DNA of 64,000 nucleotides from an uncultured Oscillospiraceae bacterium (GTDB taxonomy: Bacteria; Bacillota; Clostridia; Oscillospirales; Ruminococcaceae). Under the pieces are notes generated by a model. It searched no databases and was not told the DNA's origin. It saw only the letters and a list, made by a program, of their open reading frames with translations. Both the position numbers and the translations under genes were made by a program. Positions 1 through 64,000 of the stretch are shown piece by piece. Position 1 is the first letter of the stretch; every line of letters begins with the position of its first letter. The stretch is taken from assembly GCA_949285935.1 (NCBI GenBank), contig CASEAH010000082.1, positions 39,828-103,827 of the forward strand, in the 5' to 3' direction.

Positions 1-86
1 TTGTAGGCCTTGGCTCTCTTGACCTTTCCGGTCTTGGTGAGTTTGAAACGCTTTTTAGCACCGGTATGAGTTTTCAGCTTAGGCAT
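1..86 (-). CDS. rpmI: 50S ribosomal protein L35, 5' part (runs off window edge)
   Basis: The first 28-29 codons of L35 are present, beginning [17 protein letters not shown], a highly recognisable N-terminus rich in Lys/Arg. The ATG is at 86-84 behind a GGAGG-type ribosome site. The gene lies 22 bases after the infC stop, the usual infC-rpmI-rplT order, so rplT is expected beyond the left edge. L35 is a small protein of the large ribosomal subunit. The 3' part is outside the window. Confidence 0.95.
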
Positions 87-108
87 TTTTATTTCCTCCC
101 AATCGTTT

Positions 109-636
109 TTACTTTGCGTTGGATGCGGGCTTTGCCGCCAAGAACATGATCATGCTGCGGCCCTCCAGCTTGGGCACCTTTTCCACCGAGCCGAAATCGG
201 CGCAGCTCTGGGCAAATTTTTCCATGATTCCGTTGCCCAGCTGTGCATGAGCCATCTCACGCCCCCGGAAACGGATGGAAACCTTTACTCTGTTGCCGCC
301 GGACAGGAACCTCTTGGCGTGACCCACCTTGGTCTCAAAATCGTGGGTATCGATGTTCAGGGAGAGACGGATCTCCTTGATTTCGATGACCTTCTGATTT
401 TTCTTTGCTTCCTTATCCCGTTTGGCCTGCTCAAACTTATATTTACCGTAGTCCATGATGCGGCAGACGGGCGGCTGAGCCTGAGGGGCAATCTTGACCA
501 GATCCAGATTTCTCTCCACGGCAAGATCCAGGGCCGCTCTGGCGGACATGATCCCCAGCTGCTCCCCATCGCCGCCAATGACGCGGACTTCTTTGTCGCG
601 GATCTCCTCGTTGATCTGCAGTTCTTTGTTGGCTAT
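109..636 (-). CDS. infC: translation initiation factor IF-3, ATA start
   Basis: IF-3 binds the 30S subunit, keeps it apart from 50S and proofreads the start codon. The reading frame has an in-frame ATG only at 549, which would drop the first beta strands of the N-domain. Reading back in frame restores the conserved stretch [20 protein letters not shown], and an ATA codon at 636-634 sits 7 bases after a GGAGGTG ribosome site (650-644). That gives 175 residues, normal for IF-3. The C-domain ([20 protein letters not shown] and following) is complete. A non-canonical AUU/AUC/AUA start is the known basis of IF-3 autoregulation, because IF-3 discriminates against such codons. First gene of infC-rpmI. 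The ATA assignment is inference from frame, spacing and length. Confidence 0.93.
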
Positions 637-798
637 TGCAAAGCACCTCCCATTTTTTCACATAAAACACAAAGCGCGGACGCTGCTGTCGTCCACGCTC
701 AACCCAAAAACACAGGCTGCCCTGTGTCATCGGTATTGACCTTACCGTGCATCCGTACAGGAAGGTGAGAACGACAAAACGGTTCTGCTTTGTTTTAC
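637..798 (-). promoter_or_regulatory. structured 5' leader of infC operon
   Basis: About 160 untranslated bases lie between the predicted transcription start and the infC ribosome site. Three hairpins are visible on the minus strand. One pairs CGGTA with TACCG. A second, ACACAGG-GCAG-CCTGTGT (727-710), is followed by five T, like an intrinsic attenuator. A third is a 9-bp stem (698-690 with 682-674, one G-T pair) around a 7-base loop. Firmicute infC-rpmI-rplT operons are known to be attenuated by L20 binding to such a leader, so an L20-type leader is the likely identity. I could not test it against the Rfam model. Confidence 0.55.
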
Positions 799-804
799 TA
801 CAAT

Positions 805-833
805 ACTATACCAGCCCTTTGCGGGTTTGTCAA
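805..833 (-). promoter_or_regulatory. sigma-A promoter of infC operon
   Basis: TTGACA (833-828) and TATAGT (810-805) are separated by exactly 17 bases on the minus strand, a near-consensus housekeeping promoter that would start transcription near 798. Confidence 0.85.
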
Positions 834-1055
834 GGCCCGAAAGGCAAATTCCCGGCAATCCCGGCGCGGGGAGATATTTTTCCCAAAAGGATGGATTGCT
901 TGAAAAACGGTTCTTTTCTCACACATCCCCAGGCTTTCCGATTTCCCTGCACCAGCACTCCTACAGAATAATCATACCATTTCTGCCTTCCCGAAACAAG
1001 CTTTTTGCGAAAACTTGTACTTTTCCACCCTCCTGGTGCTGCACAGAAAGTTTGT

Positions 1056-4000
1056 TCAGGGGTCCAGCACCGGTATTTCCCGGGAAAGCGCAAAGGAATA
1101 CAGCAGCATCTCGCCGATTTCAATATTGAGATAATCCTCCAGAATGGCTTTATACAGCCGGAGCTGCCCGCTGTATCTCAGGCGAAGGATCTCGGGATCC
1201 CGCACCTGGTCAGTCTTATAATCCACCACCACGCCCCGGGTCCCTTCCATAAAGACGCAGTCCGCCACACCCTGTACCACGGTAGCGCCGTCAATATGAA
1301 AGTCCGGATCGATCTTCCGCAGTTCTTGGGGAGAAAACTCCCGAAGGAAGCGGATCTCCCGGAAAACGTGATCCGCATTCAGGATCCTCCGCCCCACAGA
1401 ACTTTCGAAAAAGCGGCTGATCACCTTCCGGTCAATAATTTCCGCCTCCTGGGTGGAGAGAAATCCCCGGGCCAGCATACGGCGGATTTCCGTCTCCGGG
1501 TCAGCAGCTGCTGTGGCAAAGTCCGCAAACTGCATGAATTTGTGGGCGGCGATCCCCCGTTCCGCCGGTGTAAGCTGCTGCCGCGTCAGGGCCTTGGGCC
1601 TGCGGACGAAGAAATATTGGCTTTCCACCCCTTCCTTGGACAGCTGGGACACCGATATTTTGGCGGGCGTCACCGTATCTGCCTCATAGGGATACCGCCA
1701 GGCCAGCACCTGCTCCAACCGCGCTACCTCCTCCTCATCTGCGGGAGGCAGCGGCTGCTCCGGACGGAATGCTTCCTCTGTTTTTTCCTCGCTTTTTCCG
1801 GGGATGCAGGCCGACACCAGCAGCCGTCCTTCGCTGTGATCCGATTTTTCTATGGGAATGGGGCTATCCAGCAATCCGCTGTCAAAATCATGGTGGCGGC
1901 ACAGAGCCGCAGCCAGCCAATCATAATAACTTCCCCCGCTGCGCACCACCCAGGGGTCCAGCACGCCGTTGCACAGGGGCTTTGCAGCGGCGGCGCCGAG
2001 CCGGGAAAGCCCCCGGTCCGCTGCGGTGATATACAGGCGTTCCCGGGCCCGGGTCAGGGCCACATAGAGGATCCGCAGCTCCTCCGACAGCATGGCCCGG
2101 TGGTTTTCTGTCCGCATAGCCAGATAAGGCAGGGTTTTATGCTGACGCAGGTGCCGGTTGTCCCGCAGGATGCAGGCAAAACCCAGATCCGGATGCAGCA
2201 AAGTATCTGCCGCCAGATCCATGGTATTGAAGGCGGCCGCTCCATCACATAAAAACACCACGGGAAACTCCAGCCCCTTGGATTTGTGAACGCTCATGAC
2301 CGACACGCTGTCCCTTCCGGCCACCGAGGCGGCAGGCAGGTCGTAACCATATTCTTCCAAAGCGGCAAGATAGGATACAAATCCGTCCAGACTGCCGCCG
2401 CCTGTCTTGCGGTAGGACACCGCATATTCTCCCAGCAGCCGCAGATTGGCCAGCCGCTCTTCGCCTCCCGGCAGGACTCTTGCCTTGTTCAGAGCTTCTG
2501 TCCGGCGGAAAAGCTCCGCCACCACCTGGTCCGCTGAGGAAACGGCCGCCATCTTCCGCAGCTGGGCATAATCCTCTTTGAATCGCTCCAGCACTTTTTC
2601 TCCGTCGCTTTGCTGTTCCAAAAGGAGAAAAAGATTTTTATTCCTGCCTTTGGCCCGAAGGGCGGCCAACCGGTCGGTGGACAGGCCGTACAGATAGGAG
2701 CGGAGAACCCGGGCCAATTCCAGATCCAGCAAAGGGTTTCCCAGCAGCCGCAGGTAGGAAAGGACCGGAGCGATCTCCTTGGCCTCCAAAAAACCGCCCT
2801 GCCGGTCAGACCAGCAGCTGACCCGCATCCGGGACAAAGCCTGTTCAAAAATCTCCGCCTTTTCCCGGGGAGAGCGAAGCAGGATACAGATATCTCCCGG
2901 TTCCAGGGGGCGGCTCCCATCCCGGCCGGACACGGTCATCCCACTGTCCAGCAGGCGGCGGATCTCTTCCGACACCCATTGAGCCTCCATGGCCAGTCCC
3001 TCGCTCCGGGAAGCGCCCTGAGGAAGGTCCAGCAGCTGCATCCGCACCCCGCATCCAGGGTCGGGCGGATATTCCGCAGCCGCTTCCAGCCGGTCCTCCT
3101 GACTATACGTCATTTCACCCACCGTGGGATTCATGGTCATGGCGAACAGGAAATTGACCAGCCCTGTAATCTGGTTTCTGGTTCTGAAATTGGCTCTCAG
3201 GGCAATTTTGGCAGGAAAGTGTACCCCATCAAATGGGTGGAAAGATTCTTTTTTGGACAGGAAAATTTCAGGCCGGGCCTGCCGGAAACGATAAATACTC
3301 TGCTTGACATCTCCTACCATGAAGCGATTGCCCCCTTCCCGGGACAGCGCCTCAAAAATCATCTCCTGAGCCTGGTTGGTATCCTGGTATTCGTCCACCA
3401 GGATCTCTTCAAACCGGGAAGACATCTGTAAAGCTATATCACTTTTCACCTGTTTTCCTTTTTCTTCCCGATAGAGAAGCTCCAGAGCATAGTGTTCCAA
3501 ATCGCCAAAATCCAGCAGTTCCCTCTCCAGCTTGGCGGCAGACAGCGCCCGGTCGAATTTCTTGACGATCTCAAACAACCGGGAGACCAGCGGCTGAAGC
3601 CGTGCCATATCCCGGGCGTAGTCGGTCTGTGAAAAAGCAAAGGGACCATTTTTCAGATTGTTGACGATTTTCTTTACTTCATCCCGCCGGGACTGGACCA
3701 GCTTCTTTTTGGCCTCATCGGGATATTTCAGCAAACGTCCCAACGGACCAAAAGCGGTTTCTTCGAAAGCTTTTCGGCATCTCTCCCACTCTCCTGAGGC
3801 GATCTCCTTCAGGAGCCGTTCCACCAGGCTCTTATCAGCCGCAAAGGCCTGTCCATAAGCGGTATTCATGGCTGCATCTTCCGCCAATACCGCCAGAGTT
3901 TCTTCCAGCAGCCGGGCGCAATAAGCAAGCCCCTCCCGGGCATATTCCAGCAGGATCGCTGCCCAGGGGGTCTGCTCCAGGGGCTGGTTCGGGTCATACT

Positions 4001-4595
4001 GGGCCTTCATTCGGTCCAGCCACCCGTGGTAAAAAGGATGATTGCGGACAAAATCGTACAACCGTAGGATGGTTTTTTCCAGGTTGCTGTCGCTGCGGGC
4101 GGAGGAAAGAAGCTCCACCAGATCATAAAATTCTTCTTCGCCGGCGGCATATTCTCCTTCCAGGATTTCCCGCAGGGTCTGCATCCGCAGCACATTCAGT
4201 TCCTGTTCCTCTCCAATGCGAAAATTCGCCGGGATTCCCAACTGCTGAAAATATCCCCGAATCAGGGTAATACAAAAGGCATGTATGGTGCTGATCTGGG
4301 CGGATTCCAGCAGGATCTGTTGACGTGCCAGCCGCCGGTCCTCCGGAAACTGGCGGCACATTTCCCAAATCCGCCGGGAGATCCGCTGCTTCATCTCAGC
4401 GGCGGCAGCGTTGGAGAAGGTAACCACCAGCAGCCGGTCGGCGTCCACTGGGTCCTGCGCCCGGGTGATGGCCCGTACCACCCGTTCCACCAGTACGGCG
4501 GTTTTTCCGCTGCCGGCGGCCGCAGATACCAGAATATCACCGCCCCGGCCTTCTATGGCCTGGGACTGCTCCGGGGTCCAACGGATCTCACCCAT
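1056..4595 (-). CDS. addA: ATP-dependent helicase/nuclease subunit A
   Basis: AddA is the UvrD-like 3'-5' helicase and nuclease subunit of AddAB, the Firmicute counterpart of RecBCD, which resects double-strand breaks to load RecA. Visible motifs are Walker A AAAGSGKTAV near residue 25, motif II DEYQDTN, the SVHKSKGLEFPVVF helicase motif and the C-terminal RecB-family nuclease motif GVVVDYKTDQ. The ATG at 4595 begins MGEIRWTPEQ and has GAGGAGG upstream; the frame extends another 30 codons back but that part is the addB 3' end. At 1179 residues the length is normal. The start overlaps the addB stop by 8 bases, so the two subunits are translationally coupled. Confidence 0.97.
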   Translation of the reverse strand: MGEIRWTPEQSQAIEGRGGDILVSAAAGSGKTAVLVERVVRAITRAQDPVDADRLLVVTFSNAAAAEMKQRISRRIWEMCRQFPEDRRLARQQILLESAQISTIHAFCITLIRGYFQQLGIPANFRIGEEQELNVLRMQTLREILEGEYAAGEEEFYDLVELLSSARSDSNLEKTILRLYDFVRNHPFYHGWLDRMKAQYDPNQPLEQTPWAAILLEYAREGLAYCARLLEETLAVLAEDAAMNTAYGQAFAADKSLVERLLKEIASGEWERCRKAFEETAFGPLGRLLKYPDEAKKKLVQSRRDEVKKIVNNLKNGPFAFSQTDYARDMARLQPLVSRLFEIVKKFDRALSAAKLERELLDFGDLEHYALELLYREEKGKQVKSDIALQMSSRFEEILVDEYQDTNQAQEMIFEALSREGGNRFMVGDVKQSIYRFRQARPEIFLSKKESFHPFDGVHFPAKIALRANFRTRNQITGLVNFLFAMTMNPTVGEMTYSQEDRLEAAAEYPPDPGCGVRMQLLDLPQGASRSEGLAMEAQWVSEEIRRLLDSGMTVSGRDGSRPLEPGDICILLRSPREKAEIFEQALSRMRVSCWSDRQGGFLEAKEIAPVLSYLRLLGNPLLDLELARVLRSYLYGLSTDRLAALRAKGRNKNLFLLLEQQSDGEKVLERFKEDYAQLRKMAAVSSADQVVAELFRRTEALNKARVLPGGEERLANLRLLGEYAVSYRKTGGGSLDGFVSYLAALEEYGYDLPAASVAGRDSVSVMSVHKSKGLEFPVVFLCDGAAAFNTMDLAADTLLHPDLGFACILRDNRHLRQHKTLPYLAMRTENHRAMLSEELRILYVALTRARERLYITAADRGLSRLGAAAAKPLCNGVLDPWVVRSGGSYYDWLAAALCRHHDFDSGLLDSPIPIEKSDHSEGRLLVSACIPGKSEEKTEEAFRPEQPLPPADEEEVARLEQVLAWRYPYEADTVTPAKISVSQLSKEGVESQYFFVRRPKALTRQQLTPAERGIAAHKFMQFADFATAAADPETEIRRMLARGFLSTQEAEIIDRKVISRFFESSVGRRILNADHVFREIRFLREFSPQELRKIDPDFHIDGATVVQGVADCVFMEGTRGVVVDYKTDQVRDPEILRLRYSGQLRLYKAILEDYLNIEIGEMLLYSFALSREIPVLDP

Positions 4596-7500
4596 GGTTC
4601 TCCTCCTCTCCATCTCCCGCTCCGGAAATTTCCCGGCAGCGGGAAGTATTTTGGTTGTTGCACAGGATGCCGTAGTCGCATACATCGCAGGGGTTAAGAC
4701 TGGAGGAGCGCACCGGCATAGGTTCTACCTCGCCTCTGGTAAGGTAGGTCGCCATCTCCCGGATATTGTCGTACACCATTTGGCGGATGGCTTGAAATTC
4801 TTCTGCCGTTTTTACCCGGGAGGAGGCTGTCAGCTCATGGGACCCCCGCTTGCGTTTTGCCGGGATGTATTTTCCCTCCAGCTCACGCTCCATGGCCTGC
4901 AAAACTGCTTCATCGTCCAAAAGAATCCCCTTCATCCGCAGTGTGTTCTCCACCGCTTCCCGGGCTGCATCCTCACCAGCGCCGGGAGGCGTTTCCACAG
5001 CGGAAAGCTTTCCCGGCATGTACAAAATTCCAGCCGGGCGCACTGGTCCAAAGGCGCTGTTCGGATCATCACAGAGGCTGAACAGATAGACCAGCATCTG
5101 CATATTCAGGCCGTACACCACATCTTCCAGGCGAAAGTCCTTACCGCCGGATTTGTAGTCAATCACCCGGGCATACCGGGTATCTCCCTGACGGAAAAGA
5201 TCCACCCGGTCAATTTTTCCGCTGAGGATCACCGGAGTCCCGTCTTCAGCGGTCAGGGGCTGGGGATGCACCTCCCCTTCCGGCCCTACCGGGACTTCCA
5301 TCCCCGCAGCGGTAAAGAGGCTTTGGTCAAATTCCCGTCCGATATGCCGGATAATGGTAAAAAGGACCAGCACCAGCCGGCGAAACTGGTAACGGAACCG
5401 GCTGGCCAGCTGGGAAGCATCCGGGACCATGGCCCGGATATATTGCTCCAGAAGCGTCTCCACCTTTTTCCTCAGTTCCCGGTCGTCCAGCTTTCCGATG
5501 CCGTCGCTTCCAACCTCCCCCAGCAGCTGCTCCAGCACATAGTGGATGGCCGATCCCGATTCCAGAGGGGTATAGGCCACTCTTCTCCGGGGCCGCAGGC
5601 GCAGCAGACTGTTGCAGAGGAAACTGTAGGGGCAACGGTAAAAATCCTCGATCCGGGTAGGAGAGAGCCGGATCTGTCCATGGAGCAGTTCTCCGGCCGT
5701 ATCCGGAACAATGCCTTCCGCCGGGCTGTCCGTCCGGGTCTCATCCATATTTCGGACAAAGTCTTCTGCTCCTGCCCTTTCCAGTAAGCAGCGCAGAGAA
5801 GCCTCTTCCCGACTGCCGGTGCCGCAGACTCGGGCGTACTGGCTGCGGGCAGTGGACAGGTCGGCCACAAAAAATGCCTCCGGCAGTTCTTCCGCCCCAC
5901 AAAATGCCTGGGGAGCCAGTTCCCGCAGGCGGGAAATCACCAGGGACGGCTCTGCTGTCCCTCCCTGCAAATCCGACGCTGCCCAGGTGATATATAAAGC
6001 CTTGCGGGAAGCACAGCAGGCGCTGTACAGATAAAACCGCTCCAGCAAAGACCATTCTCCTCCGGGGCTGGAAAGCTCGATCCCCCCGGCGATGAGGGTG
6101 CTGCGCTCCTGGTCGGTAAAAACGCCATAGGGCTTATAGGGTGCGGGAAAAACACCCTCGTTGACCCCCAGGACAAAAACTACCTGAGGAGAACGAAGAC
6201 GGATGCGGTCGGCAGAACCGGCGATGACCTGATCCATCATATTGGGGATTTGCCCCAGTTCCAGACTTCCCAGAGCCATCTGGAACAGTTCCGAAAAAAC
6301 CGCCAGCGGATACCGCACCCCTTCTAAACTGTCGGTAAAAAGGTCCAGGATATCCACCAGCATCCCCCACAGGGCGTCGTTTTCTCCCATCTGAGTGAGA
6401 TCTCCAGGATACTGCCGCTGAAAATATTCCTGAAGATTCCTTATGGCGTCCACATCCTCCAGATACTGGTACAGGGCCAGGGCAAAACCTTTGCCGTCGC
6501 AGCCGGTCAGGCGTTTTTTCAGCGCAAGAAGCGGTCCCATCACCCTTTGGCGGGTTTGTTCGGTCCATTCCAGTTCCTGACGGTAGCTTTCCCGATCTGC
6601 GCCGGTGAGGCCCGCCGGATCGTTGTGGAATTCACGCTCCCAGGCGGGGCCTTCCACCGACCAGACATAGCAGTAATTTTCCAGCCGTGCCGCCTGTCCG
6701 GCTTCCAGCCCTATCGCCGGGGATCGGGCGATCCTCAGGATAGATTCCGTTTTATACCCACGGACTGCTTCCAGAGCTGCCGTCAAAAGAGCTGGAACCG
6801 GCTTGGCCAGCACCGCTTCCTTCCGGTCATAAAAAACAGGGATCCCGTATTCCGAAAAAGCCGACACCAGCGGGGCTTCGTAGTCCGACATGGAACGGCA
6901 AATCACTGCCATATCCCGGTACCGCAGCCCTTCTTCCCGAATCAGCCGGCAAATTTCCGCCGCCGTAAAGCGGGCTTCCCCATACCGGTCACGGCATTGA
7001 ACACACCGCAGCCCGGCGGTGTCTGCCACCGGTTCCGTCTCCTCTCCCGACAGCAGTTCCTCCACCCATTGCAGAACCGGCACCGAGGTCCTCCTGTTTT
7101 CGGTGAGCTGTTCCGGAGCCTTCGCTTCCCCTCCGTGCTCCCGAACATGGGAAAGCAATCGCCGCGCCGTCCTCTTCTGGCTGAAAAATAAATCCGTCTC
7201 CCCGGAAACGGCCAGGCCGTCGGCGCAGAGCGCGACTGTCACCTGCCAGGCCTGTTCTTCCATCAGTTCGATCAAGCGCCGCTCGGGAGGGCTGAAAAAA
7301 TCAAAGCCGTCAATGAAAACCGTCATTCCCCGAAAATACCGGTAGTCCTCCGCCAGGGACGCCGCCCGGGCGATATCATCCAGAGGATCGTCATAGTCCC
7401 GGTCCACAATGGCCTGATAGGCTGCATATACCGCTGAAATATCCCGCAGCTTTGCCGCCAGCTGCCGGTCTTCCATCTCCTGAGCAGCCAGCGCCAAGCC

Positions 7501-7902
7501 TTCCGGCGAGGTCCCGCTGCTTTTCAGCTCTTCCACCGTCTCCAACATGGTACTTACGAAGGAAGTCCTTCCGCTCTGCCGGCGGTAAACAGTAAGAGAG
7601 TCACCCAGTTCCCGCAGGGCGATCTTCATCAGCAGCAGCCGTGCCGTGTCCGTCAACCGTTTTCTGGACAGTCCGCCGCAGGCCCGAAAAATATTTTCCG
7701 CCAGACGGCTGAAGCTGAGAACATTAACCCGCAGGGCATCGCTGCCGGACAAAACGGTAAAGACCGCCTTCTCTGTTTCAAAGGAAAACTGCTCCGGCAC
7801 CAGTAAAAGCACCTGCTGCCCCATACGGGCAGATGTCATGGCCCGGTCCAGCAGCATGGTGGTCTTTCCTGTCCCGGTTTTTCCAAAAATCAGCTGGAGC
7901 AT
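4588..7902 (-). CDS. addB: ATP-dependent helicase/nuclease subunit B
   Basis: AddB is the partner of AddA; it carries an inactivated helicase core, recognises Chi-type sites and cuts the 5' strand. An N-terminal Walker A motif GKTGTGKTTM is intact. The nuclease motif VIDYKSGGKDF is present. The four cysteines of the AddB 4Fe-4S cluster can be placed: one in FYRCPYSFLC and three in the C-terminal CDVCDYGILC. The start chosen is ATG at 7902 (MLQLIFGKTG) with GGAGG seven bases upstream; 39 more codons lie open upstream but have no ribosome site. Predicted length is 1104 residues. First gene of addB-addA. Confidence 0.97.
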   Translation of the reverse strand: MLQLIFGKTGTGKTTMLLDRAMTSARMGQQVLLLVPEQFSFETEKAVFTVLSGSDALRVNVLSFSRLAENIFRACGGLSRKRLTDTARLLLMKIALRELGDSLTVYRRQSGRTSFVSTMLETVEELKSSGTSPEGLALAAQEMEDRQLAAKLRDISAVYAAYQAIVDRDYDDPLDDIARAASLAEDYRYFRGMTVFIDGFDFFSPPERRLIELMEEQAWQVTVALCADGLAVSGETDLFFSQKRTARRLLSHVREHGGEAKAPEQLTENRRTSVPVLQWVEELLSGEETEPVADTAGLRCVQCRDRYGEARFTAAEICRLIREEGLRYRDMAVICRSMSDYEAPLVSAFSEYGIPVFYDRKEAVLAKPVPALLTAALEAVRGYKTESILRIARSPAIGLEAGQAARLENYCYVWSVEGPAWEREFHNDPAGLTGADRESYRQELEWTEQTRQRVMGPLLALKKRLTGCDGKGFALALYQYLEDVDAIRNLQEYFQRQYPGDLTQMGENDALWGMLVDILDLFTDSLEGVRYPLAVFSELFQMALGSLELGQIPNMMDQVIAGSADRIRLRSPQVVFVLGVNEGVFPAPYKPYGVFTDQERSTLIAGGIELSSPGGEWSLLERFYLYSACCASRKALYITWAASDLQGGTAEPSLVISRLRELAPQAFCGAEELPEAFFVADLSTARSQYARVCGTGSREEASLRCLLERAGAEDFVRNMDETRTDSPAEGIVPDTAGELLHGQIRLSPTRIEDFYRCPYSFLCNSLLRLRPRRRVAYTPLESGSAIHYVLEQLLGEVGSDGIGKLDDRELRKKVETLLEQYIRAMVPDASQLASRFRYQFRRLVLVLFTIIRHIGREFDQSLFTAAGMEVPVGPEGEVHPQPLTAEDGTPVILSGKIDRVDLFRQGDTRYARVIDYKSGGKDFRLEDVVYGLNMQMLVYLFSLCDDPNSAFGPVRPAGILYMPGKLSAVETPPGAGEDAAREAVENTLRMKGILLDDEAVLQAMERELEGKYIPAKRKRGSHELTASSRVKTAEEFQAIRQMVYDNIREMATYLTRGEVEPMPVRSSSLNPCDVCDYGILCNNQNTSRCREISGAGDGEEENHG

Positions 7903-7974
7903 CTGGTTTCCTCCGTTCTCACGCCGGGCTTCCCGGGCCGGCACATTCTGAAGGTATTGTACCACAATCCGGGT

Positions 7975-8003
7975 AAAAAAAGAAGGAAGCCGAAGCTTCC
8001 TTC
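7975..8003 (-). terminator. rho-independent terminator upstream of addB
   Basis: On the minus strand a perfect 9-bp stem GAAGGAAGC/GCTTCCTTC with a TTCG tetraloop is followed by seven T. It ends transcription arriving from the oxidoreductase operon, just before the addB promoter region. A possible addB -10, TACAAT preceded by TG, lies about 30 bases further on. Confidence 0.9.
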
Positions 8004-8450
8004 TCAGGCTTCTGATCAAACCCGTTTTGCAGAAATCCGCAAATATCCCCTTAAAAAAGTCAGCGCAGCCGGCTAAATCCCAGGGATGACTCCTGCAGGC
8101 TTTTTAAAAGCACCGTGCCATTTCTCGCCTGCATGGTTTGACCATCTGCCCACAAAAGAAACACTTTTTTACGGTGCTTCTTTTAAACTTCGGTCCCTTC
8201 CACAGAACCATCCGTTTCGCCCGTTATGGGGAGCCAAAGTTTTTTCATGTTCCCGACAGCATCAGGGGGCCCTTCTGCCAAAGTATGCCAGAAGGAACCC
8301 CCGTCTATAGGTCAGAACCCGCCTTTGGTGAAAGAAGCGTAAAAACGGCTCGCTTTGCGCTTTTCCCCCAGGTTTTCGTTCCCGGGCAGCCCTTTATCTG
8401 TTTCTCTGTATAGCAGAGAAAGCTGCCTTTTCACTCCGGGAAAGGCGGAA
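8004..8450. other. intergenic region without a recognisable gene
   Basis: This stretch is the 3' tail of the oxidoreductase transcript. It contains an imperfect inverted repeat AAGCACCGT (near 8108) / ACGGTGCTT (near 8170), a hairpin of GGGGG and CCTTCTG against CAGAAGG and CCCCC (about 8265-8302), and a small stem TTTCTCTG/CAGAGAAA at 8400-8420 just after the last gene. None has a run of T like the terminator at 7975. I see no ORF with a ribosome site. Confidence 0.5.
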
Positions 8451-8990
8451 TCATTCCACGTAGCTTTCGCCCAAAGCGATCGCTTTCATGTTCAGCGCCA
8501 CCAGCTCAGGTTTGCTGGGAGGAACGCACTTTTCCACCGCTGCGGTTACTGATTCCATGGAGGTAAATCCCGTAGCTTTCAGCAGGCCGCCCAGCATGAT
8601 GAGGTTGGCCAGTTTGGGGATTCCGTTTTCCTGAGCCAGCTTGGTGGCCGGGGTATAGACAGCGGTAATGTCCTGCCGGTCCGTCCGGTCCTCCACCAGA
8701 GAGCTGTCGATGACGGCTACGCCCCCGGGCTGCACAGTTCCGATAAATTTGTCATAGGAAGGCTTGTTCATCACCACAATGGCGTCCGGCTGAAGTACCA
8801 GAGGAGACCCAATGGGGGTATCAGACAGGCAGACACTGCAGTTGGCAGTGCCGCCCCGCATTTCGGGACCATAGGAGGGCAGCCAGGAAACCTCCCGGTT
8901 GTCTACCAGACCTGTATAGGCCACTACCTTGCCAGTGAAAAGGATGCCTTGTCCGCCAAATCCGGCAAAGACAAAATTCCAGTTTTTCAT
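8451..8990 (-). CDS. 2-oxoacid:ferredoxin oxidoreductase, gamma subunit
   Basis: Residues 8-17 (VFAGFGGQGI) and the segment SWLPSYGPEMRGGTANCSV are signatures of the gamma domain that contacts the CoA/thiamine chemistry of anaerobic 2-oxoacid oxidoreductases. At 179 residues the length fits. It is the last gene of a delta-alpha-beta-gamma operon and its ATG overlaps the beta stop by one base. With the other subunits it decarboxylates a 2-oxoacid to an acyl-CoA, reducing ferredoxin, or runs in reverse. The substrate (2-oxoglutarate or branched-chain 2-oxoacids; Kor or Vor) cannot be fixed from sequence. Confidence 0.93.
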   Translation of the reverse strand: MKNWNFVFAGFGGQGILFTGKVVAYTGLVDNREVSWLPSYGPEMRGGTANCSVCLSDTPIGSPLVLQPDAIVVMNKPSYDKFIGTVQPGGVAVIDSSLVEDRTDRQDITAVYTPATKLAQENGIPKLANLIMLGGLLKATGFTSMESVTAAVEKCVPPSKPELVALNMKAIALGESYVE

Positions 8991-9742
8991 CAGTAGACCC
9001 CCTCTGCAGTTTTATCCTTGTAGACGCCCAGAGGATAATAAGGGATCATGTTGGTACGCAGCCAATCCAGTGCCTCTACCGGCGTCAGGCCCCAGTTGGT
9101 GGGGCAGGTGGAAAGAACCTCCACGATGGAAAAGCCCTTCTTTTCAATCTGCGCGGTAAAGGCTTTTTTGATAGCTGCCTTTGCCTTGCGGATGTTGGGG
9201 ATGCTCTCCACCGTTACCCGCTCGGCATAAGCCACGCCGTCCAGGGTAGAAAGCATCTCGCAGATGCGCACGGGATAACCCGCGGCGTGAGGATCACGGC
9301 CATAGGGGGAGGTCTGGGTCACCTGTCCGGGCATGGTGGTGGGAGCCATCTGGCCGCCGGTCATGCCGTAAATGGCGTTGTTGACAAAGATGATGGTAAT
9401 ATTTTCTCCCCGGGTAGCGGCGTGGACCGTCTCTGCGGTACCGATGGCTGCCAGATCGCCGTCTCCCTGGTAGGTAAACACCACATTTTGCGGATGGACC
9501 CGCTTGATGCCGGTAGCCACGGCGGGCGCCCGTCCATGAGGAGCCTCCACCATATCACAGGCGAAGTAATCGTAGGCCATAACCGCACAGCCAACGGGGG
9601 CCACACCGATGGTCTGTCCTTCCACGCCCAGTTCTTCAATCACCTCTGCCACCAGCTTATGGATGATGCCATGGGTGCAGCCAGGGCAGTAATGCAGAGG
9701 CGCATCGGTAAGCATTTTGGATTTCTGATAAACAACAGCCAT
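8990..9742 (-). CDS. 2-oxoacid:ferredoxin oxidoreductase, beta (TPP-binding) subunit
   Basis: This 250-residue subunit binds thiamine pyrophosphate. The N-terminal HYCPGCTHG and the segment YQGDGDLAAIGTAE followed by NNAIYGMTGGQ are the standard TPP/Mg2+ motif of the family. The sequence between them (APVGCAVMAYDYF) is typical of KorB/VorA proteins. It overlaps the alpha stop by one base and the gamma start by one base, so translation is tightly coupled. In catalysis it holds the TPP ylid that attacks the 2-oxoacid. Confidence 0.94.
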   Translation of the reverse strand: MAVVYQKSKMLTDAPLHYCPGCTHGIIHKLVAEVIEELGVEGQTIGVAPVGCAVMAYDYFACDMVEAPHGRAPAVATGIKRVHPQNVVFTYQGDGDLAAIGTAETVHAATRGENITIIFVNNAIYGMTGGQMAPTTMPGQVTQTSPYGRDPHAAGYPVRICEMLSTLDGVAYAERVTVESIPNIRKAKAAIKKAFTAQIEKKGFSIVEVLSTCPTNWGLTPVEALDWLRTNMIPYYPLGVYKDKTAEGVY

Positions 9743-10806
9743 TATTTCGCACCTCCTGCCATTTCTTTCAGCTTGGCCGCCACGTCCTGCGGGGTGGGGA
9801 CCATACCGCCGGTACGCCCGTAGAATTCCACGGGCACCCGTCCGTTGACCACCAGGCGGACGTCATCCACCATCTGACCCATGCTCATCTCCACCGACAG
9901 GAAGCCCTTGGCCTGAGCGGTACGGCGGTCAATGATGTCCTTGGGGAAGGGCCACAGGGTAATGGGCCGGATCAGGCCCGCCTTGATGCCCTCTGCCCGT
10001 GCCAGATCCACAGCGGACTTGGCAATACGGGAAGAAGCGCCAAAAGCGGTGATAAAGTATTCTGCGTCGTCGCAGCAGTATTCATCATACCGCTGCTCCG
10101 CAGCCTCGGCCTGGCGGTACCGCTCAAACCGCTCCAGCACCTTGGCTTCCAGTTCCTCAGGCTTGAGGTACAGGGAGTTGACAATGTTATGGGGACGCTT
10201 GTTCTGATGGCCGGTAAGAGCCCAGGGCTTTTCGCTGGGCTTCACTTCCGAGGCCTCCGGGAAGGACACCGGCTCCATCATCTGTCCCAGCAGACCATCG
10301 GAAAGGATCATGGCGGGCATACGGTATTTTTCTGCCAGATCATAGGCGGTAAAGACCATATTCACCAGTTCCTGTACCGTGCTGGGGGCAAAGACCAGAA
10401 CAAAAAAGTCACCGTGGCCCAGAGCCCGGGTCGCCTGCCAGTAATCGGACTGAGAGGGCTGGATGCCGCCCAGTCCGGGGCCGCCCCGGGAGACGTTGAT
10501 AATCAAACAGGGCAGATCGCTGCCCGCTATGTAGGAGATGCCCTCCGTCTTCAGGGAAATCCCCGGAGAGGAAGAAGATGTAAGCACCCGGGCGCCGGCC
10601 GAAGCCGCCCCCAGGACCATATTGATAGCCGCTACCTCAGATTCTGCCTGCAGGTAGGTTCCGCCGATCTTGGGCATCTTCTTGGACATGTAGGCGGCCA
10701 GCTCCGTCTGGGGTGTAATAGGATATCCGAAGAAATGACGGCAGCCAGCCCGGATCGCAGCTTCCGCCAGGGCTTCGTTTCCTTTCATCAAAACTCTGTC
10801 TGTCAT
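9742..10806 (-). CDS. 2-oxoacid:ferredoxin oxidoreductase, alpha subunit (VorB/KorA type)
   Basis: The N-terminal motif KGNEALAEAAIRAGCRHFFGYPITPQ is the pyrimidine-binding domain signature of KorA/VorB alpha subunits. GGPGLGGIQPSQSDY and the C-terminal transketolase-like domain follow. The frame is open 19 codons further upstream, but the ATG at 10806 (MTDRVLMKG) has GAGGAA at a good distance and avoids a long overlap with the ferredoxin gene. Length is 354 residues. Sequences of this type in Clostridia are usually annotated as 3-methyl-2-oxobutanoate (branched-chain) oxidoreductase, but also as 2-oxoglutarate oxidoreductase. Confidence 0.94.
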   Translation of the reverse strand: MTDRVLMKGNEALAEAAIRAGCRHFFGYPITPQTELAAYMSKKMPKIGGTYLQAESEVAAINMVLGAASAGARVLTSSSSPGISLKTEGISYIAGSDLPCLIINVSRGGPGLGGIQPSQSDYWQATRALGHGDFFVLVFAPSTVQELVNMVFTAYDLAEKYRMPAMILSDGLLGQMMEPVSFPEASEVKPSEKPWALTGHQNKRPHNIVNSLYLKPEELEAKVLERFERYRQAEAAEQRYDEYCCDDAEYFITAFGASSRIAKSAVDLARAEGIKAGLIRPITLWPFPKDIIDRRTAQAKGFLSVEMSMGQMVDDVRLVVNGRVPVEFYGRTGGMVPTPQDVAAKLKEMAGGAK

Positions 10807-10817
10807 GATACGATTCC

Positions 10818-11024
10818 TCACTTTTCTACCGTAATTGCGCTGTCGGGGCACATAATGCCGCACATGGCACAGCCGATACAGCTGCCCTCATCTGTCAGAA
10901 CCGCGGGATTATATCCCTTGGCGTTGATGCGGGTGGTATCCAGCTTCAGGATCTTTTTGGGGCAGACGTGTACGCACAGCCCACAGCCCTTGCAGACCTT
11001 CTCGTCAATAATCGCCTTGGCCAT
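10818..11024 (-). CDS. 2-oxoacid:ferredoxin oxidoreductase, delta subunit (2x[4Fe-4S])
   Basis: This is a 68-residue bacterial-type ferredoxin subunit. It holds two CxxCxxCxxxCP motifs, CKGCGLCVHVCP and CIGCAMCGIMCP, which coordinate two 4Fe-4S clusters that pass electrons from the TPP site to soluble ferredoxin. The ATG at 11024 is preferred to an in-frame GTG at 11039 because GAGGG lies 8 bases upstream of the ATG and would be inside the GTG form. It starts the four-gene oxidoreductase block, 11 bases before the alpha subunit. Confidence 0.93.
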   Translation of the reverse strand: MAKAIIDEKVCKGCGLCVHVCPKKILKLDTTRINAKGYNPAVLTDEGSCIGCAMCGIMCPDSAITVEK

Positions 11025-11084
11025 ATCCTTTACCCTCACTTTCCTGGTAATTTCTGTATATTCATCATTTGCTGATAAAACCTG

Positions 11085-11756
11085 TTACTGCTCCCAGGGA
11101 GTCTTGACAAACACATCCACCGGAAAGACCGGCTGAGGGAGCTCCCCTGCCAAATCCCTGCGGATGCTGGTACACAAAATGGGAACGCCTGTGGCACGGG
11201 AGACTTTCTCCAGGTACGCCATGGAACCTTTTACCAGTTCCCCGGTCGTTTCCCGGCCCAGGTTGGTGTTGTTGACCAGGTAGGAAACTTTCAGCCGGGA
11301 GGCAGCTTCCACACTGCGCAGAAGAGCTGTCTCTTCCTCCACCTCTTCTTCCAGATACCGGCAGCGGTTGACTACATACAGCAGGGTATATCCAGCCTGC
11401 TCCATCGCGCCTGCATAGCCGCCCAGAGCCACAGCCCCCGCGTCATCTCCGCCCACGTCGATCAGGACCGTCTGCTCCGGGTCCTGAATGGCCGCTCCCA
11501 GCACGGGAGGCAGCACCGGAATATCCAGGTTGGTATTGGCATACTGGGGGCAAACCAGCCGGATCCCATGCTCCGCCATCAGCTGCCCAAAATCCGCTGT
11601 GCGGAAATAAGGGTTGACGATATCCAAATCGGAAACGGTAACCTTTTTTCCCTGCCGGGCCAGTTCCAGAGCCAGGTTGACGGAAAAATTGGTCTTGCCG
11701 CTGCCGTAATGCCCGCAGACAGCAATGATCCGCTTCAGCTTCACACTCAAATCCAT
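11085..11756 (-). CDS. P-loop ATPase of the MinD/ParA-like class, upstream of oxidoreductase
   Basis: The deviant Walker A motif CGHYGSGKTNFSVNLAL at the N-terminus and DIVNPYFRTADF and VLIDVGGDDAG further on place this among MinD/ParA/CobQ-like ATPases. The exact role is unknown. The first in-frame ATG (11795) overlaps the promoter -10 box and therefore cannot be on the transcript with a leader; the ATG at 11756 (MDLSVKLKRII) follows AAAGGAA and is used, giving 223 residues. The gap to the ferredoxin subunit is 60 bases with no terminator, so it probably heads the oxidoreductase operon and may help assemble or regulate the enzyme. That link is inference. Confidence 0.85.
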   Translation of the reverse strand: MDLSVKLKRIIAVCGHYGSGKTNFSVNLALELARQGKKVTVSDLDIVNPYFRTADFGQLMAEHGIRLVCPQYANTNLDIPVLPPVLGAAIQDPEQTVLIDVGGDDAGAVALGGYAGAMEQAGYTLLYVVNRCRYLEEEVEEETALLRSVEAASRLKVSYLVNNTNLGRETTGELVKGSMAYLEKVSRATGVPILCTSIRRDLAGELPQPVFPVDVFVKTPWEQ

Positions 11757-11793
11757 TGATTTTCTGATTCCTTTTCTGTTGAATTTATCGTTC

Positions 11794-11822
11794 ATTATAA
11801 CACTTTTTTAGCTTTCATACAA
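11794..11822 (-). promoter_or_regulatory. sigma-A promoter of ATPase/oxidoreductase operon
   Basis: TTGTAT (11822-11817) and a perfect TATAAT (11799-11794) are 17 bases apart. The position forces the start codon of the ATPase gene to the downstream ATG. Confidence 0.8.
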
Positions 11823-11847
11823 CAAAGCGGTAAAGGAATTTTGTAGA

Positions 11848-11892
11848 AAAAAGTGCAACAGCACCCTCATTTTTGGTACTGTTGCACTTTTT
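11848..11892 (-). terminator. terminator of spo0A, probably bidirectional
   Basis: A stem of AAAAAGTGCAACAG... against CTGTTGCACTTTTT (one mismatch, loop of about nine bases) is flanked by A and T runs, so it can act in both directions. It lies 35 bases after the spo0A stop. Confidence 0.85.
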
Positions 11893-11926
11893 GCTGCGGA
11901 TCATGTAGGAAGGAAGGGCGTTGCTG

Positions 11927-12712
11927 TTACATCATGGCTGCCGATTTCTGCTCCAGGCGAATTTTGTCGGCGATCATGGCGATGAATTCGGAGTTGGTGG
12001 GTTTACCCCGCAGATTGTGGATAGTATAGCCAAAGTAGGAATTCAGGATGTCCACATCTCCCCGGTCCCAGGCCACTTCAATAGCGTGCCGGATGGCTCT
12101 CTCCACCCGGGAGGCGGTGGTTCCATTCTGCTTGGCCACCGCGGGATACAGGATCTTGGTAATGCCGTTGATAACATCCGGCTGGCGCACCGCAAGGATG
12201 ATGGAATCACGAACATACTGATAGCCCTTGATATGGGCAGGGACGCCGATTTCCAGGATGATGTCGGTAACGATGCTTTCCAGACTCTTGTAGTTGGAGC
12301 GGGCAGTTTCCCGACGTGCGGCAGGCTGGCCGGGAGCAAAGCCTGCAAAGAATTCCACCCGGTCGGCCAGGACCTTGGGATCAAAAGGCTTGTTGAAGTG
12401 ATAGGCGGCTCCCAGCCGCATCAGCTCACTTTGAAAGAAGGGGTGATCTACCGTGGAGGAGGTGATCATCACAGGCTTGGGAAAGGTGCTGTCCTCCGCC
12501 ACAGCGGTAAGCACGCCAATGGCGTCGATGTTGGTCATAAACGTATCCATCACCACTACCGCGGGCGATTCTTCCCGAATCAGGCGCAGAACCTCCTCCC
12601 CGTCTTTCTTGCAGGAAATGGTTTCAAAACCCTTTGCATTAAGAGCCGAGCTGCACCGTTCGCAGAATTCTGTGTTATCATCCGCAAGCAGCACCAATTT
12701 TCTGTTATTCAC
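11927..12712 (-). CDS. spo0A: stage 0 sporulation response regulator Spo0A
   Basis: Spo0A~P is the master switch for entry into sporulation. The receiver domain has the acidic pair D11-D12, the phosphoryl-acceptor Asp at D56 (VVVMD), the Thr/Ser at 84-85 and K108 (NKPFD). The region after D56 (TFMTNIDAIG) departs from the usual IMPHLDG. The C-terminal DNA-binding domain is the classic Spo0A_C: TTASRVERAIRHAIEVAWDR and LRGKPTNSEFIAMIADKI. The start is a GTG at 12712 with TTAGGAGGA upstream; an upstream ATG at 12748 lies before the ribosome site. Length is 261 residues. It follows spoIVB, as in most spore formers. Two 0A-box matches and a promoter lie upstream. Confidence 0.97.
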   Translation of the reverse strand: MNNRKLVLLADDNTEFCERCSSALNAKGFETISCKKDGEEVLRLIREESPAVVVMDTFMTNIDAIGVLTAVAEDSTFPKPVMITSSTVDHPFFQSELMRLGAAYHFNKPFDPKVLADRVEFFAGFAPGQPAARRETARSNYKSLESIVTDIILEIGVPAHIKGYQYVRDSIILAVRQPDVINGITKILYPAVAKQNGTTASRVERAIRHAIEVAWDRGDVDILNSYFGYTIHNLRGKPTNSEFIAMIADKIRLEQKSAAMM

Positions 12713-12749
12713 GCTAATTCCTCCTAAAACACGAATTAAACCCTTCACA

Positions 12750-12778
12750 GATTAGCATAAATTCCCGGTCTTTACAAG
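12750..12778 (-). promoter_or_regulatory. vegetative promoter of spo0A
   Basis: TTGTAA (12778-12773) and TAATCT (12755-12750) are 17 bases apart, with a TG just before the -10 box. A weaker sigma-H-like pair, GCGGGAAA near 12789 and GGGAAT near 12765, overlaps it, which would fit the two-promoter arrangement known in Bacillus; that second call is tentative. Confidence 0.65.
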
Positions 12779-12817
12779 AGAGTTTCCCGCCTTTTTCCGC
12801 TATTTCGCCTAAAATCA

Positions 12818-12834
12818 TTCGTCAGAATTCGACA
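12818..12834 (-). promoter_or_regulatory. tandem 0A boxes upstream of spo0A
   Basis: On the minus strand a perfect TGTCGAA (12834-12828) is followed three bases later by TGACGAA (12824-12818), a one-base variant. TGTCGAA is the consensus site bound by phosphorylated Spo0A. The pair is about 60-70 bases upstream of the predicted start and just past the spoIVB stop, suggesting positive autoregulation. Confidence 0.75.
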
Positions 12835-12835
12835 A

Positions 12836-14074
12836 TTATGCCGCATTCTGTACAATGCCCATAGCAGCTTTCGCATTATTTTGTATATTTTCAGCGAATA
12901 TTCCAAATCCACGGGTAGGGTCGTTTACAAAGACATGGGTCACCGATCCTACCAACATCCCGTTCTGGATAATCGGGCTGCCGCTCATTCCCTGAACAAT
13001 TCCTCCGGTAGCCGCCAGCAGTTCCGGGTCGGTCACATGGATCACCAGATTCTGGCCGTTTTCATTGTCAGCCGAAAGTACCTTTTCTATCTGGATCTCA
13101 TATTCCCGGGGCGTGGTTCCCAAAACGGTGGTCAAAACGGTAGCCGGGCCCGACCGCACCTCATAACTCATGGCCAGGGGCATCATCTCGCCCACCCGGA
13201 AGGGCTGACCGGAGGCCGTTCCATAAATGCCGGTGGAAGTATTGGAGATCAGCTGCCCCAAAGGCACTCCATCCGAAAATTTTCCTTTCAATTCTCCGGG
13301 ATTTCCCGAGGTCCCCTGCCGGCAGCCGGTAATTTGTGCCGCTACCGCTTCTCCACTCTGGAGCGGCATAATGTCCCCGGTATCCACATCGCATACTGCG
13401 TGGCCCAGGCCGGTAAAGATCCCGCTGTTTGGGTCGTAATAGGTCATGGTGCCGATCCCCGCTGAGCTGTCCCGAACCCAGATCCCGGCCCGGTATTTAC
13501 CGTCTCCGGAACGAACCGGATGAAGCGAAACCGTCATGGTTTCTCCGCTCCGCCGCAGCTGGACCTGAAGCGCCTGACCGCCGCATTCCTCCACCAGCTG
13601 CCCCAGCTGCTCATTGGAGGTCAGGCGGGTCCCATTGATTTTTTCCAGAATGTCTCCCACCTGGATGCCGGCGCTTCGGGCGGGGTTTGCCCGGCCCGTT
13701 TCACTGGGGATATCACTCATCCCCACCACCATCAGGCCGTCAGTAAACATCTTGATGCCAAAAGGCGTGCCGCAGACCTGTACCATCTTCCGGTCCACTA
13801 CATTGATTTCCACAGTTTTGACCTGAATGGCCCCCAAAAGCTTCAGATCCATGCTGTAGCTGTTTCCCGCAGACGCATACACCTGAGGGGAGGTGGTTTT
13901 GGAGGTATGTTTCATTTCCAGGACCGGATAGCTGAGCGTGATTTCCTCTCCTGCCACCACAGAATAGCTGTCCGGCAGACTGGTTTGTATATAAAGCGCC
14001 ATAACAAGGGCCGCCGCTATGGCAAAATCCGCCGCGGCGGCAAAACATCGGGCAATTTTTTTCAAAAGAATCAT
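12836..14074 (-). CDS. spoIVB: SpoIVB peptidase
   Basis: SpoIVB is a serine peptidase (family S55) exported from the forespore that triggers pro-sigma-K processing. There is an N-terminal membrane/signal segment (about residues 8-30), a PDZ domain (about 100-185, ending in VSLHPVRSGDGKYRAGIW) and the peptidase domain. Catalytic candidates are the His of GLGHAVCDVDTG and the Ser of GMSGSPI. Length 412 residues matches the family. The ATG at 14074 follows GAAGGAG. It sits directly upstream of spo0A, an order kept across spore formers. Expression is normally driven by forespore sigma factors; I could not place that promoter with confidence. Confidence 0.96.
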   Translation of the reverse strand: MILLKKIARCFAAAADFAIAAALVMALYIQTSLPDSYSVVAGEEITLSYPVLEMKHTSKTTSPQVYASAGNSYSMDLKLLGAIQVKTVEINVVDRKMVQVCGTPFGIKMFTDGLMVVGMSDIPSETGRANPARSAGIQVGDILEKINGTRLTSNEQLGQLVEECGGQALQVQLRRSGETMTVSLHPVRSGDGKYRAGIWVRDSSAGIGTMTYYDPNSGIFTGLGHAVCDVDTGDIMPLQSGEAVAAQITGCRQGTSGNPGELKGKFSDGVPLGQLISNTSTGIYGTASGQPFRVGEMMPLAMSYEVRSGPATVLTTVLGTTPREYEIQIEKVLSADNENGQNLVIHVTDPELLAATGGIVQGMSGSPIIQNGMLVGSVTHVFVNDPTRGFGIFAENIQNNAKAAMGIVQNAA

Positions 14075-14191
14075 CTCCTTCGCCTTTTAATCTGCATCGG
14101 GAGATGCTTATTATTTGCGGCAAAATAATCAAGATTTTTTGACGGTATCCTTTGGCAGCGGGATTTGAAAAATTCCAGAAGCCGGGCTGAT

Positions 14192-15262
14192 TTACTTTTC
14201 CAGAAGACGACGGCGGTCCTGGATCTCTACCTGCGCGGTGACGCGGTATTCCACATTTTTCAAAATTTCCGTCCAGTTATTTTTTAAATTTTCCCATTGT
14301 TCCGGATACCATAAAGAACAAATTTTTCCCATGGAAAACAGGTCTGTTCCTGTCTGCTTGACGATATTTTCCATCAGAAAAACCGTTTCCCTTTTGATTT
14401 CTTCCTCCATCCGGGTTTCCATTTCCTCCAGCTGTCCGCTCCTGTCGCCTCCGTTCTGCGGAGGCATCATCCGCAGATACCCCTTTGCTGACGCCTCCAT
14501 GGTATAAACCGGCCTCCCCGCCGAAAAGGAGCATCGGATCCGGAGCCGGGTGTTTTCCAGCTGAAGATCCACCGGAGGCTTTCCGTCCTGGGTAAAGACA
14601 AATTCTTCCTTGCGCAGCAGCCGCAGGGGCAGACCGGTTCCTACCTCATAGTCAAGAGCTTGCAGCCCTTCCGGCGCCGTCAGATAAAATTCCGTCACAT
14701 GACACTCTCCGTCCTTCTGCTGAATCCCAGGAAACATGCCGCTCCGTCCGGTCACGCATACCATGTTTACCGCATCTTTCAAGGTAACTCCGTACCCTTC
14801 CCAAGGGCCCTCCATCAGCTCCTGCACCTGTCTGCCAATGGAAACAGTTTCTTCTTTCCCGGAAGCCAGAACATCCTCCCCCGCAACCACCTGTACATAA
14901 GGGCGCAGATGCCCGTCCTGCTCGGCTTCCAACAGAATCTGCTCCAATTTTGCTCGTTCCTTTACCTCCGTCAAAATCAGGCATTTGACGCTGTCAAGAC
15001 AAAGCACCCGGCCAATTTCCGACTCCATGCCGCCCAGCGCCTCCAGCCAGGTTTTTCCCTGTCCCTGGCATATCCCATATTTCTGAGGTTCATCTGCCGA
15101 TGTATGCTCCAGATACTCCGCCGTTACCTGCCAGCCTTCTGCCATGGGCTTCAGCTCCAGGGCTGTCACCATGGCCCGCCGGTTTACCTCCTGCCCCCCG
15201 CAGCCAGCCAGCAGGCACAATGCCGCAAACATCCCCGGCAACCAGCCTTTGCTATGATTCAT
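14192..15262 (-). CDS. Ger(x)C-type spore germination lipoprotein
   Basis: This is the C subunit of a GerA-family germinant receptor in the spore inner membrane. It begins with a lipoprotein signal ending in the lipobox LLAGCGG (Cys about residue 21). The rest is the Ger(x)C fold, ending with a helical stretch (ENIVKQTGTDLFSMGKICSLWYPEQW) that is typical of the family C-terminus. Length is 356 residues. The ATG overlaps the end of the permease gene by 11 bases. Order in the operon is A, B, C. The germinant cannot be deduced. Confidence 0.93.
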   Translation of the reverse strand: MNHSKGWLPGMFAALCLLAGCGGQEVNRRAMVTALELKPMAEGWQVTAEYLEHTSADEPQKYGICQGQGKTWLEALGGMESEIGRVLCLDSVKCLILTEVKERAKLEQILLEAEQDGHLRPYVQVVAGEDVLASGKEETVSIGRQVQELMEGPWEGYGVTLKDAVNMVCVTGRSGMFPGIQQKDGECHVTEFYLTAPEGLQALDYEVGTGLPLRLLRKEEFVFTQDGKPPVDLQLENTRLRIRCSFSAGRPVYTMEASAKGYLRMMPPQNGGDRSGQLEEMETRMEEEIKRETVFLMENIVKQTGTDLFSMGKICSLWYPEQWENLKNNWTEILKNVEYRVTAQVEIQDRRRLLEK

Positions 15263-16340
15263 CCTGCCTTGTTCCTGCCTTTCCTCTCATCAGTCTTCCC
15301 AGCAAGGGAATCGCCACTGCACCTGCCAAAACCGGGAAACCGCTCCCTGTCATGCGGAAGATCTCTGTCGTGGCTTTTTCTGCCAGCAGACCCCAAAGGC
15401 AAAGCAGCAGCAAAGCCCCTGTATTGGCCCAAACCATCCGTCCATCCACCTCCCGGCGCAGTATCTCTCCCCACATGGATGAGGCAAGAAACAGAAAAAC
15501 CGTGATTCTGACAAAACCCAGCAGTACCCAGATCGCCATAAATACCGCATCCAGATGCTGGAGCATCAAAATGCGGGCTGAAGAAGCTGCCGCAAAAACC
15601 GGGAACATCTGATATCCCCCATATTCTCCCAGGCTCAGGGTGGTCATCAGGATGACACTCCCGGACAGAGCCGCCACTGCTCCCAACCATCCTGCCGCCA
15701 TCCGGGAAGTAAGGCGCTTGCGTCGGGTATAGGGCATCAGCAACAGCAGGGCCGGCAGTTCCAGATTCATGGAAAGGCCCTGCCACACCCCTTGGGCGGT
15801 CCCCAGGGGATTGAAAGGCTCCCGTACCAGGTTCAGCAGGTCATACTCCTTCCAAAGTCCCACAGCGACCGCCAGGAGCCCTGCCAACAGCACAAAGGCA
15901 AAGACTGCCCCCGCCCGGGCAAAAGCTTCCAGGCCCTGGCTGACGGCAAATCCGCCGCAGAGAGCCAGCACCAGGGCCATAGCTACCGCTTCCCCATAGC
16001 CATAAAACGACGTAGATAAAAACCACGCAAAATGGAGGAGGGTATATACGCAAACCAATACGGAAAACGCCCAGTAAAAGCCTGAAAAAATCAGATGAAC
16101 GGGCCGTGCCATTTTCCCGGAAAGAAAAAGCGGCGAGACCCCCTTGGGCCCGGTGCACCAGCTTGCTGCCACCATCACCACCCCATATTGCGCCAGCGCA
16201 GAAAGCAGTGTGGTGAGAAGAGATACTTTTCCCTGAGGCAGTGCGGCCGCTTCCGGCGCATAAGCCATAACAGAAAACATTCTGGACAAAGTCAAAAGCA
16301 CTGTCAGCTGGAATGGGCTGATTTTTACTTTTTTCTCCAC
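15252..16340 (-). CDS. GerAB/spore permease-family germination protein
   Basis: The B subunit is an amino-acid-permease-like integral membrane protein with about ten hydrophobic segments, for example ALAQYGVVMVAASW and MALVLALCGGFAVS. The reading frame extends to 16445, but that part overlaps the gerA-type gene. A GTG at 16340 (VEKKVKISPFQL) follows GGGGAGG by seven bases and is chosen, giving 362 residues, the normal size. It starts 16 bases after the A gene stop. GerB subunits are thought to bind the germinant. Confidence 0.93.
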   Translation of the reverse strand: MEKKVKISPFQLTVLLTLSRMFSVMAYAPEAAALPQGKVSLLTTLLSALAQYGVVMVAASWCTGPKGVSPLFLSGKMARPVHLIFSGFYWAFSVLVCVYTLLHFAWFLSTSFYGYGEAVAMALVLALCGGFAVSQGLEAFARAGAVFAFVLLAGLLAVAVGLWKEYDLLNLVREPFNPLGTAQGVWQGLSMNLELPALLLLMPYTRRKRLTSRMAAGWLGAVAALSGSVILMTTLSLGEYGGYQMFPVFAAASSARILMLQHLDAVFMAIWVLLGFVRITVFLFLASSMWGEILRREVDGRMVWANTGALLLLCLWGLLAEKATTEIFRMTGSGFPVLAGAVAIPLLGRLMRGKAGTRQDES

Positions 16341-16356
16341 CGCGTTTCCTCCCCGT

Positions 16357-17877
16357 TCAGCTTTCCTCTCCATCCAGATCCGAACCGGGAAGATCCTGGA
16401 CGCAGAGGGTATCCTCCTGCAGCCGCTTCCACCCGGCCCGGACAAACATATCCCGGAAACTGTGAAGATCCATAGGGGTTGCAGGGGCGGTAATGGGCAC
16501 GCCCATGGTTTTCAGAGAACACAGGTTGACTACAAAAAGAGCAAACCCCAGATAGATCCCACACAGGCCCATGGTTCCGCCAATGAAGATAAAGGCAAAC
16601 CGCAGAATGGTCACCGGTTCATAAAGGCTTGGCACCACAAAAGAGCTTACTGCAGTCAGGGCTATGATGATAACCATAGGCAGACCGATCAGCCCCGCGC
16701 TTACGGCAGCATCACCGATGACCAGACCTCCCACAATCCCCAGGGCATGGCCAATGGGCCTTGGCAGACGCAGGCCCGCCTCCCTGAGAAGTTCATAAAG
16801 AATGAAAACCAGCAGCGCCTCAAACAGTACCGGCAGGGGCGTGTACAGCACTGAGCCGATGAATTTTGTAAACAGGATATCGGGAATCAGCTCCGGATGA
16901 AAGGATACCACCGCCACATAGTATCCCGGCAGCAGGATGGTAGCCAGGAAGGAAATCAGCTTCAGGATCCGCACATAAGACGCAAAATAGGGCCGGTGGG
17001 AATAATCGTCCAGGCTTTGGAAATGCTCGGTGAAAAGATAGGGCAGCACCAGAGCAAAAGGGGTCCCATCCACCAGAATACCGATCCGGCCCTCGCTGAG
17101 TTTTGCACAAAGGGTATCCGGCCGCTCCGTCACTCCTACGCCGGAAAAAAGAGAGAATTTGCTCTGGTCCAGATAGGGCTGCAAATACCCGGAATCCAGT
17201 ACCACGTCGATTTTCACTTCCGAGAGCCGACGGCGGACCTCCTCCAGCAGCCGGGGAGAAGCCACACCGCGCAGGTAAAGGATCTTGACTCCGGTGGTGC
17301 TGATCTTTCCCACCGTTGTTCCCTCCGCCACCAGCTGCGGGGTCTTGAGGCGCCGGCGAACCAGAGAGACGTTTACCACCAGAGACTCTACAAAGCCCTC
17401 CCGGGAACCCCGCAGATTCATCTCTGCCGAGGGCTCGCTGACCCCCCGCATACTGAATCCCTGATAGCCCAGAGCAATGGCGGTCTGTTCCCCGTCCACC
17501 ACCACCAGCGCAAAGCCGCTCATAGCCAGCCTCATCAGCTCTCCATAGGTACGCACTTCTTTTTTATCCGACGCCATCAGCAGGTTTCCCCTGAGGTATT
17601 CCAGCAGTCGTTTTGAACTGTCCACCTGAGGCGGGATCTGGGCCAGAGGACGCAGCAGCAGATCAGATACCTGCAAATTGGAAATCTGACCCTCAAACAT
17701 AATAACCGCCATGGCGCAGCCGTTGGCGGTATGGCGGTGGATGACCAGGTCATCACTGTTGCTGGTCAAGGCCCGGATCTCTACCAGCAGATCGGTAAGA
17801 TCGGCATCCAGGGGCCGGTCCGTATTCTGAGGATGAATCACACGGTAAGCTCCGCTTTTCCCTGCGTCAAACCGCAT
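16357..17877 (-). CDS. GerA-family spore germination protein (A subunit)
   Basis: GerA subunits form the ion-conducting part of the germinant receptor. The N-terminal soluble domain (about 1-240) carries the family sequence VVDGEQTAIALGYQGFSMRGVSEPSAE and PQLVAEGTTVGKIS. It is followed by SEGRIGILVDGTPFALVLPYLF and four to five membrane segments to about residue 475. The ATG at 17877 (MRFDAGKSG) has GGGAGGG seven bases upstream; a longer form from 17937 lacks a site. Length is 506 residues. First gene of the A-B-C receptor operon, divergent from the DUF421 gene. Confidence 0.95.
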   Translation of the reverse strand: MRFDAGKSGAYRVIHPQNTDRPLDADLTDLLVEIRALTSNSDDLVIHRHTANGCAMAVIMFEGQISNLQVSDLLLRPLAQIPPQVDSSKRLLEYLRGNLLMASDKKEVRTYGELMRLAMSGFALVVVDGEQTAIALGYQGFSMRGVSEPSAEMNLRGSREGFVESLVVNVSLVRRRLKTPQLVAEGTTVGKISTTGVKILYLRGVASPRLLEEVRRRLSEVKIDVVLDSGYLQPYLDQSKFSLFSGVGVTERPDTLCAKLSEGRIGILVDGTPFALVLPYLFTEHFQSLDDYSHRPYFASYVRILKLISFLATILLPGYYVAVVSFHPELIPDILFTKFIGSVLYTPLPVLFEALLVFILYELLREAGLRLPRPIGHALGIVGGLVIGDAAVSAGLIGLPMVIIIALTAVSSFVVPSLYEPVTILRFAFIFIGGTMGLCGIYLGFALFVVNLCSLKTMGVPITAPATPMDLHSFRDMFVRAGWKRLQEDTLCVQDLPGSDLDGEES

Positions 17878-18038
17878 CCGTTTTCCCTCCCGCTTGTTTG
17901 TTGCTATCAAATTCAGTATCTCCTTGGAAACTTCCAAATATACGGAAAAGCAGGGAGAGAATAAACCGGCATACTGTTCTCATACTACCCGTATTGAAGC
18001 ATGAAAAACACAAAACCGGCGGAAAAGGAGGTATCGGA

Positions 18039-18722
18039 TTGCTCATTGCTTTTTTAAGGACCTTGATTCTGTATGCAGTCATTATCTTTGGGGTACGGCT
18101 GATGGGAAAGCGACAGCTGGGAGAACTTCAGCCCTCGGAGCTGGTCATCACCATCCTCATCTCCAACATTGCTACCCTGCCCATTGAGGAAATCGATACA
18201 CCGCTCTTTCTGGGGATGCTCCCCATCCTTTCCCTGGTGGTATTTGAGGTGCTGATGTCCCTGATCAATCTGAAAAGCCGCCGGATCCGAAGAATTTTTT
18301 CCGGTTCTCCGGTCATTGTCATCCGGGATGGGGTCATCGATCAGAAAAAGTTGCTGGAACTGCGGTTCTCGGTAGATGATTTGATGGCACAGCTCAGGAG
18401 CAAGGATATTTACGCGGTGGAAGACGTCGATTTTGCCGTGGTGGAGACTACGGGAAAGCTTTCGGTCTATCAAAAATTTTTGGCCCGTCCCCTGTCTGCC
18501 CAATCCGCAAAAATCCCCGACTGTCCCGAACAAAACAGCCCGCCGCTGGTAGTCATCAGCGACGGGTGCGTTCATGAGGAAAATCTGGCGCTTTGCGGGC
18601 ATGACAAAACCTGGCTGGAAGGAATGGTGGCTTCCCGCCATCTGCGGATCCCCGATGTACTGCTCATGACCGCCGGGAAAGATTCCCAGGTCCATCTGGT
18701 GGTCAAGGAGGTGGGCAAATGA
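18039..18722 (+). CDS. DUF421 (YetF/YrbG-family) membrane protein
   Basis: The N-terminus has three membrane helices (about residues 3-85), with RLMGKRQLGELQPSELVITILISN, the hallmark of the DUF421/YetF family. The C-terminal cytoplasmic YetF domain contains SGSPVIVIRDGVIDQKKLLELRFSVDDLMAQLRSK. The function is unsettled; family members in Bacillus are linked to spores. A TTG at 18039 follows AAGGAGG by seven bases and is the only position with a good site; earlier ATG codons are in the divergent promoter region. Length is 227 residues. It overlaps the next gene by ATGA, so the two are co-translated. Confidence 0.88.
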   Translation: MLIAFLRTLILYAVIIFGVRLMGKRQLGELQPSELVITILISNIATLPIEEIDTPLFLGMLPILSLVVFEVLMSLINLKSRRIRRIFSGSPVIVIRDGVIDQKKLLELRFSVDDLMAQLRSKDIYAVEDVDFAVVETTGKLSVYQKFLARPLSAQSAKIPDCPEQNSPPLVVISDGCVHEENLALCGHDKTWLEGMVASRHLRIPDVLLMTAGKDSQVHLVVKEVGK

Positions 18723-19093
18723 AGCGTTTGGCGGCGGCACTGGCGCTTCTGGTCCTGATTTTGGCAGCGGGTTTCTGGAGCCTTTGGGATATGCGCCGGT
18801 GTCTGGATGGACTGGAGGATTCCGCGGCAAAGATTCAGGCTCTTTCGCCTGGAGATCCCGCTCTTCTTGCCCAAAGTCACGCTTTGGCTGACCAGTGGGT
18901 CCACGCTGAACAGCATCTGGTTTTTTATGTCCACCACGATGTTCTGGACCAAATCACCTGTCTGGTGGCAGAGCTTCCCGCCCTGGCTCAATATGAGGAA
19001 TATGGAGCCTTTTACGGGCAGGTGGAGGTTTTTCTTGCCCTATTGGATGACCTGTGGGCTTCTGCCGTTCCCAGCTACCGCAATTTGATGTAA
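18719..19093 (+). CDS. DUF4363-family small membrane-anchored protein
   Basis: This 124-residue protein has one N-terminal hydrophobic helix (about 4-22) and a helical rest that resembles DUF4363 proteins, which are often found next to DUF421 genes in Clostridia. No catalytic residues are evident. The ATGA overlap with the DUF421 gene indicates a two-gene operon and probably a joint function in the membrane, perhaps of the spore. The function is unknown. Confidence 0.75.
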   Translation: MKRLAAALALLVLILAAGFWSLWDMRRCLDGLEDSAAKIQALSPGDPALLAQSHALADQWVHAEQHLVFYVHHDVLDQITCLVAELPALAQYEEYGAFYGQVEVFLALLDDLWASAVPSYRNLM

Positions 19094-19610
19094 GGTTGTT
19101 TACCAACTCCTGCCTTTCTTCCCTCCAGAATGGTTGTGCTGGTCAATTTTCCCAGACATAAAAATTTTCTTTCTTCCCGCAATCCTTAAAAACTTCCAGA
19201 CTGTTTTAACCGGGTCCTGGGGCACACAAAAACCCCTTTCGATCAGCGCCCTGAAGTGTGTAGGAAGCAAATTGTTTGAGGGATTTCTACCGGGTCAGCA
19301 TACGGTACCGCTTCCGGGATGAGTCATATTAAGGTATAACCAGCTCCCGCATCCGGTGATTTGCTGCCAAAAGGCACCCTTCTGCAAAAAACGGAGCAGA
19401 GCATCCTCGCAAGGATTATCCCGGCTTGCTTCGGCAAATGCTGTCTGTCCAGCAGCATCATCGGCCTTTCTCTTTTCAAGAAGATGGAAACGATTCCAGC
19501 AGAGGGCACTCATCCGTCAACGCTCATTTCCAGGGAACGGTTTTACATGATATTTCTACTAAAAGAGAGTCTCCCCCAGCAGCCTTGGCAAATCCCAGAG
19601 GCAGCTACGC
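19094..19610. other. intergenic region without a recognisable gene
   Basis: Just over 500 bases between the DUF4363 stop and the terminator at 19611. Short open frames exist on both strands, but none has a ribosome site or family-like sequence. I see no clear terminator directly after the DUF4363 gene. Confidence 0.5.
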
Positions 19611-19649
19611 AAAAGCGCCGGGACAAGTTTTACTTGTCCCGGCGCTTTT
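19611..19649 (-). terminator. bidirectional terminator after the isomerase gene
   Basis: AAAAGCGCCGGGACAAG pairs perfectly with CTTGTCCCGGCGCTTTT around a 5-base loop, with A and T runs on either side. It lies 10 bases after the isomerase stop and ends the T-box operon. Confidence 0.92.
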
Positions 19650-19658
19650 GTATGGCCC

Positions 19659-20477
19659 TCAGCTCTCCAGCTGATCCATCAGATATTCCATGTAATTAAC
19701 ATAATGGTAAAATACGATCCCCGGCTCCTGAAGTTCCTGGTTCCACCGTTTGACCCATTCCAGAGTGATAAAGCCCTGATAGCCGCTGTCGCTAAGGACC
19801 TTAAGGGCATCGAAAACCGGCACGTCTCCGTAGCCCATCATCCGGTAAACCACCTTGCCCTCATGCATCACTGAATCTTTTACATGGGTATATTTGATCC
19901 GTTCTCCAATGTTGGCAAAGGTTTCTTCGGGGCTCTCTCCATAGAAACGATAGGGATGATGAATATCCCACAGCACGCCGCTTCCTGCAGGATTTGCACC
20001 GGCGATAAATTCCTTCATCCGGGCAGAATCCGCCAGCAGGCCATTGGTTTCAATCAAAACGCAGGTACCTTTGGAAGCTGCATAATCACACAGCTCCAGA
20101 TACAATTCCCGGGCCTGATTCAGGTCAGCTTCCACCGGCCCCGCCGAAAAAGTAATCATCACCCGCACAAAGGGAACTCCGATCCGGGCAGCCAGGTCGA
20201 TATAGTCCCGTGCCTCTCTCATGCCGTTTTCCCGGCTGTCGGGCATCCCCAGAGCCGCTCCGGAGGTCAGGGCTGCAAACTCCATCCCCGCAGACTCCAT
20301 CCGTTTAAGGGTGGCCGCAGCATTCTGTTCGCTGAAAATCCGGATCTTGGGGGCGTACATTTCATTCTCCATCCCCCGGATCTCAATACCGTCAATCCGC
20401 ATATCCTTGGCAGTAGCAAAAATTTCATCCCAACTCCAGCTGGGGCACCCCAAGGTGGAAAAAGCCAATTTCATCAT
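19659..20477 (-). CDS. sugar phosphate isomerase/epimerase (TIM-barrel, AP_endonuc_2 family)
   Basis: The protein matches the xylose-isomerase-like TIM barrel family: N-terminal KLAFSTLGCPSWSWDEIFATAK, then GIEIRG, the metal-binding Glu of LIETNG (about 150), DIHHPYR (about 180), HVKDS (about 215) and the final FITLEWVKRW. These residues would bind a divalent metal. The substrate is unknown. Length is 272 residues. The ATG at 20477 is doubled (ATGATG) and the ribosome site is weak. It is the third gene of the acyl-CoA ligase operon, 38 bases after the pseudokinase. Confidence 0.88.
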   Translation of the reverse strand: MMKLAFSTLGCPSWSWDEIFATAKDMRIDGIEIRGMENEMYAPKIRIFSEQNAAATLKRMESAGMEFAALTSGAALGMPDSRENGMREARDYIDLAARIGVPFVRVMITFSAGPVEADLNQARELYLELCDYAASKGTCVLIETNGLLADSARMKEFIAGANPAGSGVLWDIHHPYRFYGESPEETFANIGERIKYTHVKDSVMHEGKVVYRMMGYGDVPVFDALKVLSDSGYQGFITLEWVKRWNQELQEPGIVFYHYVNYMEYLMDQLES

Positions 20478-20515
20478 TCAACACCCAATTTCTCTTTGAT
20501 CTGCCCCTGTCGCCG

Positions 20516-22114
20516 CTATTCCTCCGGCTGATCCTCGGGGGCTTTTTTGACCGTAATGGTCACCTTTTCTGTGTCAAAATATTCTTTGGAAATACGGTCG
20601 CCCATACCCTTGTTCATGGCGATCACCGTTCCCTCTACACCTTCCGTTTCGGGATCATAATCGTATTCTACATCAAAGGGCATCCCCAGTTCTGCCAGAA
20701 GCTTTCTGGCATACAGCTCAGAGCATCCTATGAGATACGGAACATCCACATAGGCAGAGCCCTTGCTGACAATGACCCCTACTGTCATACTGTCCGGCAG
20801 CGTCTGCCCCGGCTGTACCGATTGTTCCATGATTACTCCCGCAGGGACCGTTTCGCTGTACCGCTCCTCCCGCACCTCCAGAAAAAGCCCGTAGTCAGCC
20901 TGACGGCTCTGGGCGGCAGAAAGAAGCATCCCGGTCAGGTCATATTCCATCACCTGGGAAACGGATTCTTCCATCTGGCTGGTTTCTTCCTCTTCCGGCA
21001 GTTGGGAAGACATAGAAACCATAGCAGCTGTCAGAATCAAATTCAGAATGATGCTGACTGCCAGAGCCAACATCAGGATGTTTTTACTGTCTTTCCAGAA
21101 TGCATGGGGCTTTGGAGCAGCTACCGATGCAGGTTCCGGGCGGAACACAGCGGTATTAGAACCAGTCTCCTCCAACAAGGCCGCGGTAAACTGATCCACC
21201 GACTGGAAGCGGTCCTTTTTGGCCGGCTCCATAGCCTGCGCAACCGCAAGGGACACATGAGGCGGAACCTGTGGGCAAAGGGTGGCTACCGATTCCATGG
21301 GCACCTTGCTTCGCTGGGGTGCAGATGGCGGGTCCATCTGCGTCAGGGTTCGGTACAGCACCGCACCCAGAGAATAAATATCAGTCCATTCGCCCTGAAA
21401 AAGGTTTTTGGAATACTGCTCCGGGGCACTGTACCCCGCAAACAGCTGCGGATCGACACCGCTGCCCTCCGTGCGCAGTTCCGGCAGAGAAAAACTGGTC
21501 AGGAATGCCCTGCCTTTTGCATCCACCAAAATGGTTTCAGGCGAAATTCCTCCATGGATCATCCCTTTGTTGTGGAGGTTGGAAACCAGAGAAAAAAGCG
21601 GCATCAGCAGAGTTTTGGCCGCGGGCCAGTCCAAGCCGCCTTTGGCCTCAAGGTAATCCTTCAAAGAAACTCCGCTCACAAAAGACTCCACACAGTACAG
21701 CGTCTCATGGACCGCAAGGATCTCTCTGATTTTGGGCAGACAGCGGTTATCCATTTTGGCAAGACGCTTCCATCGATCCGCCATATCGGAAAGCATGGTT
21801 TTATACCGTGCCAGATCTTTTTCTTCCACCCACAGGCTCTGTCCGTCCTCTGAACGTACCGCCATCTGCCGGGGCATGAATTCTTCGATCCAAACCCTGC
21901 GGCTTTTGGCAATGTCCAGTCCGATGTATGAACAGATAAGGCTGTTCCGTCCAAGCATCCGTCCCACCAGATACCGCTGATCCAGAACCGTTCCGGCCGG
22001 CAGCGCTCCCCGGGGATTGGATTCATCGCTTCGACGGCCGCAAAGCGGGCACTGGTCCTGGTCCTTGGCCATAGGCGACATGCAGCCCATGCAAAGCTTG
22101 CTGTTCTTGTCCAA
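20516..22114 (-). CDS. zinc-ribbon pseudokinase with C-terminal PASTA domains
   Basis: The layout resembles a PknB-type receptor kinase: an N-terminal zinc ribbon (CxxC at 11/14 and 25/28, numbering from a GTG at 22123), a kinase-like domain (about 50-315), one membrane helix (347-369) and about two extracellular PASTA-like repeats (395-530). Key catalytic residues are missing. The HRDLKPEN loop reads HGGISPETI at 190-198, the DFG motif reads SFS at 210-212, and the ATP-binding Lys is Glu80. The APE-type SAPEQY and the WTDIYSLGAVLY helix remain. It should therefore fold but not phosphorylate. PASTA repeats bind muropeptides or lipid II in related proteins. The start is TTG at 22114 with GGGAG eight bases upstream; the GTG at 22123 is too close to that site. 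Second gene of the T-box operon. Confidence 0.9.
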   Translation of the reverse strand: MDKNSKLCMGCMSPMAKDQDQCPLCGRRSDESNPRGALPAGTVLDQRYLVGRMLGRNSLICSYIGLDIAKSRRVWIEEFMPRQMAVRSEDGQSLWVEEKDLARYKTMLSDMADRWKRLAKMDNRCLPKIREILAVHETLYCVESFVSGVSLKDYLEAKGGLDWPAAKTLLMPLFSLVSNLHNKGMIHGGISPETILVDAKGRAFLTSFSLPELRTEGSGVDPQLFAGYSAPEQYSKNLFQGEWTDIYSLGAVLYRTLTQMDPPSAPQRSKVPMESVATLCPQVPPHVSLAVAQAMEPAKKDRFQSVDQFTAALLEETGSNTAVFRPEPASVAAPKPHAFWKDSKNILMLALAVSIILNLILTAAMVSMSSQLPEEEETSQMEESVSQVMEYDLTGMLLSAAQSRQADYGLFLEVREERYSETVPAGVIMEQSVQPGQTLPDSMTVGVIVSKGSAYVDVPYLIGCSELYARKLLAELGMPFDVEYDYDPETEGVEGTVIAMNKGMGDRISKEYFDTEKVTITVKKAPEDQPEE

Positions 22115-22144
22115 ATGCCTCACTCCCTGCGGCTTTACAAATTC

Positions 22145-23800
22145 TCAGGCAGTTTCGACGGAATCATCCAGATGGTAGTGTTCAACAGCCCATTCCCGCA
22201 GGCGGAATTTCTGGATCTTGCCGCTGGCAGTCATGGGAAACGCATCCATAAAAGCTACATATTTGGGCACCTTATGGCGCGCCATATGAGCCTTCACGCT
22301 GGCTTTGATGTCCTCCTCCGTACAGGAGCCGGGCTCCTTGAGGATGACGCAGGCCATCACTTCCTCCCCATACTGTTTGCTGGGGACACCGATGACCTGT
22401 ACATCCTGAACCTGCGGGAGGGTATAGATGAAGTCCTCGATCTCCTTGGGATAAATATTCTCTCCACCCCGGATGATCATGTCTTTGATTCTTCCGGTAA
22501 TCTTATAATACCCGTTTTCATCCACCGTTGCAAGGTCTCCGGAATGGAGCCAGCCCTCTTCGTCAATTACCTGCCGGGTAGCCTCCTCCATTTTATAGTA
22601 TCCCTTCATGGTATTGTATCCCCGGGAGCAAAACTCTCCAGGCTGTCCCGGCCCCAGGGTCTCCCCCGTTTCCGGATCCACAATCTTGGTTTCCACAAAG
22701 GGCATGGACTTGCCTACGGTAGTGACCCGGACTTCCAGGCTGTCCTCTGTGGTGGTCATGGTGGTAGCGGGAGATGCCTCAGTCTGGCCGTAGGTGATGG
22801 TGATCTCCCGCATATTCATCTTTTCCACCACCGCGCGCATCACTTTGATGGGGCAGGGCGATCCGGCCATAATCCCAGTGCGAAGGCTGGAAAAATCATA
22901 CTGTTCAAAATCCGGATGCTCCAGCATGGCAATATACATGGTGGGTACGCCATGGAACGCGGTACACCTTTCACTCTGGATGGCCTGCATGACTTTCAGG
23001 GGGGAGTACAGGTCTACCGGAACCATGGAGGTGGCGTGCGTAAGGCAGGCCATCATGGCCAGCACCAGGCCAAAGCAGTGGAAAAAAGGTACCACAATGC
23101 ACAGCTTATCCTCTTCGGTAAATTTCATGCAGTCGCCGATGCTCTTCCCATTGTTGACAATATTATAATGGGTCAGCATCACGCCTTTGGGAAAACCCGT
23201 GGTCCCCGAGGTGTACTGCATATTCACCACATCCTGGGGATCCAGGGATTCGGTCAGTTCCCGGTACAGCTGATGGTCGATTTTCTCTCCGTCTTTTTCC
23301 AGCTGCTTCCAGGCAGTCATTCCCTCCGGGCACTCACCTGCACCGGCATACACCACTTCCTCCAGGAAAGGCAGCATGGGATTAAGTTTTTGTCCAAATT
23401 TACCCAGACCCCGGCAAAGTTCCCGGACGATCCCCACATAATCGGTGTCTTTCCAGCGGTCGATCATCACCAGCATTCGGGTATCCGATTGACGCAGCAG
23501 ATATTCCAACTCAAAAATCTTGTACGCTGTGTTTACCGTCACCAGAACCGCTCCGATTTTGCAGCACGCAAACAGGGTGAGCATCCATTCCGGTACATTG
23601 GTGGCCCATATAGCCACCTTGTCGCCCCGTTTGACACCGTGGGCCAGCAAGCCTTTGGCGATTCGGTCTACTTCCTGGTCAAACTCTTTCCAGGTCCTCC
23701 GGTAATCCCGGTCGGTATATTTGACGGCCTCCCTGTCCGGGAATCTTGCCGCCACCTGTTCCAGCAGCTTTCCCACGGTAATCGACATCAACTGTTCCAT
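22145..23800 (-). CDS. AMP-binding acyl-CoA synthetase/ligase
   Basis: The enzyme activates a carboxylic acid with ATP to an acyl-adenylate and then to acyl-CoA. ANL-family motifs are in order: YTSGTTGFPKGV (P-loop), YGQTEASPAT, HSGDLATVDENGYYKITGRIKDMIIRGG (hinge) and the catalytic Lys of ASGKIQKFRLRE near the C-terminus. Overall similarity is to medium/short-chain fatty acid CoA ligases of the FadD/AcsF2 type. The ATG at 23800 (MEQLMSITVG) follows AAAGGAG. Length is 551 residues. It is the first gene behind a leucine-type T-box leader, unusual for this family. The next gene starts 30 bases after its stop. Confidence 0.93.
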   Translation of the reverse strand: MEQLMSITVGKLLEQVAARFPDREAVKYTDRDYRRTWKEFDQEVDRIAKGLLAHGVKRGDKVAIWATNVPEWMLTLFACCKIGAVLVTVNTAYKIFELEYLLRQSDTRMLVMIDRWKDTDYVGIVRELCRGLGKFGQKLNPMLPFLEEVVYAGAGECPEGMTAWKQLEKDGEKIDHQLYRELTESLDPQDVVNMQYTSGTTGFPKGVMLTHYNIVNNGKSIGDCMKFTEEDKLCIVVPFFHCFGLVLAMMACLTHATSMVPVDLYSPLKVMQAIQSERCTAFHGVPTMYIAMLEHPDFEQYDFSSLRTGIMAGSPCPIKVMRAVVEKMNMREITITYGQTEASPATTMTTTEDSLEVRVTTVGKSMPFVETKIVDPETGETLGPGQPGEFCSRGYNTMKGYYKMEEATRQVIDEEGWLHSGDLATVDENGYYKITGRIKDMIIRGGENIYPKEIEDFIYTLPQVQDVQVIGVPSKQYGEEVMACVILKEPGSCTEEDIKASVKAHMARHKVPKYVAFMDAFPMTASGKIQKFRLREWAVEHYHLDDSVETA

Positions 23801-23883
23801 TTTGGAAACTCCTTTCCCGCCGCACCCGCGGCGCCAAAGAATTTTTCCCGCCCACACTTGAAGCCAGACAGAAGGGGAAGCAC

Positions 23884-23924
23884 AAAAAAGGCCTTCGTCC
23901 CCTGTCTGACAGAAGACGAAAGCC
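23884..23924 (-). terminator. T-box-controlled terminator
   Basis: GGCTTTCGTC pairs with GACGAAGGCC (10 bp with one G-T) around a 15-base loop, followed by six T. Its 5' arm lies just after the T-box sequence, the expected competition with the antiterminator. Confidence 0.9.
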
Positions 23925-24153
23925 TATGCTTCCGCGGTACCACTTCGTTTGACGGCAAAAGCCGCCCACTCATGCCATGTCTAACAACACAGCCTCCCGT
24001 TAACGCTGGAGATGCGTTCAAGCCTACTTTATTTCGGTTGACCACTCAGGAGCGAGTTCGACTGCTTTCTGCCTGCCGCGTTGCAGCAACCCGCGGCTCT
24101 CTGGAAGGCATCCGGCGACTACTACTCTCCGTCAACGTGTTATGCGGTTATTG
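23884..24153 (-). ncRNA. T-box leader (leucine specifier) upstream of acyl-CoA ligase operon
   Basis: All parts of a T-box riboswitch are present on the minus strand. Stem I has GGAGAGTAG on its 5' side and CCAGAGAG with the GGTTGCTGCAA apical motif. The specifier loop reads GAACTCGCTCCTGAG, giving CTC (Leu) at 24056-24054, aligned by the GAA before it and the CTGAG after it. The T-box sequence AGTGGTACCGCGG (TGGTACCGCGG at 23942-23932) has TGGT, which would pair with tRNA ending in ACCA; tRNA-Leu has discriminator A. A competing terminator follows. Uncharged tRNA-Leu should allow transcription of the operon. Confidence 0.93.
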
Positions 24154-24159
24154 TTCTAT

Positions 24160-24188
24160 AATATAGCAATGTCCTGAGGCTTTGTCAA
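24160..24188 (-). promoter_or_regulatory. sigma-A promoter of T-box operon
   Basis: A perfect TTGACA (24188-24183) and TATATT (24165-24160) are 17 bases apart. The start point is predicted near 24153. It abuts the 3' end of the upstream sugar kinase gene. Confidence 0.88.
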
Positions 24189-24205
24189 GGGCTTTTACAA
24201 AATCC

Positions 24206-25177
24206 TCACAGGGAAATTCCCCGGACAGATTCTTCTTCTCCTTCGATCACCCGGCAGCGAAGCTGCTGAAGGATATTGGCCATGGCGATCTTGGAGGGAG
24301 GGTGGGTCCCCTCTCCCATACAGGCGGCTGTTCCGGAGGCTGCGGCAGTGCTGACACACCGGAAGATATCTCCCCCGCACTGGACAGCCTTGATAAATCC
24401 GCCCATGGTGCAATCCCCGGCGCCTACCGAAGAAACCACCCCCACTTCCGGTACATCCACCCGCAGCTGAACGCCCTTGCCGGAATAGAGGATCCCGCCT
24501 CGTCCCAGACTCATCAGCACATGCTCCACACCGTTTTGGTTCATCTCGCGGGCGGAGTCACGAATCCCATCATGATCTCCCAGATCCCTGCCGCAATAGC
24601 CGCACATTTCGGCATAATTGGGCTTCACCAGCCACGGGCGGATCTCATACAAATCCTCCAGGGAAATAGAGGATGTATCCAGAGCGATCCTGCCTCCCAG
24701 GTCGTGAATCCGGCGGCAGATCATCTTGAGTACCGTAGGGGAAATGCCTTTGGGCAACTGGCCGCTTACCACCACCAGGGTACCGGTGCTGATCCGCTCG
24801 TCCATTTTTTTACAAATGGCCTCTACTGTTTCATACCCTACCGTAAAGCCCTCCCGCAGGAGACGGGTCACCGACTTGTCCGGCAGGATGATGCTGATAT
24901 TTTCTCGGATATATCCGTCCACAGGAATGATCTCATAACGGATGCCTTCGGAAATCAGGCGCTCCTCATAAGGGTACAGGTTATATTTCCCCGCCAGGAC
25001 AATCGCCAGACTATCCACGCCAAAAGAGCGCAGCGTCCGCGAAACATTCATGGCCTTGCCTGCCGCATCATACCGTTCCTCTGTTACAATATTGTTCCCA
25101 TCCACCACCAGCTCGTCCATCCAAAGGGTAACATCCAAAGCGGGGTTCAAGGACAGTGTGACGATATTGTCAAACAT
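24206..25177 (-). CDS. PfkB-family hexose (phospho)kinase, 1-phosphofructokinase type
   Basis: The N-terminus MFDNIVTLSLNPALDVTLW and the C-terminal VGAGDCTMGGF (with the catalytic Asp of GAGD near residue 250) identify a PfkB/ribokinase-fold kinase of the 1-phosphofructokinase/tagatose-6-phosphate kinase subfamily. It phosphorylates a sugar or sugar phosphate using ATP. GKAMNVSRTLRSFG is the substrate-side motif. The ATG at 25177 has GGAGG upstream; the frame is open 21 codons more. Length is 323 residues. No PTS gene is adjacent, so the substrate is open. Monocistronic by appearance. Confidence 0.88.
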   Translation of the reverse strand: MFDNIVTLSLNPALDVTLWMDELVVDGNNIVTEERYDAAGKAMNVSRTLRSFGVDSLAIVLAGKYNLYPYEERLISEGIRYEIIPVDGYIRENISIILPDKSVTRLLREGFTVGYETVEAICKKMDERISTGTLVVVSGQLPKGISPTVLKMICRRIHDLGGRIALDTSSISLEDLYEIRPWLVKPNYAEMCGYCGRDLGDHDGIRDSAREMNQNGVEHVLMSLGRGGILYSGKGVQLRVDVPEVGVVSSVGAGDCTMGGFIKAVQCGGDIFRCVSTAAASGTAACMGEGTHPPSKIAMANILQQLRCRVIEGEEESVRGISL

Positions 25178-25240
25178 ACGCTTCCTCCATTTTCGAGCCG
25201 CCAATACAGGTGTTATGCATGTTTCTCTACGGTGATACAA

Positions 25241-25261
25241 TTTTATTATATCCTGTACAGG
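25241..25261 (-). promoter_or_regulatory. possible promoter with palindromic operator for the PfkB-family kinase
   Basis: A TATAAT-like -10 box (about 25251-25246, minus strand) directly follows the perfect 10-bp palindrome CCTGTACAGG (25252-25261). No good -35 box is visible, which would fit an activated or repressed promoter. No regulator gene is adjacent, so the operator call is speculative. Confidence 0.4.
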
Positions 25262-25882
25262 GGGTTTTGGGATAGCGGCAAAATATCGAAAAAGCTTCTA
25301 TGTTTCTCAGAATTACTGTTTAAAAAGTCAGGGGGAAAGTATCTCTTTTAAGGAAATTTCTTCCTTTGGTTATACCGATATCTCTGATTCTGTCCCTCCA
25401 TCATTTTTCATAAACAAGGGCTCCCCGCCTCCACAGAGCACTTCTTTTGGGTATATTTCTCAAAAGTACGATTTTTATCTCGCCGCAAAGGTATTTGCCT
25501 GGCCACCACATGAGCTGAGCTATGATTATCCATAAAAAAACTGTTCTTTGAATCCAGACAGGTCCAATCAAGAAGGCTGCCTTCCCTCCCAGCTTTCTCC
25601 CATATCTTTAGTCATTCTTTGTCCCGCACAAATTTCGATACCGCTTAAAACGTCAAATTTTTTCCTTGGAAGAGCAAGCCTTATAGTTTCAAAAAATCTT
25701 TCTGCAACAAATGCGGCAGACAGGTCATATGAAGGTTATAGTCCCTTTATTTTCAACAAAGCCAGCGTCTTTATATTCCAAACTATGCAAATATCAAGGA
25801 CCTGAAGCTGCACGCTCCAGGTCCCCGAACTTTTCATTCCGTATTTTCTCTTTTACGGGAGTGCTGCACCATGCCAAATATT
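25262..25882. other. intergenic region without a recognisable gene
   Basis: About 620 bases, AT-richer than the flanks. Near 25798-25825 an inverted repeat GGACCTGAAGC/GCTCCAGGTCC forms a stem just after the AIM24-family gene (minus strand) and may be part of its terminator, though no T run follows. No convincing gene was found. Confidence 0.45.
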
Positions 25883-26656
25883 TCAAACATTGGGCATTTT
25901 GGCAGTGGGCATCATCAGCACCTTTCCGGTGCCGCGGTAAACGTTCACCAGTCCTTCTCCAGAGGCCGCGGAACCAATCAGGCTTTTGCCGGAACGCTCC
26001 ACTGTAAATTCCAGGCTTCCGCTCCAGGCGATGGCGTAGTTGCCGTCAATCTTCAGCACATCGTTTTGCAAGGTGACCTCAATCAGTTCCTCTTTGGGGC
26101 AGCTGGACTCAATGCAAAACGCGCCGCTGCCGTTAAGGCTCAGATTAAACAAGCCCTCTCCTCCAGCCACAGCAGAGGAAAAATTGGACCTCATAACCGC
26201 CTTATGCTTAAGGTTGGTATCACAAGCCAGGAACAGGCCGTCATCCAGAACCACGCAGCCTCCCCAGTCGGCACTGTCCATAAGGATCAGGTGCTTATAG
26301 GTGGGCTCCAGAACCAAAATACCATCACCGGTATACTCCGGCTTGATGGTAGATTCACCGCTGGCCTTTCCCCGAACAGCTTTGCCTAAAAAGTCTCCGA
26401 CTCCCTTAATTCCTGTAGTGGCATTGACATTTCCCAGCATCCACTGCATCGCTCCCGCCTGAATGGTCACCTGTGCTTTGCTCAGGTTGCAGATCAACTG
26501 GCGCTTTTTGACATTCATCTGGGCGCTGTAATAAGCTACCACCGCCGAACTGGGGTCCACACTCAGGTCCCGCTGGTATTCAATAACCTGAAACGGTCCC
26601 AGCTGGGAAAGGATTTTTACGTCATCATTGTCGGTGAAGTTGGAAATGCTGTACAT
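25883..26656 (-). CDS. AIM24-family (TIGR00266/DUF124) protein
   Basis: The family signature is clear: VKILSQLGPFQVIEYQRDLSV, then NLSKAQVTIQAGAMQWMLGNV and the Gly-rich beta-repeat region around GEGLFNLSLNGSGAFCIES. These proteins are beta-prism folds of unknown function, often single genes in Firmicutes. The ATG at 26656 has GGGAGG seven bases upstream; an in-frame ATG at 26671 precedes the site. Length is 257 residues. No partner gene is adjacent. Confidence 0.88.
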   Translation of the reverse strand: MYSISNFTDNDDVKILSQLGPFQVIEYQRDLSVDPSSAVVAYYSAQMNVKKRQLICNLSKAQVTIQAGAMQWMLGNVNATTGIKGVGDFLGKAVRGKASGESTIKPEYTGDGILVLEPTYKHLILMDSADWGGCVVLDDGLFLACDTNLKHKAVMRSNFSSAVAGGEGLFNLSLNGSGAFCIESSCPKEELIEVTLQNDVLKIDGNYAIAWSGSLEFTVERSGKSLIGSAASGEGLVNVYRGTGKVLMMPTAKMPNV

Positions 26657-27583
26657 GATTCTGCCTCCCATCAGTTGCTTGATAAAGGGTCCATAGGACT
26701 TGATTTATTATAAGCATATCCGTCTTTCAAAAGCAAGAGATTTCCCATTTTTTGCTAACATTTTACTATTCTGTTGGGGTTTTAAATCTTTTGGAAAGTC
26801 GCAGATGAAGGGCCCTGCCATTAACACAGCTTTCAGGAAGGTACAACAGCATAAAAGGCCTTTTGATAGAATGGGAATACTCCAAGCGATCCCTTGGGAA
26901 ATAATTTTCTTTCAAAATATTCACTGGAAACAGGCAGGATTTCCATCGGTATCCATCCCGTTTCCATAGGCTAATTTTCTTCTGCAGGAAGCACGTCAGG
27001 CTTCCGGTAAGACAAGGAGCCTGCCATGTGGGAACCGAATTTTTTATTTTCTGCCGTCGCAGGATACTCCGTCAGGTCCCTTTTGCTGTTTATTGTTGCC
27101 TGTTTACAAACCTCATGCTATGCGGTAAAAAGTACGTTAGGTTATGTATGCTCCCTGGCAAAGCAGAGGGCTGGGAAAAGCTGATAAGGGTATTTTTCTG
27201 GCAAACCTCACGGAAGGTGCTGAATCATTTTTCTCCCACACCACCTTCTCCAGAATCCGCAGCCAATCAATACTTCTTCGGCAAAGCACATCTGCCATTC
27301 AGTTAGTATAACGGTTCCCTGCGCTCCATGCTGAAAACTAAAGTTTTTATGCTTCTGGAAGCGCCGGAGGTTGCCTTACGTTGATGCCAGCAACATAAAA
27401 AATTGGCTGACTCCTGACGGAATTTGCCAATTTTCTGGAACATCGCAGCACTATAGATGCCATCGATTCTAAAAAGTGATATGTCTTTGTTCCGAAAAGC
27501 AATTGAATCAATCACTTAAACTTATAGTCGGAATTGGGAGACAGCAGGGATGTAATTCCTGTAATTGCGTATTCTGTTTATGC
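26657..27583. other. long AT-rich intergenic region
   Basis: Nearly 950 bases with no convincing gene. Short open frames on both strands lack ribosome sites. A 70-codon minus frame (27515-27303) was considered and rejected. No tRNA, terminator or repeat with obvious identity was seen. The region may hold decayed genes. Confidence 0.45.
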
Positions 27584-27613
27584 TTGTTGAGCAGAGATTT
27601 TTTTGGGTATAAT
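27584..27613 (+). promoter_or_regulatory. promoter of DUF1905 gene
   Basis: TTGTTG (27584-27589) and a perfect TATAAT (27608-27613) are 18 bases apart, about 60 bases upstream of the gene start. Confidence 0.65.
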
Positions 27614-27674
27614 GTTACAAACGAATGGTAACGATTTGTACCCTGTTTCATCATATACAAAGAGGGATATATCT

Positions 27675-28007
27675 ATGAAAGCAGAAAAAAGCCACACCCC
27701 AACATGCCGTTCAATTGAAGATAGAATGTGCTATGAATTCCAGGCGCAGATTGAGCCGGTGCCTGACAAGGGCGGCGCTTATGTTCGGTTTCCCTATGAT
27801 ATTCGCAAGGAGTTTGGAAAAGGCCGAGTGAAAGCGGAAATCACCTTTGACGGTGAGCCGTACTCCGGCAGTATCGTGAATATGGGTGTAAAAAATGAGG
27901 ACGGCTCTGTTTGCTATATTATCGGAGTCCGCAAGGATATTCGAGAAAAAATCGGAAAGCAACCGGGAGATCCCGTAAAAGTAACGGTAAAAGTGATTCA
28001 GCTATAA
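27675..28007 (+). CDS. DUF1905 domain protein
   Basis: The 110-residue product contains YEFQAQIEPVPDKGGAYVRFPYDIRKEFG and GVRKDIREKIGKQPGDPVKVTV, which fit the DUF1905 beta-barrel fold. The function is unknown; DUF1905 is often fused to or neighbours YdeI/DUF1801-like domains, and here a DUF1801-type gene follows 15 bases later. The ATG at 27675 follows GAGGG by eight bases. The gene is more AT-rich than the housekeeping genes, which may point to recent acquisition. Confidence 0.82.
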   Translation: MKAEKSHTPTCRSIEDRMCYEFQAQIEPVPDKGGAYVRFPYDIRKEFGKGRVKAEITFDGEPYSGSIVNMGVKNEDGSVCYIIGVRKDIREKIGKQPGDPVKVTVKVIQL

Positions 28008-28022
28008 AGGAGGCGGAACGCT

Positions 28023-28430
28023 ATGTGGGAATGTCCCCAATGCGGGCGAAAGTTCAGAAATATCAATCAAAGTCACTACTGCGGAGCAACGCCGCAGAAC
28101 ATAGAGGAATACATTGCACAGCAGCCGGAAGATACCCGGTCGTATCTCCGCCAGATCAATGATGCCATAAAAAGCGCGCTGCCAGAAGCCGTGCAAAAAA
28201 TTTCATGGAGTATGCCGACTTATTGGAAAAAGCGGAACCTTATCCAGTTTGCAGCAGCCAAAAAACACATCGGTCTGTATCCCGGTCCTGCGGCGGTGGA
28301 AGCCTTTGCAGATCGGCTGCAAGGGTACAAAACCAGCAAAGGAACCATCCAGCTCCCATATGGCAAGCCGTTGCCGCTTGATCTGATTTGCGAGATTGCA
28401 GTATGGTGCCAAAAGGAGTACGGCGAATAA
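28023..28430 (+). CDS. DUF1801-family protein with N-terminal zinc knuckle
   Basis: The N-terminus MWECPQCGRKFRNINQSHYCG suggests a small zinc site (CxxC plus His/Cys). The rest, EYIAQQPEDTRSYLRQINDAIKSALPEAVQKISWSMPTYW and IGLYPGPAAVEAF, matches DUF1801 (YdhG-like). The function is unknown. Length is 135 residues. AGGAGG lies upstream. It forms a two-gene unit with the DUF1905 gene. Confidence 0.85.
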   Translation: MWECPQCGRKFRNINQSHYCGATPQNIEEYIAQQPEDTRSYLRQINDAIKSALPEAVQKISWSMPTYWKKRNLIQFAAAKKHIGLYPGPAAVEAFADRLQGYKTSKGTIQLPYGKPLPLDLICEIAVWCQKEYGE

Positions 28431-29095
28431 TAAACACAGACAATAAAAAGGTGATTATGTTCCTTCCACATATTGGCAATTACGGATGGAAGTAAAGGAT
28501 TAGAAAACACAAGCTTGGGAACACATTCATTATTGTAATAAGGGAAATGTATTTCCACTGACCTTTTGCCGATCGTAGTCGTAAAACATTGTCCCAATGC
28601 TTCGGCATTACAAAGGATGCCTTGTTTTATAAATCTGCAGCTATTATATCATACAATCAAGCTCGGCCGTACCATGCTATGCAGCGCAAGAAACAGCAGG
28701 CTTTTGAAGAGCAGTATTACGCCAGTTTTATCGAAAACGGGTGTTCAAATAACGTCATGAAGTGGAAATAATACTTTCCCATTTAGAGATATTTGAAGTG
28801 TACCGCCCGATGTATAAAAAAGAAAAATCCTTGATGCACAAGGCTTTCGAAAAAATGAGAAGTCCGTTTTTCGAAAATTTTTATCGAAAAACGGACTTCG
28901 TTCAGATTGGCTGGGATCCGGGTGCAGATTGGGAAAAAGGAAAAGGCCCGGGGCGCGGGTGGATCCAAGCATTTTCCTGGCAAAACTGGTGGACAGTTTC
29001 GAGGATACACAATGTAGTACAAAAACAACTTCTCAAGCCAAAGCTTCCGATAGGAACAGCCTGCTTTTTTGTCACATGATGCTTTAATTAAGCAT
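28431..29095. other. intergenic region with a long perfect hairpin
   Basis: No convincing gene. The plus frame 28589-28771 encodes a stretch (SYNQARPYHAMQRKKQQAFE) faintly like the C-terminus of an IS3-type integrase, but it is too short and weak to call. A 15-bp perfect inverted repeat is at 28860-28898 and is listed separately. Confidence 0.45.
28860..28898. repeat. perfect 15-bp inverted repeat, no T tract
   Basis: AAGTCCGTTTTTCGA (28860-28874) and its exact complement (28884-28898) flank a 9-base loop. Neither strand has a T run after the stem, so it is not a standard terminator. It may be a binding site or a remnant of a mobile element end. Confidence 0.75.
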
Positions 29096-29356
29096 TTACT
29101 TGCTGCGGATACGATATATTAAATCTGCTATGAAAGCACCTAATATCAAGCAGATAAACATTATAACTTCAACTTTAAATGTCTGAAAAAACGCAGCTCT
29201 TGTTATATTAGTGGCAATCCTTATAGCAACCAAAACAAATATCAAGCAACCTGTTGCCAGCAATGGCCTATTCCATTTTCGTGATGCATACCGCATCAGT
29301 GCCCCTATTATGAATGGAATAAAACATCCCATAATAATATCTACTAAACTCCACAT
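29096..29356 (-). CDS. small hypothetical membrane protein
   Basis: The 86-residue frame is very hydrophobic, with three likely membrane helices (about 3-22, 31-48, 62-80) and a basic end IYRIRSK. No family was recognised. The ribosome site is poor: GGGAG is 16 bases upstream of the ATG, with only GGA close by. The region is AT-rich. It may be a genuine small membrane protein or a remnant. Confidence 0.5.
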   Translation of the reverse strand: MWSLVDIIMGCFIPFIIGALMRYASRKWNRPLLATGCLIFVLVAIRIATNITRAAFFQTFKVEVIMFICLILGAFIADLIYRIRSK

Positions 29357-29813
29357 ACGATTTCCATATTTCTCTCCCTTAAATTTGTATGGTTGTAATT
29401 TTTCTTATCATACCGCTTTCTATAAGACCTGGCAGCATATCGCTGGCAAGCGGTCAACAATTGGTAACTTGTTCCGCCGCGTTCATGTCTTGTTCGGGCG
29501 GATTATAGGGCTTATGGGGTTGTCGCTGATTTTCACTTTCTCAGCAGCTTTTCTATACATATCCTCATGATGATATTGGGGATAGTTCTTCCTGCTTTCT
29601 TGTAATGTATTTTTGTATCTGTATCGGACGGCTCTGTTTTCTGTATGGTCTTTTCTTCTTTCATTCCTTCCAGAGTACCAGTGGATGCATATCGTATATT
29701 TTTCTGCTTTTGCCCTTGTCGTGCTATTATTCTCCCTGTTTTTCAGTATACGCCACAATAGTATATTATTTCCATTGACTTTTTACCTAACTTTTACCCG
29801 TCTGATTTTTAAT
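29357..29813. other. AT-rich intergenic region
   Basis: No gene with a ribosome site was found. A 91-codon minus frame (29758-29483) rich in basic residues was considered and left out. Confidence 0.45.
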
Positions 29814-29858
29814 AAAAAAGTTCTGCAATTTTCCTTTTTACGGAAAATTGCAGAACTT
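29814..29858 (-). terminator. terminator after tRNA-Ser
   Basis: GTTCTGCAATTTTCC pairs perfectly with its complement (15 bp; 29820-29834 with 29842-29856) and is followed by six T on the minus strand, just after the tRNA. Confidence 0.92.
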
Positions 29859-29862
29859 TTCT

Positions 29863-29954
29863 TGGCGGAGATGGAGAGATTCGAACTCTCGAGGAGCTTA
29901 TGACCCCTACACGATTTCCAGTCGTGCGCCCTCGACCAACTAGGCGACATCTCC
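29863..29954 (-). tRNA. tRNA-Ser (anticodon GGA)
   Basis: The 7-bp acceptor stem GGAGATG/CATCTCC, the D arm, the anticodon stem CACGA/TCGTG with loop CTGGAAA (anticodon GGA at 29919-29917), a long class II variable arm and the T arm with TTCGAAT are all present. CCA is encoded. The long variable arm and GGA give serine (UCC/UCU codons). Length is 92 bases. Confidence 0.96.
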
Positions 29955-30064
29955 AAGCTATTTTTTTCTTCAGGCCTATCACATCGGCCCGACAGTTTTA
30001 TATTATATTACAAGTTGATGGAAAAATCAAGAGGGTTTTAAAAATTATTTTCTAACAGCAATTA

Positions 30065-30094
30065 TTGCTAAACTATATGAAAATATACTATAAT
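30065..30094 (+). promoter_or_regulatory. sigma-A promoter of asnS
   Basis: TTGCTA (30065-30070) and a perfect TATAAT (30089-30094) are separated by 18 bases, about 40 bases upstream of the asnS start. Confidence 0.78.
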
Positions 30095-30136
30095 ATCTGT
30101 AATTGCATTGACAACAAAAGAAAGAAGGAAATGAAA

Positions 30137-31530
30137 ATGCATCGAACCGAAATAAAGGCCCTTTTCGCCGGTGTCACCAATTATATCGATTCCGAAGTGA
30201 CCGTGGCCGGCTGGGTCAAGACCATCCGGGATTCCAAGGCCCTGGGCTTCATTGAGCTTAACGATGGCAGCTGCTTCCGGAACCTTCAGGTGGTTTTTGA
30301 AGCCAGCAAGCTGGAGAATTTTTCCGCTATTGCCAAGCAGAATGTGGGCGCAGCCCTGGTGGTGCGGGCAACGTGGTTTTAACTCCCAATGCCAAGCAGC
30401 CCTTTGAGGTTCATGCGACCTCCATTGAGGTGGAGGGCCCTTCCTCTCCTGATTATCCTCTTCAGAAAAAACGTCACACCATGGAATATCTTCGTACCAT
30501 TCAGCATCTGCGGCCCCGTACCAATACCTTCAGCGCCGTATACCGGGTACGTTCCGTAGCGGCGTACGCCATCCATAAGTTCTTTAATGACCGGGGATTT
30601 GTCTACGCCCATACCCCCATTATTACCTGCAGCGACTGTGAGGGCGCTGGAGAGATGTTCCATCTTACCACCCTGGATCTGGAGAATCCTCCCCGCACCC
30701 CGGACGGCAAGGTGGATTATACGCAGGACTTTTTCGGCAAATCCGCCAATCTGACTGTTTCCGGTCAGCTTCAGGCAGAATGCATGGCTCTGGCCTTCTC
30801 CAAGGTATATACCTTCGGTCCCACCTTCCGGGCCGAAAAATCCAATACCCCCCGGCATGCTGCTGAGTTCTGGATGATCGAGCCGGAAATCGCCTTTGCT
30901 GATCTGGAAGACGATATGCAGCTCGCCTCCGATATGATCAAGTTTGTTTTGAAATATGTGATGGATAACTGCCCCGATGAGCTGGCTTTCTTTAATAACT
31001 TCTACGACAAAAATCTGTTGGAACGTCTGACCAATGTGGTGGAATCGGATTTTGGCCGTGTCAGCTACACCGAAGCCATTGAGATCCTGGAAAAAGTAAA
31101 AGACCGCTTTGAATATCCCGTCTATTGGGGCTGTGACCTTCAGACGGAGCATGAACGGTATCTGACCGAAGAAGTATTCGGCAAGCCTGTTTTTGTCACG
31201 GATTATCCCAAAGAGATCAAAGCTTTCTATATGCGTCTCAACGACGACGGCAAAACCGTGGCGGCCGTAGACCTCCTGGTCCCCGGTGTGGGAGAGATCA
31301 TCGGCGGTTCCCAGCGTGAGGAACGCCTGGAACTCCTTGCCCAGCGTATTCAGGAAATGGGGCTTACCGAAGAGGATTACTGGTGGTATCTGGATCTGCG
31401 CCGTTTTGGCGGTAACAAGCATGCCGGTTACGGCCTGGGCTTCGAGCGCCTGATTATGTATATGACCGGCGTTTCCAACATCCGGGACGTTCTTCCCTTC
31501 CCCCGCACCACTGGTTCTGCAGAGTTTTAA
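30137..31530 (+). pseudogene. asnS: asparaginyl-tRNA synthetase, interrupted by a single-base frameshift
   Basis: AsnRS charges tRNA-Asn with asparagine. The first 80 codons (MHRTEIKALFAGVTNYIDSE, OB-fold anticodon-binding domain) are in one frame and end at a stop at 30382. The rest, from [17 protein letters not shown] through the class II motifs ([22 protein letters not shown] and [12 protein letters not shown]), continues in the +1 frame to 31530. Adding one G to the GGG at 30366-30368 restores the expected [11 protein letters not shown] and a 464-residue enzyme, the family length. The rest shows no decay, so the change is recent, or is a sequencing or assembly error in a homopolymer. The start is ATG 30137 with AAGGA upstream. 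Confidence 0.93.
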
Positions 31531-31578
31531 AGCCATCTGGGCAAAGCGTCAGCAACCAAAACCAAAAAGATTTTCAAT

Positions 31579-31617
31579 AAAAAAACAGCGGTGGAAACAT
31601 TTTCCCCGCTGTTTTTT
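31579..31617 (+). terminator. terminator of asnS
   Basis: AAAAAACAGCGG and CCGCTGTTTTTT form a 12-bp stem with a 14-base loop, 49 bases after the asnS stop, ending in a T run. It may work in both directions. Confidence 0.9.
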
Positions 31618-31779
31618 ATGTTGTGTTTTCTTTGATGCTGGCTGCTTCCCTTCCGCCCTGTCAAAAAAAATTTTTCCCGCAGAGACGGCAGCCCCGGAAA
31701 GGGTTACATAGCAGACAGACATATCCCCATCGGCCATCAAAGAAGGGACCGCTAAAATCTCAACGCTTTGCCGGCAGGC

Positions 31780-32145
31780 TCATACTTCCTGCCAGCTGGC
31801 GAAATATCCGCCGACCGAAAAGCGCACAACTTCCCGTCCATTTTCATCTTCAAACACCCACAGGCTTCCCTGCTTCAGATCCGGATTACACTGATATCCC
31901 CGTTCCTTCATGGCTTGAATCAGGCTCCGCTCGGCGCTGTCTGCCAACGCCACATACACCATGGGCTCTTCCTGAACACAGGCATATGCGTTTCCTGCCA
32001 GAGCCACCCGCGCCAAACCCCATCCGCTGACCAGAGGGTTGGCAACTCCCAGCTTCTGTACCGAGTACACGGTAAGGGCTGTGATCAAAACCAGGATCGT
32101 CATCATAACTGCAAATAAAATTTTACTGCTTTTGGAATTTGTCAT
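31780..32145 (-). CDS. hypothetical membrane-anchored protein
   Basis: The 121-residue product has one N-terminal membrane helix (about 9-29) and an extracytoplasmic domain with two Cys (YACVQEEP, YQCNPDLK) that could form a disulfide. No family was recognised. The ATG at 32145 (MTNSKSSKIL) follows AAAGGAGC by seven bases; an upstream in-frame ATG at 32202 has no site. Codon use looks native. It stands alone, convergent with asnS. Confidence 0.78.
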   Translation of the reverse strand: MTNSKSSKILFAVMMTILVLITALTVYSVQKLGVANPLVSGWGLARVALAGNAYACVQEEPMVYVALADSAERSLIQAMKERGYQCNPDLKQGSLWVFEDENGREVVRFSVGGYFASWQEV

Positions 32146-32688
32146 ACCGCGCGCTCCTTTCTTTTTCAAAGCATTGTCCTTTTGAATAATAGTACGATTC
32201 AAAGGGATATTTTATTGCATCAAATTGGAAAAGCAAGAATTTTTTTCTTCTTTGCTGCACAACTTTCTCAAACCATTTATTATTTCAGCTTCACTGTGGA
32301 TATTTTTTCTTTCATTGCAGGCAGTTTATACAAAAGATAATCCGGATTTTTATTGAGTTTTACATGTGATCCGGTAAGGATTTCAGCGACATGCTTCTGA
32401 AAAGGACTGCTGCAAATGGCCATACCAAAAACAATACATAAAAACCGTTCTTCAAAGGAAGCAGGGTTGCTCCTTTGGAAGCCGATTTTGTTGTTGACTT
32501 CTAAGCTTTTTGCGCTGGCTGCTGCCGCATTTTCATTTTGCAGCCGCCCTTTTTTGGGCTTGCTTCCAAGCCGTCCGGGTCTTCTGTCCCATATGATTCC
32601 AGCGTTATCCGCGCAATTTGTCTGTAGCAATTTGTCTGTAAAAGTTTGTCCGCCGCCGCACAGATTTGAGGGCATTTTGCAGCAGTCA
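32146..32688. other. intergenic region with a 14-bp tandem duplication
   Basis: No gene with a ribosome site. GCAATTTGTCTGTA is exactly duplicated in tandem (32613-32626, 32627-32640). The minus frame 32675-32280 is open but shows no family-like features. Confidence 0.5.
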
Positions 32689-32716
32689 TTGCTTTTTTCC
32701 GTCGGTATGCTAAAAT
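32689..32716 (+). promoter_or_regulatory. promoter of amidohydrolase gene
   Basis: TTGCTT (32689-32694), a 16-base spacer and TAAAAT (32711-32716) preceded by TGC (extended -10), about 50 bases upstream of the start. Confidence 0.65.
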
Positions 32717-32764
32717 AAAGGGCAACAGACTGGTCTCCTGCAATTTTATACAGAGGTGCTTTTT

Positions 32765-33571
32765 ATGCTGATTGACTTCCATACTCATGTCTTTCCCGAC
32801 GCCCTTGCTCCACGAACTATTTCCAAACTGGCGGAAATCTCTGAATGCTTGCCTCAGAGCGATGGCACGGTGGCGGGATTGCTTGCAAAAATGAATCAAT
32901 GGGGTGTGGATATGGCAGTCACTCTCCATATCGCCACCAAGCCAGGGCAGCAGACCAATGTCAACAACTTTGCCGCCTCTATTCAGGGGGAACGTCTGCT
33001 TTCCTTCGGGTCCATCCATCCCGACGCCCCGGACGCCTTACAGGAGCTGGAGCGTATCAAAGCTCTGGGGCTGCATGGTGTCAAACTTCATCCTGATTAT
33101 CAGGACTTTTTTGTGGATGAGTCCCGCCTCTTCCCTCTTTATAGCAGGATGGCTGAGCTGAAACTTCCCCTGGTTCTCCATTGCGGCTGGGATCCTTTTT
33201 CCCCTTCGCTGACCCACTGCCCTCCTCACCGCCTGGCCATGGTACTGAAAGCCTTCCCGGAACTGGTGGTGATCGGTGCCCACCTGGGAGGAATGAACCA
33301 GTATGACGAGGCGGAACGCTGCCTGGCCGGACGCTATCCCAATCTGTATATGGATCTGTCCATGTCACCCCGATATTGCTCTGATCCTGCCCAGTTTCTC
33401 CGCATCATCCGCGCTCAGGGAGCCGACCATGTTCTTTTCGGCACCGACTGTCCTTGGGGCAGCGGCCATGAAACTCTTACTTATCTCCGGTCAGCCGGTT
33501 TAACTTCTTCTGAAGAAAAACAGATCCTCTTCCAAAATGCCTGCCGGTTGTTGGGCATCTCTCCCCGGTAA
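32765..33571 (+). CDS. amidohydrolase-family (Amidohydro_2) metal-dependent hydrolase
   Basis: The N-terminal DFHTHVFP motif, HGVKLHPDYQDF, LVLHCGW (about 140), VIGAHLGG (about 172) and FGTDCPWG (about 222) mark an Amidohydrolase_2/TatD-like TIM barrel with metal-binding His and Asp residues. The family includes decarboxylases and lactonases; the substrate is unknown. The ATG at 32765 follows AGAGG by eight bases. Length is 268 residues. No functional partner lies nearby. Confidence 0.9.
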   Translation: MLIDFHTHVFPDALAPRTISKLAEISECLPQSDGTVAGLLAKMNQWGVDMAVTLHIATKPGQQTNVNNFAASIQGERLLSFGSIHPDAPDALQELERIKALGLHGVKLHPDYQDFFVDESRLFPLYSRMAELKLPLVLHCGWDPFSPSLTHCPPHRLAMVLKAFPELVVIGAHLGGMNQYDEAERCLAGRYPNLYMDLSMSPRYCSDPAQFLRIIRAQGADHVLFGTDCPWGSGHETLTYLRSAGLTSSEEKQILFQNACRLLGISPR

Positions 33572-33751
33572 AAAGAATTTTCCCGACAATCTTTTTGTCA
33601 CGGCTCACGCTGTCGGTCGGCAGCGGCGCTCCCTCTGTTTTTCAGTTTCGCATTCAGTCCCGCCCCGTATGTGGTTTGCATATTTTACCAAAATTCCCCG
33701 CCTGCGCTGCTTCACAGAATCCTGCTGCCTGAATTTTGGAAAGGAACTGTT

Positions 33752-34309
33752 ATGAACACAATACGCCGCATCTTGATTTTTTCAGGGATTTTCTTTGTCC
33801 TCTATCTTCTGTTTTTTCCTGTGTCCGTATCCATGGAGCGAGTGCTGCCAGCTGTAGAAATCGCCATGGACGACCCGGCTTTCTGCCAGACGGCCGAAGT
33901 GACTGTTGAGGGCGTATACCACTGGCGGCTTCTGGGAAAGGACACCTTTACGGGGAACATCCGTTTTGACGCCTACCCCCTGACACAGGAGCTGGATCTG
34001 ACGCAGACGGATACGGTTCCCGCCCTTACTTTCGGGGATGGAGGAACCGATCTTTTGGAATATGGCCCCTGGATGGACTCCCGGATGTTTGGGCATCTGA
34101 CCAGTTCTCCCTTTCTGCGGCGCTTTGCCGTCCAGGTCCTGGTCCCAAGCGAAGATGGCCGGGGTGGGGCGTGGAGTACCGAAGATGGGCACTGTATCGT
34201 CGTTCCGGCAACCAGCCGCCAGGAAGCGCTTTCTGTTTTAAAAAGACTGGGGGGAGATACGCTTCCTCCTTATGAATACTGGGTGGATGGAGAGTCGCTT
34301 TCCAACTGA
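33752..34309 (+). CDS. hypothetical protein with N-terminal membrane anchor
   Basis: The 185-residue product begins with a basic stretch and one membrane helix (about 6-25), followed by a predicted soluble domain rich in beta strands (YHWRLLGKDTFTGNIRFDAY). It resembles no family that I recognise. AAAGGAAC precedes the ATG at 33752; the frame is open 27 codons further without a site. It lies 180 bases after the amidohydrolase and may be transcribed with it. Confidence 0.75.
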   Translation: MNTIRRILIFSGIFFVLYLLFFPVSVSMERVLPAVEIAMDDPAFCQTAEVTVEGVYHWRLLGKDTFTGNIRFDAYPLTQELDLTQTDTVPALTFGDGGTDLLEYGPWMDSRMFGHLTSSPFLRRFAVQVLVPSEDGRGGAWSTEDGHCIVVPATSRQEALSVLKRLGGDTLPPYEYWVDGESLSN

Positions 34310-34474
34310 AGAGACGGGAAATTTATTCCTTCTTTTAGGGGAGTCCTTGCAGACGGTCAAAAAACCGGAATCCTGCGTATCGTTCCCTACTTGCCTTTTC
34401 TGCTGCGATTTTGTTTTCTCCAGCCAGCAAACCGCTGGGCAAATTTTCCTTTGTCTGCAGGATGACAGCAAAAG

Positions 34475-34501
34475 GGCGCCGGATGTTACCGGCGCCTTTT
34501 T
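34475..34501 (+). terminator. terminator of the 33.7-34.3 kb gene
   Basis: GGCGCCGG-ATGTTA-CCGGCGCC, an 8-bp perfect GC stem followed by five T, 165 bases after the stop. Confidence 0.85.
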
Positions 34502-34754
34502 CATATATTGGAACAAAACAGATCCTTCCGTTCTGCAATGTAGATAGAAGCTTTTCCTTTCCGGATCGCGTAAAGTGGGCGATGATAAACAGTTTTGATA
34601 AGGCCATCCGGTTTTCGGTTATCTGCTGTTTTATCCGCTGAGTGGGTATAATGATAAATGGAACTTTCAGCATCTCTGAGAGACCAGCCGATATGACATC
34701 CTTTTGGAGTGGGTGCATATCATCTGTTCAACTGTTTCATTTGTCGGCTTTAGC

Positions 34755-34783
34755 AAAAAATGCACCCCGGCTGAGCCGGGGTG
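34755..34783 (-). terminator. terminator downstream of prfB
   Basis: On the minus strand CACCCCGGC-TCA-GCCGGGGTG is followed by CATTTTTT. It is 290 bases after the prfB stop and may also act on the plus strand. Confidence 0.8.
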
Positions 34784-34948
34784 TATGAAAAAGTTTTTGC
34801 TTCAAGTATCGTGCGAAACAAAAGTAAATATCCATTTACCCAAAGCCGAAAATTGGGGCCGGCACATTGAGCCCCATTTACGGATTATGAAGTAAATAAG
34901 ACAAATTACAAACCTTTTGGTGTCTCTGGCACAGTTTGTGGATATGGA

Positions 34949-34983
34949 GTTCCAACAGGGTTTGTGCAATCCCCTGTTGGAAC
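34949..34983. repeat. perfect 12-bp inverted repeat
   Basis: GTTCCAACAGGG (34949-34960) and CCCTGTTGGAAC (34972-34983) flank an 11-base loop, about 90 bases after the prfB stop. There is no T tract on either side, so it is probably not a terminator. Confidence 0.7.
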
Positions 34984-35073
34984 TGAATCCGACTATCACA
35001 ATCTGACTGCCATTGCGGAAAAACGGGATTTCCCGGGAGCATACAAGCGGTCTCTTACCGCTCCATTCCGTTC

Positions 35074-36186
35074 TCAGATGGTTCCGTTACTTTTCTGCTT
35101 CAGATATTCATTGATGAAGCCGTCTATATTGCCGTCCATAACGGAATCAATATTTCCTACCTCATAGCCGGTACGATGGTCCTTGACCATGGTGTACGGC
35201 ATAAAGACATAGGAACGGATCTGGCTGCCCCAGGCAATTTCCTTCTGGTCGCCCTTGATATCCTCAATTTTTTCCAAATGCTCCCGCTCCTTGATTTCAA
35301 TCAGCTTGGAGCGGAGCATATTCATGGCCACTTCCCGGTTCTGGTGCTGGCTGCGCTCTACCTGGCAGGCCACCACGATTCCGGTGGGAATGTGGGTCAG
35401 CCGTACCGCCGAAGAAGTCTTGTTGACCTTCTGGCCACCGGCGCCACTGGCCCGGTATACATCCATTTTAATATCTTCTTCCCGGATTTCCACCTGCACC
35501 TCATCGGTGATCTCCGGCATAACCTCCAGAGAAGCAAAGGAGGTATGGCGGCGGCCGGAAGCGTCAAATGGGCTGACCCGGACCAGACGGTGAACTCCGG
35601 CTTCCGACTTCAGATAGCCGTAGGCGTTATCCCCTTCCACCAGAATCGATGCGCTTTTGATCCCGGCCTCATCGCCGTCCAGATAATCCAGCACCTTATA
35701 ACGGAACCCTTTGCGGTCCGCATACATGGTGTACATACGGTACAGCATCTGGGCCCAATCCTGGGCTTCGGTGCCGCCGGCGCCGGCGTGGAAGGTGAGG
35801 ATAGCATTGTGATTATCATACTCGCCGGTAAGGAGGGTGGAAAGCTTCATGTCCTCCAACTGGTTCTGAAAAGCCTCCGCATCGGTCTGAGCCTCTTCAA
35901 AAACGCTCTCATCTTCTTCTTCCACCGCAAGGTCGATCAGCGTCAGCGTATCCTCATACAGAGCGCACAGCTTCCGATAGCCTTCGATTTTTCCTTTGAT
36001 CGCACCCTGCCTTTGGAGTACCTTCTGGGAATTTTCCACATCGTCCCAAAAGCCCGGCTGGCCGGACTTGATCTCCAGTTCCTCCAACTCCCGGCTCAGG
36101 CCGTCAATGTTCAGCGCCTGCCGCAGCTCGTCCAACGGCGCCTTGCCGGCCTGCAGCTTTTGCTTAAGTTCTTCAAATTGCAGCAT
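35074..36186 (-). CDS. prfB: peptide chain release factor 2, no programmed frameshift
   Basis: RF2 releases peptides at UGA and UAA. The GGQ motif (SGAGGQKVNKTSSAVRLTHIP) and the stop-codon anticodon SPF (VRVSPFDASGRRHTS) are intact. Most bacterial prfB genes need a +1 frameshift at an in-frame UGA near codon 25. Here the equivalent N-terminal stretch (DELRQALNIDGLSRELEELE) reads straight through in one frame, so the autoregulatory frameshift is absent. Length is 370 residues. The ATG at 36186 follows GGAGAGG by seven bases. Confidence 0.97.
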   Translation of the reverse strand: MLQFEELKQKLQAGKAPLDELRQALNIDGLSRELEELEIKSGQPGFWDDVENSQKVLQRQGAIKGKIEGYRKLCALYEDTLTLIDLAVEEEDESVFEEAQTDAEAFQNQLEDMKLSTLLTGEYDNHNAILTFHAGAGGTEAQDWAQMLYRMYTMYADRKGFRYKVLDYLDGDEAGIKSASILVEGDNAYGYLKSEAGVHRLVRVSPFDASGRRHTSFASLEVMPEITDEVQVEIREEDIKMDVYRASGAGGQKVNKTSSAVRLTHIPTGIVVACQVERSQHQNREVAMNMLRSKLIEIKEREHLEKIEDIKGDQKEIAWGSQIRSYVFMPYTMVKDHRTGYEVGNIDSVMDGNIDGFINEYLKQKSNGTI

Positions 36187-36416
36187 AGATCTGCCTCTCC
36201 GTTTCCTAATACAAGTTTACCAGTCTATTATATGGGAGCTTTGCTTCCTTGTAAAGCCCAATCCGGCTGTCAACAGGGAAGAAATTGGCCGCCATATTCC
36301 AAAAACACGCAGATTCTTAACAATCTATTTATTGAAAACCCCCAACCGATATACTATAATTGAACTGTTAATCTGACAGGCCTATCCCTGTCAACACCAT
36401 GTTAGGAGCTGATCCC

Positions 36417-37463
36417 GTGTCCAATTATACCGGATATAAATGCCCCGTATGCGGTCAGGCATTTACCTCCCAGGACGATGTGGTGGTCTGTCCGGAATGC
36501 GGCACCCCCCACCACAGGGCCTGCTATCAAAAAATCGGTCATTGCGCCAATGAGGAGGGCCACGCCTCCGGTAAACAGTGGGAACCCCAGCGAGAAGCAT
36601 CGGGCGCTTTTCCAAACGCCGAAGCCGACTCCCGGGTGATCGTCTGTGGACGGTGCGGCTCCGACAACCCTCCCGGCAGTACTGTCTGTCAGGTGTGCGG
36701 CTACAAATTGGAAATTTCCCCGGAGGAGCCTTATCAGCCTGCCTACCATCAACCCTATGGTCCGGGATCTTACGGTCCCGGCTCTCCTCATCAGAACCCT
36801 CAGTCAAATCCCTATCAGCAGCCTGGCGGTGCTTTTCCCGGCGGCTATCCCTTGGGCGCCCCCCCGGTGGACTTGACCGAAGAAATCGCCCCACAGATTA
36901 CAGCGAAGGAAATCTGCGATTACGTGGGGCCCAACAATCTTTCCTTCCTTTTTAAATTCAAATCTCTGACCCATGGCGCCTCTGTCAGTGTCAACTGGTG
37001 CGGAATTTTCGGGTTTTTCTATTGCTTCTACCGGAAAATGTACAAGCTGGGCGCGGCTTACCTCGCTGTTTTTATGGCCGTGTGGATTCCTTCGCTGGTA
37101 GTGGCTTCCCAGTATATGGCGGAAATCGTCGCACAAAGCGGAGGGTTTTCTCTGGATGCGCCCCTTGCAGTAACGCCCGCCTATACCCGAGTACTGATGG
37201 CCTCCTTCGCCCTTTGGAGTGTGATGATCCTCAGCGCCATCGTGAATGTGCTGACCTTCAACCGTCTCTATATGAAGCACTGCTTCCGGGGAATCCGGGA
37301 GCTTAAGGAAAAGGGGCGGTTCTCCACCGGTTCTCCGGATTATGTCTTTGCGTTGGCACGGCGCGGGGGCGTAAGCCTGAATTCGGTACTCATTACCATC
37401 GCCGTCATGTTTGTGTGCAATAACCTCATCAGCTTTATTCTTTCCTCCTTTTTGACTCCTTAA
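36417..37463 (+). CDS. RING/zinc-ribbon membrane protein (DUF2628-like)
   Basis: Domains in order are an N-terminal RING-like zinc domain (CPVCGQAF, CPECGTPHHRACYQ, about 8-45), a second zinc ribbon (CGRCGSDNPPGSTVCQVCG, about 75-95), a disordered Pro/Gln/Gly/Tyr-rich linker (105-150), and a C-terminal domain with three to four membrane helices resembling DUF2628. The start is a GTG at 36417 with TAGGAG eight bases upstream; the ATG at 36399 lies before that site. Length is 348 residues. The role is unknown; such proteins are frequent in Clostridia. Confidence 0.85.
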   Translation: MSNYTGYKCPVCGQAFTSQDDVVVCPECGTPHHRACYQKIGHCANEEGHASGKQWEPQREASGAFPNAEADSRVIVCGRCGSDNPPGSTVCQVCGYKLEISPEEPYQPAYHQPYGPGSYGPGSPHQNPQSNPYQQPGGAFPGGYPLGAPPVDLTEEIAPQITAKEICDYVGPNNLSFLFKFKSLTHGASVSVNWCGIFGFFYCFYRKMYKLGAAYLAVFMAVWIPSLVVASQYMAEIVAQSGGFSLDAPLAVTPAYTRVLMASFALWSVMILSAIVNVLTFNRLYMKHCFRGIRELKEKGRFSTGSPDYVFALARRGGVSLNSVLITIAVMFVCNNLISFILSSFLTP

Positions 37464-37535
37464 GCATGGTCCCGTCTTCAACCGGCGGGACCGCTTTGTT
37501 ACCAAATACAATACAATGAGAGGAACTGTAGTTCT

Positions 37536-38411
37536 ATGAAAGTGAGAAAAGCAGTCATCCCCGCCGCAGGCCTGGGGACCCGGGTTCTTCCCGCTACCAA
37601 ATCCATTCCCAAGGAAATGCTTCCCATCGTGGACCGTCCCGCTATCCATTATATTGTAGAAGAAGCGGTGCGCTCCGGCATTACCGACATTCTGATCATC
37701 ACCAGCCGGGGCAAATCCAGCCTGGAGGATTATTTTGACCGTGCACCGGAGCTGGAAGCCCGTCTTCTGGCCTCCGGAAAAGATGCGCTTTATCGGGACG
37801 TGCTGGCTCCCACAGAACTGGCCAATATCCAGTATATCCGCCAGAAGGAGACCAAAGGGCTGGGGCATGCGGTGCTTTGTGCCCGGGAATTTGTGGGAAA
37901 CGAGCCCTTTGCCGTACTGTATGGGGACGACGTCATTATTTCTCCTCCCGATTCTCCGGCTACCGGAGAATTGGTGCGGGCCTATGAAAAATACGGCAAA
38001 GCAGTGGTAGGCATCAAGGAAGTAACGCCCCAGCAAATCTTACGTTACTCCTCCCTGGCGGTCTCTCCCCTGGAGGAGCGGGTATTCTCCGTGACGGACA
38101 TGGTGGAAAAGCCCGCTCCCCATGAAGTTCTGAGCCTCTATTCTATCCTGGGCCGGTGTGTGCTTCCTCCCGAGATTTTCGATATTCTCTCCCAGACACC
38201 GCCGGGAGCCGGCGGCGAGATCCAGCTGACAGACGCCATGTACATTCTGGCCCGAACCACCGGAATGACCGGTGTGGACTATCTGGGCAAGCGGTACGAT
38301 ATGGGTAATAAGTTGGGGATTATGGAGGCGTCTGTGGAGGTAGCCCTCCGCCATCCGGAAATCGGAGGAGAATTCCGGGAATACCTGAAAAAACTGGCTC
38401 AAACCCTGTAA
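37536..38411 (+). CDS. galU: UTP-glucose-1-phosphate uridylyltransferase
   Basis: The enzyme makes UDP-glucose from UTP and glucose-1-phosphate for glycolipids and wall polymers. The N-terminal nucleotide loop AAGLGTRVLPATKSIPKEMLP, YGDDVI (metal Asp), VEKP and GEIQLTDAM are standard GalU motifs. Length 291 residues is normal. AGGAAC precedes the ATG at 37536. It seems to be transcribed from its own promoter, or by read-through from the zinc-ribbon gene 72 bases upstream. Confidence 0.96.
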   Translation: MKVRKAVIPAAGLGTRVLPATKSIPKEMLPIVDRPAIHYIVEEAVRSGITDILIITSRGKSSLEDYFDRAPELEARLLASGKDALYRDVLAPTELANIQYIRQKETKGLGHAVLCAREFVGNEPFAVLYGDDVIISPPDSPATGELVRAYEKYGKAVVGIKEVTPQQILRYSSLAVSPLEERVFSVTDMVEKPAPHEVLSLYSILGRCVLPPEIFDILSQTPPGAGGEIQLTDAMYILARTTGMTGVDYLGKRYDMGNKLGIMEASVEVALRHPEIGGEFREYLKKLAQTL

Positions 38412-38417
38412 ATTTCG

Positions 38418-38446
38418 TTGACAAGGCTCCAGGCGCCTGTTATAAT
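38418..38446 (+). promoter_or_regulatory. consensus sigma-A promoter of rpsF-ssb-rpsR
   Basis: A perfect TTGACA (38418-38423), a 17-base spacer and a perfect TATAAT (38441-38446), directly after galU. Confidence 0.95.
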
Positions 38447-38452
38447 GTGTTT

Positions 38453-38539
38453 GTTATGCCCCTGCATTCTGCAAAGGGCTTAACTCCTTGCCCTGCCGGG
38501 AGTCGGCAGAGCCTAATGTCCATAAGGAGGTGTAAAACT
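38453..38539 (+). promoter_or_regulatory. rpsF leader, possible S6:S18 autoregulatory element
   Basis: The roughly 85-base leader contains CTGCCG-GGAGT-CGGCAG, a perfect 6-bp hairpin, just upstream of the ribosome site. In many bacteria the S6-S18 complex binds a leader hairpin of rpsF. I identify it by position and hairpin only. Confidence 0.5.
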
Positions 38540-38833
38540 ATGGCAAAACCTACCGCCAGCTATGAAACTGTCATGATCATCAGCACCAAAAACGGCGAAG
38601 AAGCCACTGCCGCTATCGTGGAAAAGTTCAAGACCCTGATTGCGGAAAACGGCACCATCGAGTCTGTTGATGAATGGGGCAAGCGTCGTCTTGCTTATGA
38701 GATCGACGACCAGGTGGAAGGCTACTACGTTCTGGTGAACTTCCAGAGCGGCCCCGAGTTCCCTGCGGAGCTGGACCGTATCTACAAGATCACCGACGGC
38801 GTAATGCGTTCTCTCATCATCGCCAAGGAGTAA
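38540..38833 (+). CDS. rpsF: 30S ribosomal protein S6
   Basis: The 97-residue protein starts MAKPTASYETVMIIST and contains the S6 signature WGKRRLAYEIDDQVEGYYVLVNF. S6 binds 16S rRNA together with S18. The ATG at 38540 has AAGGAGGTG at a seven-base spacing; the frame is open upstream to 38447 but this is the leader. First gene of rpsF-ssb-rpsR, a conserved Firmicute operon. Confidence 0.97.
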   Translation: MAKPTASYETVMIISTKNGEEATAAIVEKFKTLIAENGTIESVDEWGKRRLAYEIDDQVEGYYVLVNFQSGPEFPAELDRIYKITDGVMRSLIIAKE

Positions 38834-38846
38834 GGAGGCGGCGTTT

Positions 38847-39287
38847 ATGTTTAACAAAGCCATCCTTGTCGGTCGTTTGACGGCCGACCCCGAGTTGCGT
38901 CAGACACCCAACGGTATTTCGGTATGCAGCTTCTCTATCGCCGTAGACCGCCGTTTTTCCGGCCGGGATGCTGAGCGGAAAGCTGATTTTATCAATATCG
39001 TTGCCTGGAGGCAGACCGCCGAATTTGTTTCCCGTTATTTCCATAAAGGGGAGCCCATCGGCATTGAAGGCAGCATCCAGACCCGCAACTACGAGGACAA
39101 GCAGGGCAACAAGCGCACTGCCGTGGAAGTTGTAGCGGACAACGCCTTTTTCACCGGCAGCAAGGCCAGCTCACAGGCGGCCGGCTCTATTCCCCTGCCT
39201 ACAGAAGCGCCCCCCGCGGTTCATTATCAGAGCGGTGCGGCCAGCGACTTCGAAGAAGTGGAGACTGATAACGATCTTCCCTTCTGA
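38847..39287 (+). CDS. ssb: single-stranded DNA-binding protein
   Basis: SSB coats single-stranded DNA in replication and repair. The OB fold begins MFNKAILVGRLTADPELRQTPNG and includes FINIVAWRQTAEFVSRYF. A short flexible linker leads to the acidic tail ending DNDLPF, which recruits partner proteins. Length is 146 residues. It starts 13 bases after rpsF. Confidence 0.97.
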   Translation: MFNKAILVGRLTADPELRQTPNGISVCSFSIAVDRRFSGRDAERKADFINIVAWRQTAEFVSRYFHKGEPIGIEGSIQTRNYEDKQGNKRTAVEVVADNAFFTGSKASSQAAGSIPLPTEAPPAVHYQSGAASDFEEVETDNDLPF

Positions 39288-39335
39288 GTTTCATGATCTT
39301 CAGTTTCATTTTATTGGTAAAGGAGGTTCGTTTCC

Positions 39336-39584
39336 ATGGAGCGTAACGAAAGACCCGAGAGACCCCGCGACAGAAAGCCCCGCAGAAAAGTCTGCGCTTT
39401 TTGTGTAGATAAGATCGAGACCATCGATTATAAGGATGTTCCTCGTCTTCGGAGATATCTCTCTGAGAGAGCCAAGATCGTTCCCCGCCGTGTGACCGGC
39501 ACTTGCGCCCGTCATCAGCGTCAACTGACTGTGGCCATTAAGCGCGCCCGTCATCTGGCTCTTCTCCCCTATATCAGCGACTAA
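39336..39584 (+). CDS. rpsR: 30S ribosomal protein S18
   Basis: The 82-residue protein contains [18 protein letters not shown] and [25 protein letters not shown], the S18 core. The Cys residues (CAFC and TGTC) suggest the zinc-binding (C+) form. AAAGGAGG precedes the ATG. S18 pairs with S6 in the platform of the small subunit. Confidence 0.97.
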
Positions 39585-39602
39585 GTCACTGCTGAAACTC
39601 TA

Positions 39603-39635
39603 AGCGTCCAGGCTATATGGCTTGGGCGCTTTTTG
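39603..39635 (+). terminator. terminator of rpsF-ssb-rpsR
   Basis: AGCGTCCAGGC pairs with GCTTGGGCGCT (11 bp with G-T pairs) around TATATG and is followed by a T run, 19 bases after the rpsR stop. Confidence 0.88.
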
Positions 39636-39993
39636 TATCCCTAACCTTTGGTCCCTTTTTTGGGGGTGGTAACCCTCCAATATTTTATCAAAGAAGGGGT
39701 TTGGGGTCACAGTTAAAACTTTTGGGCTCCACCTCCGGCAAGGCTGATAGTTTTCTTATACTGGCCTCCGACTGGGTCGTTTTTATAGTTTGTTATAATC
39801 TTGCACGTCATCTGGGTACAATCAGGTGCTGCTGCTTGCTGCCTGTTAATGGGTTCAAAATTTTTTCATTATCAACTATTCCAGGGCCTTCTCTTCCCCA
39901 TCCGGCGGCAGCAGTTGACGGTCCGCATTATACTGCATCATCGCCATTAAGGCTTTTTTTGAACCACTCACTATGCGAGCGACTTTCTTCATA
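39636..39993. other. convergent intergenic region without a recognisable gene
   Basis: About 360 bases between two terminators. No gene with a ribosome site was seen. Confidence 0.5.
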
Positions 39994-39994
39994 C

Positions 39995-40026
39995 AAAAAG
40001 CGCAGCGGCAAATTGCCGCTGCGCTT
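39995..40026 (-). terminator. terminator of the SPFH gene
   Basis: AAGCGCAGCGGCAA and TTGCCGCTGCGCTT form a near-perfect palindrome with a minimal loop, followed by five T on the minus strand, 50 bases after the stop. Confidence 0.9.
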
Positions 40027-40075
40027 AAAATTTCATCTCTTCGTCCCAGGTCGGGAGATATTTCCCGGTTTCAAA

Positions 40076-40999
40076 TTATTTATCCGAAACCATTTCCTTC
40101 AGGGACGCTGCCAGGCCCGCCATACCCTGAATGTTGCTGGGGATAATGATCTTAGTGGCCTTTCCGTCCGCCGCCTTCACAAAGCTCTCATAAGCCTTGA
40201 GGGTCAGCACAGCATCGGAAGGAGCCGCCTCATTCAGCATTTTCAGGGAATCCGCCATAGCCCGGTTCACCATCTCAATGGCCTGAGATTCACCCTGAGC
40301 CTCCCGGATCTTCTGCTCCTTGACTGCTTCTGCCCGGAGGATAGCCGCCTGCTTTTCCGCTTCAGCATTCAGAATCTGAGACTCCTTATTGCCTTCCGCC
40401 ACCAGAATCTGGCTGCGTTTCTCACCTTCGGCACGCAGGATCGCTTCACGGCGTTCCCGCTCTGCTTTCATCTGCTTTTCCATGGCATCCTGGATCTCTC
40501 TGGGCGGGATAATGTTCTTCAGTTCCACCCGGTTCACTTTGATGCCCCACTTGTCGGTGGCCAGGTCCAGAGACGCCGTGATCTTGGTATTGATGACGTC
40601 ACGGGAGGTCAGAGTATGATCCAGCTCCATATCACCGATAATATTCCGCAGGGTAGTAGCTGTCAGGCTTTCAATTGCCAGCAACGGTCTCTCCACGCCG
40701 TATGTATATAATTTTGCATCAGTAACCTGATAAAAGACGATGGTGTCGATCTGGATGGTAACATTATCTTTGGTAATAACCGGCTGTGGGGCAAAGTCCA
40801 TGACCTGCTCCTTCAGCGAGATCTTTTTGGCAACACGGTCCACAATGGGGAATTTGAAATGAAGGCCCGTAGCCCAGGTGGTATGATATGCGCCCAGCCG
40901 CTCAATGACAAAAACCGTAGCCTGGGGCACAATACGAATATTGGTCACCAGCAGCAAGACAATAATCAAACCTACTAAAACTCCCAGAACCCATCCCAT
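40076..40999 (-). CDS. SPFH/Band 7 (stomatin-like) membrane protein
   Basis: One N-terminal membrane helix (about 3-20) is followed by the SPFH domain (VPQATVFVIERLGAYHTTWATGLHFKFPIVDRV and the TLRNIIGDMELDHTLTSRDVIN segment) and a coiled-coil rich in Glu, Ala and Arg (about 180-250). It matches the paraslipin/QmcA type. Such proteins oligomerise into membrane microdomain scaffolds. Length is 307 residues. AAGGAG precedes the ATG. The NfeD partner gene lies 106 bases upstream on the same strand, the usual pairing. Confidence 0.94.
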   Translation of the reverse strand: MGWVLGVLVGLIIVLLLVTNIRIVPQATVFVIERLGAYHTTWATGLHFKFPIVDRVAKKISLKEQVMDFAPQPVITKDNVTIQIDTIVFYQVTDAKLYTYGVERPLLAIESLTATTLRNIIGDMELDHTLTSRDVINTKITASLDLATDKWGIKVNRVELKNIIPPREIQDAMEKQMKAERERREAILRAEGEKRSQILVAEGNKESQILNAEAEKQAAILRAEAVKEQKIREAQGESQAIEMVNRAMADSLKMLNEAAPSDAVLTLKAYESFVKAADGKATKIIIPSNIQGMAGLAASLKEMVSDK

Positions 41000-41105
41000 A
41001 GATGCATACTCCTTCTCCAGCAGCTAAATCATGATTATCCTGTCCATCGCCGGCCTGAACAGGCAAACAACTCTTCCTGAGTCTCGGTGGGGTTGTTTCT
41101 GACAA

Positions 41106-41606
41106 TTAAAAAGAATTCCCCGATGAAAAGGGATGATTCTCAGGCTGAGCAACAGGCTCCACGATCACCTTGACCCCTTCGATCCCATCCACGACCACCG
41201 TGGCACCTACAGGAATCACCTCATTGGTCCTGGATCTTCCCGTCCAAGTAAGGCCGTTGACAAAAACTTTCCCGGTTTGAGCAAGATTATTAATTTCCTC
41301 GGTTACCGAACCGCAGAGACCGATAACACTGTCTGCATTGGTAGGAACAGATTTCACCTTGAGAACATCTTTGACAAAACGTCTGGTAAGGACCAAAGCC
41401 AGCGCGGATACAATAAAAAACACTGTAAGCTGCATGGAAAACGACCAGCCCAGCATAGCCGCAAAAACCGTGACGAAAGCCCCAAGGGAAAACCAAATAC
41501 AAACCATCTGTGTCGTAGCGGCTTCCACTGCCAGCAGGACCAAGGAAGCCAAAAGCCACAAAAGCGGCTCCCGGTTGACAGTAATAAAGGAAATGATCGC
41601 ACTCAT
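41106..41606 (-). CDS. NfeD-family membrane protein
   Basis: Three or four membrane helices (about 10-75) are followed by a C-terminal OB-fold domain (VIGLCGSVTEEINNLAQTGKVFVNGLTWTGRS), as in short NfeD proteins. These work with stomatin-type SPFH proteins, and the SPFH gene follows. Length is 166 residues. AAAGGAGGC precedes the ATG at 41606. Confidence 0.92.
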   Translation of the reverse strand: MSAIISFITVNREPLLWLLASLVLLAVEAATTQMVCIWFSLGAFVTVFAAMLGWSFSMQLTVFFIVSALALVLTRRFVKDVLKVKSVPTNADSVIGLCGSVTEEINNLAQTGKVFVNGLTWTGRSRTNEVIPVGATVVVDGIEGVKVIVEPVAQPENHPFSSGNSF

Positions 41607-41642
41607 TGCTTCGCCTCCTTTGCAATGAAACTTTCATGAATC

Positions 41643-41671
41643 AGTATATCATCTTTCTATCCCCTTCGCAA
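41643..41671 (-). promoter_or_regulatory. sigma-A promoter of nfeD-SPFH operon
   Basis: TTGCGA (41671-41666) and TATACT (41648-41643) are 17 bases apart, about 37 bases upstream of the NfeD start. Confidence 0.8.
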
Positions 41672-42158
41672 CGGCTATGAGAAGGATATATTGTGAAAAG
41701 TATTAACTCCATTTGCCCTCCATCGGGTTCTGTAATCTTCCTTTTCCCTCTCCGTTAAAACCATTTTCTTGCAGTGGCGGGTAATGTCATCCTAAAAATC
41801 ATTTTATTTATGAATCTTCCAGCCGGGCACTCCCCAACTCATCTCTACTAACATTTGTTATAAAAGCATTGATACTTCATCTGATATGAATGATGTTAAG
41901 CACATAGTCATCCCCCGGCTTAGCTGGAAGTTGGGTTCACCATAGAAGAATTTTTCATATCAATAAGCGGCACTGAACAGCCTGGTCGCTTCCACCACTT
42001 GCACTGCAGCCCATCAACAGGTGATCCTTGTTCCAAGGGCAATTTTTGCTGACCATAAAGTTCTTTTTCGTTTCTTGCTTCACTCGATGCCCGAAACTAA
42101 AGCTTTTACTCTCCCCAGCAAAGCTGAGGATTCTCATAGCACTAAGACATACAACAGA
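41672..42158. other. intergenic region without a recognisable gene
   Basis: About 490 bases between the NfeD promoter and the groEL terminator. A 60-codon minus frame (42137-41955) lacks a ribosome site. Nothing else was recognised. Confidence 0.5.
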
Positions 42159-42195
42159 AAGGCTGCCGCTCCTGTGCAGGAACGGCAGCCTTTTG
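42159..42195 (-). terminator. probable terminator of groESL
   Basis: AAAGGCTGCCG and CGGCAGCCTTT form an 11-bp stem with a loop of about 14 bases; the T run on the minus strand is short. It is about 70 bases after the groEL stop. Confidence 0.7.
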
Positions 42196-42262
42196 TAAGT
42201 TTCTTTTTTCTGCTTCTGCCAGACGGTCCCGTCCGGTCATCTGTGCGCGGCGAGCCGACTGA

Positions 42263-43906
<1,644 letters not shown>

Positions 43907-43949
43907 TTATTCCAGAAAGATGAATTTCAAATATGTTTCGCGGATAAAA

Positions 43950-44255
<306 letters not shown>

Positions 44256-44275
44256 TTAGTTTCTTTTAGTGGTTT

Positions 44276-44302
44276 TTAGCACTCATCATTCTCGAGTGCT
44301 AA
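44276..44302. promoter_or_regulatory. CIRCE operator (HrcA binding site)
   Basis: TTAGCACTC, nine bases, GAGTGCTAA: an exact match to the CIRCE consensus. It lies in the leader just downstream of the groES promoter, so HrcA repression is expected and is relieved on heat shock. Confidence 0.98.
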
Positions 44303-44311
44303 CTGTATCTT

Positions 44312-44339
44312 ATTCTACCCTATTTTCAGGAAAAATCAA
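44312..44339 (-). promoter_or_regulatory. sigma-A promoter of groESL
   Basis: TTGATT (44339-44334) and TAGAAT (44317-44312), 16 bases apart on the minus strand, directly upstream of CIRCE. Confidence 0.75.
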
Positions 44340-44516
44340 GACCTTTTTAGGAATTTTATAGAAAAACAACAAATTTAACAATTTATTCAAGATTCTTTTT
44401 TTAGATATTCCCTTTACACTCTTGTCTGACTGCGATAAACTGACCATAAATATAAAATACAGCAGCAGAAATTCTTCAGGCCCAATGGACAGCCGCAGCT
44501 TTAGGAGGTGCGCCTT

Positions 44517-45359
44517 ATGATCCGCTTCACCAAAATGCAGGGGATCGGCAACGACTATATCTATGTAAATGGATTCCGGGAAAAGGTTCCCGATCCCGCT
44601 GCCTTCTCCCGTTTTATCAGCGACCGGCATCTGGGCTGCGGTTCTGATGGACTTATTTTGATTCTTCCATCCCAAAAGGCAGATTTTCAAATGCGGATGT
44701 TCAATGCAGACGGTTCCGAGGGACTGATGTGCGGCAATGGCGTGCGATGCGTCGCTAAATATGTCCATGATTATGGTCTTACCGATAAAACCTCCATCAC
44801 TCTGGAAACAAAAGGCGGGATCAAGAGTCTGGAAATGTCCCTGGGGGCCGACGGAAAGGTGGAGGCAGTACGGGTGGATATGGGAAAAGCTCATCTGGAT
44901 TCTGCTTCGGTCCCTGTCCGCACTTCCCTGCCGGAATTTATCCATCAGCCGGTAATAGTCAACGGGGAAACTGTTTATCTTACCTGCGTTTCCATGGGGA
45001 ACCCCCATGCCGTTACCTTTGTGGAGGATCCTATGGCTTTGGATCTGGAAAAAATCGGTCCGGGCTATGAGCACCATCCCCTGTTTCCCCACCGGGTCAA
45101 TACAGAGTTTGTCCGTGTCCTGGACCCCCACACCCTCCAAATGCGTGTTTGGGAGCGGGGCAGCGGAGAAACCATGGCCTGCGGTACCGGGGCCTGTGCT
45201 TCAGTGGTGGCGGCCACTCTATTGGGATATTGCCCGAAAGATGAAGAAATTACCGTTCATCTGAGGGGCGGAGATTTGACGATTCACTATCAACCGGATG
45301 GAACTGTCTTTATGACCGGCCCTGCTGTAACCGTTTTTGATGGTGAGATCGATTTTTAA
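44517..45359 (+). CDS. dapF: diaminopimelate epimerase
   Basis: DapF converts LL- to meso-diaminopimelate. Both catalytic Cys motifs are present: MCGNGVRCVAKY (about 75) and ACGTGACASVVA (about 220). The N-terminal FTKMQGIGNDYIYV is typical. Length is 280 residues. The ATG at 44517 follows TAGGAGGTG; a GTG nine bases earlier is inside the ribosome site. Its product is the substrate for peptidoglycan and lysine synthesis, and the dapL gene for the preceding step lies 0.9 kb downstream. Confidence 0.97.
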   Translation: MIRFTKMQGIGNDYIYVNGFREKVPDPAAFSRFISDRHLGCGSDGLILILPSQKADFQMRMFNADGSEGLMCGNGVRCVAKYVHDYGLTDKTSITLETKGGIKSLEMSLGADGKVEAVRVDMGKAHLDSASVPVRTSLPEFIHQPVIVNGETVYLTCVSMGNPHAVTFVEDPMALDLEKIGPGYEHHPLFPHRVNTEFVRVLDPHTLQMRVWERGSGETMACGTGACASVVAATLLGYCPKDEEITVHLRGGDLTIHYQPDGTVFMTGPAVTVFDGEIDF

Positions 45360-45470
45360 GGTGTCAGATTACCCACCCAAAGGAACATGTGTCATATTTT
45401 TTCACCAACCCATGCCCTGCTTTTGCCTGTAACGGTTCCTGTATCCTTTTCGGGCTCCCAGCTGAGGTGC
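45360..45470. other. intergenic spacer after dapF
   Basis: There is no clear terminator directly after dapF and no clear promoter for the RNA-like region that follows. Confidence 0.4.
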
Positions 45471-45487
45471 GTCCATGTAGAGAGAGT

Positions 45488-45775
45488 GGTCGGGGTTGCT
45501 AAGTTATACTCCCAGATTAGGAAAAAGAACATTCATTAGGTTCAGGGGGATGTAACCGCTTCAACCAGGCTTCCGGCGAAGCTATGGCCTATATCTGCCA
45601 CGGTTGATTGCCAAATGGGTCGCCAGGGCAAACATATGACGATATGAAGTTTGTATGTAAGGGATGCGAAGTGGCCGGGAGCCATGCGGGCCACCTAACT
45701 GACCCACATGCCCTCGCTGACTTAAGTTACGGGCTCAAGTCAACGGTTCCCAAAGCGGAACAACAGAACAAAGCA
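45488..45775 (+). ncRNA. candidate large structured RNA, class not identified
   Basis: This non-coding stretch has several strong nested hairpins on the plus strand: GCTTC-CGGC-GAAGC inside AGGC...GCCT (about 45567-45589), GTGGCC/GGCCAC around GGGAGCCATGCG (about 45670-45693), GACTT...AAGTC (about 45718-45741), and GGTT...AACC near 45539-45566. Its GC content is higher than other gaps here, and neither strand carries a credible gene. The extent is approximate. It resembles large Firmicute structured RNAs in size (about 290 bases). I cannot assign it to a family by eye. A terminator at 46199 could end the transcript. Confidence 0.5.
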
Positions 45776-46198
45776 ATATAAAATTATAAGTGTGGCAGAA
45801 AACCGAACCCTTTACGCTCCCGGCTGAACGATTATGCCTTTATGGCAATATTCAGTTTTATTCCGGTCCCTCTGCAAGGGAGCGGCATCCTCCCCGCTGA
45901 GCTGTCCCTACCAAAGGGTATGCCGGGTATTTCTTATTCAGTTGTCATGCGCAGGGTGGATGCGTGATTGTATCGTGTTTTCTTCCAAGCAGCATCAATC
46001 AGTTTCAGGGGATTCCGGTGCTAAAAGCAGCAAGCCGTCTCTCTTCCAAGTTGACCTGCACCTATATACGTTAATCTACTTTTGAGAATGATCCCGTTTT
46101 TCGCTGCCATGGCAGGAAGTTTTCTGTTTCCGACATACAGCTGTAATGGATGTCTGCATAAATCCCCGCCGCACAATCACACCGGCTTTCATGTTTAC
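45776..46198. other. intergenic region between RNA candidate and terminator
   Basis: It has small stems such as TCCCT-CTGC-AAGGGA near 45867. No gene with a ribosome site was found. Confidence 0.45.
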
Positions 46199-46226
46199 AA
46201 AAACGGCGCCTCCAGGCGCCGTTTTT
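46199..46226 (+). terminator. rho-independent terminator upstream of dapL
   Basis: AAAAACGGCGCC-TCCA-GGCGCCGTTTTT, a perfect GC-rich stem followed by five T. There is no protein gene for 840 bases upstream on this strand, so it terminates either dapF read-through or a non-coding transcript. Confidence 0.93.
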
Positions 46227-46276
46227 AATCATATCCCCCGGGAAGGCTCATAAACTGGAAACAGGAGGTGCCTTCC

Positions 46277-47476
46277 ATGGTTAAAATCAATCAAAACTTT
46301 GCCCGGCTTCCTCAAAGTTATCTGTTTTCTGATATTGCTCACCGGGTAGATGCTTACGCGGCCGCTCATCCCCATCAGAAAGTGATCCGCATGGGGATCG
46401 GTGATGTTACCCTCCCCCTCCCCTGTGCCGTGGTAGACGCTTTAAAATCTGCCTCCAGCGAAATGGGCAGTAAAGAAACCTTTCACGGCTACGGACCCGA
46501 ACAGGGGTACCCTTTTCTGCGGGAAGCTATTGTTGAATACTACCGTCGGGAAATGGGAGTCGTGCTTAAACCTGAAGAGATCCTGGTCAGCGACGGCTCC
46601 AAAAGCGACGTAGGCAATATTGTGGACTTGTTTTCCCCGGATAATACGGTGCTTATCCCTGACCCGGTTTATCCTGTATACCGGGATACCAACATTATGA
46701 GCGGACGGAAGATCGTGTACATCAGCGCCGATAGCCACAATGCCTTTCTGCCCCTGCCGGATCCTTCCGTCAAAGTGGATCTCATTTATCTCTGTTCCCC
46801 CAACAATCCCACCGGAGCAGTCTACACCAAAGACCAGCTGGCCCAGTGGGTGGCATATGCCCATGAGCAGGAAGCAATCCTCCTGTTTGACGCCGCTTAT
46901 GAACGGTTTATCAGCGATCCTGCACTTCCCCGTTCCATTTTTCAGATCCCGGGGGCCCGGGAGTGCGCCATCGAGTTCTGTTCTTTATCCAAAACTGCCG
47001 GTTTTACCGGAATGCGCTGTGGTTATACCGTGATACCCATGGAGTTGTCTTTTCCGGGGCCGCTGGGGGAACCCATCAGTCTGAACAAAATGTGGGTGCG
47101 CCGTCAAACCACCAAGTTCAATGGTGTCTCTTATGTAACGCAGCGGGCTGCCCAATCGGTTTTTACGCCGGAAGGGCTGGAGGCCTGCGACAAAAATATC
47201 CATTATTATCGGGAAAATTCCCAAATGATTTGTTCTCTCCTGGCGAAAAAGAAAATTGAATTCTACGGCGGCGCTCATTCTCCTTATATCTGGCTGCGCT
47301 GTCCCGGGGAAATGAGTTCCTGGGATTTCTTTGATTTTCTTTTGGAAAATGCTGCGGTAGTGGGAACTCCGGGATCAGGTTTTGGAAAAAACGGAGAGGG
47401 CTTCTTCCGGCTCACCGCTTTCGGCAGCCGGGAAAACACCGCAGAAGCTATGGAAAGGCTTTCACCTTTACTGTGA
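46277..47476 (+). CDS. dapL: LL-diaminopimelate aminotransferase
   Basis: DapL converts tetrahydrodipicolinate directly to LL-diaminopimelate with glutamate as amino donor, bypassing the acyl-intermediate routes. It is a PLP fold-type I enzyme: GYGPEQGYPFLREAI, SDGSKSDVGNI, CSPNNPTG, the PLP lysine in SLSKTAGFTGMRCGY (about 235) and the C-terminal Arg of FFRLTAFGSRE. KINQNFARLPQSYLFSDIA at the start is typical of DapL. The ATG at 46277 follows AGGAGGTG. Length is 399 residues. With dapF it defines the aminotransferase pathway here. Confidence 0.96.
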   Translation: MVKINQNFARLPQSYLFSDIAHRVDAYAAAHPHQKVIRMGIGDVTLPLPCAVVDALKSASSEMGSKETFHGYGPEQGYPFLREAIVEYYRREMGVVLKPEEILVSDGSKSDVGNIVDLFSPDNTVLIPDPVYPVYRDTNIMSGRKIVYISADSHNAFLPLPDPSVKVDLIYLCSPNNPTGAVYTKDQLAQWVAYAHEQEAILLFDAAYERFISDPALPRSIFQIPGARECAIEFCSLSKTAGFTGMRCGYTVIPMELSFPGPLGEPISLNKMWVRRQTTKFNGVSYVTQRAAQSVFTPEGLEACDKNIHYYRENSQMICSLLAKKKIEFYGGAHSPYIWLRCPGEMSSWDFFDFLLENAAVVGTPGSGFGKNGEGFFRLTAFGSRENTAEAMERLSPLL

Positions 47477-48239
47477 TTTTTATTGGTATCAGGCGGCCTT
47501 CCCAGCTGTTTTCCATATTTCGAATCCCGCCGTGCTCTTTAATTCATGCATAAATTTGTTTTCTACACCACCTGCCCATCGTCTGCATTCTGTCGATGCA
47601 TACATCCCCAAAAACTTCCGTCTTCGGCAGAGCAGTTGCTTGTCGGATGCTTTGTTTCGTGCTTTTAAAAAAACTTTTACTTCCTCTTGGGTTAGTCAGA
47701 AATATTTGCCTTGAAATCCTCCATGCCAAGGCCCGGAAAAGCATGCTTTTCCGGGCCTTGATAAATGAACTCTTCAATTGGGTAAGCCATCCCCCAAATA
47801 AACCAAAAACACTTATGGCTTCCCTATTTAAAAATTTTTCAGTTCTCCGATAAACTCCCATCACCGCATAGCGTTTCTTAACCCAAGGTCTATACATCTC
47901 TCAAAACCTTTTGCAGAAGAAAAATCCTGAAGCTCAAATTTCCCAGTTTATATATATAAATTTTCCATCCCCCCTTTATCAAAAGGAGGGATGGATCCGA
48001 TAGGGCTAAAATATCTATTTATAAACTTTAATTCGGCCCCGCAGAAGCCACCATATTTTTTTGCCGGACTTTGCGGGAGAAATAATGCAATAGCCTGAAA
48101 AGGAATTCCGGATAGCAGTTTCTCTGCTATGATTCGTTCCGGGTATCTGGAAGCTGTATCCTTTTCCACCTCTCGGCCACAGCGGCTCCAACCCTTCAAA
48201 TTCTGTAACGAACCCTCTCCAACGGTTCTGAATTTGATT
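47477..48239. other. convergent intergenic region with a 34-bp palindrome
   Basis: 760 bases with no convincing gene between dapL and gerQ. The main feature is the perfect palindrome at 47727-47760. Confidence 0.5.
47727..47760. repeat. perfect 34-bp palindrome
   Basis: CAAGGCCCGGAAAAGCA and its exact complement run without a break (centre CATG at 47742-47745). It lies 250 bases after dapL and has no T tract on either strand, so it is not a typical terminator. It may still block transcription or be a protein site. Confidence 0.85.
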
Positions 48240-48632
48240 TTATTGACGGCGGTAGCCGTTGCGGCCCGGTGTCAGATTATTTTGGGGAGATGTCTGAGGG
48301 CTTTCATAGGGGCGGACGCCCGGCTGGAAAAAGGTAACAAATTTGACGGAATACATATCGCATAACAAAGATGTATCCGTTGTCTCGTCATACAGAACCA
48401 ACCAGCTCATGCCTACTGAATTGAGTATGCCTTCACGACGCACGATGTTTTGCGTTCCTACCAGGAATTCTACAATTACATAAGTCCCCAAAGCTTCGGA
48501 CATAATTTCCTGGAGGGTCATAGGATCCACATGGGTCACATCCCCCGTCCGGGGATCGATAGCCTTACCAGGGACGGCGGGAGCCCCTTCAAATCCCATG
48601 CCCGCAGGGGGAAAAATACTGTTTTCTGCCAT
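48240..48632 (-). CDS. gerQ: spore coat protein GerQ
   Basis: GerQ is a coat protein that holds the cortex hydrolase CwlJ in the spore. The 130-residue product has the GerQ core LQEIMSEALGTYVIVEFLVGTQNIVRREGILNSVGMSWLVLYD and a Tyr/Gln-rich tail. The ATG at 48632 follows GGAGG by nine bases. It lies directly after cwlJ, the same pairing as in Bacillus. Confidence 0.92.
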   Translation of the reverse strand: MAENSIFPPAGMGFEGAPAVPGKAIDPRTGDVTHVDPMTLQEIMSEALGTYVIVEFLVGTQNIVRREGILNSVGMSWLVLYDETTDTSLLCDMYSVKFVTFFQPGVRPYESPQTSPQNNLTPGRNGYRRQ

Positions 48633-48652
48633 TGTCTGTTTCCTCCGTTCTG

Positions 48653-49093
48653 TCAGGTTTCAAAATAATCTTCTGTGGGATCATAAAAGCAATGGTCGCC
48701 AATGCGAACCACAAAACGCCCCACACTGCTGGGAAAGTTTGGCCGGCATTTGGGAGAATAAGGGTTAAAAAACCATAAAGCCTGCCCCAGGTTGGTGAGC
48801 CGGTTGCCCGCGATGGCCCAGTCCGCAATATCATAGTGAATTTGTTCAGGACGCATGTTATAAATATTTTGCGGATTGTACGCGCCTCTCACCGTTTCCT
48901 GTACGCAGGTAAACTGGCCAGGCTGGAAAATGATATTCCGAATACTTCCCTGCCCAATTCTGGCGTATTCGCCGCCGGGCGCATTGACCCGGTTCATCAC
49001 CACACTGGCCACGGCTCGCATTCCATCGTCACCCTCTCCGCCCGCTTCACACTGCACCAGCCTGGCCAGCAATTCCCGGTCGGAATATGCCAT
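48653..49093 (-). CDS. cwlJ: spore cortex-lytic enzyme CwlJ
   Basis: CwlJ degrades cortex peptidoglycan during germination. The Hydrolase_2 domain contains ARLVQCEAGGEGDDGMRAVASVVMNRV (catalytic Glu near residue 17) and QALWFFNPYSPKCRPNFPS. It lacks a signal peptide and SPOR/PG-binding domain, as CwlJ does and SleB does not. Length is 146 residues. AAGGAGG lies 12 bases upstream of the ATG. Expected to be expressed in the mother cell and to depend on gerQ. Confidence 0.93.
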   Translation of the reverse strand: MAYSDRELLARLVQCEAGGEGDDGMRAVASVVMNRVNAPGGEYARIGQGSIRNIIFQPGQFTCVQETVRGAYNPQNIYNMRPEQIHYDIADWAIAGNRLTNLGQALWFFNPYSPKCRPNFPSSVGRFVVRIGDHCFYDPTEDYFET

Positions 49094-49214
49094 GTTCTTT
49101 CAAAACCTCCTTCCGGCGCCCCCGCCGCCGCGGGAAAACGTTCCTGCGATCATTCTATGCACTGCTATTTCATTGGGTTCTCATGAGAAATACCGGGTGT
49201 CTTTCCTTAAGCAA

Positions 49215-49243
49215 TAAAAAAAGCAGGAGTTTCGCCTCCTGCC
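49215..49243 (-). terminator. terminator of the AraC-type gene
   Basis: GCAGGAG-GCGAAA-CTCCTGC is followed by seven T on the minus strand, about 37 bases after the AraC-type stop. Confidence 0.92.
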
Positions 49244-49279
49244 TTAAAAAATCTATTTGCTGCAAATACATTTCCGCTG

Positions 49280-49672
49280 TTATACAAAAGATTTTCCTTC
49301 TCCCGGGGGAGCCGCCGGATACGGACCATTCCCATAAAATTTCCGGTATTGTCCCGGGCTCATTCCCACCGTTTTACGGAACACCCTGCAAAAATAGTTG
49401 CTTCCTGAGAAGCCTGTAAGCCCCGCTATGGTTTCAAGGGAGTATTCCCGATTTTCCAGATAGAATCGGGCGACACGGATCCGTACATCGGTCAGATATT
49501 GTCCCGGTGTTTTTCCCGTTTCATCTGAAAAACTCCTTATGAGATGGCATTTGCTCACTCCCAAGCGGTTTGCCAGGTCCTCGATGCCTTCCAGATAAGC
49601 ATATTCATTTTCCATAAGCTCCATGGCGTTTTGTATCAGCGCCGGGTACGCCGCATTTTCTGTATTTTGCAT
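49280..49672 (-). CDS. AraC-type HTH regulator, DNA-binding domain only
   Basis: The 130-residue protein is little more than two AraC helix-turn-helix motifs: LEGIEDLANRLGVSKCHLIRSF and YSLETIAGLTGFSGSNYFCRVFRKTVGMSPGQYR. No ligand-binding domain is present, so it resembles SoxS/MarA-size regulators. The ATG at 49672 opens toward the msmX-type gene, transcribed divergently, which is the likely target. Confidence 0.88.
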   Translation of the reverse strand: MQNTENAAYPALIQNAMELMENEYAYLEGIEDLANRLGVSKCHLIRSFSDETGKTPGQYLTDVRIRVARFYLENREYSLETIAGLTGFSGSNYFCRVFRKTVGMSPGQYRKFYGNGPYPAAPPGEGKSFV

Positions 49673-49701
49673 CTATGGCCGATTCCTCTCTGCCCAATTG
49701 G

Positions 49702-49780
49702 TCAATATTTTACTATTGCTCTCTTTAATCTCCAATGTTATTATTGTAACACAATAGGATTTTAATATCAATATTTTACT
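49702..49780. promoter_or_regulatory. divergent control region with a 13-bp direct repeat
   Basis: TCAATATTTTACT occurs exactly twice (49702-49714 and 49768-49780), 66 bases apart, between the AraC-type gene and the ATPase gene. It could be the binding site of the divergent regulator. No clean -35/-10 pair was assigned. Confidence 0.5.
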
Positions 49781-49806
49781 GTACAAATCACTTAGGAGGT
49801 TTTTCC

Positions 49807-50919
49807 ATGGCCAGCATCAGCTTGAAGCATATCTTTAAAATCTATCCGGGAGATGTTACTGCGGTCAACGATTTTAATCTGGAAATCCAGGATAAGGAAT
49901 TCATCATTCTGGTAGGACCCTCCGGCTGCGGTAAGTCTACCACGCTGCGCATGATTGCCGGTCTGGAGGAAATCTCCAAGGGCGAACTGTATATTGGAGA
50001 CCGCCTGGTAAATGACGTCGCCCCCAAAGATCGTGATATCGCCATGGTGTTTCAGAATTACGCTTTGTACCCTCACATGACAGTGTACAAAAACATGGCC
50101 TTCGGCCTGGAGCTGAGGAAGGTTCCCAAGGATGTGATCAAGCAAAAGGTGGAAGAAGCTGCCCGCATTCTGGATATTGAACCTCTGCTTAACCGTAAAC
50201 CCAAGGCTCTTTCGGGCGGTCAGCGGCAGCGTGTGGCACTGGGCCGGGCCATGGTCCGGGATCCTGCTGTTTTTCTGCTGGACGAGCCTCTTTCCAACCT
50301 GGACGCCAAGCTCCGGGCGCAAATGAGGACCGAGATCACCAAACTGCACCAGCGCCTGGGTACCACGTTTGTATATGTGACCCATGATCAAACGGAAGCC
50401 ATGACCATGGGCGACCGTATTGTGGTCATGAAGGATGGTGTGATCCAACAGGTAGACACGCCTCAAAACCTTTATGACAAGCCCGGAAACAAGTTTGTCG
50501 CCGGATTTATTGGTTCCCCGCAAATGAATTTCATCAATGTCACCATTGCCAGGGACGGCGACGAATACTCGGCTGAATTTGGCCGGTACAAGCTCCCCAT
50601 CCCCAAAGGAAAAACCACCGGCGGAGTTTTTGAACAGTATGTGGGAAAATCTGTCATTATGGGCGTCCGCCCCGAAAATATCCACGACGATGAACTGTTC
50701 CTGTCCAGCTTCCGGTATCTGGCTGTGGAAGCAACGGTGGATATTGCCGAACTGATGGGTGCGGAGATCTATATTTACATGAATGTAGAAGGAAACAGCA
50801 TCACCGCCAAAGTGCCTCCCCGCTCTGCTTATAAGCCCGGCGACACCATCACGGTCGCAATTGACATGAACAAGGCTCATTTCTTTGATGCTGAGACAGA
50901 GAAAACCATCTGCAACTGA
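49807..50919 (+). CDS. MsmX/UgpC-type ABC transporter ATPase for sugars
   Basis: The nucleotide-binding domain has Walker A GPSGCGKSTTLRMIAG, Q-loop QNYALYPHMTV, signature LSGGQRQRVALGRAMVR and Walker B VFLLDEPLSNLD, then the H-loop His. A C-terminal regulatory TOBE/OB region (about 240-370) places it in the MsmX/UgpC/MalK class. No permease or binding protein is adjacent, so it is probably a shared ATPase for several sugar importers coded elsewhere, as MsmX is in Bacillus. AGGAGG precedes the ATG at 49807. Length is 370 residues. Confidence 0.95.
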   Translation: MASISLKHIFKIYPGDVTAVNDFNLEIQDKEFIILVGPSGCGKSTTLRMIAGLEEISKGELYIGDRLVNDVAPKDRDIAMVFQNYALYPHMTVYKNMAFGLELRKVPKDVIKQKVEEAARILDIEPLLNRKPKALSGGQRQRVALGRAMVRDPAVFLLDEPLSNLDAKLRAQMRTEITKLHQRLGTTFVYVTHDQTEAMTMGDRIVVMKDGVIQQVDTPQNLYDKPGNKFVAGFIGSPQMNFINVTIARDGDEYSAEFGRYKLPIPKGKTTGGVFEQYVGKSVIMGVRPENIHDDELFLSSFRYLAVEATVDIAELMGAEIYIYMNVEGNSITAKVPPRSAYKPGDTITVAIDMNKAHFFDAETEKTICN

Positions 50920-51278
50920 AATGTCTTTGGTTTGAATTTTGTTGCCATAGCGTCGGATATGGCTCCTGGTGCCATAAAGCTTGCAAGATAGATTATTCTG
51001 AAAAGGGCTGTTGCAAAATAAAAAGGCAGCAGCAGCCTGCACACAAAATCAGAAGCAATAACGAGAATCGGCCCTCCAAGAAAGCTGTCTTGGGGGGCCG
51101 ATTCCATGCATTATCTTTTGAAAAGTCTATTTTGCAGCAGCCTATTTCAAAATATTGATTCAATATTCCTTATCCTCTTCAGCCAGCTGAAAAATTCCAC
51201 TATTGGTTTCCCCGTTATTGCTTTTGCAGCACATGATTCCTGATTTGCAGTTTCCGGGGAGGCGGGCGTTTTCAGCTC
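50920..51278. other. intergenic region holding a MITE-like element
   Basis: About 360 bases between the ATPase and the lipid kinase; the element at 51005-51143 fills most of it. No gene was found. Confidence 0.6.
51005..51143. mobile_element. MITE-like inverted-repeat element, about 139 bp
   Basis: The ends are inverted repeats: GGCTGTTGCAAAATA (51006-51020) and TATTTTGCAGCAGCC (51128-51142), 14 of 15 positions matching. Inside, GAATCGGCCCTCCAAGA (51061-51080 region) pairs with TCTTGGGGGGCCGATTC, a 17-bp stem around AAGCTG. GGCTGTTGCAAAAT-like ends are common in Firmicute insertion sequences. It has no coding capacity. No clear target-site duplication was seen. It could also serve as a terminator for both flanking genes. 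Confidence 0.6.
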
Positions 51279-52205
51279 TCACTTCTTTTCGGCCGCCCGG
51301 GCAGCGGGCACCACGAGCCGGATCGCTTTGGGCAAAACTCTGGCCGTGATCTTATCGTTTTCAAATGTCTCTCCATCTACGCACATCGTTACCGGTTCCT
51401 CATATGCAACTTCCAGTGTGCGGCACTGTACATATGTGATGATATTCCGCAGCCGACTATCCGATACATGCAGCCCTTTCTGGTATTTTCCGATCACCTT
51501 CAAAATGGTGGCCCGTGAAAGCATTGGAATGATACAGACATCCATCAGGCCGTCATCCACCCGGGCCAGCGGCGCACCCTGGTAGCCTCCCCCATAAAAA
51601 CGTCCGTTCCCCACTACCATCAAAACAGCCTGCGTTACAGGCAATTCTTTGCCATCCACAATAAAACGGGCCTTTCTGCCCAACCGATGGAAAAACGTAT
51701 AGACGATGGAGAGATTATAGGCGCCCGTTCCTGTTACCAAAGGAAGCCGTTTAAAGCGGTGCATATGATGGGCCACATCCGCGTCCAACCCTACGTTGCA
51801 CAGGTTCAGGGAAAGCCGATCATTGAAACGAAGGGCATCCACCAGCTGCTCCCGTCCGGCCAGCTGGGCCGGGATGGAAAGGAAGTCTGCTTCGGGAAAA
51901 TTTTTGACAAAATCGTTCCCGGTCCCACAGGGGATCACCCCCAAGCTTGCATGACTGCAACCCCACAGTCCTTCCGCCACCTCGCTGATGGTGCCATCTC
52001 CTCCGCAGGCATAAAAGCGAAGCTCCTCATTTTTCCTCTCCCGGAAACATCGCTCCCGCACAAACGCTATCGCATCCTGGCGGCCCTGAGTGACATAAAT
52101 CTCCGGAGCCTCATTTCCGTTAAATGCCTGCCGGATCTGCGGTATCAAAAACTCCCGGGCGTCTCGTTTGCCAGCCGTAGGATTGATAACAAAAATATGC
52201 CGCAC
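51279..52205 (-). CDS. diacylglycerol kinase-family lipid kinase (YegS/DgkB-like)
   Basis: This is a soluble lipid kinase of the DAGK catalytic fold: FVINPTAGKRDAREFL, CGGDGTISEVAEGL (the GGDGT nucleotide motif near residue 68), GTGNDFVKNF, and the C-terminal VDGE segment. It probably phosphorylates diacylglycerol or a related lipid. The start is GTG at 52205 with GGAGGGG upstream. Length is 308 residues. It is divergent from the phosphoribosyltransferase gene. Confidence 0.92.
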   Translation of the reverse strand: MRHIFVINPTAGKRDAREFLIPQIRQAFNGNEAPEIYVTQGRQDAIAFVRERCFRERKNEELRFYACGGDGTISEVAEGLWGCSHASLGVIPCGTGNDFVKNFPEADFLSIPAQLAGREQLVDALRFNDRLSLNLCNVGLDADVAHHMHRFKRLPLVTGTGAYNLSIVYTFFHRLGRKARFIVDGKELPVTQAVLMVVGNGRFYGGGYQGAPLARVDDGLMDVCIIPMLSRATILKVIGKYQKGLHVSDSRLRNIITYVQCRTLEVAYEEPVTMCVDGETFENDKITARVLPKAIRLVVPAARAAEKK

Positions 52206-52305
52206 GATTTCCCCTCCACAACTCTGTCAGGTATTTTCCCTCAAATACATTTCCGCTATTTTACCATTTGTTCTCCGGCAGGGTCAATATGGGGGTAAAA
52301 AAATG

Positions 52306-52334
52306 TTGGAAAAGCGCAGTTATGGTGCTATACT
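52306..52334 (+). promoter_or_regulatory. promoter of phosphoribosyltransferase gene
   Basis: TTGGAA (52306-52311) and TATACT (52329-52334) are 17 bases apart, about 50 bases before the start codon. Confidence 0.75.
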
Positions 52335-52386
52335 GTATTTGTTGAGATCCTATTCCCAAGCATTTTATACAGAAGGAGCCATTACC

Positions 52387-52935
52387 ATGAAAACTTATGA
52401 AATCCAGGTTGCCGGAATCAAGCGCAGTCTGCCGGTGGTGCCTATTTCCGACGATCTTTCCATCGCTTCCTTTGTAATTTTCGGCGACACGGAAATTGTG
52501 GAGCCCTGCGCCCGGGAGCTTGCCAAATTGCTTCCCCCCGATGTGGACTATCTTATCACCGCCGAAGCCAAAAGTATTCCTCTCATTTATGAGATGGCCA
52601 AGGTAATGAACATGCCCCGTTACCTGATTGCCCGGAAGTCTGTCAAAGGCTACATGAAAAACCCCATTGTTACCAAAGTAAATTCCATTACCACCGGCAA
52701 AGAACAGATTCTTTGCCTGGATGAAGATGACATTCAGTTGATCCACGGCGCAAAAATTGCCATTGTGGATGATGTGATCTCCACCGGAAGTTCCCTGGCT
52801 GCCGTAGAGCATCTGGTGAAAGAGGCAGGCGGTACCGTGGTAGCCAGAGCTGCCATTCTTGCTGAAGGAGACGCCGCAGACCGCAAGGATATCCTGTATC
52901 TGGGAACCATTCCTCTTTTCTTTAATAAAAAATAA
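52387..52935 (+). CDS. purine phosphoribosyltransferase-family protein (Apt/Xpt-like)
   Basis: The PRPP loop IAIVDDVISTGSSLAAVEHL (about 125-143) and the earlier TAEAKSIPLIYEMAKVMNMPRYLIARKS define a type I phosphoribosyltransferase of the adenine/xanthine branch. It would salvage a purine base using PRPP, or be a PurR-like sensor domain; no DNA-binding domain is present. AAGGAGCC precedes the ATG at 52387. Length is 182 residues. The exact base is not certain. Confidence 0.88.
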   Translation: MKTYEIQVAGIKRSLPVVPISDDLSIASFVIFGDTEIVEPCARELAKLLPPDVDYLITAEAKSIPLIYEMAKVMNMPRYLIARKSVKGYMKNPIVTKVNSITTGKEQILCLDEDDIQLIHGAKIAIVDDVISTGSSLAAVEHLVKEAGGTVVARAAILAEGDAADRKDILYLGTIPLFFNKK

Positions 52936-52963
52936 AACCTTTTCTCTGTTTGTTTCAGATTGC

Positions 52964-53003
52964 AGAAAGGCTGCTTCTCTTTTGGCAGCAGCCTTTCTTT
53001 TTC
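52964..53003 (+). terminator. terminator of phosphoribosyltransferase gene
   Basis: AGAAAGGCTGCT and AGCAGCCTTTCT form a 12-bp stem with an 11-base loop, followed by five T, 28 bases after the stop. Confidence 0.92.
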
Positions 53004-53152
53004 TCTACTTCTTCCCTGCTGCAATTTCTGCTTTTTCCTTCCATTTTCCGGATATTGGGGCACTTTTACAGCATATGGTTTTATAGGTCCAAACGATTTG
53101 TAACCGTTCCGAAACTCCTCTTTAAAATCTGCATGGAAAGGATGCTTCTTTC

Positions 53153-53890
53153 ATGAAAGTGATCGTCACTGGCAGTTTTGATGAATCCAGCCGCATGGTG
53201 GCCCAGCGCATCACCCAAATTATCACCCAAAAGCCCGCTGCGAAGCTTGGCCTTGCCACAGGTGGTTCCTGTGAAGGGATCTATGCGCATCTGGTAGAGC
53301 TTTATAAAGCCGGTCAGCTGGATTTTTCTCAGGTACGCACGGTCAATCTGGATGAATATGTGGGGATGTCCCCTGATAACCCCCTGAGTTACCGGAAATA
53401 TATGAACAGCAATCTGTTCGATCATGTCAATATTGATAAAGCCAATACATATGTTCCCGGAGGCATGGGCGATCCTGAAGAAGAAATCAAAACCTTCCGG
53501 TCCAAGGTTCGGGAAGGCGGTTGGGCGGATTTCCAGCTCCTTGGAATCGGTGTGTCCGGGCATATCGGTTTTAATGAAGCAAGGGATACTCTGCAGGCCA
53601 GCGCACACCTGGAGGAACTGGATGAAAGCACCATCCGCGCCAATTCCCGATATTTTGAGGATGAATCTCAGGTTCCCCGCCGCGCCATGACAATGGGAAT
53701 GGGAGATATCCTTTCCGCGGAGGAAATCATGCTGATCGCCTCTGGTCCCTCCAAGGTGGAAGCTATCCGCGGCCTGATTATGGATGATACTGTTACCACC
53801 CATAATCCCAGCACCTTTTTAAAGCTGCACCGCAACGCCACTGTGGTCATTGACCGGGAGCTGGCGGATTGGGTTGGGTGGAAAGGATGA
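53153..53890 (+). CDS. nagB: glucosamine-6-phosphate deaminase
   Basis: NagB converts glucosamine-6-phosphate to fructose-6-phosphate and ammonia. Motifs are LATGGSCEGIYAHL (phosphate loop), VNLDEYVGM (catalytic Asp), LLGIGVSGHIGFNEA (Gly-rich with catalytic His) and IMLIASGPSKVEAI. Length is 245 residues, the short Firmicute form without the C-terminal allosteric tail. AAAGGA is about 11 bases upstream of the ATG. It stands alone, with no nagA nearby. Confidence 0.95.
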   Translation: MKVIVTGSFDESSRMVAQRITQIITQKPAAKLGLATGGSCEGIYAHLVELYKAGQLDFSQVRTVNLDEYVGMSPDNPLSYRKYMNSNLFDHVNIDKANTYVPGGMGDPEEEIKTFRSKVREGGWADFQLLGIGVSGHIGFNEARDTLQASAHLEELDESTIRANSRYFEDESQVPRRAMTMGMGDILSAEEIMLIASGPSKVEAIRGLIMDDTVTTHNPSTFLKLHRNATVVIDRELADWVGWKG

Positions 53891-54201
53891 CTGCTCTCTC
53901 CCGCCCATAAATCAGACCTCCGGCATTGGCTTTCACTTCCGGCCTTCCTCACGACCTTTTGCTTCGTGCCGGAATTAAGATTTTGCACTGTTTTCCAATA
54001 ATGCCGATATTTTATCCTGATGAAAACAAAAGGAATTTGTTCAGCAGCTTCGGTTTTCGGATCGCATCAAAGGACAAAACCGTGGCGCTGGCCCATCCTT
54101 CCCTGAGGGATATTCCGAGTATGATAAAGGGCGTTTTTTCCAGATACCGGAATATGCCGGATTCTGCTTCCCCCTGTGTTTGTCAACTCGATCCCATGAT
54201 A
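53891..54201. other. intergenic region after nagB
   Basis: About 310 bases with no gene between nagB and its likely terminator. Confidence 0.5.
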
Positions 54202-54248
54202 AAACCGTCGTCTTTCAGAGAGTCCTGCCTCAAAAGACGACGGTTTTT
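54202..54248 (+). terminator. terminator downstream of nagB
   Basis: AAACCGTCGTCTTT and AAAGACGACGGTTT form a 14-bp perfect stem with a 17-base loop, ending in a T run. It is 310 bases after nagB, on the same strand. A-rich flanks may allow action in both directions. Confidence 0.85.
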
Positions 54249-54505
54249 GCTGTCATTTATTTTTTATGGAAATCAAAAGCATTTTACAGCCATTCCAGAT
54301 GCCTCTTTCCGATTCTCAAGCCAGATGCAGGTGTTGGAACAGCCTTTCCGGCCCCGGTTGTAAGCGGAAGCCGACCTTTTCATCTGCCCGCAGATAAAGT
54401 GCACAAAACAAAATCCAACCCTTTTTTTCTGCGGGCCTGTACTTCTTCCCTTTATCTGGCAGAAAATCCGGTTTTGACCATTCTAATACAGGTAACTTCC
54501 GGCGT

Positions 54506-55600
54506 TTACACCAGGTAATCAAAATCCGGTTTGCGCCCAAAGTCAAACTGGACAGGCTCCTTCCGCTCCAGCAGCTTATTCAGGTCCACACATTGCACCC
54601 GCTGGTTTTCATAGGTGGTCCAGTAGAATTTCAGGGATTCGGCACACATAATGGAAGTATAAACCGTATAATCAAAAGGTACCACTCCGGTGTCCAGTTG
54701 TGTCGGCTCACCGGGCTCCGAAACCCGCACCATTCCCAGCGGAAAAGCTGCGCTTTGGAACAGATGCAGCATTCTGGCAATTCCTTCTTCTTCATTTTCA
54801 CCCTTTACCGCATGCTGCCGCAAAAGCGCAAGGCGGATAAACCGGGACGGGGAGCTCCAGTCCCCGGGCATTCCAAGGGCACCGCTCCCGGAAAAACATT
54901 GTTCCAGACGGTCTCCTCCTATCTCCAGTGTATCATAATCCAAGTCACGGATCCCTACATAATTAAGGAGGTTCAGCCGGTGCCAGGAATAGCTGGGGCT
55001 GTTGGTCATAACGCCCACCGTGCGGCGATAAACGGTCAGTCCCGACTGATCCGGTTCAAATACCGCCATCTCTCCGGTACGGTCGCTGAAGGCCCAATGG
55101 ATCGTGGGGACAGTCCCCATCATAGGCACCGCCACCAGGGTCATCTCCTGTTCCAGCTTCCGGACAACCTCTTCTACCGTAGCGCACTGGGCCAAAAGAT
55201 GATACACTGCAAAGGGCGGCTGAAGGCTTTGGGTCCCGGGCCTTGGCCGGTCAGGGAAGGTGGCAAAATTCCGATAATAAAGCTGCCCGCCCATCAGCCC
55301 TTTCTCATTGATACCTTCATAAAGGATCGGCGTATCGGGTGGCATCAAAAAGCCTGTCCCCACAGCAGCGTAGGCGCTGGAACAACGGGTTTCCTCCTGC
55401 AGATTATTTTCCAGTGAAGTACCGCAGGTACAATATGAGGTCCCCTGGGGAATATAGGTAATTTTGCTGCCTTCTGCTATGCGGTTAAAATCAAAATTGC
55501 GCCCCCACAGGTGTCTGTTGTCCTGGGTGACCCAGCTGAGGGCACTGCATCCCCCGCTCATCCCCTCCAAAATCTGTTTATACGTTCCCGGCTGTTCCAT
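54506..55600 (-). CDS. choloylglycine hydrolase-family N-terminal nucleophile hydrolase
   Basis: Family members cleave linear amides such as conjugated bile salts, penicillin V or acyl-homoserine lactones. The catalytic Cys is at position 18 in MSGGCSALSW, followed by R34 and D37 (GRNFDF) and by TNSPSYSWHR with the conserved Asn. The start at 55600 has AAAGGAGC six bases upstream, so a 17-residue propeptide must be removed to free Cys18; an ATG at 55561 would leave only four residues but sits against GGAGGGG. Length is 364 residues. No transporter is adjacent and no signal peptide is seen, so it acts in the cytoplasm. Bile salt versus penicillin-type substrate is open. Confidence 0.9.
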   Translation of the reverse strand: MEQPGTYKQILEGMSGGCSALSWVTQDNRHLWGRNFDFNRIAEGSKITYIPQGTSYCTCGTSLENNLQEETRCSSAYAAVGTGFLMPPDTPILYEGINEKGLMGGQLYYRNFATFPDRPRPGTQSLQPPFAVYHLLAQCATVEEVVRKLEQEMTLVAVPMMGTVPTIHWAFSDRTGEMAVFEPDQSGLTVYRRTVGVMTNSPSYSWHRLNLLNYVGIRDLDYDTLEIGGDRLEQCFSGSGALGMPGDWSSPSRFIRLALLRQHAVKGENEEEGIARMLHLFQSAAFPLGMVRVSEPGEPTQLDTGVVPFDYTVYTSIMCAESLKFYWTTYENQRVQCVDLNKLLERKEPVQFDFGRKPDFDYLV

Positions 55601-56038
55601 TCTTTCGCTCCTTTCAGCCTCTTCCGCTCTGCCGCCTGACTGGCAGACCCAGCAAAGTGTTTTTTAACCGGCAGCAAGACTCCCGGCCGATATTTTCATC
55701 TTATTATTCAGCATACCACATTTCGCAGGATTTTTCCCCGCCTTTATCATAAAAAAGAAATAATTTTATTTTGCAAAGAAGCCCACTGCTTTGTACCATT
55801 TTGTTTGCTTTCTAAAACCTGCGCTTTCTTTGCCGGGAAGCGAAAAATTTCAGCAAAACGGAATGGCTCAAAGGCAGCTGGCAAAGCCCGGCTTCTCAAA
55901 AAAGCTTGGATGATCGTATCGGATACCTGTTTGCAGATTTTAAACGGATGATATGGCGACGCTTTTTTTGTTTTGGTGAGGCTCTGTGGAGTACCCATTG
56001 AGCAACGACTCTCTCCCTGGGCCGCTGAGCCATGCTCC
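55601..56038. other. intergenic region without a recognisable gene
   Basis: About 440 bases between the hydrolase and the ABC ATPase stop. It has no clear terminator stem with a T run. No gene was found. Confidence 0.5.
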
Positions 56039-56818
56039 CTATTTTGCAGGATTTTCACAAAGCCGGAACACTGTAAAGTCATTATGCTTTTCATCTGTAA
56101 TTTTAATGGGAGTCAGTCCAAAAACCTTTTCCGGCACGCCGCTTTCCGCGAATTCCCCAGGGGTCCCGCAAAATCGAACCTGCCCGTGATCCAGAACATA
56201 AATTTTATCTGCCAGTTCCATTGCGTCCGTCAAATCGTGCATCACCAGCGCAATGGTCCTTCCCTGTTCACGCATTTGGCGAAGGACCGTGTATACCGTT
56301 TGCCGATATTCCGCATCCAGATTGGCAGTAGGTTCGTCCAGCAACAGATTGGGAGCATCCTGCACCAGCAGAAGCGTGAAAAAAGCCAGCTGCCGCTCGC
56401 CGCCCGAAAGGCTGCTTACCCTGTCCGACCGATGCGTAAGGATCCCGGTCCGCTCCATTGCAGTCTGGATCCGCTCCTGGTCTGCAGCGGAAAGACGTCC
56501 CCCATAACCCAGATGGGGGACTCTTCCCAGGGCCAGCATCTCCTCCACACGAATGGGCGGCTGGGTGAGGGTTTGAGGCATCACCGCCAGGAGGCGGGCA
56601 CGGCGGACCGGCAGCATGGCTGCAGCGGAATGTCCGTCCAGCAGTATTTCCCCGGTATGATGGTGCCGGTTTCCGGCAATGCAACGAAGCAAGGAAGATT
56701 TCCCGCTGCCGTTTCTTCCAAGAAGAACCGTAATCTGTCCCGGCAGGGCGGTGAAGTCCACGCCCTGGAGGATCTCCTTTTTCCGGTAAGTAAGGCGAAT
56801 ATTTGTACATACGATCAT
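56039..56818 (-). CDS. FecCD-type ABC importer, ATPase subunit
   Basis: Walker A GRNGSGKSSLLRCIAG, signature SGGERQLAFFTLLL and Walker B NLLLDEPTANLD mark an iron-siderophore/corrinoid type ATPase (FecE/BtuD-like). The frame is open far upstream, but the ATG at 56818 (MIVCTNIRL) starts two bases after the permease stop with AAAGGAGCC inside the permease end. Length is 259 residues. Last gene of a binding protein-permease-ATPase set. Confidence 0.94.
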   Translation of the reverse strand: MIVCTNIRLTYRKKEILQGVDFTALPGQITVLLGRNGSGKSSLLRCIAGNRHHHTGEILLDGHSAAAMLPVRRARLLAVMPQTLTQPPIRVEEMLALGRVPHLGYGGRLSAADQERIQTAMERTGILTHRSDRVSSLSGGERQLAFFTLLLVQDAPNLLLDEPTANLDAEYRQTVYTVLRQMREQGRTIALVMHDLTDAMELADKIYVLDHGQVRFCGTPGEFAESGVPEKVFGLTPIKITDEKHNDFTVFRLCENPAK

Positions 56819-56820
56819 AA

Positions 56821-57813
56821 TCAGCGGCTCCTTTTGAACAACAGGAAAAGGAAGAAGGGCGCTCCCAGCATAGCCATCAGGATCCCGGCCGGAAGCTCCG
56901 CGGGAGAAAAAAGGGTTCTGCCCGCCAGATCGGAAAGGGTGACCAAAGCCGCCCCCAGCAGCGCGCAGGCCGGTACCAGAACCCGTATATCTTCGGCAGC
57001 GGTGATCCTGCGGGCCATGTGAGGAACCACCAGGCCCACAAAGCCCAGCAGCCCTGCAAAGGATACCACCGCCGCGCACAGGGCGCTGGCCAGTACCAGG
57101 GCCGCCAAACGCAGCCTCTGGACCCGGACCCCCAGGCTTTGAGCCATTTCGTCCCCCAGGCAGAGAAGGTTCAGGCGGGGCGCGATTCCCTGCGCGCACA
57201 GCACGCCACCCAGGATCATGATCGCTGGTACCGGCAGATCCCTGGCGTACAGCCCCGAAAAGCCTCCTGCAGAAAAAGAAGAATAGGAAGAAAGAACATC
57301 GGGATACAGCTGGGACAAAAAGGAGATGCCTGCATTAAAAAGGGTACCTACCGCTACGCCCGCCAGAAGCACCGTCGTCCGGGAGGTATGGTGGCCCAGG
57401 GAAAAGGAAGCTCCCAGCACCAGCCCGGTGGTCCCCAAAGCCCCCAAAAATGCAGCGGCAGGAAGGAAACGAAATGCCATAGGAAAAAGGCAGAGAAAAA
57501 TCATCACTGCCAGCCCCGCTCCCGCATTGACGCCGATTACATTGGGGCTGCACAGATCGTTGTTGGTGGCGCTTTGCAGGAGGAGTCCCGCCACCGCCAG
57601 TCCCGCTCCTGCCAGCAGGGCCCCGGCCATCCGGGGCAGACGCAGGTTGAAAAGGATCACGAAAGCCGTGGAGTCTGCTTCCCGGCCTAACAGGGCCGCC
57701 TCCAGGTCTGAAGGATCCAAGCTGACGCTGCCCAGCAGCAGACCCGCCAGGGCACTGATCAGCATCGCCGGCAGCAGCACGCCTCCAATCACTAAAAACG
57801 GCCTTTTACGCAT
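56821..57813 (-). CDS. FecCD-type ABC importer, permease subunit
   Basis: About nine to ten membrane helices. FecCD signatures are GAGLAVAGLLLQSATNNDLCSPNVIGVNAGA and the cytoplasmic loop with FAGLLGFVGLVVPHMARRI. It forms a homodimeric channel with the ATPase. Length is 330 residues. It overlaps the binding-protein gene by eight bases. Substrates of this class are iron-siderophores, haem or corrinoids. Confidence 0.95.
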   Translation of the reverse strand: MRKRPFLVIGGVLLPAMLISALAGLLLGSVSLDPSDLEAALLGREADSTAFVILFNLRLPRMAGALLAGAGLAVAGLLLQSATNNDLCSPNVIGVNAGAGLAVMIFLCLFPMAFRFLPAAAFLGALGTTGLVLGASFSLGHHTSRTTVLLAGVAVGTLFNAGISFLSQLYPDVLSSYSSFSAGGFSGLYARDLPVPAIMILGGVLCAQGIAPRLNLLCLGDEMAQSLGVRVQRLRLAALVLASALCAAVVSFAGLLGFVGLVVPHMARRITAAEDIRVLVPACALLGAALVTLSDLAGRTLFSPAELPAGILMAMLGAPFFLFLLFKRSR

Positions 57814-58804
57814 CTGTTTCCTCCGGATAAATCAGTCCGGCAAGATATTGGTACGCTTCGTCCCAGCGGTGGTTGGGCTTATAATGGAACAAATCCTTGG
57901 GCAGATAATGGCAGCGTCCCTCCTGTACCGCCTGTAAGTCTTTCCATCCGCTTTCCGCCAGCAGACTGTCCATATACGCCCGGGCCGCTTCTTCGTTTCC
58001 CTGGGGGACGATCAGAATTACATCCGGCTGCGCTGCCACAATGCTTTCCAGGGACAGCCTTTCGGAAAGGGACCCCGCTTCATCCGCAATATTCCGGGTA
58101 CCCAGTTCCTGCAGCATGACGCCCACAAAGTGGTTGTCCGCCGTTTTGGCGCGGGTGGAAGAGTCTCCGGAGCCTGCCCGGATAAACAGCACTGATACCG
58201 GTTCTTCCTGATGTTCAGCGGATTCCCGGGCGGCTTCCAGCGTTTCCTCCACTCTCTGGCGCACCTCCAGGCCATAGGTCTGGACTGTTTCCGGATGTCC
58301 GGTAAGATCCGCAAACAGTTCCAGCAACTCCAGGTAATCCTCAAAAGATTCTTCCCGGAAGGCGGCACTGGGAATTCCCAGATCCCGCAGCTGTACACAG
58401 GCTTCCGCCTGGGCGGCCATATCCGCCGATGCAATCACCAGGTCGGGCTTGCTGGCCACCAGCTGCTCCACATCGATCTTCATTCCCGCTCCGTCATCCA
58501 CCAACAGTGTGCCTTCGGGAGCGAACCCCCGGTCTATTGTATCCCCCACCGTCACCGATACCTCACCTCCTGCCAGCGTCCAGATCTGGGCATAGGAGGA
58601 GAACAGCACCGCTGTTTTTTGGGGCGGCGCCTCCAGGGTCACCACGGCCCCGGTAGAATCAGTAAAGGTATAAGGAAATTTTTCCGCGGTGGAGGAAGTC
58701 TCCGGCATCTGCTGGGCCGGTACACTCTGCTCCTGGGCGCAGCCTGCCAGACAGGCCCCCACCAACAAAATCACAGCAAAAAAAGCAACGATTTTTCTGG
58801 CCAT
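57806..58804 (-). CDS. FecCD-type ABC importer, substrate-binding lipoprotein
   Basis: The signal peptide ends in the lipobox LAGCAQ (Cys about residue 22). The rest is the class III binding-protein fold (BtuF/FepB-like): VVTLEAPPQKTAVLFSSYAQIW, VEQLVASKPDLVIAS and SLESIVAAQPDVILIVPQG. The ATG at 58804 follows AAAGGAAG. Length is 332 residues. First of the transporter genes, 168 bases after cbiK; that gap may hold a promoter, but none was clear. Confidence 0.93.
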   Translation of the reverse strand: MARKIVAFFAVILLVGACLAGCAQEQSVPAQQMPETSSTAEKFPYTFTDSTGAVVTLEAPPQKTAVLFSSYAQIWTLAGGEVSVTVGDTIDRGFAPEGTLLVDDGAGMKIDVEQLVASKPDLVIASADMAAQAEACVQLRDLGIPSAAFREESFEDYLELLELFADLTGHPETVQTYGLEVRQRVEETLEAARESAEHQEEPVSVLFIRAGSGDSSTRAKTADNHFVGVMLQELGTRNIADEAGSLSERLSLESIVAAQPDVILIVPQGNEEAARAYMDSLLAESGWKDLQAVQEGRCHYLPKDLFHYKPNHRWDEAYQYLAGLIYPEETDA

Positions 58805-58972
58805 AAAATACTTCCTTTCTTTTCCAAAACAGCATTTTGCCGTCTGCAGCACTCCTGCCGACAGCTTTTCTCTACCTCAGTTGCAAAAGGATGCTTTTAA
58901 AGCCCTGTATCCGTCGCTTTGCGGTATGGCAGCTTCACTGGTATGCAACAAATATTTTATTGGGACCGGCGC

Positions 58973-59746
58973 CTATACCAGCGCCTCGGATCTCTCCCAA
59001 AGGATTTCCGGAATTGCCAGGCGGCAAAAATCCGGAATCTCTCCCAGTCCTTTAAGACAAATATTCACTTCAAAGCCCTTTCGGCAAAAAAACGCTCCCG
59101 GGCCGTCGGGATTCTCTGCTGCCTGACGGGCATGATGTCCCGCGGTAATCATTAAAAAGCCTAAAGTCAGTCTTCGAACCCCCAAAGCCGTCATGCAGGC
59201 CTCCGCTTCCCTGGGGCCGGGAGCCCCATGAAGGAGCATAACAAAAATATCCTCCCTGCCCTGCTCTTTCAATGCCTCCTGCAGCCGGCGGTATGGCCAT
59301 CCGTCCCCACCACCGTGGCCCAGCAATACGATCCCCGATCCCTGGGTTCGGGGATACCATCGGTTCAGCAAATGGGCAGTGCCTTCTGCATTTCGAGTCA
59401 AAACAGGCGGTGTCAGAGTCAGTTGGTCAAACCACTGCCGGGCGGCATCACAGGTTTCCCGCAGACGCTCCCATTCCTCGCCGTCTGTCATGAGAAGCGT
59501 CAGCACCAAAACCCGGCGGCAGCCCTCCTCAGCCAGTTGCTTCAGCGCCTTTTCCGGCGACAAAACCGCTATTTCCTTTTGTTCCAGAGCAGCCCGGATT
59601 CTGGGGGAGGTAACCGCCAGTCTTTCCTGAACTCCTTCTCCCGCCAGGCGGCAGGCCTTCCGGTGAACGGCCCCGAAACAGTTTAAAAACTGTTCCGGGG
59701 CCGCCGTTCCGAAGCAGACGGTCAACAGCGCATCGTAGTCCGCCAT
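58973..59746 (-). CDS. cbiK: sirohydrochlorin chelatase CbiK-type
   Basis: CbiK inserts cobalt (in B12 synthesis) or iron (in sirohaem synthesis) into sirohydrochlorin. Evidence is LTVCFGTAAPEQFLNCFGAVHRK at the start, metal-site candidates GIVLLGHGGGDGWPY and MITAGHHARQAAENPDGPG, and the CbiK-like C-terminus. The ATG at 59746 begins one base after the stop of the upstream reductase, so the two are translationally coupled. Length is 257 residues. Next to a sirohaem-type enzyme, a ferrochelatase role is likely; a cobalt role is possible. Confidence 0.85.
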   Translation of the reverse strand: MADYDALLTVCFGTAAPEQFLNCFGAVHRKACRLAGEGVQERLAVTSPRIRAALEQKEIAVLSPEKALKQLAEEGCRRVLVLTLLMTDGEEWERLRETCDAARQWFDQLTLTPPVLTRNAEGTAHLLNRWYPRTQGSGIVLLGHGGGDGWPYRRLQEALKEQGREDIFVMLLHGAPGPREAEACMTALGVRRLTLGFLMITAGHHARQAAENPDGPGAFFCRKGFEVNICLKGLGEIPDFCRLAIPEILWERSEALV

Positions 59747-59747
59747 A

Positions 59748-62312
59748 TCAGCAGGTGGCTCCGCCGACCACATTCTTCTGCATAACCGCTTCCTTGTCCA
59801 GCTTGCCGTTGAGAAGCTTGTCCTCCACATAGTCAAAGCCGAGACGGGCAATGGTGTCAGCAAACCGCTCTCCCGAGATTCCTTCGTCCCGGAAGAAAAG
59901 GATGGTTTTTTCCACCAGATCCAGCACCTCATCTTCATTGGTAAAGATCCGGGAGAGAGGACGGCCTTCCGCTACTTTTTTGCCCCATCGGCCGCCGATA
60001 TAGACCTTATAGCCATAGGTGCTGTCCGTTACCGCATCAAAGGGGCACTTGTCCACGCAACGTCCGCAGTGGTTGCAGGCTTCCGGATCAATCTCCAGTT
60101 TTCCATCCCGCAGCGTTGCCACATGGATGGGACATACCTTCTCCACCTGGCACACCTTGCAGCCGCGGCACTTGGAAAGGTCAGGCTGAGGAATCCGCTG
60201 TCCCACGATCCCCAGATCGTTCAGGTCAGGCTTGACGCAGTTGTTGGGGCAGCCTCCCACCGCCAGCTTGAATTTGTGCGGCAGAGATACATTGTGATAC
60301 CCCACATAGAACCGCTGATGCAGTTTTTCGCTCAGGGCAAACGTATCGCAGAGGCCATACTGGCAGGTGGTACCTTTGCAGGAAACCACCGGACGGACCT
60401 TGGAACCGGTTCCGCCCGTTTCCAGACCCGCCTGATTGACAAATTCCATCAGGGGATCCAGCTGGTCATAGGGGACACCCTGGATCTCCAGGGTAAGGCG
60501 GGTGGTCATGGTCACCTCACCGGACCCGAATTTCTCCGCCGCCTCCGCAACGGTACGCTGTTCCTCGCTGGTCAGTTTGCCGTTGCGGGTGATGATCCGG
60601 ACGTTGAAACGGTCGGGGTACCGTTTGTCCTGCAGGCATCCCAGGCCCTTGACCCGCTTGATCTCCTCTGGAGAAAGACGCCCTTCCACCTTAACCTTTA
60701 CCTGATTGACCGTGACGCCGCCCTCCAGGACCCGGGTGGCAGTATAGCCAAATGCCTTGAGGCGATTCTGAAGGAAGTAGCCCCGCTTACCTTTGGCACA
60801 GACCAGCAGCAGCTTCTCCTCTTTCCCCAGCCCCTCCACAGGGCCATCCACTTTGGACAGATCTACCCAAGTGGCACCGGGAATCGCCGGAGCGGGCTGC
60901 ACGTCAATCACCCGATATCCGGCCGCTGCGCCGTCCATATATTCCTGAGGGGTAAAGCTTTCCAGCTCCCCGGACATTTTGTTTTCCAGCACGTGGCATG
61001 CCTGTACAAAGGGATGGATGGCTGTGGAAAAGGGCGGTGCATAGGCAAAATCCAGGGTGTCAAAATCTTCTGCCCGCATTCCAGTGGTAATACCGGTAAC
61101 AGCAATATCCACCATCTTGTCCACCGCGCCGGCACCCAGCACCTGGATTCCCAGCAAACGGCGGGAGTTCCGGTCGGCCACCAGTTTGGTAACGAAGAAA
61201 GATGCTCCAGGGTAATAATGCGCCTTGTCATCGGCAACACTCACCGCAGTCACCACATCGTAGCCCTCCGCCCGTGCCTGGCTTTCAGTCAGGCCGGTAC
61301 GCCCTGCATTGAGGGTGGGCAGCAGCCGTACCACACCGGTGCCCAGGCAGCCGCCATATACCGCATCATGTCCGGTGACATCCTTGGCCAATACCCGGGC
61401 GCTCAGGTTGGCGGTGGACCCCATGGCCGACCACTGAGGTTTTCCGGTAAGAGAATTGTATACCACGGCGCAGTCTCCAGCAGCATAAATATCCGGCAGG
61501 TTGGTATGCATCCGGCGGTCCACCACAATAGCTCCCCGGTCCATTTCCAGCCCGCTGTCCCGCAGGAACGCCGTGGCCGGGCGCACGCCAATAGCCAGTA
61601 CCACTACATCCGCCGCCAGGCTCCCCGTATCGGTCACGATTCCCCCGGCTTTGTCCTGTCCGCTCACCGACAGGATCCTGGTTCCGGTCCGGACGCGAAT
61701 TCCCGCTTCTTTCAGCTTTCTCTCTCCATAGGCGGCCATCTCCCGGTCAAATGCGTTGGGCATGATCTGGGCGGCGGCGTCTACCACCGTTACCTCCAGG
61801 CCCTGGGCCTTCAGGTTCTCGGCCACCTCCAGGCCGATGAACCCGGCCCCTACCACAGCGGCACGGCGGCAGCTGTTGGTTTTTACATAATCCCGCAGCC
61901 CCACTGCGTCATCAGGGGTACGCATGCAAAAGACACCAGGCAGGTCTTTTCCCGGCATATCGGGTACCACCGGCTGGGCTCCGGTAGCAATGACCAGTTT
62001 GTCGTAGCTTTCGGTAAAAACCTGGCCCTGCCGCCGGGCGGTAACGGTCTTTGAGGCGGGGTCCACCGCCGTTACCTCACATTCGGTCACCACCTGGGCG
62101 CCGGTAAGACCGGTATATTTAGCGGGGCTGTTGACGATCAGATCCTCCCGGGTGGGGATATCTCCCCCTACATAGTAGGGCAGTCCGCAACCTGCATAGG
62201 AAATATCCTTTCCTTTGGTGAGGATTACGACCTGTGCGTCTCTGTCCTCCCGTTTGATTTTGGCCGCGGCTTTGGTACCCGCCGCAACGCCGCCGATTAC
62301 CACTATTTTCAT
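59748..62312 (-). CDS. multidomain FAD oxidoreductase / rhodanese / sirohaem reductase / 2x[4Fe-4S] fusion
   Basis: Domains in order: a CoA-disulfide-reductase-like FAD/NAD(P)H domain (1-450; VIGGVAAGTKAAAK, redox Cys42 in SYAGCGLPYY, GDCAVVYNSL); a rhodanese-like domain (about 460-545) with active loop CAKGKR; a ferredoxin-half and sirohaem/4Fe-4S domain (about 560-710) with C645, C650 and GGCPNNC (C688, C692); and two 4Fe-4S motifs (CRGCKVCQVEKVCP, CNHCGRCVDKCP, 715-760). It probably reduces nitrite, sulfite or a polysulfide with NAD(P)H. The first Cys pair is CX4C with an additional Cys655, rather than the usual CX5C. The ATG at 62312 follows AGGAGG. Length is 854 residues. Confidence 0.9.
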   Translation of the reverse strand: MKIVVIGGVAAGTKAAAKIKREDRDAQVVILTKGKDISYAGCGLPYYVGGDIPTREDLIVNSPAKYTGLTGAQVVTECEVTAVDPASKTVTARRQGQVFTESYDKLVIATGAQPVVPDMPGKDLPGVFCMRTPDDAVGLRDYVKTNSCRRAAVVGAGFIGLEVAENLKAQGLEVTVVDAAAQIMPNAFDREMAAYGERKLKEAGIRVRTGTRILSVSGQDKAGGIVTDTGSLAADVVVLAIGVRPATAFLRDSGLEMDRGAIVVDRRMHTNLPDIYAAGDCAVVYNSLTGKPQWSAMGSTANLSARVLAKDVTGHDAVYGGCLGTGVVRLLPTLNAGRTGLTESQARAEGYDVVTAVSVADDKAHYYPGASFFVTKLVADRNSRRLLGIQVLGAGAVDKMVDIAVTGITTGMRAEDFDTLDFAYAPPFSTAIHPFVQACHVLENKMSGELESFTPQEYMDGAAAGYRVIDVQPAPAIPGATWVDLSKVDGPVEGLGKEEKLLLVCAKGKRGYFLQNRLKAFGYTATRVLEGGVTVNQVKVKVEGRLSPEEIKRVKGLGCLQDKRYPDRFNVRIITRNGKLTSEEQRTVAEAAEKFGSGEVTMTTRLTLEIQGVPYDQLDPLMEFVNQAGLETGGTGSKVRPVVSCKGTTCQYGLCDTFALSEKLHQRFYVGYHNVSLPHKFKLAVGGCPNNCVKPDLNDLGIVGQRIPQPDLSKCRGCKVCQVEKVCPIHVATLRDGKLEIDPEACNHCGRCVDKCPFDAVTDSTYGYKVYIGGRWGKKVAEGRPLSRIFTNEDEVLDLVEKTILFFRDEGISGERFADTIARLGFDYVEDKLLNGKLDKEAVMQKNVVGGATC

Positions 62313-62398
62313 GCCGTTTCCTCCTGTTTGTTCTTCCTCCCGGGGATAGATCCCCAAAAGTTCAGACTCTTGCTAAAATTATATCATGCGCCTATAAT

Positions 62399-62424
62399 AA
62401 AATAAAATTTTTAATTCTTATTTT
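62399..62424. promoter_or_regulatory. possible LysR-type operator
   Basis: AAAATAA, twelve bases, TTATTTT forms a dyad in the divergent gap between the reductase and the LysR gene. A -10-like GATATAAT faces the reductase near 62380. The dyad is AT-only, so chance is not excluded. Confidence 0.4.
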
Positions 62425-62452
62425 GTGATAAATTTCTTTTATGAGGTGCCAT

Positions 62453-63352
62453 ATGCTGGATTATAGGATCCATACCTTTTTGGTTCTGTATGAGACCATG
62501 AATTACCGGCGTACGGGAGAGCTTCTGAACCTTAGCCAGCCGGCGGTAAGCCAACAGATCCATTCCCTGGAAAAAGAGTACGGCTGCCGGCTGTTCCGTT
62601 ACGATGGCCGCCAGTTGTTCCGTACTCCCCAAGCGGAGGTAGTAGCCCGGTATGCCCGGGCGGCCCGCTACAACGAAAGTCAGATGCTGCTCCATCTGGC
62701 GGATCCAAATCCCCGGCCCGTGCGGATCGGTGCTACCAAAACCATCGGAGAATTTGTGGCGGCTGATCCTCTTTGCCGTTATCTGGCGGGTACCCACGAC
62801 AGCGTGTCGGTAACGGTGGACAACACAGAAGCTCTTTTGCATCAACTGGAGGGCGGGGAGTTGGATTTTGCTCTGGTGGAAGGAGCTTTTGACAAAAACC
62901 GATATGGATACGCATTGTACCAAAAGGCCCGCTTTACCGGTATCTGCCGGAAGGATCATCCCTTTGCGGGTAAAACCGTCTCGCCTTCCCAGCTGGCCGG
63001 ACAGTGCGCCATCCTGCGGGAAAAAGGTTCTGGTACCCGGGCCATTCTGGAAAATGCCCTAAAGGAACAGGGCTATTCCACCGCACTGTTTTCCCGGGTC
63101 ATCTGTGCCAGCAGTTTTTCTCTGATACTCCGTTTTGTCTCGGAAGGGTTGGGAATCACCTTTGCTTACCGGGCCGCTGCTCAGAACCAGGAAAGCCTCA
63201 CTTTCTTCCATTTGGAAGGGTTAGCGGAACAGCATGAATTTAACATCGTTTTTCTTCAGGGAACAGAGGTGCTTCCTTTGGCCCGAAACATTCTGGGATG
63301 TAAATCTGAGACAGAATCGGCCCCCATTCTCTCCGTGCCGGAGACTCTCTGA
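62453..63352 (+). CDS. LysR-family transcriptional regulator
   Basis: The N-terminal winged helix-turn-helix (YRIHTFLVLYETMNYRRTGELLNLSQPAVSQQIHSLEKEYG) and a C-terminal effector-binding domain (about 90-295) are typical of LysR regulators. The ATG at 62453 follows TGAGGTG closely. Length is 299 residues. It is divergent from the reductase-cbiK operon, which makes that operon the likely target. The effector is unknown. Confidence 0.93.
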   Translation: MLDYRIHTFLVLYETMNYRRTGELLNLSQPAVSQQIHSLEKEYGCRLFRYDGRQLFRTPQAEVVARYARAARYNESQMLLHLADPNPRPVRIGATKTIGEFVAADPLCRYLAGTHDSVSVTVDNTEALLHQLEGGELDFALVEGAFDKNRYGYALYQKARFTGICRKDHPFAGKTVSPSQLAGQCAILREKGSGTRAILENALKEQGYSTALFSRVICASSFSLILRFVSEGLGITFAYRAAAQNQESLTFFHLEGLAEQHEFNIVFLQGTEVLPLARNILGCKSETESAPILSVPETL

Positions 63353-64000
63353 TCCACTTCCGGCGTTCCGCTTCCCTGTCATTTCTGATAAGCGCAATTC
63401 GGTATTTCCCAGGGCCTTTGCATTTAACACGCCGCAAGAAACTTTTGTATCTCTCTGCTGTTTGCCGCTGCTGGGCCCGGCGCTTGCCTATGGATTGCTT
63501 GTCTGACGGATCATACATAGATATGATTTACGGGAACATCCCGGAGGGTACTCCTTTTTTATTCCGGCAGTCTATTCCTCCGCCTCATAAAACCACTTTA
63601 CCCGGCTTCCTTCATGATTTGTTGCCGGCTGAACTGGCAAACCCGCAAAATAGAATTTATTGCACGAAGCGCCCCACTGCCGTTCCAAAGCTGTGGGGCT
63701 TTATGGTTTGTTTTCCCAGCTTTATCCTCCGTTTTCCCTTTGCGTACCTCTGCTTCACCGGGATATTTTCCGGCATGGGAAAGCTTTTTATACCAACAGA
63801 GCCGCCGGTGATCTTGCTGTGCAAGTCGGGGATTGTTTTTAGTCATAACCATCGGCTAAACCAGCGGCTTGCGTCGGCCCTATAAAGGCCTATTGCCGGC
63901 ACACATTTCAAGGCGCACTGAAACAGACAACCACTGTTCTAACAAAAGCTTTTCATTCCTGTTGCCTTATTATCATCAACTCTTCGCTCTATGCTTGGAG
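63353..64000. other. 3' end of window without a recognisable gene
   Basis: About 650 bases after the LysR gene. Several short overlapping frames exist but none has a ribosome site or family-like sequence. A stem GCCCCAC/GTGGGGC lies near 63671-63699. No T run follows it. Confidence 0.45.

Follow-up and report, generated by a model that had tools for sequence, protein, structure and literature searches.

The 64,000-nucleotide stretch of DNA analysed here (the window), from an uncultured Oscillospiraceae bacterium, carries a complete leucine T-box leader in front of a gene for an AMP-forming acyl-CoA ligase. Comparison with related genomes indicates that this unit is probably part of a tRNA-gated system for making leucine, isoleucine and valine from isovalerate, 2-methylbutyrate and isobutyrate, by acyl-CoA ligases, reductive carboxylation by 2-ketoisovalerate:ferredoxin oxidoreductase (VOR) and transamination. 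The leader and its codon, the gene content, the conservation, co-occurrence and clustering of the genes and the three matching T-boxes were observed directly. The first-pass annotation of this DNA had suggested that cells short of leucine may respond by activating a branched-chain acid, isovalerate for example. This suggestion gained support from the comparison, and a Leu specifier was found in the 54 readable leaders among 55 in front of the ligase.

Anatomy and codon of the T-box leader

The leader is composed of three elements, all on the minus strand.

24160 to 24188, minus strand: sigma-A type promoter, TTGACA-17-TATATT, read directly from the sequence
23909 to 24144, minus strand: T-box leader with Leu specifier CUC (24056-24054) and T-box sequence TGGTACCGCGG (23942-23932); RF00230, 123.6 bits, reading register tested on further T-boxes of this genome
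23884 to 23924, minus strand: intrinsic terminator, a hairpin of -25.5 kcal/mol followed by T6, from fold and sequence

A complete T-box with consensus promoter, specifier loop, T-box sequence and terminator had been described in the first-pass annotation, with Rfam scoring proposed as a check, and all of these elements were found in their places. The Rfam T-box model RF00230 matched over its whole length at 24144-23909 of the minus strand with 123.6 bits (E 6.3e-27), above the gathering score of 93 bits. This was the top score among the 11 T-boxes that Rfam detected in the own genome (2.44 Mb, 110 contigs, 89% complete). Direct reading placed the -35 box TTGACA at 24188-24183 and the -10 box TATATT at 24165-24160 with a spacer of 17 nt. 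By fold, the 5' arm of the terminator is predicted to be common to the antiterminator/T-box helix.

The specifier loop reads directly as GAA-CUC-G. The codon was assigned by a register in which it is followed by 6 nt and GAG, and by eye this register fits seven further T-boxes of the genome, giving in each the codon expected from the gene behind it. These genes, assigned by recognition, are presumably tyrS, pheS, valS, alaS, thrS and trp- and met-type transporters. The first choice of the automatic specifier reader was wrong for the pheS and met-type leaders, and the cysS leader was unreadable. The Leu specifier claimed earlier was thus confirmed as CUC. A codon one base off (UCG, Ser) was ruled out, since the register that is correct for the other leaders gives CUC. 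A single pattern search of the 89% complete genome found tRNA-Leu genes with anticodons CAG, TAG and TAA, all ending in A-CCA, and none with GAG.

Genes under the leader

Three genes follow the leader on the same strand.

22145 to 23800, minus strand: AMP-forming acyl-CoA ligase, 551 aa, proposed isovalerate:CoA ligase; Pfam AMP-binding and AMP-binding_C, NF009233 with 774.9 bits
20516 to 22114 (22114/22123 in the Pfam result), minus strand: zinc-ribbon/pseudokinase/PASTA protein; Pfam kinase domain and PASTA, motifs by eye
19659 to 20477, minus strand: xylose-isomerase-like TIM barrel; Pfam

Pfam agrees with the gene content given in the first-pass annotation, and with starts at 22114 and 20477 the genes are separated by 30 and 38 bases, as stated there. 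No synthetase or classical leucine gene lies directly downstream of the leader, as had been noted. The ligase starts with ATG at 23800 and, at 774.9 bits, does not reach the cut-off of 832 bits of NF009233, a fatty acid CoA ligase family. The ligase superfamily serves other acids too. In the second protein the kinase catalytic motifs are missing by eye, HGG standing in place of HRD and SFS in place of DFG, which bears out the label of pseudokinase; the protein probably has a regulatory role.

Conservation of ligase and T-box across 198 genomes

To the own genome were added relatives from its genus, family and order, giving a set of 198 genomes. At E 1e-150 or better the ligase is present in 90 of them, the own genome included. 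The T-box core GTGGNACC[AG]CG was sought in up to 4.2 kb of DNA upstream of all 90 ligases and heads the ligase unit in 55. The same motif occurred in only 8 of 1800 letter-shuffled stretches of 2.5 kb, so 55 of 90 is not due to chance. The core is lacking in the other 35, in some of which the contig stops too near the ligase. The counts per arrangement are therefore lower bounds: 21 of 22 where the ligase is followed by the pseudokinase (22 of the 90 ligase genomes), 15 of 21 where a LeuA-like gene precedes a TIM-ligase fusion, 10 of 27 for the plain TIM-ligase fusion (17 without), 9 of 16 for the ligase alone and 0 of 4 for the ligase followed by the TIM barrel. As an independent check, Rfam was run on 24 loci other than the own one, and 13 proved to have a T-box ahead of the ligase unit; the flanks of these loci, at most 1.5 kb, are too short for the LeuA-like arrangement.

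Among the 55 ligase leaders, the automatic reader gave CUC in 37 and CUG in 12. In its last form it returned a non-Leu codon or no codon for the remaining 6. Five of these were read as Leu by eye, clear enough in G010, G051 and G095 and weak in G096 and G145, and one (G102) is truncated by the contig end. A quick tree of the ligases, built without bootstrap, separated an unfused group of 42 from a fused group of 48 with full SH-aLRT support, and T-boxes are present in both.

These data bear on the possibility, also raised in the first-pass annotation, that the leader is the displaced T-box of a lost leucine gene such as leuS or leuA and was inherited by new neighbours, with the ligase as a bystander. 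Two kinds of arrangement favour it. In Desulfotruncus arcticus and D. alcoholivorax (L172, L181) a Leu T-box, a relative of the ligase and leuS (identified by eye) follow each other in one direction, and of 21 more distant genomes, 15 have a LeuA-like gene between the T-box and the fused ligase. Against this, 21 of the 22 genomes that share the arrangement of the window, ligase plus pseudokinase, have kept the T-box, and across several arrangements the gene that recurs under it is the ligase. The 54 readable leaders carry Leu codons across the deep split of the ligase tree, and parallel units exist for isoleucine and valine. In close relatives neither a non-Leu specifier, nor an intervening leucine gene, nor loss of the leader from most of those that keep the operon was found. 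A relic leader is set aside as the main explanation by its retention in the 21 of 22 genomes, and is extremely improbable overall.

The LeuA-like proteins encoded upstream of the TIM-ligase fusions were read for motifs in five of the 21 cases.

L056, 10465 to 11853 (also in L058, L059, L060 and L061): LeuA-like protein, upstream of TIM-ligase fusions; motif reading

All five are degenerate: they lack the aspartate of RDG and have no intact HxHND motif, but keep the C-terminal leucine domain. This combination of lost catalytic motifs and a retained leucine-binding domain suggests that they may act as leucine sensors. Just upstream of the LeuA-like/TIM-ligase unit of L059 (5185-6946), a phenylacetate-CoA-ligase-like gene and an ACT-domain-like protein were seen by eye, which may represent an aromatic counterpart. 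Outside the Firmicutes, relatives of the ligase lie beside XRE regulators in L185 (Methanosarcinaceae) and L187 (Bacteroidales), where no T-box core was seen. The Methanosarcinaceae contig L185 holds the ligase, XRE, VOR and an MbcS-like gene together.

The classical leucine route

The ligase and LeuB tend to exclude each other. Both are present in 30 of the 198 genomes, the ligase only in 60, LeuB only in 80 and neither in 28 (p 1.3e-8), so that LeuB is over its cut-off in 30 of 90 ligase genomes as against 80 of 108 genomes without the ligase. When labels were shuffled within families, the own genus being kept as a separate group, the observed overlap of 29 was below the expected 41.6 and none of 5000 shuffles reached it. 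LeuB is found in none of the 21 genomes with the LeuA-like gene and fusion and in 2 of 22 with ligase and pseudokinase, compared to 17 of 27 with the plain fusion, 7 of 16 with the ligase alone and 4 of 4 with ligase and TIM barrel. Among the ligase genomes, 11 of the 55 that have a T-box core contain it, compared with 19 of the 35 that lack one. As LeuB is scarcer in the arrangements and genomes with a T-box, these show the strongest tie to loss of the classical route.

In the own genome (89% complete), LeuB gave only a sub-threshold match (194 bits, cut-off 353), and no match to the aconitase-family model PF00330, sought for LeuC, was found. The leuA and cimA genes of this genome are over their cut-offs, which is odd without leuBCD. 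The two genes are adjacent on contig C48 of G000 (L070, 9050-12143).

The TIM barrel

At E 1e-12 or better the TIM barrel is present in 93 of the 198 genomes. It occurs together with the ligase in 83 of 90 ligase genomes, in several of them on separate contigs. In 48 of the 90 the ligase carries a relative of this TIM barrel as an N-terminal fusion. The structure model is confident (mean pLDDT 96). Foldseek and PDB profile searches led to sugar epimerases and isomerases, IolI/IolE-like proteins and AsbF, and so point to no substrate. By analogy with the fold family, residues E143, D171, H198 and E240 are presumed to be metal ligands; these positions are kept in 26 of 28 aligned TIM barrels and partly lost in L176 and L179.

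The isovalerate chemistry proposed here leaves no place for a TIM-barrel isomerase, which counts against it. The acid could instead be another leucine-pathway acid, made or modified by the TIM barrel, in which case ligase and TIM barrel would form a different or longer new leucine route. The joint occurrence in 83 ligase genomes, even on separate contigs, the 48 fusions and the preserved metal-ligand positions in 26 of 28 members all speak for such a route, while the loss of some of these positions in L176 and L179 and the failure to find the TIM barrel in 7 of 90 ligase genomes, at least two of them less than 80% complete, speak against it. On balance another acid appears unlikely, and isovalerate is kept as the most likely substrate.

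Isoleucine and valine units

The own genome contains two further T-boxes in front of acyl-CoA ligases. On contig C102 an Ile (AUC) T-box is followed by an XRE-type regulator gene and a ligase that, among NCBIfam models, scores best with MbcS. The other T-box, on contig C26, is of Val type (GUA, 113.2 bits) and precedes a second MbcS-like ligase of 547 aa, which is 51% identical to the Ile ligase and 27% identical to the Leu ligase of the window. With 496 bits for the Ile and 406 bits for the Val ligase, the curated MbcS cut-off of 850 (NF047394) is not reached, and therefore both are named MbcS-like only.

MbcS-like genes were found in 130 of the 198 genomes. T-boxes were scanned in 53 loci, consisting of the 30 best MbcS-like loci, 20 picked from the tables of ligase, VOR and MbcS-like genes and 3 earlier ones. 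The scan gave 41 T-boxes before XRE genes, of which 33 specify Ile (31 according to the automatic reader and 2 by eye), 7 specify Val and 1 is unclear; the last is L252, where the automatic Val read was doubtful. Six clusters with two copies (L060, L259, L260, L263, L265 and L266) have Ile on one copy and Val on the other. In L060, L061, L260 and L263 the XRE domain and the MbcS-like ligase form a single protein of about 750-765 aa, possibly a fusion of regulator and enzyme.

According to PMC10026030, MbcS of S. aureus activates 2-methylbutyrate and isobutyrate, and isovalerate poorly. This fits Ile and Val T-boxes on MbcS-like genes and a separate ligase for Leu. MbcS is also the NCBIfam model that scores best for both of these T-box ligases. 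The S. aureus enzyme feeds membrane lipids, and the Leu ligase of the window belongs to a different branch.

VOR and the three-T-box clusters

Genes for VOR are located in the window itself.

11085 to 11756, minus strand: P-loop protein ahead of VOR, as in the clusters of G159 and G160; position and comparison
10818 to 11024, minus strand: VOR delta (ferredoxin-type) subunit; PorD/KorD-type matches below cut-off
9742 to 10806, minus strand: VorB, 2-ketoisovalerate:ferredoxin oxidoreductase alpha; NF005507, 543 bits, cut-off 399
8990 to 9742, minus strand: VorA, TPP-binding beta subunit; 2-oxoacid:acceptor beta-family matches below cut-off
8451 to 8990, minus strand: VOR gamma subunit; gamma-family matches below cut-off

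The VOR genes (8451-11024) start 8.6 kb beyond the isomerase gene and share its strand. Genes on both strands lie in between, so the two groups are not one operon. Across the 198 genomes, 79 have both ligase and VOR, 11 the ligase only, 33 VOR only and 75 neither. The distance of VOR from the window ligase and its presence in 33 genomes without the ligase weigh against the proposed route. The window VorB is over its NCBIfam cut-off, whereas the other subunits stay below theirs. VOR-type enzymes elsewhere work oxidatively, while the carboxylating direction is proposed here.

Some genomes have the ligase gene in one cluster with those for VOR and a branched-chain aminotransferase. The G159 cluster (L263) runs on one strand in the order Leu T-box, LeuA-like gene, TIM-ligase, Ile T-box, XRE-MbcS, Val T-box, XRE-MbcS, ilvE, P-loop protein, VOR delta, alpha, beta and gamma, and amidohydrolase. 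G160 (L260) has the same gene set in a different order; in both, the delta, gamma, P-loop and amidohydrolase genes were named by eye. Rfam found all six T-boxes of the two clusters at E 2e-13 or better, three of them over the gathering score. G137 (L259) has three T-boxes and VOR, and no ilvE was seen in its cluster. IlvE is over its cut-off in the G050 cluster and is a tblastn match in other clusters. The window VorB and P-loop protein are 64% and 39% identical to their G159 counterparts. On the plus strand of the window, an amidohydrolase-like protein recognized by eye (32765-33571) is 37% identical to the one that ends the G159 cluster, and an asparaginyl-tRNA synthetase-like frame, also recognized by eye (30077-31530), is split into two overlapping frames by an assembly error or a real break.

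The ligase might alternatively supply isovaleryl-CoA as a primer for branched-chain membrane lipids when leucine, from which these usually derive, is short, with no leucine being made. VOR could run towards the acyl-CoA, and T-boxes usually serve tRNA charging, the one point favouring and the other disfavouring such a role. The enrichment of the ligase in genomes without LeuB, and the clusters that unite it with ilvE and VOR and contain Leu, Ile and Val T-boxes, also argue against it. MbcS of S. aureus does provide a precedent for 2-methylbutyrate and isobutyrate (PMC10026030). Taken together, a role restricted to lipids seems quite improbable.

Proposed mechanism and relation to known systems

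Activation of isovalerate for leucine synthesis is favoured by the over-representation of the ligase in genomes without LeuB, its clusters with VOR and aminotransferase, and the Ile and Val T-boxes before MbcS-like ligases in the own genome. In the proposed mechanism, uncharged tRNA-Leu would allow the antiterminator to form and the AMP-forming ligase to be made. The ligase would convert its substrate, most likely isovalerate, to isovaleryl-CoA, from which VOR, with CO2 and reduced ferredoxin, would form 2-ketoisocaproate by reductive carboxylation. A branched-chain aminotransferase would then yield leucine. Similarly, 2-methylbutyrate would lead to isoleucine through the MbcS-like ligase under the Ile T-box, and isobutyrate to valine through the one under the Val T-box. 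The substrates, the direction of VOR, the flux, induction by starvation and the parts of the TIM barrel and pseudokinase are predictions of this scheme. A bolder version, which we put forward tentatively and hold to be rather doubtful, is a carbon-fixing system that would make the three amino acids from branched short-chain acids of the gut through three tRNA-gated channels, each having one T-box and one ligase and all using one VOR, in which degenerate enzymes, namely the LeuA-like protein and, in the genus of the window, the PASTA pseudokinase, would be sensors that gate the ligase with the TIM barrel.

Rumen bacteria reportedly synthesize leucine by carboxylation of isovalerate (Allison and co-workers, 1962 and 1966). 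The route from isovalerate to leucine is old knowledge (PMC7356843). Carboxylation and amination of isovalerate are common to that pathway and the present proposal, while a gene for the activating step, a tRNA-controlled switch and sister units for isoleucine and valine are proposed here. The leader itself shares with known T-box riboswitches (RF00230) the whole-model match, specifier, T-box sequence, antiterminator/terminator and promoter, but it heads an acyl-CoA ligase unit, whereas T-boxes normally control synthetase, classical biosynthesis and transport genes. An acyl-CoA ligase as T-box target was not found in the literature searched: the terms 'CoA ligase', 'acyl-CoA' and 'fatty acid' are absent from the main text of the T-box survey PMC2494555, and 'CoA ligase' and 'acyl-CoA' from PMC3766115.

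The T-boxes would thus gain a regulatory target, the acyl-CoA ligase, for which no example was found in that literature. Candidate genes can be named for the activation step on the way to each of leucine, isoleucine and valine, and these may allow prediction of which uncultured gut bacteria need branched acids given off by others.
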